Below, piece by piece: positions 1 through 39,226 of a DNA stretch of 39,226 nucleotides. This DNA is from Oscillospiraceae bacterium (GTDB lineage Bacteria; Bacillota; Clostridia; Oscillospirales; Ruminococcaceae). How positions within the stretch are numbered: position 1 is the stretch's first letter; each line of letters begins with the position of its first letter. The stretch lies in contig JAILIG010000065.1 of assembly GCA_024695445.1 (NCBI GenBank), positions 1 to 39,226 of the forward strand, in the 5' to 3' direction. The position numbers and the translations under genes are program-made. The notes under the pieces were generated by a model. It was given only the letters and a program-made list of their open reading frames with translations. It was not told the origin of the DNA and ran no database searches.

Positions 1-1311
1 CAGGGCGGCGTGGATGTCACATTCGGTCCCGCAGACGGAACGGATGCGACAACAGAGCAGCTGGAGGCTGTGGAGGAGGTCATGAAGTCCCGTCTGATCT
101 CCCTCGGCATCAACGACTATGAAGTCTATGTGGACGACAACAATGACAAGGTGATCGTCCGCTTCCCGTGGAAGTCCGGCGAGGAGAACTTCGATCCGAA
201 GAAGGCGGTCGAGGAACTCGGCGAAACCGCAAAGCTCCAGTTCCGCAAGGGCTACACCTACACCAGCATTCCCGACGAGAACGGCAATGTCACGGTAATT
301 CCGGGCGGTGAGGTCATCATCGAGGGCAGCGATGTCGAAGAGGCATTTGTGCGGAACTCGTATGACAACAACGGCAATATCGAGATCGGTAAATTCTGTG
401 TCGTCCTGCGGCTGAAGGCCGAGGGCAAGGAATCGTTTGCACAGGCAACGCAGGATGCCGTCAACAAGCATGTGGAGTATCTCGATTCCAACGGCTCCGG
501 TTCCCGTTATGTCATCTCGATCTGGATGGATACCAACTGCATTTCCTATCCGGCCGTCAACGATCCCATTATGGACGGCGTCGCAACGATCACCGGCGAT
601 TTTGACTACGATGAGGCAAAGGCTTTGGCCGACAAGATCAACGGCGGTGCGCTGCCCTTCAACCTCAAGACCGGTACCTTTAAGATCATTTCGCCGAGCA
701 TGGGCTCCGGCGCACTGAAGATCATGGTCATGTCCGGTATCATCGCACTGATCCTCATTATGATCTACATGATCGTACTGTACCGTCTGCCGGGCTTTGT
801 CGCGGCAATCGCGCTGATCGGTCAGGTTGCCGGCACGCTGGCCGTCATCTCCGGCTGGTTCGGCTTTGAGGATTCCAACACGCTGACCATCCCCGGCATT
901 GCGGGTATCATCCTCGCAATCGGCATGGGCGTGGACTGCAACATCATCACCGGCGAGCGCATCAAGGAAGAGCTGAATACCGGCAAGTCCCTGAAGGCGG
1001 CACTGAAGTCCGCGTACAAGCGTTCGTTCACCTCGATTCTCGACGGTAATGTCACCGTCATCATCGTGGCGATCATCCTGATGGGCGCGTTCGGCGTGTC
1101 CACGAGCTTCTTCGCCAAGCTGCTGAAATTCCTGTTCACCTGGTTCGGCGTCTCCACGGAGGGTACGATCTATTCCTTCGGCTTCACGCTGCTGACCGGT
1201 GTCATCTTCAACTTTATCATGGGTGTTCTGGCTTCCCGTCTGATGCTGACCTCCCTTTCGCAGTTCAAGTGCTTCCAGAACAGAAAGCTGTACGGAGGTA
1301 AGGAAAAATGA
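1..1311 (+). CDS. secD: Protein translocase subunit SecD, 5'-truncated
   Basis: The C-terminal part of SecD, a membrane subunit of the SecDF complex that uses proton flow to help pull secreted proteins out of the SecYEG channel. The reading frame is open from base 1, so the true start lies upstream of the window. About 230 residues of extracytoplasmic domain are followed by a hydrophobic C-terminal half. That half carries the SecD hallmark around 890-990: the TIPGIAGIILAIGMGVD stretch and then GERIKEEL. The family usually has Ala after VD; here it is Cys (VDCN). Separate secD and secF genes, rather than a fused secDF, are seen here. The stop overlaps the secF start (ATGA, 1308-1311), so the two are translationally coupled. 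Identification is firm; only the N-terminus is missing. Confidence 0.96.
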   Translation, partial: QGGVDVTFGPADGTDATTEQLEAVEEVMKSRLISLGINDYEVYVDDNNDKVIVRFPWKSGEENFDPKKAVEELGETAKLQFRKGYTYTSIPDENGNVTVIPGGEVIIEGSDVEEAFVRNSYDNNGNIEIGKFCVVLRLKAEGKESFAQATQDAVNKHVEYLDSNGSGSRYVISIWMDTNCISYPAVNDPIMDGVATITGDFDYDEAKALADKINGGALPFNLKTGTFKIISPSMGSGALKIMVMSGIIALILIMIYMIVLYRLPGFVAAIALIGQVAGTLAVISGWFGFEDSNTLTIPGIAGIILAIGMGVDCNIITGERIKEELNTGKSLKAALKSAYKRSFTSILDGNVTVIIVAIILMGAFGVSTSFFAKLLKFLFTWFGVSTEGTIYSFGFTLLTGVIFNFIMGVLASRLMLTSLSQFKCFQNRKLYGGKEK

Positions 1312-2279
1312 GCAAGCAGAATACAAACATCAAAAACATTACAGAGCAGGTGCGTGTCCGTGATTTCTACGGTCACCGCAGGATCTTCTTTATCTTCTCC
1401 GCACTGATGATGGTCGGCATTCTGGCGCTCTGCTTCATCCGCGGCGTCAATATCTCGATTGAATTCAAGGGCGGCACGCTCTCGACCTACTCCTATGACG
1501 GCTCCGTCAGCGAATCTGACCTGACCAAGACCGCGCACGATTATCTGAACACGCTGGTCAAGGTGACCACCGGTGAGACCTACACCGGCGAAACCCAGAA
1601 AACCTTTACCCTGTCCTTCAATCTGGAGAACGGCAAGGCGTTCAGCGGCGAAATGCAGCAGGAAATGCTCGCAAAGCTGCAGGAGGCTTATCCGGATGCC
1701 AAGATCGAGGCACTGGAGTCGAACGATGTCGCGCCGACCTCCGGAAAGACCTTCCTGATGAAGTGTATGGTCGCGGCGGTGTTCGCAGCAGTCGTGCTGA
1801 TTCTGTATATCGCATGGCGGTTCAAGCGCATTTCCGGCTGGAGCGCCGGTATCTTCGCGGTTGTCGCGCTGCTGCATGACCTCGCGGTTGTGTTCGGCAC
1901 CTTTGTCGTGCTGGGCTTTGAGATCGACACGAACTTCATGGCGGTCATCCTGACGATTCTCGGCTACTCGGTCAACGACACGATTGTCATTTACGACCGA
2001 ATCCGTGAGAACCAGGGCCTGCTGCCGAAGGATACGAAGCTGCCCGATCTGGTCAACCTCTCGCTGAGCCAGACGATGCGGCGTACCGTCCGCACTTCGA
2101 TCACGACGATTACAGCCATGCTGATCGTGACGATTCTGGCGACGGTGAACCATGTGGATTCCATTCTGCGGTTCAGCATTCCGATGACGGTCGGTATGAT
2201 CTCCGGCTGCTACTCGTCGCTGTGCCTCGCACCGATGCTCTGGACGGCATGGAAAACCCGCCGCGCAAAGAAAGACTGA
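1308..2279 (+). CDS. secF: Protein translocase subunit SecF
   Basis: SecF (323 residues), partner of SecD in the accessory translocase. One membrane segment lies near residues 25-45. It is followed by an extracytoplasmic domain containing the FKGGTLSTYSYDG region, and then five C-terminal membrane segments. The SecF signature is visible as ILGYSVNDTIVIYDRIREN at roughly residues 219-237. The start overlaps the secD stop by four bases and an AGGTAAGGA ribosome site precedes it, so this is a standard secD-secF operon. Length is normal for the family. The acidic/arginine pair in the NDT...DRIRE motif thought to matter for proton coupling is intact. A terminator hairpin follows at 2303-2348. Confidence 0.97.
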   Translation: MSKQNTNIKNITEQVRVRDFYGHRRIFFIFSALMMVGILALCFIRGVNISIEFKGGTLSTYSYDGSVSESDLTKTAHDYLNTLVKVTTGETYTGETQKTFTLSFNLENGKAFSGEMQQEMLAKLQEAYPDAKIEALESNDVAPTSGKTFLMKCMVAAVFAAVVLILYIAWRFKRISGWSAGIFAVVALLHDLAVVFGTFVVLGFEIDTNFMAVILTILGYSVNDTIVIYDRIRENQGLLPKDTKLPDLVNLSLSQTMRRTVRTSITTITAMLIVTILATVNHVDSILRFSIPMTVGMISGCYSSLCLAPMLWTAWKTRRAKKD

Positions 2280-2302
2280 ACGAACAAAAGCGTAAATCTG
2301 CA

Positions 2303-2348
2303 CCGCAGCTTCCGGTTTCGGGAAAGGAACCGGAGGCTGCGGCTTTTT
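2303..2348 (+). terminator. Intrinsic terminator after secDF
   Basis: A long GC-rich inverted repeat: the left arm starts CCGCAGC at 2303 and the right arm ends GCTGCGG at 2342. About 16 base pairs include some G-U pairs, and TTTTT follows at 2344-2348. It sits 23 bases past the secF stop. Confidence 0.85.
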
Positions 2349-2364
2349 GGGGACAGGCAGCGGA

Positions 2365-2395
2365 GTGAGAAGTTAAGAGTGAGGAATGAGGAGTT
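2365..2395 (+). repeat. AG-rich heptamer tandem repeat
   Basis: Four imperfect seven-base units in a row: GTGAGAA, GTTAAGA, GTGAGGA, ATGAGGA, then GTT. It lies in the gene-free stretch 2349-2687. No hairpin or coding role is evident. Short purine-rich repeats of this kind are inferred to be slippage-prone intergenic sequence. Confidence 0.5.
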
Positions 2396-2462
2396 GCGCA
2401 CTCCAAACTCAGCGCTCTGCAAGGTTCTGCCGGGGAGAAGCAGACACACGGTTCTCCCTCCG

Positions 2463-2535
2463 CTGCCGGAGAGCTTTAGATCAACGGAACCCGGCACTGC
2501 CGGGAGATCAATGCCCGCGGGGGCTCCGCGCCGCC
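2463..2535 (+). repeat. Fragment of the mosaic intergenic repeat family
   Basis: Holds the motif CTGCCGGAGAGCTTTAGATC (2463-2482), which recurs near 10157, 10195, 19654 (inverted), 19999, 20256, 20329 and 38565. It is followed by GCCCGCGGGGGCTCCGCGCC, which resembles the CGCGGGCTCCGCGC hairpin that follows the same motif at 20284 and 38592. The rest of 2349-2612 shows no gene; overlapping short ORFs there lack convincing ribosome sites. Confidence 0.6.
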
Positions 2536-2612
2536 GCCCGCGCAAATCGCGGAAAAAAAGCGGCTGCGGCTGCGGTTTCCTTGTGCGAATTCATGAAAAT
2601 CTGCGGCGTGTC

Positions 2613-2642
2613 TTGCGTTTTGCTGCTTTAATGTGTTATAAT
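2613..2642 (+). promoter_or_regulatory. Sigma-A promoter for the TIM-barrel gene and nrdR
   Basis: A TTGCGT -35 box at 2613-2618, an 18-base spacer and a perfect TATAAT -10 box at 2637-2642, preceded by TG (extended -10). Transcription would start near 2650, about 38 bases before the start codon at 2688. Confidence 0.75.
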
Positions 2643-2687
2643 ACAGCCGTATTGTAGGCAAAAAACAACCGAAGCGGAGGAAAATCC

Positions 2688-3485
2688 ATGAGAGCCGCCG
2701 TATCCACTTCCTGCCTCTTTCCCAAACCGACCGAGGACGCGCTCTATGACCTCTGTCTGCTCGGCGTGCAAACCGTCGAAATACAGCTGAATGCGCCCTC
2801 TGAATGCAAACCGGTCTTTGTCAATGACCTTGCGGCACTGCTCAGCCGGTTCGGCGTCAGATGCTGCGCGGTGCGGCCGTGGACAGCCGCAGAGGAAGAA
2901 GGCCGGATGCTCTTTTCCCGTTATCCGCGCAGGACAGCCGATTTCATCGGGGAGGCAAAAAGCATTTTTTCCGCTGCACAGCGCCTCGGCGCACAGTTTT
3001 ATATCCTGCACGGCGCCCCCGCCGGTACCGTCAAGCCCGAAATCTACTGCGAACGCTTCCGGATGCTCGCAGAGGCGGGCAAAGAGTTCGGCATCACCGT
3101 GACGCAGCAGAATGTGTACCGCTGCGAGAGCCAGAGCCTCCGGTTTCTGCGGGAATTCTGCCGCATCCTCGGAGATGATGCCAGCCTGACCTTCGATGTC
3201 CGGCAGGCCGTCCGGGCCGGCATGGATCTGGACGAAGCCGTCCGGCTGCTTGGCAGCCGCATCGTCCACCTGCACCTGAGCGACCACGGCGAGCGCGGAG
3301 ACTGTCTCCGCATCGGGCAGGGCAGGTTCCGGATCGTTCCGTTTTTGCAGAGCCTGCGGGAAAAGGGCTTCGACGGCAGTGCCGTTTTAGAGCTCACACG
3401 CGAGAGCTTTTCGGCGGCGTCCGAGCTGGCGGAGGACTGCCAGCGGATCGACCGCATCATCAAAAAACAGATTCAGACACCATAG
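2688..3485 (+). CDS. Sugar phosphate isomerase/epimerase-like TIM-barrel protein
   Basis: A 265-residue protein resembling the xylose isomerase-like/AP endonuclease family 2 TIM barrel, whose members isomerise sugars or sugar phosphates or cut abasic DNA using divalent metals. Visible features are the strand-loop pattern (VQTVEIQL, FYILHGAP, GITVTQQNV, ASLTFDVRQA) and a C-terminal HLHLSDHGERGD / GQGRFRIVPFLQSL / GSAVLEL series, which carries the His, Asp and Glu positions usually used for metal binding. The start at 2688 has GCGGAGG eight bases upstream. It shares the promoter at 2613-2642 and lies 19 bases before nrdR, so the two are probably cotranscribed. The exact substrate cannot be read from sequence; an endonuclease IV role is unlikely because the canonical Nfo motifs are not recognisable. 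Confidence 0.8.
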   Translation: MRAAVSTSCLFPKPTEDALYDLCLLGVQTVEIQLNAPSECKPVFVNDLAALLSRFGVRCCAVRPWTAAEEEGRMLFSRYPRRTADFIGEAKSIFSAAQRLGAQFYILHGAPAGTVKPEIYCERFRMLAEAGKEFGITVTQQNVYRCESQSLRFLREFCRILGDDASLTFDVRQAVRAGMDLDEAVRLLGSRIVHLHLSDHGERGDCLRIGQGRFRIVPFLQSLREKGFDGSAVLELTRESFSAASELAEDCQRIDRIIKKQIQTP

Positions 3486-3504
3486 ACAGAAAGGAGGAGC
3501 TGCC

Positions 3505-3984
3505 ATGCGCTGTCCGTTTTGCGGCGAGGAGGATACCAAGGTCATCGACTCGCGCTCGATTGAAGGAAGAAAAAAACGGCGTCGGATGTGCCAGCGCTGC
3601 GGCAAACGCTTCACGACCTACGAGACCGTCGAGCGGCCGCTGCTGATGGTTGCCAAGCGGGACGGCTCCTTTGAACCGTTTGACCGCAACAAGCTCCTGA
3701 AGGGCATTTTTTCCTCTCTGAAAAAGCGCCCCGTGGATGTCGAGACGGTCAACAATCTGGTGGACGAGATCGAAGCGGAGCTTGCAAACGAAATGGTTTC
3801 GACTGTTTCGCCCGACCGCATCGGCTCGATGGTGCTGGAGCGCCTGCGCGGAATCGACACCGTCGCGTATGTCCGCTTTGCATCGGTCTATCAGGCTTTT
3901 TCCGATATCGAGGATTTCGTGCGCATCATCAGCGAGGTGCAGGAGGTGCGCCAGCAGAACGATCTCACAGAACCGTCTGCATGA
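3505..3984 (+). CDS. nrdR: Transcriptional repressor NrdR
   Basis: NrdR (159 residues) is the zinc-ribbon/ATP-cone repressor that senses nucleotide levels and shuts off ribonucleotide reductase genes. The N-terminal zinc ribbon has its four cysteines at residues 3, 6, 29 and 32 (MRCPFCGEED ... MCQRCGKRF), and the ATP-cone follows from about residue 48 to 138. Length is typical. An AAAGGAGG site sits just upstream of the start. The last 20 bases overlap, tail to tail, the end of the DUF4830 gene on the other strand. No nrd genes are in the window, so its targets lie elsewhere. Confidence 0.97.
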   Translation: MRCPFCGEEDTKVIDSRSIEGRKKRRRMCQRCGKRFTTYETVERPLLMVAKRDGSFEPFDRNKLLKGIFSSLKKRPVDVETVNNLVDEIEAELANEMVSTVSPDRIGSMVLERLRGIDTVAYVRFASVYQAFSDIEDFVRIISEVQEVRQQNDLTEPSA

Positions 3985-4387
3985 GTCCGGTCTCCGCGCT
4001 GTAAACCTGCGCACCGACCAGAATGCCGTCCGCGGTGAGCAGCAGCTCGGCGTACAGCTCCGGCTGTGCCGTGTTCTGCACCGGATAAACATACCGGACG
4101 GCGTTTTCTCCCGCAAACTGTTCGGGCTGAAAGCCCTGTGCGTGCTGAAGTCCGAGCCATGCCTGCCCCGCGGAGGTCCGCCAGACGGCCGGAATGCGCG
4201 TTTCCGTGCGCTCCGGCGGCAGAACGCGCCAGCCGTGCAGATTCAGCCATGTCTCGCGCTCGGCGTCTGTTTCGAGCAGGACGGTGTCTGTCTCCGGAAT
4301 ACGGGCGGCGGATAAGCTGCGCAGACAGACGGACGCGGCGGCGGCAATCAGGCAGACCGCACAGAATTTTTTCACGGAAGATTTCAT
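3965..4387 (-). CDS. DUF4830-type secreted or membrane-anchored protein
   Basis: A 140-residue protein with an N-terminal hydrophobic signal/anchor (about residues 5-28, including a Cys at 21 that is not in a clear lipobox). The mature part resembles the DUF4830 pattern: a start like xxWLNLHGWRV, a central LQHAQGFQPEQFAG, then an aromatic-rich RYVYPVQN, and an end like ADGILVGAQVYSAETG. The function of this family is not established. The start at 4387 has AAAGGAACGG upstream. It is transcribed toward nrdR and its last codons overlap the nrdR end by 20 bases. It diverges from the pseudouridine synthase gene over an 88-base gap. Family assignment is from memory of the conserved pattern and is moderately sure. 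Confidence 0.75.
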   Translation of the reverse strand: MKSSVKKFCAVCLIAAAASVCLRSLSAARIPETDTVLLETDAERETWLNLHGWRVLPPERTETRIPAVWRTSAGQAWLGLQHAQGFQPEQFAGENAVRYVYPVQNTAQPELYAELLLTADGILVGAQVYSAETGLMQTVL

Positions 4388-4419
4388 GAGCCCCGTTCCT
4401 TTCCGATGTGCTGATAATG

Positions 4420-4431
4420 CAGCATATGCTG
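4420..4431. promoter_or_regulatory. Perfect 12-base palindrome in a divergent promoter region
   Basis: CAGCATATGCTG lies in the centre of the 88-base gap between two divergent genes (starts at 4387 minus and 4476 plus). It places the -10-like hexamer TATGCT on both strands. It could be an operator or back-to-back -10 elements; -35 boxes are weak on both sides. Confidence 0.4.
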
Positions 4432-4475
4432 AGAACGGTTCCGATTATGCCGGAGCACCGGCGGAGATAACCGAT

Positions 4476-5267
4476 ATGATGAGACTGGACCGCTTTTTGT
4501 CCGGACAGACCGCGCTCTCCCGCCGCGAGATCGGCGAGGCGGTGCGGCGCGCCCGTGTGACGGTCAACGGTGCGGCTGTCCGCAGCCCGGACCTGAAAAT
4601 CAACCCGGAGACCGACCGCGTGACACTGGACGGCAAGCCGGTCTGCTATGCGGAATATCACTATTTCCTGCTGCACAAGCCCGCCGGCGTGCTGACTGCC
4701 GCCCGCGACCGCAGCCAGAAAACGGTCATGGACCTGCTGAAGCCGGAGGACCGTCTGCCGGGGCTCTTTCCCTGCGGCAGACTGGACAAGGACACATCCG
4801 GCCTGCTGCTCATCACCGACGACGGCGCGCTCTCGCACCGGCTCCTCTCTCCGAAGCACCACATTACGAAGTATTATCTGGCACAGCTCCGCGATCCCTA
4901 TGACACCGCCTATGAGGCGCTGTTCCGGTCCGGCATGGCGCTGCGCGAGGGCAGCGGAGAGGAAATCTGTCTCCCCGCGGAATGTCAGGGCATCGGCCCG
5001 CATCTGGCCGTGGTTGCGCTCTGCGAGGGCAAATATCACCAGGTTCGTCGAATGTTTGCAGCAGCGGGGAATTTTGTTGAAAAACTTCTCCGTTTTCAAC
5101 TGGGTGCGCTGGAAATGCCCGCAAATCTGGCACAGGGCGCGTATTTGACGATTTTACCTAAAGATGTTGAAATGATGTTGAAAACATCGTCGATTTCGCT
5201 TGCCGCTGCATTTTGCAGTGTCAATTATTCGTCATATTGGATAAATGAAAGAGCGCATCTTTGGTGA
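4476..5267 (+). CDS. RsuA/RluB-family rRNA pseudouridine synthase
   Basis: This enzyme converts a specific uridine of rRNA to pseudouridine. An S4 RNA-binding domain spans residues 1-60, and the catalytic domain contains GRLDKDTSGLL with the catalytic Asp at residue 104. The motif EGKYHQVRRMF near 184-194 is typical of the RsuA branch (16S rRNA U516). The frame is open much further upstream, but the start at 4476 fits the family N-terminus (MMRLDRFLSG) and has GCGGAG nine bases before it. The reading frame continues about 30 residues beyond the usual end of the fold (after about residue 232), ending only 10 bases before the next promoter. That tail has no recognisable motif. Confidence 0.9.
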   Translation: MMRLDRFLSGQTALSRREIGEAVRRARVTVNGAAVRSPDLKINPETDRVTLDGKPVCYAEYHYFLLHKPAGVLTAARDRSQKTVMDLLKPEDRLPGLFPCGRLDKDTSGLLLITDDGALSHRLLSPKHHITKYYLAQLRDPYDTAYEALFRSGMALREGSGEEICLPAECQGIGPHLAVVALCEGKYHQVRRMFAAAGNFVEKLLRFQLGALEMPANLAQGAYLTILPKDVEMMLKTSSISLAAAFCSVNYSSYWINERAHLW

Positions 5268-5276
5268 ATAATAGCC

Positions 5277-5305
5277 TTGACTATCGGCCAAAAATCTGGT
5301 ATGAT
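5277..5305 (+). promoter_or_regulatory. Strong sigma-A promoter for the ABC ATPase gene
   Basis: TTGACT (5277-5282), a 17-base spacer and TATGAT (5300-5305). The predicted start near 5312 gives an unusually long leader of about 165 bases before the coding start at 5477. Confidence 0.85.
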
Positions 5306-5311
5306 TGTAAT

Positions 5312-5462
5312 AACGGGTTTTCGCGCCGTCATCCGGCGATGCAAAACCTCTTGCAAACCATGTTTCAGTTTGTATGCGGTCAGGCGCATACTTGCAGTCA
5401 ACGGCTTCTGCCGGATTCTCCGTCCGGACAGACTGCACTGCATGATAATTTTTGAAAACAAT
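5312..5462 (+). other. Long structured 5' leader of the ABC ATPase gene
   Basis: About 150 bases between the predicted transcription start and the ribosome site. It holds a seven-pair hairpin (GTATGCG 5372-5378 with CGCATAC 5385-5391), smaller inverted repeats around CGCCGTCATCCGGCG (from 5323) and a CCGGA...TCCGG pair (5411-5427), and two near-copies of GCAAA(A)CC (5341 and 5353). No known riboswitch class was recognised, and there is no clear terminator/antiterminator pair. Confidence 0.4.
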
Positions 5463-5476
5463 AGGAGGACATGAGA

Positions 5477-6616
5477 ATGGCAAGTCTGTCTTTGCGGGGA
5501 ATTTACAAGAAGTACCCCGGCGGCGTTGTTGCGGTGTCTGATGTAAACCTGGAGATCCGTGACAAGGAATTCATCGTTCTGGTCGGCCCGTCCGGCTGCG
5601 GTAAGTCTACAACTCTGCGTATGATCGCCGGTCTGGAGGAAATCTCCGAGGGCGAACTTTATATCGGCGACCGCCTGGTCAACGACATCGCGCCGAAGGA
5701 CCGCGATATCGCAATGGTGTTCCAGAACTATGCTCTGTATCCGCATATGACCGTGTTCGAGAACATGGCATTCGGCCTGAAGCTCCGCAAGGTGCCGAAG
5801 GATGAGATCGCAAGAAAGGTTGAAGAGGCTGCAAGAATCCTCGACCTGACTCCGCTGCTCAACCGTAAGCCGAAGGCAATGTCCGGCGGTCAGCGTCAGA
5901 GAGTGGCGCTCGGCCGTGCAATCGTCCGTAACCCGCAGGTCTTCCTGCTCGACGAGCCGCTGTCGAACCTCGACGCGAAGCTCCGTGCCCAGATGAGAAC
6001 CGAGATCGCGCTGCTTCATAAGCGCCTCGGCACCACCTTCATCTATGTTACGCATGACCAGACCGAAGCTATGACCATGGGCGACCGTATCGTCGTCATG
6101 AAGGGCGGCTTCGTGCAGCAGATTGATACCCCGCAGAACCTCTATGAGACTCCGTGCAACAAGTTCGTTGCAGGCTTCCTCGGTTCTCCGCAGATGAACT
6201 TCATCGACGCTACGCTGATCTACCGCGACGGCCAGTATGTCGTGCAGTTCGGTTCCGGCGACACCAAGACCTCCAGAGGTGTCAAGTATGAGGTCGTGCT
6301 CCCGCAGAGCAAGATCACGCCGGATCTGGAGCACTACATCGACAAGGAAGTTGTCATGGGTATCCGTCCGGAGAATGTTCACGATGAGCCGCAGTATCTC
6401 GCAAGCGCGACGACCGGTATCGTCAAGTGCAATGTCGAGATCACCGAGCTGATGGGTGCTGAAGTCTACCTGTATCTGGAGTGCGAAGGCTCGAAGATCA
6501 CTGCGCGTGTTTCTCCGAAGTCTACCGCCCGTCCGCAGGATGAGATTGATGTCGTTTTCGACGCAGAGGCAATCCACCTCTTCGACAAGGAAACCGAAAA
6601 GACCATCATCAACTGA
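5477..6616 (+). CDS. MsmX/UgpC-type sugar ABC transporter ATPase
   Basis: ATP-binding subunit (379 residues) of the carbohydrate uptake CUT1 family. Walker A is GPSGCGKST at residues 37-45, the signature motif is MSGGQ at 135-139 (Met in place of the common Leu), and Walker B is VFLLDEP at 155-161. The C-terminal regulatory OB-like domain runs from about 240 to 379. An ATG lies at 5471, but it is only two bases from the AGGAGG site. The ATG at 5477 is eight bases away and matches the family start MASLSL. No permease or binding protein is nearby. In Bacillus the homologue MsmX serves several sugar importers, so this is probably a shared energising subunit. A good terminator follows. Confidence 0.94.
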
Positions 6617-6634
6617 TTTCTGTTCGTACAAAGA

Positions 6635-6666
6635 CCCGTTCTGCTGTCCGGCAGAACGGGTTTTTT
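6635..6666 (+). terminator. Intrinsic terminator after the ABC ATPase gene
   Basis: A perfect ten-pair stem (CCCGTTCTGC 6635-6644 with GCAGAACGGG 6651-6660) and a six-base loop, followed by TTTTTT at 6661-6666. Confidence 0.95.
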
Positions 6667-6731
6667 AAGTCCCGCTCCCGGCTTCGCATACCGGAAAGAA
6701 GCTACAGCCTGCCGTGCAGCCTCAGGGAATT

Positions 6732-6889
6732 GTGGGGGCGCTGCCCCCACGCCCCTGCCGGAGGGATACTATCCCTCCGGGCCTCCCGCTCGTAATTTGC
6801 ATTGCCCCCTTTGGGGGCGATGCAAATTACAAATGGGATTCCAAAGGGACACTGTCCCTTTGGCGGGAGTCTGAGGGCGGAGCCCTCAG
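6732..6889. repeat. Array of five short hairpins with three-base loops
   Basis: Five perfect or near-perfect inverted repeats in 158 bases: 6732-6750 (8 pairs, loop GCT), 6758-6780 (10 pairs, loop ACT), 6792-6830 (18 pairs with one T-G, loop TTT), 6841-6863 (10 pairs, loop ACT) and 6871-6889 (8 pairs, loop GGA). The central one is the longest and the arms shorten outward. It fills the gap between the ABC ATPase terminator and the dehydrogenase gene. No T-run follows any of them, so they are not ordinary terminators. The style resembles the mosaic repeat hairpins elsewhere in the window. Confidence 0.8.
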
Positions 6890-6970
6890 ATCCCCTGAGG
6901 CCGTATGATAAACTACAGTTTTCTTCCGGTATGCAAGGCCGGAAACGGGATTCAGAAAAGGAGAGTTTGC

Positions 6971-7987
6971 ATGAGGATAGCTTTTTTTGATGCAAAGGCA
7001 TATGACAAGCCGTCTTTTGAGCACTTCGGTGCGGAGCGCGGCATCAAGTTCAAATTCTACGAGACGAAGCTGACCGAGGACACGGCGGAGCTTGCCAGAA
7101 ACTGTGACGGTGTCTGCACCTTTGTCAACGACACGCTGAACGCGGCGGTACTCGAAAAGCTGGCCGATCTCGACTGCAAATATCTCGCGCTGCGCTGCGC
7201 GGGATATAACAATGTTGACATGAAGGCGGCGGGCGACTGCGGTCTGCGCGTTGTCCATGTTCCGGCGTATTCGCCGCACGCGGTTGCCGAGCACGCGATG
7301 GCGCTGCTGCTGACCTCGGTGCGCCGCATTCACAAGGCATATATCCGCACGAGAGATTTCAATTTCTCGCTGAACGGCATGACCGGCTTTGACCTGTACG
7401 GCAAGACAGTCGGCGTTGTCGGCACGGGCCGCATCGGGCGCGTGTTCATCAACATCTGCAAGGGCTTCGGCATGAATGTCATCGCATACGACAAATTCCC
7501 CGCAAAGGACGCCGATTTCCCCTATGTTTCGCTGGAGGAGCTGCTCTCGCAGAGTGACATCATCTCGCTGCACTGCCCGCTGACCGACGAGACCAGACAT
7601 CTCATCAACTGCGAGACCATTCAGCTGATGAAGAAGGGCGTCGTCGTCATCAACACCTCCCGCGGTGCGCTGATTGATGCGGAATGCCTGCTCGAAGGCA
7701 TCAAGTCCCGCCGGATCGGCGCCGCCTGCCTCGATGTGTACGAGGAGGAGACGGATTATTTCTTTGAGGATCTCTCCGGACATATCCTGAACGACGACAT
7801 TCTCGCAAGACTGATCTCGATGCCGAATGTCATCGTCACTTCGCATCAGGCCTTCCTGACCGAGGAAGCGCTCTCCAACATCGCCGAAACGACGGTGAAC
7901 AACATCGTACAGCTGCACGACGAAAACGCCTGCCCGAACGAGCTGATCTGGAAGGACAACGAAATCGTACACGGCTCCCGGAGCTGA
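6971..7987 (+). CDS. D-lactate dehydrogenase-like D-2-hydroxyacid dehydrogenase
   Basis: An NAD-dependent enzyme (338 residues) that probably reduces pyruvate to D-lactate in the cytoplasm during fermentation. The NAD-binding loop GTGRIG is at residues 151-156, the substrate-binding Arg is in NTSRGALID (residue 231), the catalytic Glu is in LDVYEEE (about 258) and the catalytic His is in SHQAF (292). This is the complete catalytic set of the family. An upstream in-frame start at 6905 exists, but the start at 6971 has AAAAGGAGAG at the right distance and fits the family N-terminus. It is probably monocistronic. The exact 2-keto acid substrate is inferred from overall resemblance to LdhA. Confidence 0.87.
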   Translation: MRIAFFDAKAYDKPSFEHFGAERGIKFKFYETKLTEDTAELARNCDGVCTFVNDTLNAAVLEKLADLDCKYLALRCAGYNNVDMKAAGDCGLRVVHVPAYSPHAVAEHAMALLLTSVRRIHKAYIRTRDFNFSLNGMTGFDLYGKTVGVVGTGRIGRVFINICKGFGMNVIAYDKFPAKDADFPYVSLEELLSQSDIISLHCPLTDETRHLINCETIQLMKKGVVVINTSRGALIDAECLLEGIKSRRIGAACLDVYEEETDYFFEDLSGHILNDDILARLISMPNVIVTSHQAFLTEEALSNIAETTVNNIVQLHDENACPNELIWKDNEIVHGSRS

Positions 7988-8020
7988 AAAAACAGAAGAG
8001 GAGAGCCGAAGCTCTCCTCT
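7987..8020 (-). terminator. Terminator of the Nudix gene (minus strand)
   Basis: A ten-pair stem (7997-8006 with 8011-8020) closes a CGAA/TTCG tetraloop. On the minus strand it is followed by a T-run (A-run at 7987-7992 on plus). It lies directly between the convergent dehydrogenase and Nudix genes and may also limit readthrough from the plus strand. Confidence 0.75.
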
Positions 8021-8027
8021 CCCCTGT

Positions 8028-8450
8028 TCACATCATGTGACCGTTCTGCCGGATGGCAGCGCGCGCTTTCGTGACAATGGTCTTGTCGTTTTCGTAGGTC
8101 AGCAGGCTGTTCGCACGGACGATATCGACCCACCGGATTTCGGCGATCTCCTCTTCCTGCGGCACGAAATCGTAATTCCGTGCAAGCGCGAGAAAATAGA
8201 CGACGATTTTCTGCGTGTCGCGTCTGGGTGAATAGGTCACGGTTTCCCGGAAGGTCTGATCGAGAATGACATCCAGGCCCGTTTCTTCTTTGATTTCACG
8301 CCGCGCAGTTTCCAGTTCCGTTTCATCTCCCTCTACATGACCCTTTGGAAACGACCAGTGGCCGCTGTTTACATGTTTAATCAGCAGAATCTCGACATTG
8401 CCGTGAAACCGCCGATACACGATTGCGCCGCAGGATTTTTCATGCAGCAT
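8028..8450 (-). CDS. Nudix hydrolase, diadenosine-polyphosphatase-like
   Basis: A small (140-residue) Nudix pyrophosphatase. The Nudix box is complete: GHVEGDETELETARREIKEE followed by TGL at about residues 41-63. The neighbouring SGHWSFPKGH and the overall size resemble bis(5'-nucleosyl)-tetraphosphatases, which hydrolyse Ap4A and related nucleotides. The open frame runs upstream to 8531, but the promoter at 8500-8528 lies inside that extension. The start at 8450, with AAAGGAAC upstream, is therefore chosen. It is convergent with the dehydrogenase gene and divergent from the DUF1015 gene. Substrate is inferred, not shown. Confidence 0.88.
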   Translation of the reverse strand: MLHEKSCGAIVYRRFHGNVEILLIKHVNSGHWSFPKGHVEGDETELETARREIKEETGLDVILDQTFRETVTYSPRRDTQKIVVYFLALARNYDFVPQEEEIAEIRWVDIVRANSLLTYENDKTIVTKARAAIRQNGHMM

Positions 8451-8499
8451 TCCAAAGTTCCTTTCCGTTATGGATTGTGACAGGGTGCTTGTTGCTTCC

Positions 8500-8528
8500 A
8501 TTATATCACAGTTTTCCGAATTTGTAAA
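8500..8528 (-). promoter_or_regulatory. Sigma-A promoter of the Nudix gene
   Basis: On the minus strand, TTTACA (8523-8528), a 17-base spacer and a perfect TATAAT (8500-8505). Its position rules out the longer Nudix ORF start at 8531. Confidence 0.85.
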
Positions 8529-8579
8529 CACCTTTTTTCACAGGATTTCAAGCGGAGATTCCGCAGAAAGGATAAATCT

Positions 8580-9845
8580 ATGAAACAGTTTGAAAAAACA
8601 GCCTTCAGCGCAGCAGAAATCCTGCTGCCCCGTCCGGAGTTTCTCTCGGAGGCATGGGCGGTCTGTGCCTGTGACCAGTACACCGGCGAGCCCGCTTACT
8701 GGGCGGAAACCGACCGTCTGGTCGGCGACAAGCCCTCGACGCTCCGGCTGATTCTGCCGGAGGTTTATCTGGAGGATGCAGATGTCACCGACCGCATTGC
8801 GAAGATTCAGCAGGCCATGCGCGACGATCTTTCCCGCGGGATTTTCCGCGAGCTGCACGACGCAATGATCTATGTCGAGCGCATCCAGAGCGACGGTAAG
8901 TGCAGAGCCGGTCTGGTCGGAAAAATCGACCTCGAACAGTACGACTACTCCAAGGGCTCCGATACGCCGGTCCGTGCGACGGAGGCCACGGTGGCAGAGC
9001 GGATTCCGCCCCGTATGCGCATCCGGCGCGGCGCGGCGATGGAGCTGCCGCATATCATGATTCTGCTTGACGATGCGGAGAAAACCGTCATCGAGCCGCT
9101 GGCGGACGGCAAGGACAGCATGGAGCTGCTCTATGACACCAAACTGATGCAGGGCGGCGGCTCGATCCGCGGCTGGCTTGTGCCGGCAGCAGAGCAGGCC
9201 CGCATTCTGAAGGCGCTGACCGCACTCGGCGACAGCTCCCGCTTTGATGCAGGCACCGCACCGCTCGTTTACGCAATGGGCGACGGCAACCACTCCCTTG
9301 CGACCGCAAAGGCCTTCTATGAGGAGTGGAAGGCGGCAAATCCCGGCGCAGATACGGAAAATGCTCCGCAGCGCTATGCGCTGGTCGAGCTGGTCAACCT
9401 GCACAGCCCGGCACTGGAGTTTGAGGCGATTCACCGCATTCTCACAGAGGTTGACGCGGAAAAGCTGCTGGCTGACATGACGGCGGCGCTCGGTCTGACC
9501 GAGGGTGCATCCGATGCCGCACAGCAGTTCACGGTGATTCTGAACGGGAAAAAGACGGTGTATTCCGTAACACAGCCGTCCTCGAACCTGACGGTCGGCA
9601 GCGTGCAGGGATTTTTGGACAGCTGGCTCAAGGCAAACGGCGGCAAGATCGACTATATTCACGGTGCAGAGGTTGTCGAGACGCTGGCGAAGGCAGAGCG
9701 CAGCATGGGCATTCTGCTGCCGGATATGCAGAAATCTGAGCTGTTCCCGACGGTAATCAAGGACGGTGCGCTGCCGAGAAAGACCTTCTCGATGGGACAC
9801 GCGGCAGACAAGCGGTTCTACATGGAGGCGCGGTCGCTGACCTGA
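8580..9845 (+). CDS. DUF1015 family protein
   Basis: A 421-residue soluble protein of the DUF1015 family, whose biochemical role is not settled. Family hallmarks seen are the opening YTGEPAYW region, the PRMRIRRGAAMELPHIMILLDD area, and VYAMGDGNHSLATAKAFYEEW at about residues 230-250, which is the most conserved stretch. It has no signal peptide and no membrane segment. AGAAAGGA sits nine bases before the start. It diverges from the Nudix gene and is followed by a long copy of the mosaic repeat, whose fifth hairpin probably ends its transcript at 10000-10035. In other Firmicutes the family is often near serine-biosynthesis genes; no such neighbour is present here. Confidence 0.88.
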   Translation: MKQFEKTAFSAAEILLPRPEFLSEAWAVCACDQYTGEPAYWAETDRLVGDKPSTLRLILPEVYLEDADVTDRIAKIQQAMRDDLSRGIFRELHDAMIYVERIQSDGKCRAGLVGKIDLEQYDYSKGSDTPVRATEATVAERIPPRMRIRRGAAMELPHIMILLDDAEKTVIEPLADGKDSMELLYDTKLMQGGGSIRGWLVPAAEQARILKALTALGDSSRFDAGTAPLVYAMGDGNHSLATAKAFYEEWKAANPGADTENAPQRYALVELVNLHSPALEFEAIHRILTEVDAEKLLADMTAALGLTEGASDAAQQFTVILNGKKTVYSVTQPSSNLTVGSVQGFLDSWLKANGGKIDYIHGAEVVETLAKAERSMGILLPDMQKSELFPTVIKDGALPRKTFSMGHAADKRFYMEARSLT

Positions 9846-9852
9846 AGGCGGG

Positions 9853-10217
9853 CGGCCCAAACTAAAGTTTCGGTCAAGCCTTTTCAAAGGCTTGCAGGTC
9901 GAGGGCAGCGCCCTCGTCGCCGCCCGCAGGCGGCGAAACTCTCTGGACTTGATAAGAGCTCCGCCGAGGGGAGTGAATTGCCGCGCAGCGGCAAGAGGGG
10001 GGACGCCCTGCGATAGAGGGCGTCCCTCCTTTTTTGATCGCATCCGCGAAGCGGATACTTATTCTTCATAGGCTTACGCATAATGAGGAGCTGAAACTGA
10101 GCACTTTTGTCTTTTGTGCAATGGAGGAGAAAGGCGAAACATGATTTGCGGGCGTTTCCGGCGGGCTTTAGATCATTGGCCGCCGGCACTGCCGGCCGGA
10201 GAGCTTTAGATCATTGG
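9853..10217 (+). repeat. Mosaic hairpin repeat, copy 1
   Basis: Fills most of the 541-base gap between the DUF1015 gene and glmS. Ordered inverted repeats are hp1 9875-9894, hp2 9900-9916 (loop AGC), hp3 9917-9936 (loop CGCA), hp4 9978-9994 (loop GCA), hp5 10000-10026 and hp6 10042-10056 (loop GAA). Then comes a conserved tail with AATGGAGGAGAAAGGCGAAA and two CTTTAGATCATTGG motifs. The stretch 9945-10197 aligns with 19786-20037 over about 250 bases with few differences. The first half aligns with the reverse complement of 38391-38570. No protein of its own is convincing. Confidence 0.9.
10000..10035 (+). terminator. Repeat-borne intrinsic terminator after the DUF1015 gene
   Basis: GGGACGCCCT (10000-10009) pairs with AGGGCGTCCC (10017-10026) around a GCGATAG loop, with TTTTTT at 10030-10035. 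The same hairpin recurs in the other repeat copies. Confidence 0.8.
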
Positions 10218-10262
10218 AGGCGGACACTGCCCGCCGGGCGGCTGTTTCTTTCATAAAAACAC

Positions 10263-10291
10263 TTGCTTTTTTTTCACATACATGATATAAT
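10263..10291 (+). promoter_or_regulatory. Sigma-A promoter of glmS
   Basis: TTGCTT (10263-10268), a 17-base spacer and a perfect TATAAT (10286-10291). The leader of about 90 bases shows no glmS ribozyme core; it has only a GTATAC...GTATGC partial inverted repeat (10299-10315). Confidence 0.8.
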
Positions 10292-10386
10292 AAACCTGTA
10301 TACTTGTCGGTATGCGATGCCGTGTCTGCGCGGACAAAAGATGCGGCGAAATGAAGCAATCTTGAGAGAAAGGAATCTTTGTCTAT

Positions 10387-12213
10387 ATGTGTGGAATCGT
10401 TGGCTATGTCGGAAAGCGTGACTGTGCAGGCGTGCTGCTTGACGGGCTTTCCAAGCTGGAATACCGCGGCTATGACTCCGCAGGCATCGCGGTTGTCGTG
10501 AACAACGCGGTGGAAGTCATCAAAGCGCAGGGAAAGCTCGCAAATCTCGCGCAGAAAATGGACGCGACCGGCCGCCCGCAGGGAACCGTCGGCATCGGAC
10601 ACACCCGCTGGGCTACCCACGGGGAACCGTCCGATATCAATTCGCACCCCCATGTCGGCGGCGACCATGTGACGCTCGTGCATAACGGCATCATCGAAAA
10701 TTACAAGGAAATCAAGGAATTTCTGATCGGACAGGGCAGAAGCTTTGTCTCCGATACCGATACCGAGGTCGCGGCACAGCTCCTCGACTATCACTATCAC
10801 GGCGATCCGGTCAAGGCCATCGCGGCAACCATGGCGGAGATCAGAGGCAGCTTCGCGCTCGGCATCCTGTTCAGCGACCGCCCCGATTCGGTCTATGCCG
10901 TCCGCCGGGAGAGCCCGCTGATTGTCGGCGCCGGCGAAGGTGAGAGCTTCATTGCTTCGGATGTCCCCGCAATTCTGAAATATACCAAGCAGTATTACCT
11001 GCTGGAGCACGGCGAAATCGCAGTGCTCGACAGAGACGGCGTGCGCTTCTACGAGGAGAAGACCGGCGCGCCGGTTGAGAAGCAGCTCCAGACCGCAGAC
11101 TGGGACATGGAAGCGGCGGAGAAGCAGGGCTACGATCACTTCATGCTGAAGGAGATCAATGAGCAGCCCGACGCGATCAAGAAGACCGTCCTGCCGCGTG
11201 TGGAGAACGGCCTGCCGAATCTGAGCGAATGCGGCATTACGGAGGAGAATATCCGCGGCTTCCGCAATATCTTCATCGTGGCCTGCGGTACGGCGATGCA
11301 CGCGGGCATGGTCGGAAAATATGTCATCGAGAAGCTCGCCAGAGTGCCGGTCACAGTCGATATCGCATCGGAATTCCGGTACCGCGATCCGCTGATCGGC
11401 GACGGCGACCTCATCATCATCATCTCGCAGTCCGGCGAAACGGCGGATTCCCTTGCGGCGATGCGTCTGGCAAAGGCACGCGGCGCCAAGACGCTGGCCG
11501 TCGTCAATGCAAAGGGCTCGTCCATTGCGCGTGAGGCGGATATGCTGATCTACACGCACGCCGGTCCGGAAATCGCCGTGGCGTCTACCAAGGCGTACAT
11601 GGTGCAGATTGCCGTGATGTATCTGTTTGCGTTTGAGCTGGCACTCTCCAAGGGGAAGATTACCGAGGAGGAATGCCGCCGGCTGACCGGTCTGCTGCTC
11701 GATATGCCTGCACGCATTGACACGGTGCTGTCGCGCACCGGCGAGACAAAGGCCATTGCACAGACACTCACGGAAACCGAATCGCTGCTCTATATCGGCA
11801 GAGGACTCGACTACGCCCTCTCCATGGAAGGCTCACTGAAATTAAAGGAAATCAGCTACATCCACAGTGAGGCATATGCTGCCGGCGAATTAAAGCACGG
11901 TACAATTTCGCTGATCTATGACGGAATGCCGGTCATCGCGGTCGATACGCAGACGGCACTGCACGAAAAGACCGTTTCGAACATCAAGGAGTGCAAGGCG
12001 AGAGGCGCGATGACGATTCTGGTCTGCGGCGAATCTGCCTGCGCTGATTCCGAAATCGCGGACTGCTGCTTCCCGCTGCCTGAGACCGACGATCTGCTGA
12101 TGCCGATGCTCGCAGTGGTTCCGCTGCAGCTCATTGCCTACTACGCGGCGGTGCTGCGCGGCAATGATGTCGATAAGCCGCGCAATCTGGCGAAGTCTGT
12201 TACGGTGGAATAA
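10387..12213 (+). CDS. glmS: Glutamine--fructose-6-phosphate aminotransferase (isomerizing)
   Basis: GlmS (608 residues) makes glucosamine-6-phosphate from fructose-6-phosphate and glutamine, the first step toward UDP-GlcNAc and peptidoglycan. The N-terminal class II glutaminase domain begins MCGIVGYVG; Cys2 becomes the nucleophile after Met removal, which fixes the start. HTRWATHGEPSDINSHPH is at about residues 72-89. Two SIS sugar-isomerase domains follow (ISQSGETADS near 345, and SMEGSLKLKEISYIHSEAYA near 479). The C-terminus is the standard DKPRNLAKSVTVE. The ribosome site AAAGGA is rather far, 12-14 bases from the ATG. Regulation by the self-cleaving glmS ribozyme, common in Bacilli, is not apparent here. 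Confidence 0.98.
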   Translation: MCGIVGYVGKRDCAGVLLDGLSKLEYRGYDSAGIAVVVNNAVEVIKAQGKLANLAQKMDATGRPQGTVGIGHTRWATHGEPSDINSHPHVGGDHVTLVHNGIIENYKEIKEFLIGQGRSFVSDTDTEVAAQLLDYHYHGDPVKAIAATMAEIRGSFALGILFSDRPDSVYAVRRESPLIVGAGEGESFIASDVPAILKYTKQYYLLEHGEIAVLDRDGVRFYEEKTGAPVEKQLQTADWDMEAAEKQGYDHFMLKEINEQPDAIKKTVLPRVENGLPNLSECGITEENIRGFRNIFIVACGTAMHAGMVGKYVIEKLARVPVTVDIASEFRYRDPLIGDGDLIIIISQSGETADSLAAMRLAKARGAKTLAVVNAKGSSIAREADMLIYTHAGPEIAVASTKAYMVQIAVMYLFAFELALSKGKITEEECRRLTGLLLDMPARIDTVLSRTGETKAIAQTLTETESLLYIGRGLDYALSMEGSLKLKEISYIHSEAYAAGELKHGTISLIYDGMPVIAVDTQTALHEKTVSNIKECKARGAMTILVCGESACADSEIADCCFPLPETDDLLMPMLAVVPLQLIAYYAAVLRGNDVDKPRNLAKSVTVE

Positions 12214-12226
12214 AAGGCGTGAACGC

Positions 12227-12279
12227 AAAAGGGCAGAGACATGGGGCTTTTATACGAATCCCGGTTTCTGCCCTTTTTT
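12227..12279 (+). terminator. Intrinsic terminator after glmS
   Basis: AAAAGGGCAGA (12227-12237) pairs with TCTGCCCTTTT (12267-12277). The 29-base loop is unusually large; the T-run extends to 12279. It lies just before the LRR gene. Confidence 0.75.
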
Positions 12280-12325
12280 CCGGCGGACAGTGCGCCGCCG
12301 AAATGAATTTGAAGGGGTTATACGG

Positions 12326-13648
12326 ATGAACAAACAGAGACTGGCGGCTGTGACCGCCGGACTGCTCGGCGCGCTTCTGACAGCGGCCGGCACTGCGGCA
12401 CCCTGCCGCGCAATCTGGGATGACATCGTGCTGGACGACGAACAGGACAAGGAAACATTTATCAGCGGTGAATACGAGTATTCGATCATGCTGGGCGTGG
12501 AGGACGAGACCAAAAAGGCCGCCTGTATCGAGAAGTATACCGGTGAGGCGGAGGACCTCGTGATCCCGTCCGAGCTGGACGGGCTGGAAGTGGTCATGTT
12601 CGGAAACTACGCCTTTGCCAATAACCAGAAGCTGCACACCGTGACGCTGCCGGCTTCGGTGCTCGGCTTCGGCAAATACACCTTTGCGGACTGCCGGTAT
12701 CTCACGGAATACCGCGTGGCAGAGGGCAACACCTTCTGCAAGAGCCGGAACGGTATCCTCTACAGCGCGGACGACAAGGCGCTGATCCGCTATCCGATCG
12801 GAAAAGAGGAGACCTCGTTTGAGGTGGAGGAGGGCATCATCGGCATCGGCAATTCGGCCTTTGCCGGAGACAAGTATCTGACCGACTTAAAGCTCCCCTC
12901 GACGCTGGAGGAATTTGGCATCGCATCCTTTGCGGACTGCGATCTGCTGAACAATGTTGCCGTGCCGGACAAGGTCACAGAGATTCCGGACTACTGCTTC
13001 AACAACTGCCGGCATATGACAAACATTACGCTGCCGGACGGCATCACGGCGATCGGCAACGCGGCCTTTACAAGTGTCGGCATCACGAGCATCGACCTGC
13101 CGGAATCCCTTGTTTCGATCGGACAGCAGGCCTTTGCCGATTCCAAGCTGACAGAGGTCACGATTCCGGCGCGGGTGACCTCGATCGGGTATTCCGCCTT
13201 TGGCTGGAAGCTCAACGCCCTGGGCGAGCTCGTCATGGACAGCGGCTTTATCATCCGCGGCTATAAGGGCACGATCGCGCAGCGCTACTGCGTCGATTCC
13301 GAGAACGAAAACAACTTCACCTTCATTGCGCTGGAGGAGCCGGCGGAGACCGAGTCCCCCGCAGAGACGAAGCAGAAAACATCTGCCGTGAAGATCATTG
13401 CCGTCATTGTCGGATGTCTGCTGCTGGCGGCGGTCATCGCGGCGGCCGTGATCTCGGAGCTGCGCAGAAAGCAGCGCATCGCCGAGGCATCGAAAAAGAA
13501 AAAGAAGAAGAAAAAGCCGGCATCCGGACAGAAGCAGGAGCCGGCAGAGGTCCCTGCCGCCGAAGCACTTCCGGCTGACGGTGCGCCGGCAGCAGCAGAA
13601 ACGGTTTCCGATGCGGCAGAGCCGGACGAGGGGAGAGGTACGAATTGA
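12326..13648 (+). CDS. BspA-type leucine-rich repeat membrane protein with poly-Lys tail
   Basis: A surface protein of 440 residues. A signal peptide (about 1-28) is followed by BspA-like LRR_5 repeats from about 75 to 300, with recurring patterns such as IGNSAFAG, LTDLKLPSTLEEFG and ITLPDGITAIGNAAF. A membrane segment lies at about 354-378. The cytoplasmic tail carries eight consecutive Lys (390-397) and then an Ala/Glu/Pro-rich end. BspA-type repeats usually mediate binding to proteins or surfaces. The open frame extends back into glmS, but the start at 12326 has GAAGGGG eight bases upstream and begins a clear signal peptide. The stop overlaps the next LRR gene by four bases. Ligand unknown. 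Confidence 0.87.
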   Translation: MNKQRLAAVTAGLLGALLTAAGTAAPCRAIWDDIVLDDEQDKETFISGEYEYSIMLGVEDETKKAACIEKYTGEAEDLVIPSELDGLEVVMFGNYAFANNQKLHTVTLPASVLGFGKYTFADCRYLTEYRVAEGNTFCKSRNGILYSADDKALIRYPIGKEETSFEVEEGIIGIGNSAFAGDKYLTDLKLPSTLEEFGIASFADCDLLNNVAVPDKVTEIPDYCFNNCRHMTNITLPDGITAIGNAAFTSVGITSIDLPESLVSIGQQAFADSKLTEVTIPARVTSIGYSAFGWKLNALGELVMDSGFIIRGYKGTIAQRYCVDSENENNFTFIALEEPAETESPAETKQKTSAVKIIAVIVGCLLLAAVIAAAVISELRRKQRIAEASKKKKKKKKPASGQKQEPAEVPAAEALPADGAPAAAETVSDAAEPDEGRGTN

Positions 13649-15255
13649 ATCGTTTTTTGCAGCGGATGATTGCCGCGGGCACGGTGCTGCTGCTTTGCGG
13701 AGCGGCTGCCGTTCTGCCGGTCTCGGCAGATGAGACCTCAGACAGCAACAGCTTTACGGACAAGATTCTGACCTACGAGAAAATAGAAGGCGGCGTGCGC
13801 GTGACGGCGGCAGATTCCGGCGTGAATTCCGTCATCATCGGCAGCACGATCGACGGCTATCCGATTCTTGAAATCGGCGAAAAGGCGTTTTCCGGATGCA
13901 GCGCGCTGAAGGAAATCACAATCAGCCCCGGCGTCAGGTCGATCGGCGACAATGCCTTTGTCGGCTGTGTCAGTCTGGAGACCGTCACGCTGCCGGACAC
14001 GGTGGAAACCGTCAGTGACGGCGCCTTCGGCTACTGCATGAACCTGAAGCGCGTCACGATGCCGGATTCGCTCAGGACGCTCGGCTCCTACACCTTCGCT
14101 TACTGCATGGCGCTGGAGGAAATTGAAATTCCGAAGAGCGTCAAAAAGCTCATGCCGTACACCTTCTACAACAACACGGAGCTCCGGTCCGTCACACTTT
14201 CGGACGGGCTCGAATCCATTGATTCAATGAGCTTTGTCTCCTGCGATGCGCTGGAAACGCTGCATATTCCCGCTACCGTGACGGAGATCGGCGATATGGC
14301 GCTGCTCTCCTGCACCGGCCTCAAATCCATTACCGTGGATGCGGCAAACACCGCATTCCGTGCGGAGGGGGATGCGGCGCTGCTCGATGCTTCCGGCGAA
14401 AAGCTGCTGTGCTATGCACTGGGCAGTGAGGCGGAAAGCTACGCGGTGCCGGACGGCGTCAAACAGCTCGCACCGTACTGCCTGTCGGGTGCGCTGAACC
14501 TGAAAACGATCACGCTGCCGGCTTCGGTCACGGAGATCGGGGACGGCGCCTTTGCAGACTGCACCGCGCTGGAATCCTTTGATTACCCCGCATACCTGAC
14601 GACGATCGGCAAGAGCATTTTCGCGGACTGTTCCGCGCTCAGCTCGTTCACGATTCCGGACGGCGTGACCGAAATCGGCGATTTCGCCTTCTTCGGCTGC
14701 AAGTCGCTGACGGAAATCCGCTTTCCGGCCTCTGTCCGTTCCGTCGGCAAGGAGGCGTTCTGCAACTGCACGGCGATGAACCGCGTGGATGTTCCGGATA
14801 CAGTGACCGAGATCGGCGACTACGCCTTCGGCTTCCGGCTCGAGGAGTCTGAGGAGAACGGCGGCTCGGCGGCGCTGCAGGAGGGCTTTGTGCTCGGCTG
14901 CAAGCCGAATTCCGCAGCGAAAAGCTATGCTTCGGCCAATGACATCCGGTATGACCTCGACGGCATCGACACAAGACTGATTGCCAAAATCGCACTGATC
15001 ACAGCGCTTGTACTGCTCGCGGTGTGCATCGTCCTGATGATTGTCCGGATGGTCCGGAACGCAAAGGCGGAAAAGGCCGCTGCACCGGCTGTGCCGGAGG
15101 AAGCACCGGATCCGGATTATGTCAGCATTCTGGGCGATGAAGCGTCCGGCGATCCCTATGAGCGCAGCTACGGCTTCCAGATCGAGGATGAATCCGAGGA
15201 AGCAGAAGATACGGATGCTGAGGAGACTGTGCCGGAGGAGGATTCCGAAGCGTAA
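13645..15255 (+). CDS. BspA-type leucine-rich repeat membrane protein with acidic tail
   Basis: A second LRR surface protein (536 residues) with the same plan: signal peptide (1-28), about a dozen LRR_5 repeats between roughly 60 and 400 (for example EIGEKAFSGCSALKEITI), a membrane segment at about 444-467 and a cytoplasmic tail. The last 25 residues are strongly acidic (Glu/Asp-rich). The start is TTG at 13645, overlapping the upstream stop as TTGA and preceded by GGGGAGAGG, so translation is coupled to the first LRR gene. The two probably act as a pair. They look like duplicated and diverged relatives; the second has more repeats. Confidence 0.86.
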   Translation: MNRFLQRMIAAGTVLLLCGAAAVLPVSADETSDSNSFTDKILTYEKIEGGVRVTAADSGVNSVIIGSTIDGYPILEIGEKAFSGCSALKEITISPGVRSIGDNAFVGCVSLETVTLPDTVETVSDGAFGYCMNLKRVTMPDSLRTLGSYTFAYCMALEEIEIPKSVKKLMPYTFYNNTELRSVTLSDGLESIDSMSFVSCDALETLHIPATVTEIGDMALLSCTGLKSITVDAANTAFRAEGDAALLDASGEKLLCYALGSEAESYAVPDGVKQLAPYCLSGALNLKTITLPASVTEIGDGAFADCTALESFDYPAYLTTIGKSIFADCSALSSFTIPDGVTEIGDFAFFGCKSLTEIRFPASVRSVGKEAFCNCTAMNRVDVPDTVTEIGDYAFGFRLEESEENGGSAALQEGFVLGCKPNSAAKSYASANDIRYDLDGIDTRLIAKIALITALVLLAVCIVLMIVRMVRNAKAEKAAAPAVPEEAPDPDYVSILGDEASGDPYERSYGFQIEDESEEAEDTDAEETVPEEDSEA

Positions 15256-15297
15256 CTGCTTGCATGGAGCTTTCCGGCGCCGGAAAGGAGCAATCGT

Positions 15298-16662
15298 ATG
15301 GCACGCATCAAAAAAACGAGAGAGCCGGTTACGGTTGCACAGATGAGCCCGCGAAAGATGTTTTTTATGCTCTGCGGCTGCATTCTGTTTGCGTACTGTC
15401 TGATCAATCTGTCCGCTGTGACCGGCTTCCTGAAAAAAGTGATGTCGGCGCTCGGGCCGGTGGTGACGGGCTTCATCTTTGCCTATATCCTGAGTCCTGC
15501 CGCATCCTGGCTGGAGAACCGTCTGAACCGGCTCTTTTCCCGCGTCATCAGAAAGCACCCCGGCTTTGTGCATTTTACACGCGGCTTCAGCGCCTTTGTG
15601 ACCGTGCTGATCTTCATCGGCTCGCTGGCGCTGCTGGTCGTGGCCGTCTCGACGCAGGTCGTGGACGGCGTGACAACGCTCGTCAGCAAGATGCCGGGCT
15701 ATGTCAACACCGTGACCGAAAAGGTCGAGGAGATTTTCCGGCGTGACACGAGCTTTTCCAATTTTCTGCGGGAGCTGAACGAACGGTTCTCCGCGTCCGA
15801 CCTCGGCATGGGCAAGGTCGATGCCGTGGATCTGAGCCAGAAGATTCTTTCAACGGTGTCCACCGGTCTGGTCGGCACGCTGGGCTTTCTGTACGATGTG
15901 GTCATCGGCTTTGTCATCGCCATTTATCTGCTCATCAGCCGGAAACGCTTTGTCAAGCAGACGAAGCAGATCCTGTACGCGGTCTGCCGGGAGCGCACCG
16001 CAAACTGGATCAACGAAAGAATCACCTCCGCGAGCAAGACCTTCGGTACGGCGGTGCTCGGAAAGTTCGTCGATTCGCTGATTATCGGAATGCTCTGCTT
16101 TGCGGGAAACAAGGCACTCGGAATCCCCTATGCGACGCTGATCGCGGTCATCATCGGCGTGACGAATATGATTCCGTTCTTCGGCCCGATCATCGGCGCG
16201 ATTCCGTGCGTGCTGCTGGTGCTGATGGAAAATCCGGTCAAGGCGCTGTACTTCGCGGCGTTTGTCATCGTGCTGCAGCAGCTTGACGCCAATATACTCG
16301 ATCCGCGAATTGTCGGCAGTTCGATCGGTCTGCCGGCCTTCTGGGAGCTGTTCGCCTGTATGCTGGGCGGCGGCCTGTTCGGCATCGGCGGCCTGATTAT
16401 CGGTGTGCCGGCGTTTGCCGTTATTTACGGTCTGGTGCGGGATCTCGTCCACGGGATCATCCGCGACCGGGTGCAGAGAGGAGAGCTGGAAGGAGATTTT
16501 GTGCGTGAAACACTGGGCTTTGAGCCGCAGGATGCTGCGGAAACCGGCCTGTTTCAGTCTGTCCCGCTGAGCGAGGATGTCCTGACGGATCTGGATCATC
16601 CGAGCCCTGCGAAAGAGAATGCGGCGGAGCAGAAAGAAGATACCGTGCATCAAAGCGGCTGA
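15298..16662 (+). CDS. AI-2E/PerM-family transporter
   Basis: A polytopic membrane protein (454 residues) of the AI-2E transporter (PerM/YtvI/DUF20) family. Members export small molecules or ions, and the substrate differs by member. An early membrane pair (about 20-75) is followed by a long soluble-like segment (about 110-190). A C-terminal membrane bundle includes IPYATLIAVIIGVTNMIPFF and a GGLFGIGGLIIGVPAFAV stretch, both typical of the family. GAAAGGAG precedes the ATG. It lies 42 bases after the second LRR gene and is probably in the same transcript. The hydrophilic C-terminal tail is acidic. Substrate cannot be told. Confidence 0.88.
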   Translation: MARIKKTREPVTVAQMSPRKMFFMLCGCILFAYCLINLSAVTGFLKKVMSALGPVVTGFIFAYILSPAASWLENRLNRLFSRVIRKHPGFVHFTRGFSAFVTVLIFIGSLALLVVAVSTQVVDGVTTLVSKMPGYVNTVTEKVEEIFRRDTSFSNFLRELNERFSASDLGMGKVDAVDLSQKILSTVSTGLVGTLGFLYDVVIGFVIAIYLLISRKRFVKQTKQILYAVCRERTANWINERITSASKTFGTAVLGKFVDSLIIGMLCFAGNKALGIPYATLIAVIIGVTNMIPFFGPIIGAIPCVLLVLMENPVKALYFAAFVIVLQQLDANILDPRIVGSSIGLPAFWELFACMLGGGLFGIGGLIIGVPAFAVIYGLVRDLVHGIIRDRVQRGELEGDFVRETLGFEPQDAAETGLFQSVPLSEDVLTDLDHPSPAKENAAEQKEDTVHQSG

Positions 16663-16755
16663 GAGGGCTGCTTGTGCAAATAAAAATGAAGCGTCTGCCT
16701 TTGTACCGAACGATGGGAGGCCGCTTCATAATCAGAAAAAAGGGGAGTTTTTTGA

Positions 16756-19011
16756 ATGACATTTGTAAAGAGACTGGTTTCAGGACTGGCCTCGGCAGCG
16801 CTGGCAATGACGGGTATGCCCGTTACGCCGATGACGGCTGCCGGTTCGGGCTACGGTCTGGAATCGCACACACCGCAGGAGATCCGTGCATTTTATGCAG
16901 CCCATCCTTGGTCACAGAATGACAGAACAACCTATTCGGAGCAGCCCTCCACCTCACAGCCGTATGCGCCGGGTGTGATTACGGAGGAATCGCAGCAGAG
17001 AGCCATCAACTGTGTGAACTTCTGCCGCTATGCGGCGGGACTGCCCGCCGATGTCACACTGAACACATCTTATGCAGAATATGTGCAGGCGGCAAGCCTT
17101 GTTTCCTCGCTGAACAGGATGCTGTCCCATGCGCCGTCTCAGCCGTCGGGAATGTCCGACGAGCTGTATGCGCTCGGCAAGAGCGGTGCGGGCTCATCCA
17201 ATCTCGCAGCCGGCTACTCGTCGCTGCCCGATTCCGTCGTGAGCGGATATATGGATGATTCGGACAGCAGCAATATCGCAATGGTCGGTCACCGCCGCTG
17301 GGTTCTGAATCCGGAAATGCAGCAGACGGCCTTCGGACAGGTCGGCAGCTATTCCGGAATGTATGCGTTTGACCGCAGCCGCAGCGGTTCCTTCACCGGC
17401 GAATATGTCGCGTGGCCGCCGGAGAATATGCCCTATCAGCTTTATCGCGGCGCTTCCCGCTATGCCTTTTCGCTTTCGCTCACGCACGCCTTTGATACGC
17501 CCGACAGCAGCAGCGTCTCTGTCACCGTGCATTCCGAGCTGAAAAACAAGGACTATACCGTCAACAGCCAGACAGGCAGCTATTTCAACATCAACACGCA
17601 GGGCTACGGCATGGACCGCTGCATCATTTTCAGCCCCGGCGTGTCCTTTGAAATGAATGACAATCTGACGGTGACCGTGACCGGCCTGACCAAGGGCGGC
17701 GTACCGGCGACCGTCAGCTATCCGGTTCACTTCTTCGACCTCGATGCGGAGGATGATGTGACCACGACCACCACAACCACGACGACTACCACTACCACGA
17801 CCACCGAATCCACAACGGAGACCGCCGGTTATCTGCCGCCGCTCCGCACCGCCGAGCTGCTCTTTAATTTCAATCAGCCCGGTACGGAATTCAAGATCAC
17901 GGTCATTCCCCGCGGCAAGACCGTCGAGGAGATTACCCTGCGGTATTACGGCGTCAACGGAGAGATGACCGATGAGACCGTTCTGAGCGAGGTCGTGACC
18001 GGAACGAATCAGATTCTGAAGACCGTGCGGGTACCGTATGTCACGAACAAGGTCAATGTCTCGGTGACATACCGCGGCGATTCCCCCGCGATGCGCTGCG
18101 AATGCACCAACTCCGACAGCTATCACATTGAGATGACCACGGCGCCCCCGGACGCTCCGAAGGTGTATACGGTCAACAAGGTGTTCACCTACGAGCAGTT
18201 CGGCACGAAGTATCTGCTCCGCGTCGTTCCGTCCGGCAATGATCCGCTGGAGAAGGTGCTGCTGCGGTTCTTCAGCGAAACGGGAAAGACGAAGGAAACC
18301 GTCGTTCTGGACAGCAGCCATACCGGTACCTTTGAGGCGGAGGTGACGCCGCTGTTCCAGACGAAGAAGATCACTGCTGTGGTTTCGTTCTGCGGCGCAA
18401 CTCCGAAAATCACCTGCGAACAGACCGAAACCGTTCCGGATGTCGTGACCGGCGGAAGCGGTGCCCCGGACCAGACCACGACGATTACCCAGTCTCCGCT
18501 GCAAACGCTGTCCTTGAAGTTCTCGTTCCCGCAGCAGGGCGACCGGTTCCGGTTCGCCGTCACCAAAAAGGGCGGCACATTGGAGCGGCTCGTGATGCGG
18601 TATGATGAGGAATACGGCGGCGAGCACGAGACCGTTCTGATCTCGGAGGCCGTAGACTGTCCCTCCAAGGGCATGGTCGCCGAGTATTCGGCGGAGATTG
18701 GCAGCAGGGTTGCGGAGATGCGCTTTGAGATCTCCTTCCGCGGCAGCGCACCGCAGGTAGAGTGCGTGATGCTCCGGGCCGACGGCTCTGAAATCCAGGC
18801 GGAATCCGGCCTTTGCGGCGATGTGGACTGCGACGGACATATCATGATCGCGGACGCGATTCTGCTTGCACGCTATAACTCGGAGGACAAGGGTGTCACG
18901 GTGACGCCGTCCGGCAAGGTCAATGCGGACACCGACCACAATGGCGCGATCGAGGCGGCGGACATTGCGCTGCTGCTCGAATATCTGGCAGGCGTCAGAC
19001 AGGGATTTTGA
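16756..19011 (+). CDS. Secreted CAP-domain protein with three tandem repeats and a C-terminal dockerin
   Basis: A secreted protein of 751 residues. A signal peptide (about 1-29) is followed by a CAP/SCP-like domain (about 75-205, with SSNLAAGYSS and MVGHRRWVLNP) and a beta-rich segment to 330. A run of 15 Thr follows (336-350). Next come three related repeats of about 85 residues (about 366-450, 475-554 and 585-671), each ending in a strand pattern like VSVTYRGDSPAMRCE. A type I dockerin lies at about 687-748 with two Ca-binding loops (GDVDCDGHI and NADTDHNGAI). GGGGAG lies eight bases before the ATG. The dockerin implies docking onto a cohesin scaffold; the CAP function is unknown. The gap 16663-16755 holds only an eight-pair hairpin (16686-16729). 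Confidence 0.88.
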   Translation: MTFVKRLVSGLASAALAMTGMPVTPMTAAGSGYGLESHTPQEIRAFYAAHPWSQNDRTTYSEQPSTSQPYAPGVITEESQQRAINCVNFCRYAAGLPADVTLNTSYAEYVQAASLVSSLNRMLSHAPSQPSGMSDELYALGKSGAGSSNLAAGYSSLPDSVVSGYMDDSDSSNIAMVGHRRWVLNPEMQQTAFGQVGSYSGMYAFDRSRSGSFTGEYVAWPPENMPYQLYRGASRYAFSLSLTHAFDTPDSSSVSVTVHSELKNKDYTVNSQTGSYFNINTQGYGMDRCIIFSPGVSFEMNDNLTVTVTGLTKGGVPATVSYPVHFFDLDAEDDVTTTTTTTTTTTTTTTESTTETAGYLPPLRTAELLFNFNQPGTEFKITVIPRGKTVEEITLRYYGVNGEMTDETVLSEVVTGTNQILKTVRVPYVTNKVNVSVTYRGDSPAMRCECTNSDSYHIEMTTAPPDAPKVYTVNKVFTYEQFGTKYLLRVVPSGNDPLEKVLLRFFSETGKTKETVVLDSSHTGTFEAEVTPLFQTKKITAVVSFCGATPKITCEQTETVPDVVTGGSGAPDQTTTITQSPLQTLSLKFSFPQQGDRFRFAVTKKGGTLERLVMRYDEEYGGEHETVLISEAVDCPSKGMVAEYSAEIGSRVAEMRFEISFRGSAPQVECVMLRADGSEIQAESGLCGDVDCDGHIMIADAILLARYNSEDKGVTVTPSGKVNADTDHNGAIEAADIALLLEYLAGVRQGF
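17761..17805 (+). repeat. Poly-threonine codon tract
   Basis: Fifteen consecutive ACN codons inside the CAP-dockerin gene, using all four Thr codons. The mixed codon use suggests the linker is kept at the protein level rather than being a recent slippage product. Confidence 0.85.
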
Positions 19012-19026
19012 ACGGAGGACAGTGCA

Positions 19027-19635
19027 ATGGATGCACAGGAGCTCGCATTAAAAAAGGAAGAATTTATCCGGATCTACACGGAAAGCATCCAGCGGAAGGG
19101 TGCGGACAAGCTGCTGGAGTATATGCTTTCGGAGGAAAGCGATTTCTTCACGGCACCGGCATCGACGCGCTACCACGGCGCCTATGAGGGCGGCCTGCTG
19201 GAGCATTCGCTGAATGTCTACCACTGTCTGAAGGCATACCTCGCCCGCGAGCGGGTGCGGGAGGTCTATCACATGGAGTATCCGGAGGAGAGCATTGCGA
19301 TCTGTGCGCTGCTGCACGACATCTGCAAGATGAACTTTTACACCGTGGACTTCCGCAACAGCAAAAACGCGGCGGGACAGTGGGAGAAGGTGCCGTTTTA
19401 CAAGATCGACGACCGGCTCCCTTACGGCCACGGAGAAAAGTCGGTGTTCATGATCCAGTTTTTCATGCACCTGCGGAAGGAGGAGGCCATGGCCATCCGC
19501 TGGCACATGGGCTTTTCGGGGCCGGAAGATCCGAACACGATCGGCAGGGCGCTGGAGCGGTATCCGCTGGCCTTTGCGCTCTGCACGGCGGACATGGAGG
19601 CGTCGTACTTTCTGGAGGGCTCGGTGGAGACCTGA
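19027..19635 (+). CDS. HD-domain phosphohydrolase-like protein
   Basis: A 202-residue soluble protein with an HD-superfamily metal-binding pattern: His60 in GGLLEHSLN, His97-Asp98 in ALLHDICK, a His in IRWHMGF (about 158) and an Asp in ALCTADMEAS (about 184). It resembles the HD domain of YhaM-type 3'-5' exoribonucleases, but without an OB domain. A nucleotide or nucleic-acid phosphodiesterase is therefore plausible, not proven. AACGGAGGA precedes the ATG. It lies 15 bases downstream of the CAP-dockerin gene, close enough for cotranscription. A terminator within the mosaic repeat (19838-19874) follows. Confidence 0.83.
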   Translation: MDAQELALKKEEFIRIYTESIQRKGADKLLEYMLSEESDFFTAPASTRYHGAYEGGLLEHSLNVYHCLKAYLARERVREVYHMEYPEESIAICALLHDICKMNFYTVDFRNSKNAAGQWEKVPFYKIDDRLPYGHGEKSVFMIQFFMHLRKEEAMAIRWHMGFSGPEDPNTIGRALERYPLAFALCTADMEASYFLEGSVET

Positions 19636-19653
19636 ACCGTGTGCGGCCGGCAT

Positions 19654-20345
19654 CCATTGATCTAAAGCTTTCCGGCAGCGCATATTAAAGTTTTTGGTCG
19701 AGCTTTTTTCAAAAAGCTCGCGGGGATGAGGGGCAGAGCCCCTCATCGCGCTCCGCAGAGCGCGAAACACTCAGGACTTGATACAGGACTTGATAAGAGC
19801 CCCGCAAGGGGAGTGAATTGCCGCGCAGCGGCAAGAGAGGGGACGCCCTGCGATAGAGGGCGTCCCCTTTTTTTGATTGCATCCGCGAAGCGGATACTAT
19901 ATTCTCCATAAGCCGGCGTTTTACGAGAAGCTGAAATGGAGCGCTTTCGTTTTTTTTTCGCAATGGAGGAGAAAGGCGAAACATGATTTGCGGGCATTTC
20001 CGGCGGGCTTTAGATCATTGGCCGCCGGCACTGCCGGCCGCGGGGCGCGAATGCGAGGGGGAAACCCAAAGAGGGAAGGAAGCGGCTCCGCTGCGCTGCC
20101 CCCTTCCCCCTTTAGGTTTCCCCAAGTATATGCTTTGCATATACGGCGCGCATCCCCTTTCCTGATTCCCCTTCTCCTAGTTGTTCTCCTTTCGCTCGCT
20201 GGGCTCCTTTTTCGTTGACTTTGCCGTAGAGAAGCGGACAAAAGGTTCTTACTTTGCTGCCGGAGAGCTTTAGATCATTGCCGGCGCGGGCTCCGCGCAA
20301 AAAAGCTCGACCAAAAACTTTAATATGCGCTGCCGGAGAGCTTTA
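19654..20345. repeat. Mosaic hairpin repeat, copy 2, bounded by a 47-base inverted repeat
   Basis: Fills the 713-base gap between two convergent genes. The left arm 19663-19709 and right arm 20299-20345 are inverted copies with one mismatch in 47. Inside are hp1 19699-19720, hp2 19725-19747 (loop AGA), hp3 19746-19765 (loop CGCA), hp4 19818-19834, hp5 19838-19868 and hp6 19881-19895, in the same order as copy 1. Further hairpins follow at 20058-20123 (long, imperfect), 20126-20144 (8 pairs, loop TTT) and 20285-20298 (loop GCT). CTTTAGATC-type motifs occur at 19654 (inverted), 19999, 20256 and 20329. A GGACTTGATA(C/A) unit is duplicated at 19774-19795. No convincing gene lies within it. Confidence 0.9.
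19838..19874 (+). terminator. Repeat-borne intrinsic terminator after the HD gene
   Basis: AGGGGACGCCCT (19838-19849) pairs with AGGGCGTCCCCT (19857-19868) around a GCGATAG loop, and T-residues run to 19874. It is homologous to the hairpin at 10000-10026. Confidence 0.88.
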
Positions 20346-20348
20346 ATT

Positions 20349-21836
20349 TTAGTTGCCGGCCGTGCGCGGCTTCTCCACAGTAATCACTGCGGTCGGCGAG
20401 CAGGCGCGGATCTCTGCCAGACCGCCGTCCTTCCGTACCGCCGCATACGCGACAAACCGGATTTCCTCCAGCTCCTGCGAATCCAGAATCACTTTGCACG
20501 AGCGGGTGCAGTCGCCGGCCGTGCTGTCCTCGTTCATCACGGTGATCTCGTTCGTGTCGGCGTTTTGCAGCATCACGACCAGCTCCTCGCCGGCTTCCAG
20601 CTTCACGCCCTCCTTAAGCCTGACCTCCGCCTGCGCCGTGATTTCCCGTAAGGTGGAGTGCGGGAATGTCTCCGGCAGCCCGATCAGCGTGATCTCCGCA
20701 AAGCTGTTCGCCTGCATCAGCAGCCGCTTGAGCAGCGCCATATCCACTGCGTTGATTTTGCCGTCGCCGCTGAGATCGGCGCTCCTCCAGTCCGTCAGCT
20801 CGCCGTCGCAGAGCAGCCATTTCTGCAGCATAACCAGATCGGAAACCGTCACTGCGCCGTCCGCGTTGCAGTCGCCGGCCAGACGGACCATTTCCTCTGC
20901 GGTGATCTCGGTAATGCCTTCTTCTTCAACCTTGAAATACGCATTCTCCCACTCGGTCATCTCGTCATCCTCAATCCACGGGCGGTGCCGCTTGGTGGAC
21001 AGCGCCACCGTACCGGCCGTGACCGGGCGGTAGACCTGGATAAAGTAATCTCCGCCTCCGACGGGCGGGTTCAGCATAAACATGGAACAGCTAACAGCCA
21101 TAATACATTCCAGCTTGGCGGTGCCCTCCTGCATGATATCCAGCACAAAGCCGGTACTGCCATTGGTGACGCCGCAATATGTAATCAGGTCATCATGCAC
21201 ATCAAAGTCCGGGTGCGCTGCGGAATAGGTCTGATATTCGCCGTAGCAGTCCGGCAGCCAGCCGAAGATGTCGGTCTCCGTGACCTTGCCGTCCGCATCC
21301 GCCTCAAAGGTATATAAACGCTTTGAATTCTCAGAAAAGCGAACCGACGCGGAACCGCCCGGCAGCAGCCGGAAAACCGCAACCGTGTAGGAATACTTCT
21401 GCAGAAATGCCATATCTTCACCCGGGCGCAGTCCGAGGGCATAGCAGGCATCCTCATAGGCGCGATACGCTTCATGGTATTCATTGTTGCTTTCAAAATC
21501 CTCCTGCCGCGGCTCCTCCGGCAGCTCCAGCAGATAACGCTTTATCTGGACGAGCTCGCTGCCCTCGCTCAGCTCATGCGGGAACGGCACAATCTCATCG
21601 CCCTCGTTGGTTCCCCTGCGGACGCAGCAGATCAGATCGTCCTTGACGCGCACCGCGCCGTACTCCGATTCAAAGCGCTTCGCATCCTGAAACCCTTTCG
21701 GGATCCAGTCCGCAGTCAGCTCCTCGCCGGTGATTTCCTCCGCGGGTGCTTCGTCTGCCGCAAACGCCGTCAGCGGCAGTGCTGTCACGGTCAGGACGGC
21801 AGCAAGGCCGCCTGCCAGCAGTTTTCTCAGCTTCAT
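20349..21836 (-). CDS. Secreted protein with internal dockerin
   Basis: A secreted protein of 495 residues: signal peptide (1-27, ending AFAA), an unrecognised N-terminal region (about 28-310), a type I dockerin at about 320-376 (GDCNADGAVTVSD and ADLSGDGKINAVD loops) and a C-terminal domain of about 115 residues, probably beta-rich. An internal rather than terminal dockerin is less usual. Cys pairs at about 70-71 and 197/221 are noted. The start has GGAGGA upstream. It lies 20 bases downstream of the putative anti-sigma gene and is very likely in the same operon as the ECF sigma factor. No catalytic domain was recognised. Confidence 0.82.
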   Translation of the reverse strand: MKLRKLLAGGLAAVLTVTALPLTAFAADEAPAEEITGEELTADWIPKGFQDAKRFESEYGAVRVKDDLICCVRRGTNEGDEIVPFPHELSEGSELVQIKRYLLELPEEPRQEDFESNNEYHEAYRAYEDACYALGLRPGEDMAFLQKYSYTVAVFRLLPGGSASVRFSENSKRLYTFEADADGKVTETDIFGWLPDCYGEYQTYSAAHPDFDVHDDLITYCGVTNGSTGFVLDIMQEGTAKLECIMAVSCSMFMLNPPVGGGDYFIQVYRPVTAGTVALSTKRHRPWIEDDEMTEWENAYFKVEEEGITEITAEEMVRLAGDCNADGAVTVSDLVMLQKWLLCDGELTDWRSADLSGDGKINAVDMALLKRLLMQANSFAEITLIGLPETFPHSTLREITAQAEVRLKEGVKLEAGEELVVMLQNADTNEITVMNEDSTAGDCTRSCKVILDSQELEEIRFVAYAAVRKDGGLAEIRACSPTAVITVEKPRTAGN

Positions 21837-21856
21837 TTTGGATTCCTCCGTTTCGT

Positions 21857-22993
21857 TCAGTATCTTGTCAGGTTCAGCGCGATTTCTTCAATTTGCATTT
21901 GAATTTTCTCTTTTCCGGCCGCAATCGCCGCAACACATTCTCCCGTGTCCCACACATAGATGAACCCCTGCTCCATCGCAGCATCCGGATCGTGAATGAT
22001 ATATCCCGGATTGCCGCCGAGAAAGCCCCGCTCTGTCACCGTCAGCTTTTCGTTGGCACGCAGCAAAAAGGATTCATACGAGTGCAGGCTCAGCTGAACC
22101 GGATCGCTGCCCCACGGGCCGTAGAGCCGGAAAAACCGTTCATGCTCCGGATTCTGCGACTGCACCTCGGTGAGGGAGTACCCGCTGAGGCGGAGCATCA
22201 GGCGGAGATCCTGCCGCAGCTTTGCCGGACTGCCTGCACAGGTCAGCCGTGCAAAGCCGTCGCCCGGATGGCTCAGCCGGAAGCTGTCCTCCGGCCCGCC
22301 GACCGTTCCGCCCGGCCGTTCCGAAAAGGTTTCATCCGGCGGCTGTGAGCTGCTGCTTTGCTGCGAAGAAGATGATGCCGTCGTCACAGTCGTTGTCACG
22401 GCGGTACCGGAGCCGGACGATGCGCCGGTCTGCGTCCCGGAGGAGGCTGCCGTCTGCCCGCCGGACAGGCTGCCCGCTGTGCCGGACACAGAAGGGGGTG
22501 TGTCCGTTTTCGGGAACTGTTCGGTGTCAGAAGCAGTCTGCTCTGCCGAGCCGGACACGCTGACGGCCGTTCCGTCCGCAGTCTGTTCCGCTGCGGTGCT
22601 GCCGGAAGTTCCGGTGCCGCCGGAAGCTTCGGTGCCGCCGGTCGTCTGCTCCGCAGTCACAGCCGTCGAAAACGGCTCTGTCTGCAAAACAGGTGTGCGG
22701 GAGAGGGTATGCTGCAAATACAGCCCGATGCCGGTCACGCCGACCGCGACGGCCAGACAGGCTGCCGTTGCCAGCCCGCGGGAGAAATGCGGCAGAATCC
22801 GCCGGTTTTCCGGCTTCTGCATTGCCGGTTCATCCGGCGCAAACGCCTTGCCTGCACTGCGCTCCCGGTAATTCCGGAGACTTTTTTCCAGTACGGCGTC
22901 CATGTCCCAGTCGGGCGGGAACGCCTCTGTGATCTGCCGGTGCATCTTGTCATCTGTTTGACGCAGCGCCCGCAGTTTTTTCGTCAGATTCAT
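21857..22993 (-). CDS. Putative membrane-bound anti-sigma factor with extracellular sensor domain
   Basis: A 378-residue single-pass membrane protein. Its N-terminal part (about 70 residues, charged) is cytoplasmic. A membrane segment lies at about 72-94, then a Ser/Thr/Gly-rich linker at about 105-225. A C-terminal extracellular domain (about 235-378) has an end (GYIIHDPDAAM, FIYVWDTGECVAAIA, IEEIALNL) recalling DUF4367 domains often found in anti-sigma-like proteins. A GTG at 23011 is in frame, but the ATG at 22993 has GGGGGGAG immediately upstream. It directly follows the ECF sigma gene, which is the main reason for the anti-sigma call. No ZAS zinc motif (HxxxCxxC) is seen. Confidence 0.72.
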   Translation of the reverse strand: MNLTKKLRALRQTDDKMHRQITEAFPPDWDMDAVLEKSLRNYRERSAGKAFAPDEPAMQKPENRRILPHFSRGLATAACLAVAVGVTGIGLYLQHTLSRTPVLQTEPFSTAVTAEQTTGGTEASGGTGTSGSTAAEQTADGTAVSVSGSAEQTASDTEQFPKTDTPPSVSGTAGSLSGGQTAASSGTQTGASSGSGTAVTTTVTTASSSSQQSSSSQPPDETFSERPGGTVGGPEDSFRLSHPGDGFARLTCAGSPAKLRQDLRLMLRLSGYSLTEVQSQNPEHERFFRLYGPWGSDPVQLSLHSYESFLLRANEKLTVTERGFLGGNPGYIIHDPDAAMEQGFIYVWDTGECVAAIAAGKEKIQMQIEEIALNLTRY

Positions 22994-23007
22994 GCGGCTC
23001 CCCCCTT

Positions 23008-23565
23008 TCACAGTGTGATGCCCGCATCGTTCAGATGCTGTTTCAGGCGTTTGAGCGCTCTGCTCAGACGCACTCTGACGGCCGTCGGCTGCATCCCGAC
23101 GGTTTCTGCAATTTCTCCGGCACTGCGGTCGTAGTAATACCGCTGCATGACGATGGTCGCATCCGGTTCGCCTAAAGAACGGATGCTTTCGAGCAGAGCC
23201 GCCGCGGTTTCATTCCGCGACTGCTCCGCCTCCACATCCTCCGGCGAGGGCACGCTGAGTGCCGCGGTCTCGGAGAGTGTTCCCGCACGGCGCTTTGCCG
23301 TCAGGCGCCGGAAAAAGTCGATCGCCTGCCGCTTTGCGGCCGTGCCGATATAGCCCTGCAGCGCGCCCTCCCGGATCTCCGGGAAATGCAGAAACACCTC
23401 TGTAAAGACATCGCTGACACATTCCTCCGCGTCCTCCTTTGTCCCGACGGCACGGAGATGCTCCCAGACAATCGCATAGACATAGCCCTTATAGCAGCTG
23501 AACAGCGCCCGGAACCCGTTCTCCGGCTCCCTGCCGATCAGTGCCCGCAGCTCGGCCTCCGTCAT
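23008..23565 (-). CDS. ECF-type RNA polymerase sigma factor
   Basis: A sigma-70 family member of 185 residues. Region 2 (about 15-95) includes EDAEECVSDVFTEVFLHF and YIGTAAKRQAIDFFRR. Region 4 (about 128-180) holds the helix-turn-helix RYYYDRSAGEIAETVGMQPT and VRVRLSRALKRLKQHL. There is no region 1 or 3, as expected for ECF sigmas. GAGGTGA precedes the ATG. It is first in an apparent operon with the putative anti-sigma and a dockerin protein, so it probably controls cell-surface or secreted genes in response to an outside signal. Its own upstream promoter looks like the housekeeping type. Confidence 0.93.
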   Translation of the reverse strand: MTEAELRALIGREPENGFRALFSCYKGYVYAIVWEHLRAVGTKEDAEECVSDVFTEVFLHFPEIREGALQGYIGTAAKRQAIDFFRRLTAKRRAGTLSETAALSVPSPEDVEAEQSRNETAAALLESIRSLGEPDATIVMQRYYYDRSAGEIAETVGMQPTAVRVRLSRALKRLKQHLNDAGITL

Positions 23566-23695
23566 GCGGCTTCACCTCATTTGCTGAAAACTGGAATCGC
23601 GCAGCTTCCGTTTTCATTTATCCTATCGCAGGACAGCATCAGACTGTTACACTGTTTTCAGATAATTTTTTCCGGAAGCGCGATCTTCTGATTCT

Positions 23696-23724
23696 ATTAT
23701 ATCACATCTGCCGCCTGCACGCAA
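23696..23724 (-). promoter_or_regulatory. Sigma-A promoter of the ECF sigma operon
   Basis: On the minus strand, TTGCGT (23719-23724), a 17-base spacer and a perfect TATAAT (23696-23701). The leader to the start codon at 23565 is about 125 bases. Confidence 0.75.
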
Positions 23725-23773
23725 GCGGGACGGGCTGTGTGGGCGTGACCAATCTTCATATCCGGCGATGTCA

Positions 23774-23836
23774 AAATAAAAGTTTTGGTCGTGCTCCGCA
23801 AGAGGGGGACGCCCTGCGACAGAGAGCGTCCCCTTA
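23774..23836 (+). repeat. Truncated mosaic repeat
   Basis: AAAAGTTTTGGTCG is joined directly to GCTCCGCAAGAGGGGGACGC. The first part matches the beginning of copy 2, and the rest matches the region of hp4-hp5, so hp1-hp4 appear deleted. The hp5 arms are partly decayed. It lies in the 396-base gap between the scaffoldin gene end and the sigma gene. Confidence 0.7.
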
Positions 23837-23868
23837 AAAAGACTGTGCTGAACTTTTTCGACAGACTG

Positions 23869-23898
23869 AAGAACCCCCGCCTGACGGCAGGGGTTCTT
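23869..23898 (-). terminator. Hairpin after the scaffoldin-like gene
   Basis: AAGAACCCC (23869-23877) pairs with GGGGTTCTT (23890-23898), with three more pairs inside and one mismatch. The tail on the minus strand is only weakly T-rich. It lies 63 bases past the stop. Confidence 0.6.
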
Positions 23899-23961
23899 GT
23901 GATACACAGTCCGGAGGCCGCGCCTCCGCATGATGAATCTGTCAGAGAACCGGGGATCCGG

Positions 23962-26850
23962 TTACGCCGCGCCGCCGAGCATATCTGCCAGCAGCTCTTC
24001 CCATGTCAGATCATCAAAGCCCGCATTGTACTTCAGCGAGAAGTAGGTCAGAATCACCGTTGCGTCGTAGGCGGTCAGCTCGCCGTCCAGATCGACATCC
24101 GCGATGATCTCCTGCTCCGGCGTCAGCGTGCGTTCCTCGGGCTCGAAGCCGAGGAAGTCCTCGGTGAAGCCGATCAGCGCGAGCTGCGCGTCGTAGGCCG
24201 TAATCGTGCCGTCGCCGTCCACATCGCCGAACAGGCCGATGTGAATGTCGCAGTTGAGAACCAGAGCCTCGCCGCCGCCGTTCAGGACCTCCGCCTGAAT
24301 CGTGCAGCTGCCGGTATCCGCCTGTGCGGTGACCAGACCGTTGTCGTCCACGGTCGCAACGGATTCATCCGTTGAATGCCATCTCAGGCCGCTGCCGTGT
24401 GCATCCAGAACCGCCAGCTTGACCTGCTCACCCTTCTTGGTGAAGCTGTAGCTGCTGTAATTCAGTCTGGGCGTGTACTCGCCGCCCGCATTGACCGTGA
24501 CGGTGCCGGGGAAGAACTTTGCCTTGTTGTCGATGCCGTTTAAGTCGCAGGCCTGCGAGACCTTATCGACATCGGGAAGAGACTTGCCGCCCTCCTCGAT
24601 CCACTCGAACTTGTAGACGGTGCCGTCCTTGGCATCCTCCGGAATGGTCACGGTGATATAGCAGATCACTGCGCCGTCCTTGGCGACCTCGTTCTTGCCC
24701 TCCGGGCAGGTGAACACATAGGAAATCGGAACCGTCTTGCTGCTCGGCTGCGTGCTTGCAAGATATGCGTCGCCGTCTGTGATGCGGCTGATCTTCAGGC
24801 CGTCGGTATAAACCCAGTACAGTGTCATGCCGGCGGTGCCGGGATCGTTGTAGACATAAACCGGAACCTTGACCCTGCTGCCGGGCGCGCCGCTGACATC
24901 GCCTACGACAAGGTACATTCCCTCTGCCATGCCGTCATACTTGTTTTCGATGAGCGGAAGCTGACCGTCCCAGGTGGTGGTATTCACAGTGGTGGTCTCG
25001 ACCGGAGCAGCTTCGGTCGTCCAGAATGTTTCCACAGTGGTGGTCTCGATCGGAGCAACGGTCGTCCAACATCCTTCCCCAGTGGTGGTCTCAATCGGTG
25101 CAACGGTGGTTTCAACCGGTGCGACAGTTGTGGTCTCGGTCGGTGCTGCGGTGGTTTCAACCGGTGCGACAGTTGTGGTCTCGACCGGTGCTGCGGTCGT
25201 CTCGACCGGAGCCGCAGTCGTGGTCTCGACCGGTGCTGCGGTCGTCTCGACCGGCTCCTCCTCATAGGTCACATCAAAGCTGAGGGTATCCAGCACTTCG
25301 CCGCCCAGCGCCTCGACGGTCAGCTTGACAGGATAAGTGCCTGCCTTTTTCGTATTCACGGCAGTCGCATCCAGATACACCTCACAGACCGCAGACGCCG
25401 TCTCGGACGCATGGTTCAGCGCAATCGCACCGCCCAGCCGGATCTTTTCAGCAGTCTCCGGCTTTGCCGGAATCGTGACAGCCTGCTTCTCCTTGGTAAC
25501 CTCCGAGCCGTCATTGAACTTTACGGCATAGTCTGCGGTCACCTTCATGCCGCTCAGACTGAGCGCCTCGCCGACCTTGTACGCGGTCTTGGTTGCCGCC
25601 TTGCTCAGGGTCAGCTTTGCGGTCAGTGCGTCGATTGTAAGGTCGCGCAGATCAAAGGTCGTGGTAATCTCCGCGGTCGTCTCCTCAGAGGTCGTCGCGG
25701 ACTCTGTGGTCGTGGTGATCTCCGTCGTTGTCTCCTCGGAGGTCGTCAGCTCTGTTTCGGCGGCATAAGTCACATTGAAGGTCTCGGTGCTGTAAGGCGT
25801 GGCAATGCCGACGCCTTCGACCGTCAGGGTGACCGGGTAAGTACCGGCCTTTGTGCTGTCAACCGCGGAGGTGTCGAGATACATCTCCAGCGGAATCATC
25901 AGAGACTTCGAGTAGTGCTCCAGCATGGTGTCGCCGACTCTGGATTTGCCCGTGCCGGCTTTCTTCGGCATCACAGCAGTGATCGTGCCGGATGCGGTGG
26001 ACTTGTCCGAAAACTCTGCCGTGCAGTCGCACACAGCCGTCACGCCGGACAGATCAAGCGGTTCGCCGACGGTAAACTGCATATTCTCAGCCGGTGTCAC
26101 CTTGTTCTCTGCCTTGATCTCATAGGTCATGCTCGCCAGATCCACGACATGAACCGTAAACGGCTTGGAGCTGAATTCCAAGGGATCGTCCTTGCCCGCA
26201 GCGGTGCAGGCACTCTTTGCCAGCCACTGCTTCTCTCCGCCGAGCGTCACGCTGTTGACATAAGTGTCGCGGCGGATGTCGAGCACATAGTCGCCCGCCG
26301 GTGTGCCCTGCGGAACATTCAGCGTCATTTCTGCAAACGCCTTGTCATAGGCCCAGCTCACATCGGAATTCCATACGGTGGTGCCGGCCTCGGAAGAGGA
26401 ATCCGCATTTTCATCCTGCGAAAAGCGGTACACCCAGCTCAGGTTCATCGCGTCTGCGGTGAACAGGGGCTGGAAGCTCTTGGCGGAATCGCCTTCGTTT
26501 TCGCTGTCAAAGCAGTACGGATTTGCGAGCTTTGCATCGCTCAGCGTAAAGCCGTAATTCTGGAAAATATTGTCCTCGCTGATTTCGCCGTCATTGATCT
26601 GCAGCTTCAGAGAAATGCAGTTGACGCCGGGGTTTGAGGGAACATACATCTTCAGATTCAGTGCTACATCGCCTTTTTCCAGATCAGTTGTCAGCAGCGC
26701 AATTTCGTTGCCCTGTGAGCCCTGAAAATCAAACATCAGCTCCGGAGCGGAATCTGTTTCGGTTTTGGCTGCAAATACAGCGGTACCGGAAACTGCCGAA
26801 AGCGCTGTGCAGCCGGCAAGCGCCGCTGCCAGAAGTTTCTTCATACGCAT
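23962..26850 (-). CDS. Scaffoldin-like secreted protein with cohesin-like domains, Ig-like repeats and dockerin
   Basis: A modular secreted protein of 962 residues. Order: signal peptide (1-28); a beta-rich, possibly cohesin-like domain (about 36-235); Ig-like repeat 1 (about 240-364); Thr/Glu linker (366-398); Ig-like repeat 2 (about 405-530), clearly related to the first (KAGTYPV.LTVE in both); a PVETT repeat linker (532-625); a cohesin-like domain (about 640-790, with VVGDVSGAPGSRVKVPVYVY); a Big_2-like domain (about 795-870); and a dockerin (about 873-945) with an unusually long spacer between its two Ca loops. Cohesin plus dockerin suggests an adaptor scaffoldin of a cellulosome-like complex. 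AAAGGA lies eight bases before the start. It starts 55 bases after rex. Confidence 0.82.
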   Translation of the reverse strand: MRMKKLLAAALAGCTALSAVSGTAVFAAKTETDSAPELMFDFQGSQGNEIALLTTDLEKGDVALNLKMYVPSNPGVNCISLKLQINDGEISEDNIFQNYGFTLSDAKLANPYCFDSENEGDSAKSFQPLFTADAMNLSWVYRFSQDENADSSSEAGTTVWNSDVSWAYDKAFAEMTLNVPQGTPAGDYVLDIRRDTYVNSVTLGGEKQWLAKSACTAAGKDDPLEFSSKPFTVHVVDLASMTYEIKAENKVTPAENMQFTVGEPLDLSGVTAVCDCTAEFSDKSTASGTITAVMPKKAGTGKSRVGDTMLEHYSKSLMIPLEMYLDTSAVDSTKAGTYPVTLTVEGVGIATPYSTETFNVTYAAETELTTSEETTTEITTTTESATTSEETTAEITTTFDLRDLTIDALTAKLTLSKAATKTAYKVGEALSLSGMKVTADYAVKFNDGSEVTKEKQAVTIPAKPETAEKIRLGGAIALNHASETASAVCEVYLDATAVNTKKAGTYPVKLTVEALGGEVLDTLSFDVTYEEEPVETTAAPVETTTAAPVETTAAPVETTTVAPVETTAAPTETTTVAPVETTVAPIETTTGEGCWTTVAPIETTTVETFWTTEAAPVETTTVNTTTWDGQLPLIENKYDGMAEGMYLVVGDVSGAPGSRVKVPVYVYNDPGTAGMTLYWVYTDGLKISRITDGDAYLASTQPSSKTVPISYVFTCPEGKNEVAKDGAVICYITVTIPEDAKDGTVYKFEWIEEGGKSLPDVDKVSQACDLNGIDNKAKFFPGTVTVNAGGEYTPRLNYSSYSFTKKGEQVKLAVLDAHGSGLRWHSTDESVATVDDNGLVTAQADTGSCTIQAEVLNGGGEALVLNCDIHIGLFGDVDGDGTITAYDAQLALIGFTEDFLGFEPEERTLTPEQEIIADVDLDGELTAYDATVILTYFSLKYNAGFDDLTWEELLADMLGGAA
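24976..25257 (-). repeat. 45-base tandem repeat coding a PVETT linker
   Basis: Six units of 15-16 codons, such as VAPVETTAAPVETTT, encode residues 532-624 of the scaffoldin-like protein. The fifth and sixth units are altered at the start (GEGCWTT and VETFWTT), introducing Trp and one Cys. The units are very similar at DNA level, so copy number may vary between strains. Confidence 0.85.
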
Positions 26851-26905
26851 ATGCTTTGTCCTTTCTGTTTGTTGCTTTCAATATTTCCACGGCAATGCAG
26901 GCGCA

Positions 26906-27556
26906 TCAGCCGTCGGATTCTGGTTCATGCTGCTGAAGCAATCCGTAGGTCAGTGTCAGAAGGCTGTCCGCAAGGTGGACATTCTCTACAATGATCGCGG
27001 AATCGTCAAACCGGAGATCACCCTGACTGAAATTCCAGAAGGCGCGCACGCCCAGCGAAACAAGCGTCTGCGCCAGTGCCGGTGCCGCGTGCTCCGGCAC
27101 GCAGAGAATTGCGAGCTCCGGCTGCTCCTGATGACAGAAGCCTGCGAGGGTATCCGTGTGGTGAATCGGCATTCCGTTCAGATCGCGGCCGGCCACAAAG
27201 GGATTCGAGTCAAAGAGCCCGATCAGCTCACAGCCGCAGTCGGCGTAGCTGACATGGCTGGCAATGGCGCGTCCCAGATTGCCCAGTCCGATCAGAACTG
27301 CACGGCGATGCAGCGAAACACCGAGAATCTGTCCGATTTCCTCACACAGGGCGCGGACATTGTAGCCGTAGCCCTGCTGTCCGAAGCCGCCGAAGCAGTT
27401 CAGGTCCTGCCGGATCTGCGAGGCAGTCAGCCCCATCAGTCCGGAGAGCTCCTTCGAGGAAATGCGGACGGTTCCCTGTTCCTGCAGCTCACCGAGAAAC
27501 CGGTAATACCGCGGGAGCCGCCGGATCACTGAGGGTGAGATCTCCTGTTTTGCCAT
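26906..27556 (-). CDS. rex: Redox-sensing transcriptional repressor Rex
   Basis: Rex (216 residues) represses fermentation and respiration genes and is released from DNA by NADH. An N-terminal winged helix (about 5-80, with KELSGLMGLTASQIRQDLNCFG) is followed by a Rossmann NAD(H) domain with IGLGNLGRA at about 89-97, and then the domain-swapped C-terminal helix. The typical GGFGQQGYGYNV stretch is present. It lies 15 bases after icd, so it is very likely cotranscribed with the acn-icd operon. AAGGAGG sits about 11 bases before the ATG. No convincing Rex operator was found in the window. Confidence 0.96.
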   Translation of the reverse strand: MAKQEISPSVIRRLPRYYRFLGELQEQGTVRISSKELSGLMGLTASQIRQDLNCFGGFGQQGYGYNVRALCEEIGQILGVSLHRRAVLIGLGNLGRAIASHVSYADCGCELIGLFDSNPFVAGRDLNGMPIHHTDTLAGFCHQEQPELAILCVPEHAAPALAQTLVSLGVRAFWNFSQGDLRFDDSAIIVENVHLADSLLTLTYGLLQQHEPESDG

Positions 27557-27571
27557 TTGGCAGATGCCTCC

Positions 27572-28783
27572 TTACCGCAGTTTGGCGGAGAGTCTGGTGT
27601 TGATTTCCTCCAGGAAGGTTCTGGAATCGACCTTGCGCTTGTTCTCCAGCTTGGAGAGCAGATAAAGGTCGCCGGTCATGATGCCGTCCTCGATCGTGCC
27701 GATCGTGGCAGCTTCGAGCTTGTCGGCAAAGTCACACAGTGCGGGGATGCCGTCCAGCTCGCCGCGCTTTCTGAGCGCGCCGCTCCACGCAAAGATCGTG
27801 GCAACGGAGTTGGTCGAGGTTTCCTCACCCTTGAGGTATTTGTAGTAGTGGCGCTGGACGGTGCCGTGCGCCGCCTCAAACTCATAGACACCGGACGGGG
27901 AGACCAGCACGGAGGTCATCATCGCAAGCGAGCCGTATGCGGTCGAGACCATGTCGGACATGACATCGCCGTCATAGTTCTTGCAGGCCCAGATGTAGCC
28001 GCCCTCCGAACGGATGACGCGCGCAACCGCGTCGTCAATCAGCGTATAGAAGAATTCGATGCCGGCCGCCTCAAATTTCTCCTTGAACTCCGCCTCGTAG
28101 ATCTCCGCAAAGATGTCCTTGAACCGGTGATCGTAAATCTTGGAAATCGTATCCTTCGATGCAAACCAGAGGTCCTGTTTTAAGTCGAGTGCATACTGGA
28201 AGCAGGCACGCGCAAAGCCGGAAATCGAAGCGTCGAGATTGTGCAGGCCCTGAATCACGCCGTCGCCCTTGAAATTATGGATGAGCTGACGGGTTTCCTT
28301 GCCGTCCTTGTCCGTCACGACAAGCTCTGCCTTGCTGCCCCCGGCAACGCGCATCTCGGTGTTCTTGTAGACATCGCCGTAGGCATGACGGGCAATGGTG
28401 ATCGGCTTGGTCCAGGTCGGGATATACGGGGTGATGCCCTTGACCAGGATCGGCGTGCGGAACACGGTGCCGTCCAGTGCCGCACGGATCGTGCCGTTCG
28501 GCGACTTCCACATCTCGGAAAGGCCGTACTCCTCGACGCGGGCGGCGTTCGGCGTAATCGTCGCGCACTTGACGGCGACGCCGTATTTCTTCGTCGCCTC
28601 GGCGCTGTCGATCGTTACCTGATCCTTCGTCTCCTCGCGGTGCTTGAGGCCGAGGTCATAGTATTCCGTCCTGAGGTCGATGTACGGGGTGATGAGAATG
28701 TCCTTGATCCACTGCCAGAGGATTCTGGTCATCTCGTCGCCGTCCATTTCGACCAGCGGCGTTGTCATTTTGATTTTATCCAT
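27572..28783 (-). CDS. icd: NADP-dependent isocitrate dehydrogenase (eukaryotic-type)
   Basis: This enzyme oxidatively decarboxylates isocitrate to 2-oxoglutarate, supplying glutamate and NADPH. Its length (403 residues) and sequence match the homodimeric, eukaryotic-like IDH family rather than the E. coli-type enzyme. Seen are [13 protein letters not shown] at the N-terminus, the substrate-loop region [18 protein letters not shown] at about 92-109, the metal-binding DD in [10 protein letters not shown], and [19 protein letters not shown] near 298-316. GGAGGA precedes the start. It lies between a small membrane protein gene and rex, downstream of aconitase. Confidence 0.97.
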
Positions 28784-28826
28784 TTGGGTTTGTTCCTCCG
28801 AATCAGAAAAATGTATGCGATTTCTG

Positions 28827-29048
28827 TCAGTCGCCGAGCGCAGCGGAAATCACCGCAAGGATGATGACCGCCGCAAGAATCAGAAGCACTGCAACATTCC
28901 GCGCCTTCCGCTCCTCCCAGCCGTATTTCCGCTGCAGAAGCGTCTGAAGGCCCAGCGCGAGCAGTCCCGCCGCAAGGATGAACACAACATCCTTCCACGA
29001 ACGGATGCGCACCCGCCGGAACTGCATTGCGAGTGTTGTCAAAAACAT
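28827..29048 (-). CDS. Small two-helix membrane protein in the acn-icd operon
   Basis: An unrecognised protein of 73 residues with two predicted membrane segments (about 20-38 and 51-70) joined by a charged loop ([12 protein letters not shown]). The N-terminus is basic. It starts 13 bases after the aconitase stop with AAGGAG about 11 bases upstream, and ends 43 bases before icd, so it is translated from the same message. No known family was recognised. Its placement between two TCA-cycle genes makes it worth noting, though it could simply be a passenger. Confidence 0.7.
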
Positions 29049-29061
29049 CTCCGTCTGCTCC

Positions 29062-31002
29062 TTATTTCTTCAGCGCCTCGCGGGTGTAGTCGAGCAGGCC
29101 GCCGGCCAGCATGATGTCCTTCGTTCTGCCGGTCAGCTCGCAGAGAACCGGAATCTCCGCGCCGTTTGTCTTATTGACGACGGTCAGCTCGGTCTTTCCG
29201 TCCTCGACGGCCTTTCTGACGCCGCTGAGCACGAGCTGATCGCCCTGTGCGATCTTCTCATAGTCCGCCTCGTTGACAAAGGTCAGCGGCAGAATGCCGG
29301 CGTTGATGAGGTTTGCACGGTGAATGCGTGCAAAGGACTTGACCAGCACGGCCTTGACGCCGAGATAGAGCGGTGCCAGCGCTGCGTGCTCACGGGACGA
29401 GCCCTGACCGTAGTTTGCGCCGCCGACGATGATGCTCTGGCCGAGCGCCTTGGCGCGCTTCGGGAACTCCTCGTCGCAGACTGCAAAGCAGTGCTCGGAG
29501 ATCTTCGGAATATTCGAGCGCAGGGGCAGGATCTTCGCACCTGCGGGCATGATGTGGTCGGTCGTGATGTTGTCGCCGACCTTCAGAGAGACCGGTGCGT
29601 CGATGGTTTCGAGCAGCGGATGCGTCTCCGGATACGGCTTGATGTTCGGTCCGCGGAGAATCTCCACGCGCTCCATGTCGGCCTCGGCCGCCGGGGAAGT
29701 GACCATGTTGTCATTGATCGTGAACACATCCGGCAGCTGGAACTGCGGCATATCGCCCAGCGTGCGCGGATCGGTCAGATAGCCGGTCAGTGCGGAGGCG
29801 GCGGCAGTTTCCGGGGAAACCAGGTAGATCTGGCCGTCCTTTGTGCCGGAGCGGCCTTCAAAGTTGCGGTTGAAGGTGCGGAGCGAGATGCCGCCGGAAT
29901 TCGGCGACTGTCCCATGCCGATGCACGGTCCGCACGCGGATTCGAGGATTCTCGCGCCGGCGTCGATCATATCGCCGAGACATCCGTTCGCCGCGAGCAT
30001 ATTGAGCACCTGCTTGGAGCCCGGCGCGATGGCGAGCGAAACATCCGGATGCACGGTCTTGCCCTTCAGGATATACGCAACCTTCATCATGTCGAGCAGC
30101 GAGGAGTTCGTGCAGGAGCCGATGCAGACCTGGTCGATCTTCAGTCTGCCGATCTCGGACATGGACTTGACATTGTCAGGGGAGTGCGGGCAGGCAGCCA
30201 GCGGCTCCAGCTCCGAAAGGTTGATCTCGATGACCTCGTCGTAGACGGCATCGGGATCCGCGGAAAGCGGCGTCCAGTCCTGCTCGCGCTGCTGTGCCTT
30301 CAGGAAGGCTCTGGTCATTTCGTCGGACGGGAAGACGGAGGTCGTCGCGCCCAGCTCCGCGCCCATGTTCGTGATCGTGGCGCGCTCCGGAACGGTCAGG
30401 GTTTTCACGCCCTCGCCGGTGTACTCGATGACCTTGCCGACGCCGCCCTTGACGCTCATGCGGCGCAGCACTTCAAGGATGACATCCTTTGCCGCAACCC
30501 ACGGGGAGAGCTTGCCGGACAGCTTGACATTGACCACCTTCGGGCAGGTGATGTAATACGCACCGCCGCCCATCGCCACTGCGACATCCAAACCGCCTGC
30601 GCCGATGGCAAGCATACCGAGGCCGCCGCCGGTCGGGGTGTGGGAATCCGAGCCGATCAGCGTCTTGCCCGGAATGCCGAAGCGCTCCAGATACACCTGA
30701 TGGCAGATGCCGTTGCCGGGACGGGAGAAATACAGACCGTGCTTTTTCGCGCAGCTTCCGATGAAGCGGTGATCGTCTGCATTTTCAAAGCCGTTCTGCA
30801 GCGTGTTGTGGTCGATGTACGCAACGGAACGCTCCGTGCGGACACGCGGCACACCCATTGCCTCGAATTCCAGATACGCCATCGTGCCGGTGGCGTCCTG
30901 TGTCAGCGTCTGGTCGATGCGGATACCGATTTCGGTGCCGCGTTTGAGCTCGCCTTCCACCAGATGCGCAGAGAGAATTTTTTCAGTCAGGGTAAGACCC
31001 AT
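29062..31002 (-). CDS. Aconitate hydratase
   Basis: A [4Fe-4S] enzyme interconverting citrate and isocitrate (646 residues from the chosen start). Cluster and substrate motifs seen are IGSDSHTPTGGGLGMLAIG (about 103-121), CIGSCTNSS (about 298-306), SACGPCIGMGQ (about 364-374), and the C-terminal swivel domain with DNITTDHIMPAGAK and GGANYGQGSSREHAAL. The shorter, bacterial/anaerobe-type aconitase size fits. A GTG at 31023 is in frame, but ATG at 31002 fits the family N-terminus; AAAGGA is 12 bases upstream. It heads the operon with the small membrane protein, icd and rex. No citrate synthase is in the window. Confidence 0.95.
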   Translation of the reverse strand: MGLTLTEKILSAHLVEGELKRGTEIGIRIDQTLTQDATGTMAYLEFEAMGVPRVRTERSVAYIDHNTLQNGFENADDHRFIGSCAKKHGLYFSRPGNGICHQVYLERFGIPGKTLIGSDSHTPTGGGLGMLAIGAGGLDVAVAMGGGAYYITCPKVVNVKLSGKLSPWVAAKDVILEVLRRMSVKGGVGKVIEYTGEGVKTLTVPERATITNMGAELGATTSVFPSDEMTRAFLKAQQREQDWTPLSADPDAVYDEVIEINLSELEPLAACPHSPDNVKSMSEIGRLKIDQVCIGSCTNSSLLDMMKVAYILKGKTVHPDVSLAIAPGSKQVLNMLAANGCLGDMIDAGARILESACGPCIGMGQSPNSGGISLRTFNRNFEGRSGTKDGQIYLVSPETAAASALTGYLTDPRTLGDMPQFQLPDVFTINDNMVTSPAAEADMERVEILRGPNIKPYPETHPLLETIDAPVSLKVGDNITTDHIMPAGAKILPLRSNIPKISEHCFAVCDEEFPKRAKALGQSIIVGGANYGQGSSREHAALAPLYLGVKAVLVKSFARIHRANLINAGILPLTFVNEADYEKIAQGDQLVLSGVRKAVEDGKTELTVVNKTNGAEIPVLCELTGRTKDIMLAGGLLDYTREALKK

Positions 31003-31039
31003 AGTCAGGAACCATCCTTTCACATAAGTATACAGCTTT

Positions 31040-31069
31040 ATTTTACACCGAAACGGGGACTTTTGTCAA
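31040..31069 (-). promoter_or_regulatory. Sigma-A promoter of the acn-icd-rex operon
   Basis: On the minus strand, a perfect TTGACA (31064-31069), an 18-base spacer and TAAAAT (31040-31045). It lies about 40 bases before the aconitase start. Confidence 0.8.
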
Positions 31070-31122
31070 GTGCTTTTGCGATATTGGCACAGACAACCGG
31101 GGATTTTTCCGTGATTTCCGAT

Positions 31123-31177
31123 TCCGCGGATGCAATCAGAAAGGGAGGGATGCCTCCGGCTGCAAGGCGTCCCTCCC
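31123..31177 (-). repeat. Isolated hp5-hp6 fragment of the mosaic repeat, serving as terminator
   Basis: On the minus strand a 12-pair stem (31166-31177 with 31143-31154) is followed by TTTCTGATTGCATCCGCGGA. This repeats the hp5 / T-rich / GATTGCATCCGCG order of copies 1 and 2. It lies 49 bases past the cyclophilin stop and probably ends that transcript. The rest of the 31046-31225 gap shows no gene. Confidence 0.7.
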
Positions 31178-31225
31178 ATTCTGTGTCCGTATATGCCGAA
31201 AAACCGGCGTGCCGTGCTTTAAAAC

Positions 31226-31702
31226 TCAGTCGGGGATGATCTCGACCGTTTTCATGATCTGCGGCTCGACCGGCATATCGCGGAAGTCCGTGCGGACGGC
31301 CGCGATCTCGTCCACGACCTCGATGCCCTCGACCACCTCGCCGAACGCGGCATAATTGCCGTCCAGATACGGGGCATCCGCGTGCATGATGAAGAACTGC
31401 GAGCCGGCGCTGTCCGGATCGGAGGCACGCGCCATCGAGAGCACGCCGCGGGTGTGGCGGAGCGGGTTGCTGACGCCGTTTGCGGCAAATTCGCCCTTGA
31501 TCTGCCAGCCCGGACCGCCCGTGCCGTTGCCGATCGGGCAGCCGCCCTGAATCATAAAGCCGGAAATGACTCTGTGAAAGCTGAGCCCGTTGTAAAAGCC
31601 CTGTCTGACGAGCTTTTCAAAGTTTTCGCAGGAGACCGGCGCACAGTCCGGACGCAGGCGAAGCTTGATCTGCTTTCCGTTTTCCATTGTAATCAGTACC
31701 AT
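31226..31702 (-). CDS. Cyclophilin-type peptidyl-prolyl cis-trans isomerase
   Basis: A small cytoplasmic cyclophilin (158 residues) that speeds proline isomerisation during protein folding. The active-site region FHRVISGFMIQGG (about 42-54), GVLSMARASDPDSAGSQFFI (about 86-105) and the NYAAFGEVVEG stretch are intact, including the catalytic Arg of FHR. It has no signal peptide. AAAGGAA sits about nine bases before the start. It lies 59 bases downstream of an unknown membrane protein gene and may be the last gene of the pssA-psd group. Confidence 0.95.
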   Translation of the reverse strand: MVLITMENGKQIKLRLRPDCAPVSCENFEKLVRQGFYNGLSFHRVISGFMIQGGCPIGNGTGGPGWQIKGEFAANGVSNPLRHTRGVLSMARASDPDSAGSQFFIMHADAPYLDGNYAAFGEVVEGIEVVDEIAAVRTDFRDMPVEPQIMKTVEIIPD

Positions 31703-31761
31703 CGTAATCGTTCCTTTCTGGATTGAGAAATATCAGCGGGGGATTCCCCGCAGGGGATCCG

Positions 31762-32370
31762 TCAGTTTCCGGCATCCGTAAAGGGCTTCAGGCCGTCGCC
31801 GAAGACGAACAGCCGGAAGATGCCGATGACTGCGATCAGCAGCCCGATGCCCTCACAGACAAAGGCCGCCGTCATCAGCCGTTTATACGCAGGCGTATCC
31901 GGCGGTGTCTGCCGGAGCTTTCTGCGCGCCAGCCGCGCCAGAAGCAGTCCGAGCAGCATTCCCGCGGCGAGCGGCAGCACCGTCCAGCCGAGAATCACTG
32001 CCGTCGCCAGCAGCGCCACCGTTTTGAGCAGCAGGCCGAGACAGCCCAGAGAGCTGCCCTCCAGCATCATGACACGCGAGCCGATCAGTGCGGTGATGAC
32101 ACCGCTGAACAGCAGCATGATCCGCCCGATGAGCTGCGCCGCCGTCACGGTCTGGTGTCCGCGCAGGCGCTCCTCCGGCGAGAGCATCGGCGAAAGGTCG
32201 TCGCCGGAAGCGGGATTCTCCGGCTCTGCCCGCGCGCCGCTCCGGAGCCGCTCCGCCTCCTCCGGCGTCAGATGCCCCTCTGCAACGAGGCGTTCGAGTG
32301 CTGCCGCCGCAATCTGTCCGGTGCGTTCCTGTTCCGGATGCTCCGGTCTGGTTTCATCCAAGCTGTTCAC
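31762..32370 (-). CDS. Unknown membrane protein
   Basis: A 202-residue protein from a proposed GTG start at 32370, which has GGAG six bases upstream and lies 28 bases after the preceding stop. Longer in-frame starts (ATG at 32427) overlap the upstream gene and lack a good ribosome site. The N-terminal half is hydrophilic and contains a SHOCT-like helix pair (ERLVAEGHLTPEEAERLRSG). The C-terminal half has about four membrane segments between roughly residues 75 and 190. The family was not recognised; a stress- or envelope-related role cannot be claimed. It is probably cotranscribed with psd. Confidence 0.68.
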   Translation of the reverse strand: MNSLDETRPEHPEQERTGQIAAAALERLVAEGHLTPEEAERLRSGARAEPENPASGDDLSPMLSPEERLRGHQTVTAAQLIGRIMLLFSGVITALIGSRVMMLEGSSLGCLGLLLKTVALLATAVILGWTVLPLAAGMLLGLLLARLARRKLRQTPPDTPAYKRLMTAAFVCEGIGLLIAVIGIFRLFVFGDGLKPFTDAGN

Positions 32371-32398
32371 CGTCCTCTCCGGTTCGGATGCTGCGCGG

Positions 32399-32878
32399 TC
32401 AGTCCTGTTCTGCGCAGTGCTTTGCATACCCGTTTTCGTATTCCCTGCCCGCGTCAAAGGCCGAGAGCGCTGCCGCAGACAGCGTTCCCTTGCCGTCAAA
32501 GCGGTAAAAGCTGCCCTGCTCCGCAATGAATTCAATCACGCTGTAATCCGGATCCTGCACGCCGAGCGGGTAGTATTTTTCGTCGCCGTCATTCCACAGC
32601 AGCGTCTTGTACGCGCCGGTCTGATGTATGACGGCTTTGCCGCTGAGACAGAGTCCGCAGAAGGCCGCATCGTCGGAAAAATACAGGCTTGCGGCGCCGT
32701 TTTGCAGCAGATGCTGCACATGGGAGGAGCCCGTGTTGGTCGAGATCAGATGACTGCCGAGCCCTCTGTGCCAGACGCAGAACACTCTGCGGAGCTGCAC
32801 GGTGCCGTCAGGAGCGGTGTATCCGAGCGTGGCAAACAGCGACCGGTCAATCATCTGCATGATTTCGCACAGTTCCAT
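32399..32878 (-). CDS. Pyridoxamine 5'-phosphate oxidase-fold protein
   Basis: A 159-residue protein resembling the split-barrel flavin-binding family of pyridoxamine 5'-phosphate oxidases and related FMN proteins. Seen are an N-terminal helix (MELCEIMQMIDRSLFATLGYTA), a strand with HLISTNTGSSHVQHLLQNGAASLYF, and the LCLSGKAVIHQ region typical of the barrel. The role is probably FMN- or heme-type binding, not vitamin B6 synthesis, because the canonical PdxH motifs are missing. AAGGGACGG precedes the start. It lies 12 bases after psd, so it is in the same operon. Confidence 0.78.
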   Translation of the reverse strand: MELCEIMQMIDRSLFATLGYTAPDGTVQLRRVFCVWHRGLGSHLISTNTGSSHVQHLLQNGAASLYFSDDAAFCGLCLSGKAVIHQTGAYKTLLWNDGDEKYYPLGVQDPDYSVIEFIAEQGSFYRFDGKGTLSAAALSAFDAGREYENGYAKHCAEQD

Positions 32879-32890
32879 AAAACCGTCCCT

Positions 32891-33775
32891 TCAGTTCAGG
32901 CGGGAGCCGTAGCGGACAACCGTTTCGGCGCCGTTTTCGGAGTTTGCGAGAATCTGCGGATCCATCCGGACCGCATCCTTCGGCAGCACCAGCACGACCG
33001 TCGAGCCGCCGAACTCAAAATATCCCTTTTCGATTCCGCGTGCAACCCATGTTCCGTGCGGATGATTGACGATCCTGCCGACCATCATCGCGCCGACCTC
33101 GACCTGCAGAATGTCGCCGAAATGGACGGTGTGCAGCATCGTGACGGTGCGCGTGTTCTGATGATAGACCTTGACATATTCCGCAGAGACGGGATTGACC
33201 GTGTGCAGCACGCCCTCGATGCAGCGCGTTTTGCCGGGCCGGCAGTCGTCCACATAGCAGTAGCGGTGATAATCGTCCGGTGTCAGACGGAAAATCAGGC
33301 AGAGCCCGCCGCGGTACCTTGCCGCGAGCCTGCGGCAGCCGAGGAAGGCGCCGAGGCTGTAATCCGCGCCCTTGACGACAAAATGCGTCCCCTCCGTGAC
33401 CGGCACGACCGTCAGCTTCGCGTCGCACGGGCTGATAAACGCCGCGGGATCGCGGTCCACAGGGCGGCATTCCGGCTTGACCGGCCGCGTAAAGAAAGCG
33501 TTGAAGCTGCGGAATTTCGATTCGGCATAGTCATCCATGCGGATGTGCTTCTTTGCAACAAACGGCGGAATGGCGACCGTCGAGAGCGGATGCTCCAGCG
33601 CCGCGCCTGCGAGCTTTGAGACCAGCGGCTGCGTGAGCACCCTGAGCGCGGCTCGGCCGGGCGCGGTGCCGTAAAGCAGAGAGAGCAGCTTCCCCTGCGA
33701 GGCGCAGGAGTCGGCAACGGGATTGCCGCTGCGGTCGCAGATCGCTGCGCCCTGTGCGGTGTCTTTGTCGGGCAT
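32891..33775 (-). CDS. psd: Phosphatidylserine decarboxylase proenzyme
   Basis: Psd converts phosphatidylserine to phosphatidylethanolamine. The proenzyme (294 residues) cleaves itself at a Ser to form a pyruvoyl group; the site is visible as GGST in YFEFGGSTVVLV at about residues 255-266. The catalytic His region (PDDYHRYCYVDD) and the SPCDAKL Asp are present, completing the set. An upstream in-frame ATG at 33850 exists, but the start at 33775 has a strong AAAGGAGG site. It lies downstream of pssA, with a 115-base gap that shows no gene. Together they form the PE pathway. Confidence 0.95.
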   Translation of the reverse strand: MPDKDTAQGAAICDRSGNPVADSCASQGKLLSLLYGTAPGRAALRVLTQPLVSKLAGAALEHPLSTVAIPPFVAKKHIRMDDYAESKFRSFNAFFTRPVKPECRPVDRDPAAFISPCDAKLTVVPVTEGTHFVVKGADYSLGAFLGCRRLAARYRGGLCLIFRLTPDDYHRYCYVDDCRPGKTRCIEGVLHTVNPVSAEYVKVYHQNTRTVTMLHTVHFGDILQVEVGAMMVGRIVNHPHGTWVARGIEKGYFEFGGSTVVLVLPKDAVRMDPQILANSENGAETVVRYGSRLN

Positions 33776-33890
33776 GAGAAAGCCTCCTTTCGGTGCCGGA
33801 AATCTGCCGGAATGAAAAAGCGCGGTCCGCGGCAGCAGGCGCTCTGCCAAGCAGCAAAGCGCTCCCGCCGGATCGGATCGCGCATCAGGA

Positions 33891-34517
33891 TCAGCCGTGA
33901 CGGTGCTTGAAGATCAGCAGAATCAGCTCTGCCAGTCCGATGAGGATAAACACCAGCATTGTCCGCATCTGCGGCTTTTTCAGGTGGAATTTCGTGATGA
34001 ACGCCAGCGCGATCAGCGCATATACGGCGCCGCCGACATACGGGAAGGCATCTGCGAGATCCTTGCGGAAGCAGAAAAGCAGCGGAATAATCAGCGCGGT
34101 CGAGGTGACCGGCAGACCTTCATAGAGCTTTCTGCGCTCGGTCGTGACCTGCTGCCGCTCCTCCTCCGTGACATTGAAATACGCAAGACGGATCAGGGCT
34201 GCCAGAGAAAAGCAGCTGAAAACGGCAATATGTGCAGGCGAGCGGAGCTCCGCGCTGAAGGCAATCATCGGCGGGAGCAGTCCGAAGCAGACCATGTCCG
34301 AAAGCGAATCAATCTGTATGCCGAACCGACATTCCTGCGGCGTGCGGTTTTTCTTTGTCTTTGCCACCTTGCCGTCAAACATATCGCAGAGGCCGGCCAG
34401 CAGCAGCATTACAATCGCGGAATTGGTGCTGCCGTGCGCAGCAAAGTACAGGCCGACGGACCCGCACACAAACCCGATATAGGTCAATATCACAGTATAG
34501 CTGTAAAATCCGATCAT
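33891..34517 (-). CDS. pssA: CDP-diacylglycerol--serine O-phosphatidyltransferase
   Basis: An integral membrane enzyme (208 residues) that makes phosphatidylserine from CDP-diacylglycerol and serine. The CDP-alcohol phosphotransferase motif is visible as DGKVAK ... FGIQIDSLSD (about 48-74). Two differences from the textbook motif DG(x2)AR(x8)G(x3)D(x3)D are seen: Lys replaces Arg and the x8 spacer is 12 residues. Six or so membrane segments follow the usual plan. AGAGGGAT precedes the start. With psd downstream, the serine substrate is the likely one. Confidence 0.93.
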   Translation of the reverse strand: MIGFYSYTVILTYIGFVCGSVGLYFAAHGSTNSAIVMLLLAGLCDMFDGKVAKTKKNRTPQECRFGIQIDSLSDMVCFGLLPPMIAFSAELRSPAHIAVFSCFSLAALIRLAYFNVTEEERQQVTTERRKLYEGLPVTSTALIIPLLFCFRKDLADAFPYVGGAVYALIALAFITKFHLKKPQMRTMLVFILIGLAELILLIFKHRHG

Positions 34518-34528
34518 CTGTCATCCCT

Positions 34529-34557
34529 CTGTATTACAGGGTGCCGCACACGGCACC
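34529..34557. other. Inverted repeats in the pssA leader
   Basis: CTGTATTACAG (34529-34539) sits against a seven-pair hairpin (GGTGCCG 34540-34546 with CGGCACC 34551-34557). Both lie in the pssA 5' leader next to its ribosome site. A role in translation control is possible but unproven. Confidence 0.35.
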
Positions 34558-34576
34558 GGTTTTTCCCTTTCTCCTT

Positions 34577-34605
34577 ATTATATCAAATAATGCTCTTTTT
34601 TGCAA
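34577..34605 (-). promoter_or_regulatory. Sigma-A promoter of pssA
   Basis: On the minus strand, TTGCAA (34600-34605), a 17-base spacer and a perfect TATAAT (34577-34582). Confidence 0.82.
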
Positions 34606-34676
34606 GCCCTTTTTTCACACTTTATAAATTCTTCATGAGCGGGGCGGGAATGCACGGCGCACGGGGTTTTTCAGCC

Positions 34677-34705
34677 TTGACAAACAGCGGAAATTTTGTT
34701 ATACT
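34677..34705 (+). promoter_or_regulatory. Sigma-A promoter of pheST
   Basis: A perfect TTGACA (34677-34682), a 17-base spacer and TATACT (34700-34705). The leader is only about 35 bases, so a T-box riboswitch cannot fit. Confidence 0.9.
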
Positions 34706-34747
34706 ATAAGTTGTGCAATTCTATTCTGTCCAGAGAGGATGAACAAT

Positions 34748-35773
34748 ATGGAAGACCAGATGAAAGCCATCCGCGAACGGATCGAGGCGGCAGCCGCGTC
34801 CGTCAAGGATTCCAAGGCGCTCTACCAGCTCAGAAAGCAGTTTCTCGACAACAAATCCGGCGAGATTCCCGCACTGATGAAGGGGATGCGCGACCTGTCC
34901 GCCGAGGAGCGTCCGAAGTTCGGCAAGCTCGTCAATGCGCTGAAGGAATGGGCGCTTGACTTCTTCACCGAGCGCGATGCCGCCCTCAAGGCAGCCGAGC
35001 TCGCCGAGAAAAACGCCGCCGAGCAGATTGATGTCACCATGCCCGGCCGTCCGCGCAGCGCCGGTGCGCTGCATCCGAACACCCTCACCGCAAATGCGCT
35101 GATCGACATTTTTGCGGGCATGGGCTTCACCGTCTTTGAGGGCCCCGAAATCGAAAACGACTACTACAATTTCACGGCACTCAACACCCCGAAGGATCAC
35201 CCCGCACGCGATATGCAGGACACCTTCTATGTCTCGCCGGAGCTGCTGCTCAGAACGCAGACCTCCGCAGGACAGATCCGCGTCATGGAGAACACCAGGC
35301 CGCCGATCAAGATTCTGTCGCCGGGCAAGGTGTTCCGCTCCGATGACGACGCCACGCATTCGCCGATGTTCTCGCAGATGGAAGGTCTGGTGGTGGACAA
35401 GGGCATCACGCTCTGCGACCTGCAGGGTATGCTCGATGTGTTCGCACAGCGCATCTTCGGCGAGGATGTCAAAACCCGTCTGCGCCCGTCCTACTTCCCG
35501 TTCACGGAACCGTCGGTCGAGGTGGATGTGAGCTGCTTTGCCTGCGGCGGCAAGGGCTGCCGTCTCTGCAAGGGCACCGGCTGGATCGAGGTGCTCGGCG
35601 CCGGCATGGTCAACCGCAAGGTTCTGGAGAACTGCGGCATTGATCCGGATGTCTACACCGGTTTTGCATTCGGCATGGGCATCGAGCGCATCACGATGCT
35701 GAAATACGGCATCCCGAACATCAAGATGCTCTTTGAGAGCGATGTCCGCGTGCTGTCGCAGTTTGCTGAATGA
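34748..35773 (+). CDS. pheS: Phenylalanine--tRNA ligase alpha subunit
   Basis: PheS is the catalytic subunit of the alpha2-beta2 enzyme that charges tRNA-Phe. An N-terminal coiled coil (about 1-85) that binds tRNA is followed by the class II catalytic core: motif 1 near [19 protein letters not shown], motif 2 around [20 protein letters not shown] (about 195-214) and motif 3 [18 protein letters not shown] near the end. A four-Cys stretch, [14 protein letters not shown] at about 260-273, looks like a small zinc-knuckle-like loop. The ATG at 34739 is directly against the AGAGAGG site; the ATG at 34748, nine bases away, is preferred. It is followed by pheT. Confidence 0.95.
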
Positions 35774-35777
35774 ACCC

Positions 35778-35804
35778 GTGACAGGCGGCGCAGCCGCCTG
35801 TCAC
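35778..35804 (+). other. Intercistronic hairpin between pheS and pheT
   Basis: A perfect 12-pair stem (35778-35789 with 35793-35804) with a three-base GCA loop. It is not followed by a T-run, so it is not an ordinary terminator. It is the same style (triplet loop, GC-rich arms) as the mosaic repeat hairpins. Confidence 0.85.
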
Positions 35805-35858
35805 TCCGAATGCCGATGCTTTCGGAGATACCTTTACAGGAAAGGAAGCTATACAACC

Positions 35859-38294
35859 ATGATCGTACCGCTCAGTTGGCTGAAAGAATATGTTGATATT
35901 GATATTACCCCGCAGGAGCTGGAAAAACGGCTCTTTGACTGCGGATTTGAGGTCGAGACCTTAACCGCGCTCGGCGCCGACATCTCCGGCGTCGTCGTCG
36001 GTGAGGTGCTGTCGCTGGAGCCGATTCCGGAGACGCATCTCCATGTCTGCCAGGTGGACTGCGGTGCCCACGGACAGTTCCAGATCTGCTGCGGCGCCGA
36101 CAATGTCAAGCAGGGCGGCAAATATCCCGCCGCGCTGGTCGGCGCACAGGTCTACGCAACCGCAAAGGACCATGTGACCGTCGAGGGCACTATGAAAATC
36201 AAAAAGGGCAAGCTCCGCGGCTTTGAGTCCTGCGGAATGCTCTGCTCCGGCGTGGAGATCGGCCTGAACGAGGACCTCTATCCGGGCGCGGACTACTGCG
36301 GACTGCTCGTGCTGCCCGCCGACGCCGAAAACGGTGCCGACATCAAGCCGCTCGTCGGGCTCGACGACTGGATGTTCGATATTTCGATCACCGCAAACCG
36401 CCCGGACTGCCAGTCCGTGCTGGGCATCGCCAGAGAGGTCGCGGCCGCGCTCGGCAAGCCGCTCAAAATGCCCGCAGCCGATTTCAAGACAGACGGCACG
36501 AAGCTCGACGGTTTCCGCGTGTCCGTCGAGGCACCGGATCTCTGCCCGCGCTATCAGGCGCACTATGTCCGCAATGTGAAAATCGGTCAGTCTCCCGCAT
36601 GGATGCGCCGCCGTCTCGCACTGGTCGGCATCCGCTCCATTTCCAACATCGTGGACATCACGAACTATGTGCTGAAGGAAATCGGTCAGCCGATGCACGC
36701 CTTTGACCTGCGCGATCTCTCCGGCAGACAGATCGTCGTGCGCCGTGCGGCAGAGGGCGAAAAAATCGTCACCCTCGACGAAAAGGAATTCTCGCTGAAT
36801 CCGAACAACCTCGTCATCTGCGACGGCTCGCGTCCGGTCGCACTGGCCGGCATCATGGGCGGCCTGAACTCCGGCATCAAGGACGACACCGCAGATGTGG
36901 TCTTTGAAGCGGCAAAATTCATGCGCGACAATGTCCGCAAGACCGGCCGCGCACTCGGCCAGCACTCCGACAGCTCGCAGCGCTTTGAAAAGGGCGTGGA
37001 CGAGTATTCGACGGCACTCGGCATGAACCGTGCGCTGCACCTGATCGAAGCGCTCGGCTGCGGCACCGTCACCGCCGCGGCCTACTGCGAGGCAGTCTCC
37101 GCCGATCCGGATGCCAGACGCACCCTGACCGTCTCCCTGGAGAAAATCAACGCTCTGCTCGGCATCACCGTACCGGAGTCCGAGGTCCTCCGCATCCTGC
37201 AGAACCTCGACTTTGCACCGCAGATCAGCGGCGACAGCCTGACGCTCTCCGTTCCCGCATACCGCGAGGACATCGAAAACGCGCCGGACATCGCCGAGGA
37301 GCTGATCCGGATGTACGGCTATGAGCACATCACACCGACCTTCCTGAAGGCGGCCTCCGTGACGAGCGGCGGCAGAAATGCCGCACAGTCCGCGCTGCTG
37401 AAATTAAAGCGCGTGCTGGCCGCACAGGGCCTTTACGAAGCCGTGCATTACTCGTTCTTCTCGCCGAAGGACTTCGATCTGATCCGTCTGCCGGAGAACG
37501 ATCCCCGCAGACTGGCCGTGCGCATCCTGAACCCGATTTCCGAGGACCTTTCGGTCATGCGCACGATGCTGACGCCCTCGATGCTGAACGCGGTCATCCG
37601 CAATGTGCGCCGCGGCAACGACGAAGGCGGTCTGTTCGAGGTCGCAAAGACCTATCACAGCAAGGAGGAGCATCCGTCCGAGCTGCCGCAGGAGCGCGAG
37701 GCACTGAGCATTGCGCTGTTTGACGGCGGAAAGCTCGATTTCTTCGACGGCAAGGGCGTTTTAGAAGCGCTCGCGGCGGCCTTCCGGCTGACTTTTACCT
37801 ACAAAAAGCCGGAGCAGCCGGAGCAGTATCCGTTCCTGCATCCGGGCATGAGCGCGGTCATCTCGCTCGACGGCAGGGAAATCGGCTTTGCCGGTATGCT
37901 GGCGCATGACCTGACCGACAGCCTGATTCCGGAGCACCGCGCCTTTATAGCAGAGCTCGACCTGACCGTGCTGCGCCCGTATCTGGAGGGCGGCATCAGC
38001 TTTGAGCCGCTGCCGAAATTCCCGGTGGAAAAGCGTGATCTGGCGCTGCTGGTCGGAGAGGATGTCCTCTGCGCGCAGCTCACCGACGCGATGCACGAGG
38101 CCTGCAAGGCGCTCGATACCGTCACACTGTTTGATGTCTACAAGGGCAAGCAGATCGAAAAGGGCAAGCAGTCGCTGGCATTCTCGCTGACCTTCCGTCC
38201 GGACGATCACGCCTTCACCGACGCCGAGATCGACGCCTTTGTCGCAAAGATCCTAAAGCAGCTCGGCAAGCGGTTTGAGGCCGTCCAGCGGTAA
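35859..38294 (+). CDS. pheT: Phenylalanine--tRNA ligase beta subunit
   Basis: PheT (811 residues) is the editing and tRNA-binding partner of PheS. Domains in order are a tRNA-binding OB fold (about 40-150), the B3/B4 editing domain (about 210-390, with [20 protein letters not shown] near its start), B5 (about 405-475), the catalytic-like core (about 490-680) and the C-terminal FDX-ACB anticodon-binding domain (about 717-811, [14 protein letters not shown] and [13 protein letters not shown]). The frame opens earlier, but the start at 35859 matches the family ([15 protein letters not shown]) and has GGAAAGGA about 11 bases upstream. Length is standard. Confidence 0.97.
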
Positions 38295-38330
38295 AATCCG
38301 TTCCGCATCAGAAGCACTCCGCAAGGGGTA

Positions 38331-38358
38331 AGGGGACGCCCCGCAAAAAGGCATCCCT
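38331..38358 (+). repeat. Hairpin repeat flanking copy 3, left unit
   Basis: GGGGACGCC, a CCGCAAAAA loop and GGCATCCCT. The same sequence recurs at 38665-38689 as GGGACGCC / CCGCAAAAA / GGCGTCCC, in direct orientation. This left unit may terminate pheT, but its T-tail is weak. Confidence 0.65.
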
Positions 38359-38390
38359 CAGTCTGTCAAAAAAGTCATCCTTGTCTTTTT

Positions 38391-38570
38391 AGGGGGACGC
38401 CCTCTATCACAGGGCGTCCCCCTCTTGCCGCAAGGCGGCAATTCACCCCCTTGCGGAGCTCTTTTTCAGTCCTGAGAGTTTCGCGCTCTGCGGAGCGCGA
38501 CTTAGGGCTCCGCCCTAAGAACCCGCAAGCCTTTGAAAAGGCTTGACCGAAACTTTAAATTGGGCTGCCG
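38391..38570 (-). repeat. Mosaic hairpin repeat, copy 3 (inverted)
   Basis: Read on the minus strand it gives the same order as copies 1 and 2: hp1 38526-38545, hp2 38501-38519, hp3 38481-38500 (loop CGCA), hp4 38425-38441, hp5 38391-38423. It lacks the T-run, hp6 and the conserved tail of the other copies. It occupies the 427-base gap between pheT and the macro-domain gene. Confidence 0.88.
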
Positions 38571-38635
38571 GCGGGCTTTCGATCAATGCCGGCGCGGGCT
38601 CCGCGCAAAAAAGCTCGACTATAAACTTTAGTTTG
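38565..38635. repeat. Repeat motif cluster next to copy 3
   Basis: CTGCCGGCGGGCTTTCGATC (38565-38584), then a CGCGGGCTCCGCG hairpin (from 38594, loop GCT), then AAAAAAGCTCGACTATAAAC. The same three blocks in the same order lie at 20256-20320, at the right arm of the copy 2 inverted repeat. Confidence 0.8.
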
Positions 38636-38664
38636 GGTGTCCGAGGGTTCATCGACAAGCTGAA

Positions 38665-38689
38665 GGGACGCCCCGCAAAAAGGCGTCCC
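38665..38689 (+). repeat. Hairpin repeat flanking copy 3, right unit
   Basis: A perfect eight-pair stem (GGGACGCC 38665-38672 with GGCGTCCC 38682-38689) and a CCGCAAAAA loop; a direct repeat of the unit at 38331-38358. Confidence 0.75.
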
Positions 38690-38721
38690 CTCTTTATATA
38701 CATACAGAAAGGAATGATTCT

Positions 38722-39226
38722 ATGCCGCTTCAGCTTCTTTACGGCGATATCACAAAAATCGGATGCGACGCGATTGTCAATGCCGCAAACCGCTCCCTGC
38801 TCGGCGGGGGCGGCGTAGACGGCGCCATTCACCGCGCCGCAGGGCCGGAGCTGCTCGCTGAATGCAGAACCCTCGGCGGCTGCGAAACCGGACAGGCGAA
38901 ACTGACAAAGGGCTACCGTCTGCCTGCGCGCTATGTCATCCATACCGTCGGACCGGTCTGGCAGGGCGGAAATGCCGGCGAACCGGCCCTGCTCAGAAGC
39001 TGTTATCAGACCGCGCTGGAGCTCGCTGCGGCGCACGGCATCCGGAGCATCGCGTTTCCGCTGATCTCGGCGGGCGTGTACGGCTACCCGAAGCAGGCCG
39101 CGCAGACCGTTGCCGTGCAGACGATTTCCGCGTTTCTCGGCTCGCATGACATGGATGTCTTTCTCGTGCTGTTCGGCGGCGCGGACGAGCGAAAAAGCTG
39201 GTATCCGGAGCTGTGCCGCCTGCTGC
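38722..39226 (+). CDS. Macro-domain protein (O-acetyl-ADP-ribose deacetylase-like), 3'-truncated
   Basis: The first 168 codons of a macro-domain protein; the frame runs off the window end without a stop. Macro domains bind ADP-ribose and many remove it or deacetylate O-acetyl-ADP-ribose. The diagnostic pattern is clear: [20 protein letters not shown] (about 8-27), [14 protein letters not shown] (about 28-41), the [17 protein letters not shown] segment (about 62-78) and [12 protein letters not shown] (about 112-123). The start at 38722 has AGAAAGGA eight bases upstream. The domain is nearly complete; the missing part is the C-terminal end. Confidence 0.93.

Follow-up and report, generated by a model that had tools for sequence, protein, structure and literature searches.

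Our analysis indicated that a five-hairpin sequence dispersed through the genome of an Oscillospiraceae bacterium is probably the body of a non-autonomous IS1182-type transposon (MITE) of Ruminococcaceae, in gut bacteria of the Ruminococcus type. From sequence comparison we place the probability of this reading at about 0.7. The window, which is the whole stretch of 39,226 nucleotides that was analysed, contains three copies and a fourth one with an internal deletion. The copies fall into two classes, which differ in what follows the last hairpin. Class B copies are best read as IS1182-type MITEs with duplication of a whole terminator, and class A is tied to class B by the shared core. The mobile-element reading is absent from the first-pass annotation of this DNA, which had described three copies of a multi-hairpin intergenic element.

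Copies in the window and in related genomes

The core extends from a AAACTAAAGTTT-like start to the end of hairpin 5 (hp5) and measures about 170-190 bp. Re-reading of the sequence found the three copies at the places given in the first-pass annotation, with the arms as written there. The hp2 arms are CGAGGGC in copy 1, GATGAGGGGC in copy 2 and CTTAGGGC in copy 3, each matched by its partner arm. For hp3, copy 1 has the arm sequence TCGCCGCC and copies 2 and 3 have TCGCGCTC; the CGCA loop between the arms is constant.

Copies 1 and 2 belong to class A and are located on the forward strand. The core of copy 1 spans 9857-10027, tighter than the earlier limits of 9853-10060, and is composed of hp1 (9873-9895), hp2 (9900-9916), hp3 (9917-9936), hp4 (9978-9994) and hp5 (9999-10027). 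A T-run at 10030-10035 follows hp5. The core of copy 2 spans 19678-19867 (earlier limits 19684-19900). It contains hp2 (19725-19747) and hp3 (19746-19765), which have two bases in common, hp4 (19818-19834) and hp5 (19839-19867), followed by a T-run at 19868-19874. An alignment of 32 copies with flanks from the same genome indicated that in class A, hp5 is followed by the T-run and then by a further GCATCCGCG hairpin. In copies 1 and 2, hp5 and the T-run probably now act as the terminator of the upstream gene; this T-run is the first one after the hairpins behind that gene. The spacer of copy 2 contains a 12-bp stretch, CAGGACTTGATA, that is tandemly doubled (19771-19793). Near the same copy, at 20299-20329 on the reverse strand, a 31-bp piece of the core start is found that is identical to copy 2 and in the opposite orientation.

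Copy 3 belongs to class B. Its core is located at 38393-38563 on the reverse strand (earlier limits 38391-38570) and, by inspection, lies against both neighboring genes, which are on the other strand. In this class, hp5 is followed by CTAAAAAGAC...CTTTTTCGACAGACTG, and an inverted counterpart, CAGCTTGTCGATAAAC, is found on the left. The right terminal inverted repeat of copy 3, CTTTTTTGACAGACTG, is located at 38359-38374 and the left one, CAGCTTGTCGATGAAC, at 38647-38662, both on the reverse strand. Outside the right end is a terminator-like hairpin (38331-38358, reverse strand), one copy of the duplicated target. The second copy of this hairpin is located outside the left end (38663-38691, reverse strand). 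The fourth copy (23770-23868, forward strand) is internally deleted. Its hp1 start is joined to hp5, and it ends in a terminal repeat (23853-23868) that is the same as that of copy 3. A terminator-like palindrome (23869-23898) lies directly outside this end. The terminal inverted repeats and the duplicated terminator around copy 3, the fourth copy, and the different right ends of copies 1 and 2 compared to copy 3 had all been missed in the first-pass annotation.

Copies 1 and 2 carry no terminal inverted repeat within a limit of one mismatch, and copy 1 has neither a terminal repeat nor a target duplication. Both are set in a REP-like mosaic with no clear ends. Copies of this kind are read as older or rearranged, and fused to REP-like repeats. 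The tails of copy 2 and of three further copies of class A contain TTTTACGAGAAGCTG, which is two mismatches off the terminal repeat and is perhaps a relic of it. A separate REP-like repeat, GATCTAAAGCNNNCCGG, is located beside a GCCGGCAGTGCCGGC palindrome. It occurs seven times in the window, at 2466-2482, 10158-10174, 10196-10212, 19659-19675, 20000-20016, 20260-20276 and 38568-38584 (0.38 expected), and 50 times in the whole genome (reversed control 0).

Similar to known MITEs, the element is short, non-coding and present in many dispersed copies. Blastn with copy 2 gave 48 matches in its own 2.88-Mb genome, which bears out the earlier view that the copies are not random leftovers. A low number of genomic copies, which had been named as a point against the element, was not observed. 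A model search gave 67 matches in the own genome, and matches were found in 27 of the 30 genomes of the genus, own included. At E<=1e-4 and with stricter filters, 29 of the 117 other genera sampled in the family also gave matches. Eighty-six of 110 model matches were carried forward, and removal of one identical copy reduced the distinct copies from 112 to 111. Parts of the core, either hp1-hp3 or hp4-hp5, match alone at many places. The own genome is a fragmented metagenome-assembled genome (MAG), 89% complete, in which these repeats are points of contig breakage.

A blastn search with copy 2 against 72,556 records of plasmids and 50,697 of phages gave no match. The window contains no Rfam match at the gathering score, in agreement with the first-pass annotation, which could name no family for the element. 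Nine related loci, searched at a lax threshold, gave 10 hits, none of them above gathering. No IS1182-family MITE and no element of this kind was found in the open-access literature covered. A survey of candidate structured RNAs of human microbiomes (PMC8040213) may include the five-hairpin motif.

Terminal repeats and doubled terminators

The intact element is composed of the inverted repeat CAGYYTGTCGAWAAA, about 20 bp, hp1 to hp5, about 30 bp, and the inverted repeat TTTWTCGACARRCTG. These spacings differ in other genera. Class B copies adjoin the foot of an intrinsic terminator, and many of them have the complete terminator stem-loop on both sides as a direct repeat. The length of the direct repeat tracks the palindrome and is not a fixed number (25-37 bp). 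At locus L103, AAACGGGACTCCGCACCGGAGCCCCGTTT is identical on both sides. At the same locus, outside the copy at 911-1087, a further CAGTCTGTTGAT is found past the second terminator copy, as if the hairpin had served twice.

The flank-repeat and terminal-repeat counts cover the copies with at least 80 nt of flank, 27 own and 79 from relatives. Palindromic direct repeats of 25-37 bp were identified by rule in 7 of the 27 own copies and 6 of the 79 from relatives. One of these 13, L265, scores 16.5 against a control maximum of 17.0, with the same insertion at L131 among its controls. One insertion is common to genomes G016 and G002 (L288, L289), and L131 and L265 therefore represent one event. 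At L130 and L131 the duplication is visible by eye and was missed by the rule. In 7 of 29 own copies, the direct repeat in the flanks outscores all cross-pair controls.

The search for terminal repeats was limited to one mismatch, because class A copies are also caught at two or three. Within this limit, a terminal repeat on either side was found in 8 of the 27 own copies and 10 of the 79 from relatives. The duplication is present in 10 of the 18 copies with a terminal repeat and 3 of the 88 without one (Fisher p 3e-7, a guide only since the copies are related). A terminal repeat within this limit is missing from most copies, as is the duplication. Longer repeats that are not terminators flank some copies.

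The 36 nt after the terminal repeat fold at <= -9 kcal/mol in 29 of 32 distinct ends, compared to 24% of 600 random 36-mers. Fourteen sites in the own genome match the terminal repeat, and two match the reversed control pattern. Twelve of the 14 are preceded by the core hp5, and a hairpin starts within 3 nt at 13. Insertion at stem-loops and terminators agrees with the target choice of IS1182-type elements. The same layout with terminator duplication is found in other genera, at L191 (G031) and at L236 (G034), the latter with right and left repeats. The neighboring genes, where readable and by inspection, are convergent at L130, L131, L103b, L236 and L272.

No clean pair of a filled and an empty site was found at three gene-end sites, where the neighbors differ between species. 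The stretch was read in 7 of 9 loci after pheT (L009 and L015 gave no ORF), in 24 of 26 loci, out of 27 listed, after a transporter gene, one of them with only 5 bases, and in 26 loci after htpG. At L301, in the stretch behind the transporter gene, a segment of about 300 bp that does not resemble the core is flanked by two copies of a terminator. Terminator-doubling insertions may carry varied content.

IS1182-type partners and a proposed pathway

Autonomous partners with element-like ends were found in sister species. These are IS1182-family insertion sequences (IS) in G018 (L275) and G001 (L274), whose proteins match NCBIfam IS1182 at 426 and 332 bits, respectively (cut-off 270). The protein at a further locus, L284, is IS5-type. 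The IS in G018 has the ends CAGCTTGTCGAAAAAGTC and GACAGTCTG and is flanked on either side by AAGCGATGCCGAACAGACGGCATCGCCT, the same whole-terminator duplication. The end common to the IS and the element is AAAAAG...CTTTTTCGACA-CTG with an inner inverted pair. DUF772, which is shared by IS1182 and IS5-type proteins, was found in 10 of the 30 genus genomes and PF13751 in 3 of 8 genomes. No IS1182 transposase domain (DUF772, PF13751) was found in the own MAG, at its completeness of 89%.

IS1182-type elements target stem-loops and terminators, according to three reports (PMC4923244, PMC5678879, PMC3098183). PMC5678879 draws duplication of the whole stem-loop as a possible pathway for IS1182-type transposition, and our loci look like natural products of it. 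IS1272, the best studied relative, is reported to delete its target hairpin without doubling it. In contrast, the hairpin is doubled in the 13 copies identified by rule, and its loss was not observed in them.

We infer that an IS1182-family transposase would move the element in trans. It would join the element ends at the two feet of the terminator, which is probably extruded as a cruciform, and gap repair would then double the stem-loop. When the terminator is common to convergent genes, each gene would keep one after insertion, so that the cost would be low. The doubling suggests how tens of insertions could accumulate at gene ends at low cost.

The element resembles members of the IS1182 family such as IS1272 and ISCbo5 in the kind of ends, as seen in the sister-species IS, and in the target class of stem-loops and terminators. 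Unlike them, it has no transposase gene, and its body is a chain of 8-11 bp hairpins. Bacterial MITEs such as RUP and QMITE (review PMC10969869) are likewise short, non-coding and intergenic, with strong folding, presumed movement in trans and inverted ends, which in our element are found in class B. The target repeat of our element, where present, differs from theirs in being a whole terminator of variable length instead of a short fixed sequence, and its body covaries in matched pairs across genera. Group IIC introns also insert beside terminator hairpins, but introns are not known to have inverted ends or to duplicate their target.

Covariation and alternative explanations

Both arms of the hairpins change while pairing is kept, as had been claimed from three copies. 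In 37 aligned copies selected by a strict pattern (26 own and 11 from relatives), standard pairs account for 99.3% of 1480 cells (40 pairs in five helices), compared to a shuffled mean of 93.3. Two-sided changes are found at 13 pairs and in 104 cells. The shuffled mean is 33.7, none of 500 shuffles reached 104, and sliding the 3' partners left at most 3 such cells. The covariation holds with dozens of copies aligned. Over the 111 distinct copies (30 shuffles each), the mean MFE z is -6.4, with a range of -12.1 to -2.9.

hp3 was found in 107 of the 111 distinct copies, from 24 genomes. Twenty-three of its 26 alleles are fully Watson-Crick, and its cells include 154 with two-sided changes, one with a one-sided change and two with G·U. 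Comparison of alleles that differ at a single base pair gave 14 two-sided transitions, 11 two-sided transversions and 4 one-sided changes; in one of the transitions, the alleles compared are not Watson-Crick at that pair. The hp3 allele pattern fixes some outer letters, and a looser count agrees (849 Watson-Crick of 856 cells). The looser count sets no letters for the hp3 arms and only a few for those of the other hairpins; it misses hp3 in 4, hp5 in 9, hp2 in 11 and hp1 in 23 of the 111 copies. For hp1, hp2, hp3 and hp5 together it gave 2953 Watson-Crick cells; the remaining cells were 11 G·T, 10 A·C and 18 of other kinds. hp4 has a long form in 51 copies, with 5 G·T and 2 A·C, and a short form in 45. 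hp2 is less clean than hp3, with mismatches in 13 of 41 alleles over 7 pairs, partly from a bulge.

In the own genome, each of the three commonest hp2 alleles occurs with both hp1 alleles, and therefore hairpin modules reassort between copies as blocks. Such modules would be exchanged among copies. Loci L104 and L106 have a common left flank and differ in hp2, hp3 and the right end. They were set aside as a candidate for hairpin switching at the same site, since rearrangement, strain mixture or an assembly chimera is possible in a short-read MAG.

G·U pairs should be tolerated in an RNA helix. Here, G·T is not more frequent than A·C, and this symmetry therefore points to DNA, although not decisively, as many of the odd cells may reflect decay after insertion, which is symmetric too. 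A tRNA control gave 5 G·U in 35 cells from only 5 usable tRNAs, too few to lean on. The matched arm changes are more in keeping with DNA palindromes than with an RNA gene; either a process acting on DNA or selection that precedes copying would keep such palindromes perfect. The first-pass annotation had argued for selection on folded RNA or single-stranded DNA. Its observation of kept pairing stands, and folding of single-stranded DNA is a possible basis of the matched arms. The RNA part of the argument fits less well with the scarce one-sided states and the similar numbers of G·T and A·C.

The body would consist of DNA palindromes in a chain, with the match between arms maintained at the DNA level. 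As the cause of the coupled changes we infer either correction by template switching or hairpin copying, or selection that favors extrusion ahead of copying. PMC8794818 offers template switching as a route by which matched changes arise with no intermediates. The listed hp3 alleles show none of the loop inversions that template switching would leave in some cases. We tentatively suggest, at less than even odds, that the matched changes come from a DNA process coupled to replication or transposition of the element (template-switch or hairpin-copy repair) and not from RNA selection, giving textbook covariation without RNA function, and that the loci arose through joining by the transposase at each foot of a cruciform terminator, which is doubled as a result. 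Strand-symmetric and nearly intermediate-free covariation suggests that covariation, taken by itself, may signify a DNA palindrome carried by a mobile element, a caveat that matters for structured-RNA surveys of gut metagenomes.

The same data bear on whether the core is instead a structured RNA, either a small RNA or a 3'-UTR element, with its fold under selection and its dispersal with mobile DNA due to chance. Strong covariation and the low mean MFE z agree with this explanation, as do the constant hp3 loop, a constant GGGGTGAATT-like stretch and the T-run after hp5 in class A. However, one-sided states are nearly absent, transversional double changes are about as frequent as transitional ones (11 versus 14), and the G·T to A·C ratio (11 versus 10) argues in the same direction within the limit given above. 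Tens of copies per genome and the orientation of copy 3 against both neighboring genes, as judged by inspection, also disagree with an RNA gene, and we consider this explanation quite unlikely. The core may also have spread by another route, through its own mobility or recombination among intergenic repeats, with IS1182-type ends merely capturing it in some copies. The many copies with no terminal repeat at one mismatch, the separate matches of hp1-hp3 or hp4-hp5 and the different right end of copies 1 and 2 are consistent with such a route. Recurrence of the layout and the terminator duplication in other genera (L191, L236) argues against it, together with the 12 of 14 terminal-repeat sites in the own genome that belong to the core and the possible relic TTTTACGAGAAGCTG in class A tails. 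We regard this route as unlikely.

Palindromic intergenic repeats in mosaics, including the 50 occurrences of GATCTAAAGCNNNCCGG in the own genome, are reminiscent of REP/BIME-type elements moved by a RAYT (Y1) transposase, which are also present in many copies. However, Y1_Tnp is absent from the own genome and was found in 3 of the 30 genus genomes. RAYT-type REPs are not known to give terminal inverted repeats or target duplications, whereas both are found in class B. Movement by RAYT is very unlikely for the element. The IS1182-type MITE remains the preferred reading.

Additional repeated or constant sequences were observed in and around the core. The interval between hp3 and hp4 (for example at L126) contains a nearly constant CGCAAGGGGTGAATT that resembles a Shine-Dalgarno sequence; inspection by eye revealed no conserved reading frame. 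Cores in G019 and other genomes (L128, L150, L302) are flanked, sometimes on both sides, by a different multi-hairpin repeat, ATAATGGGGC...GAATCCCG.
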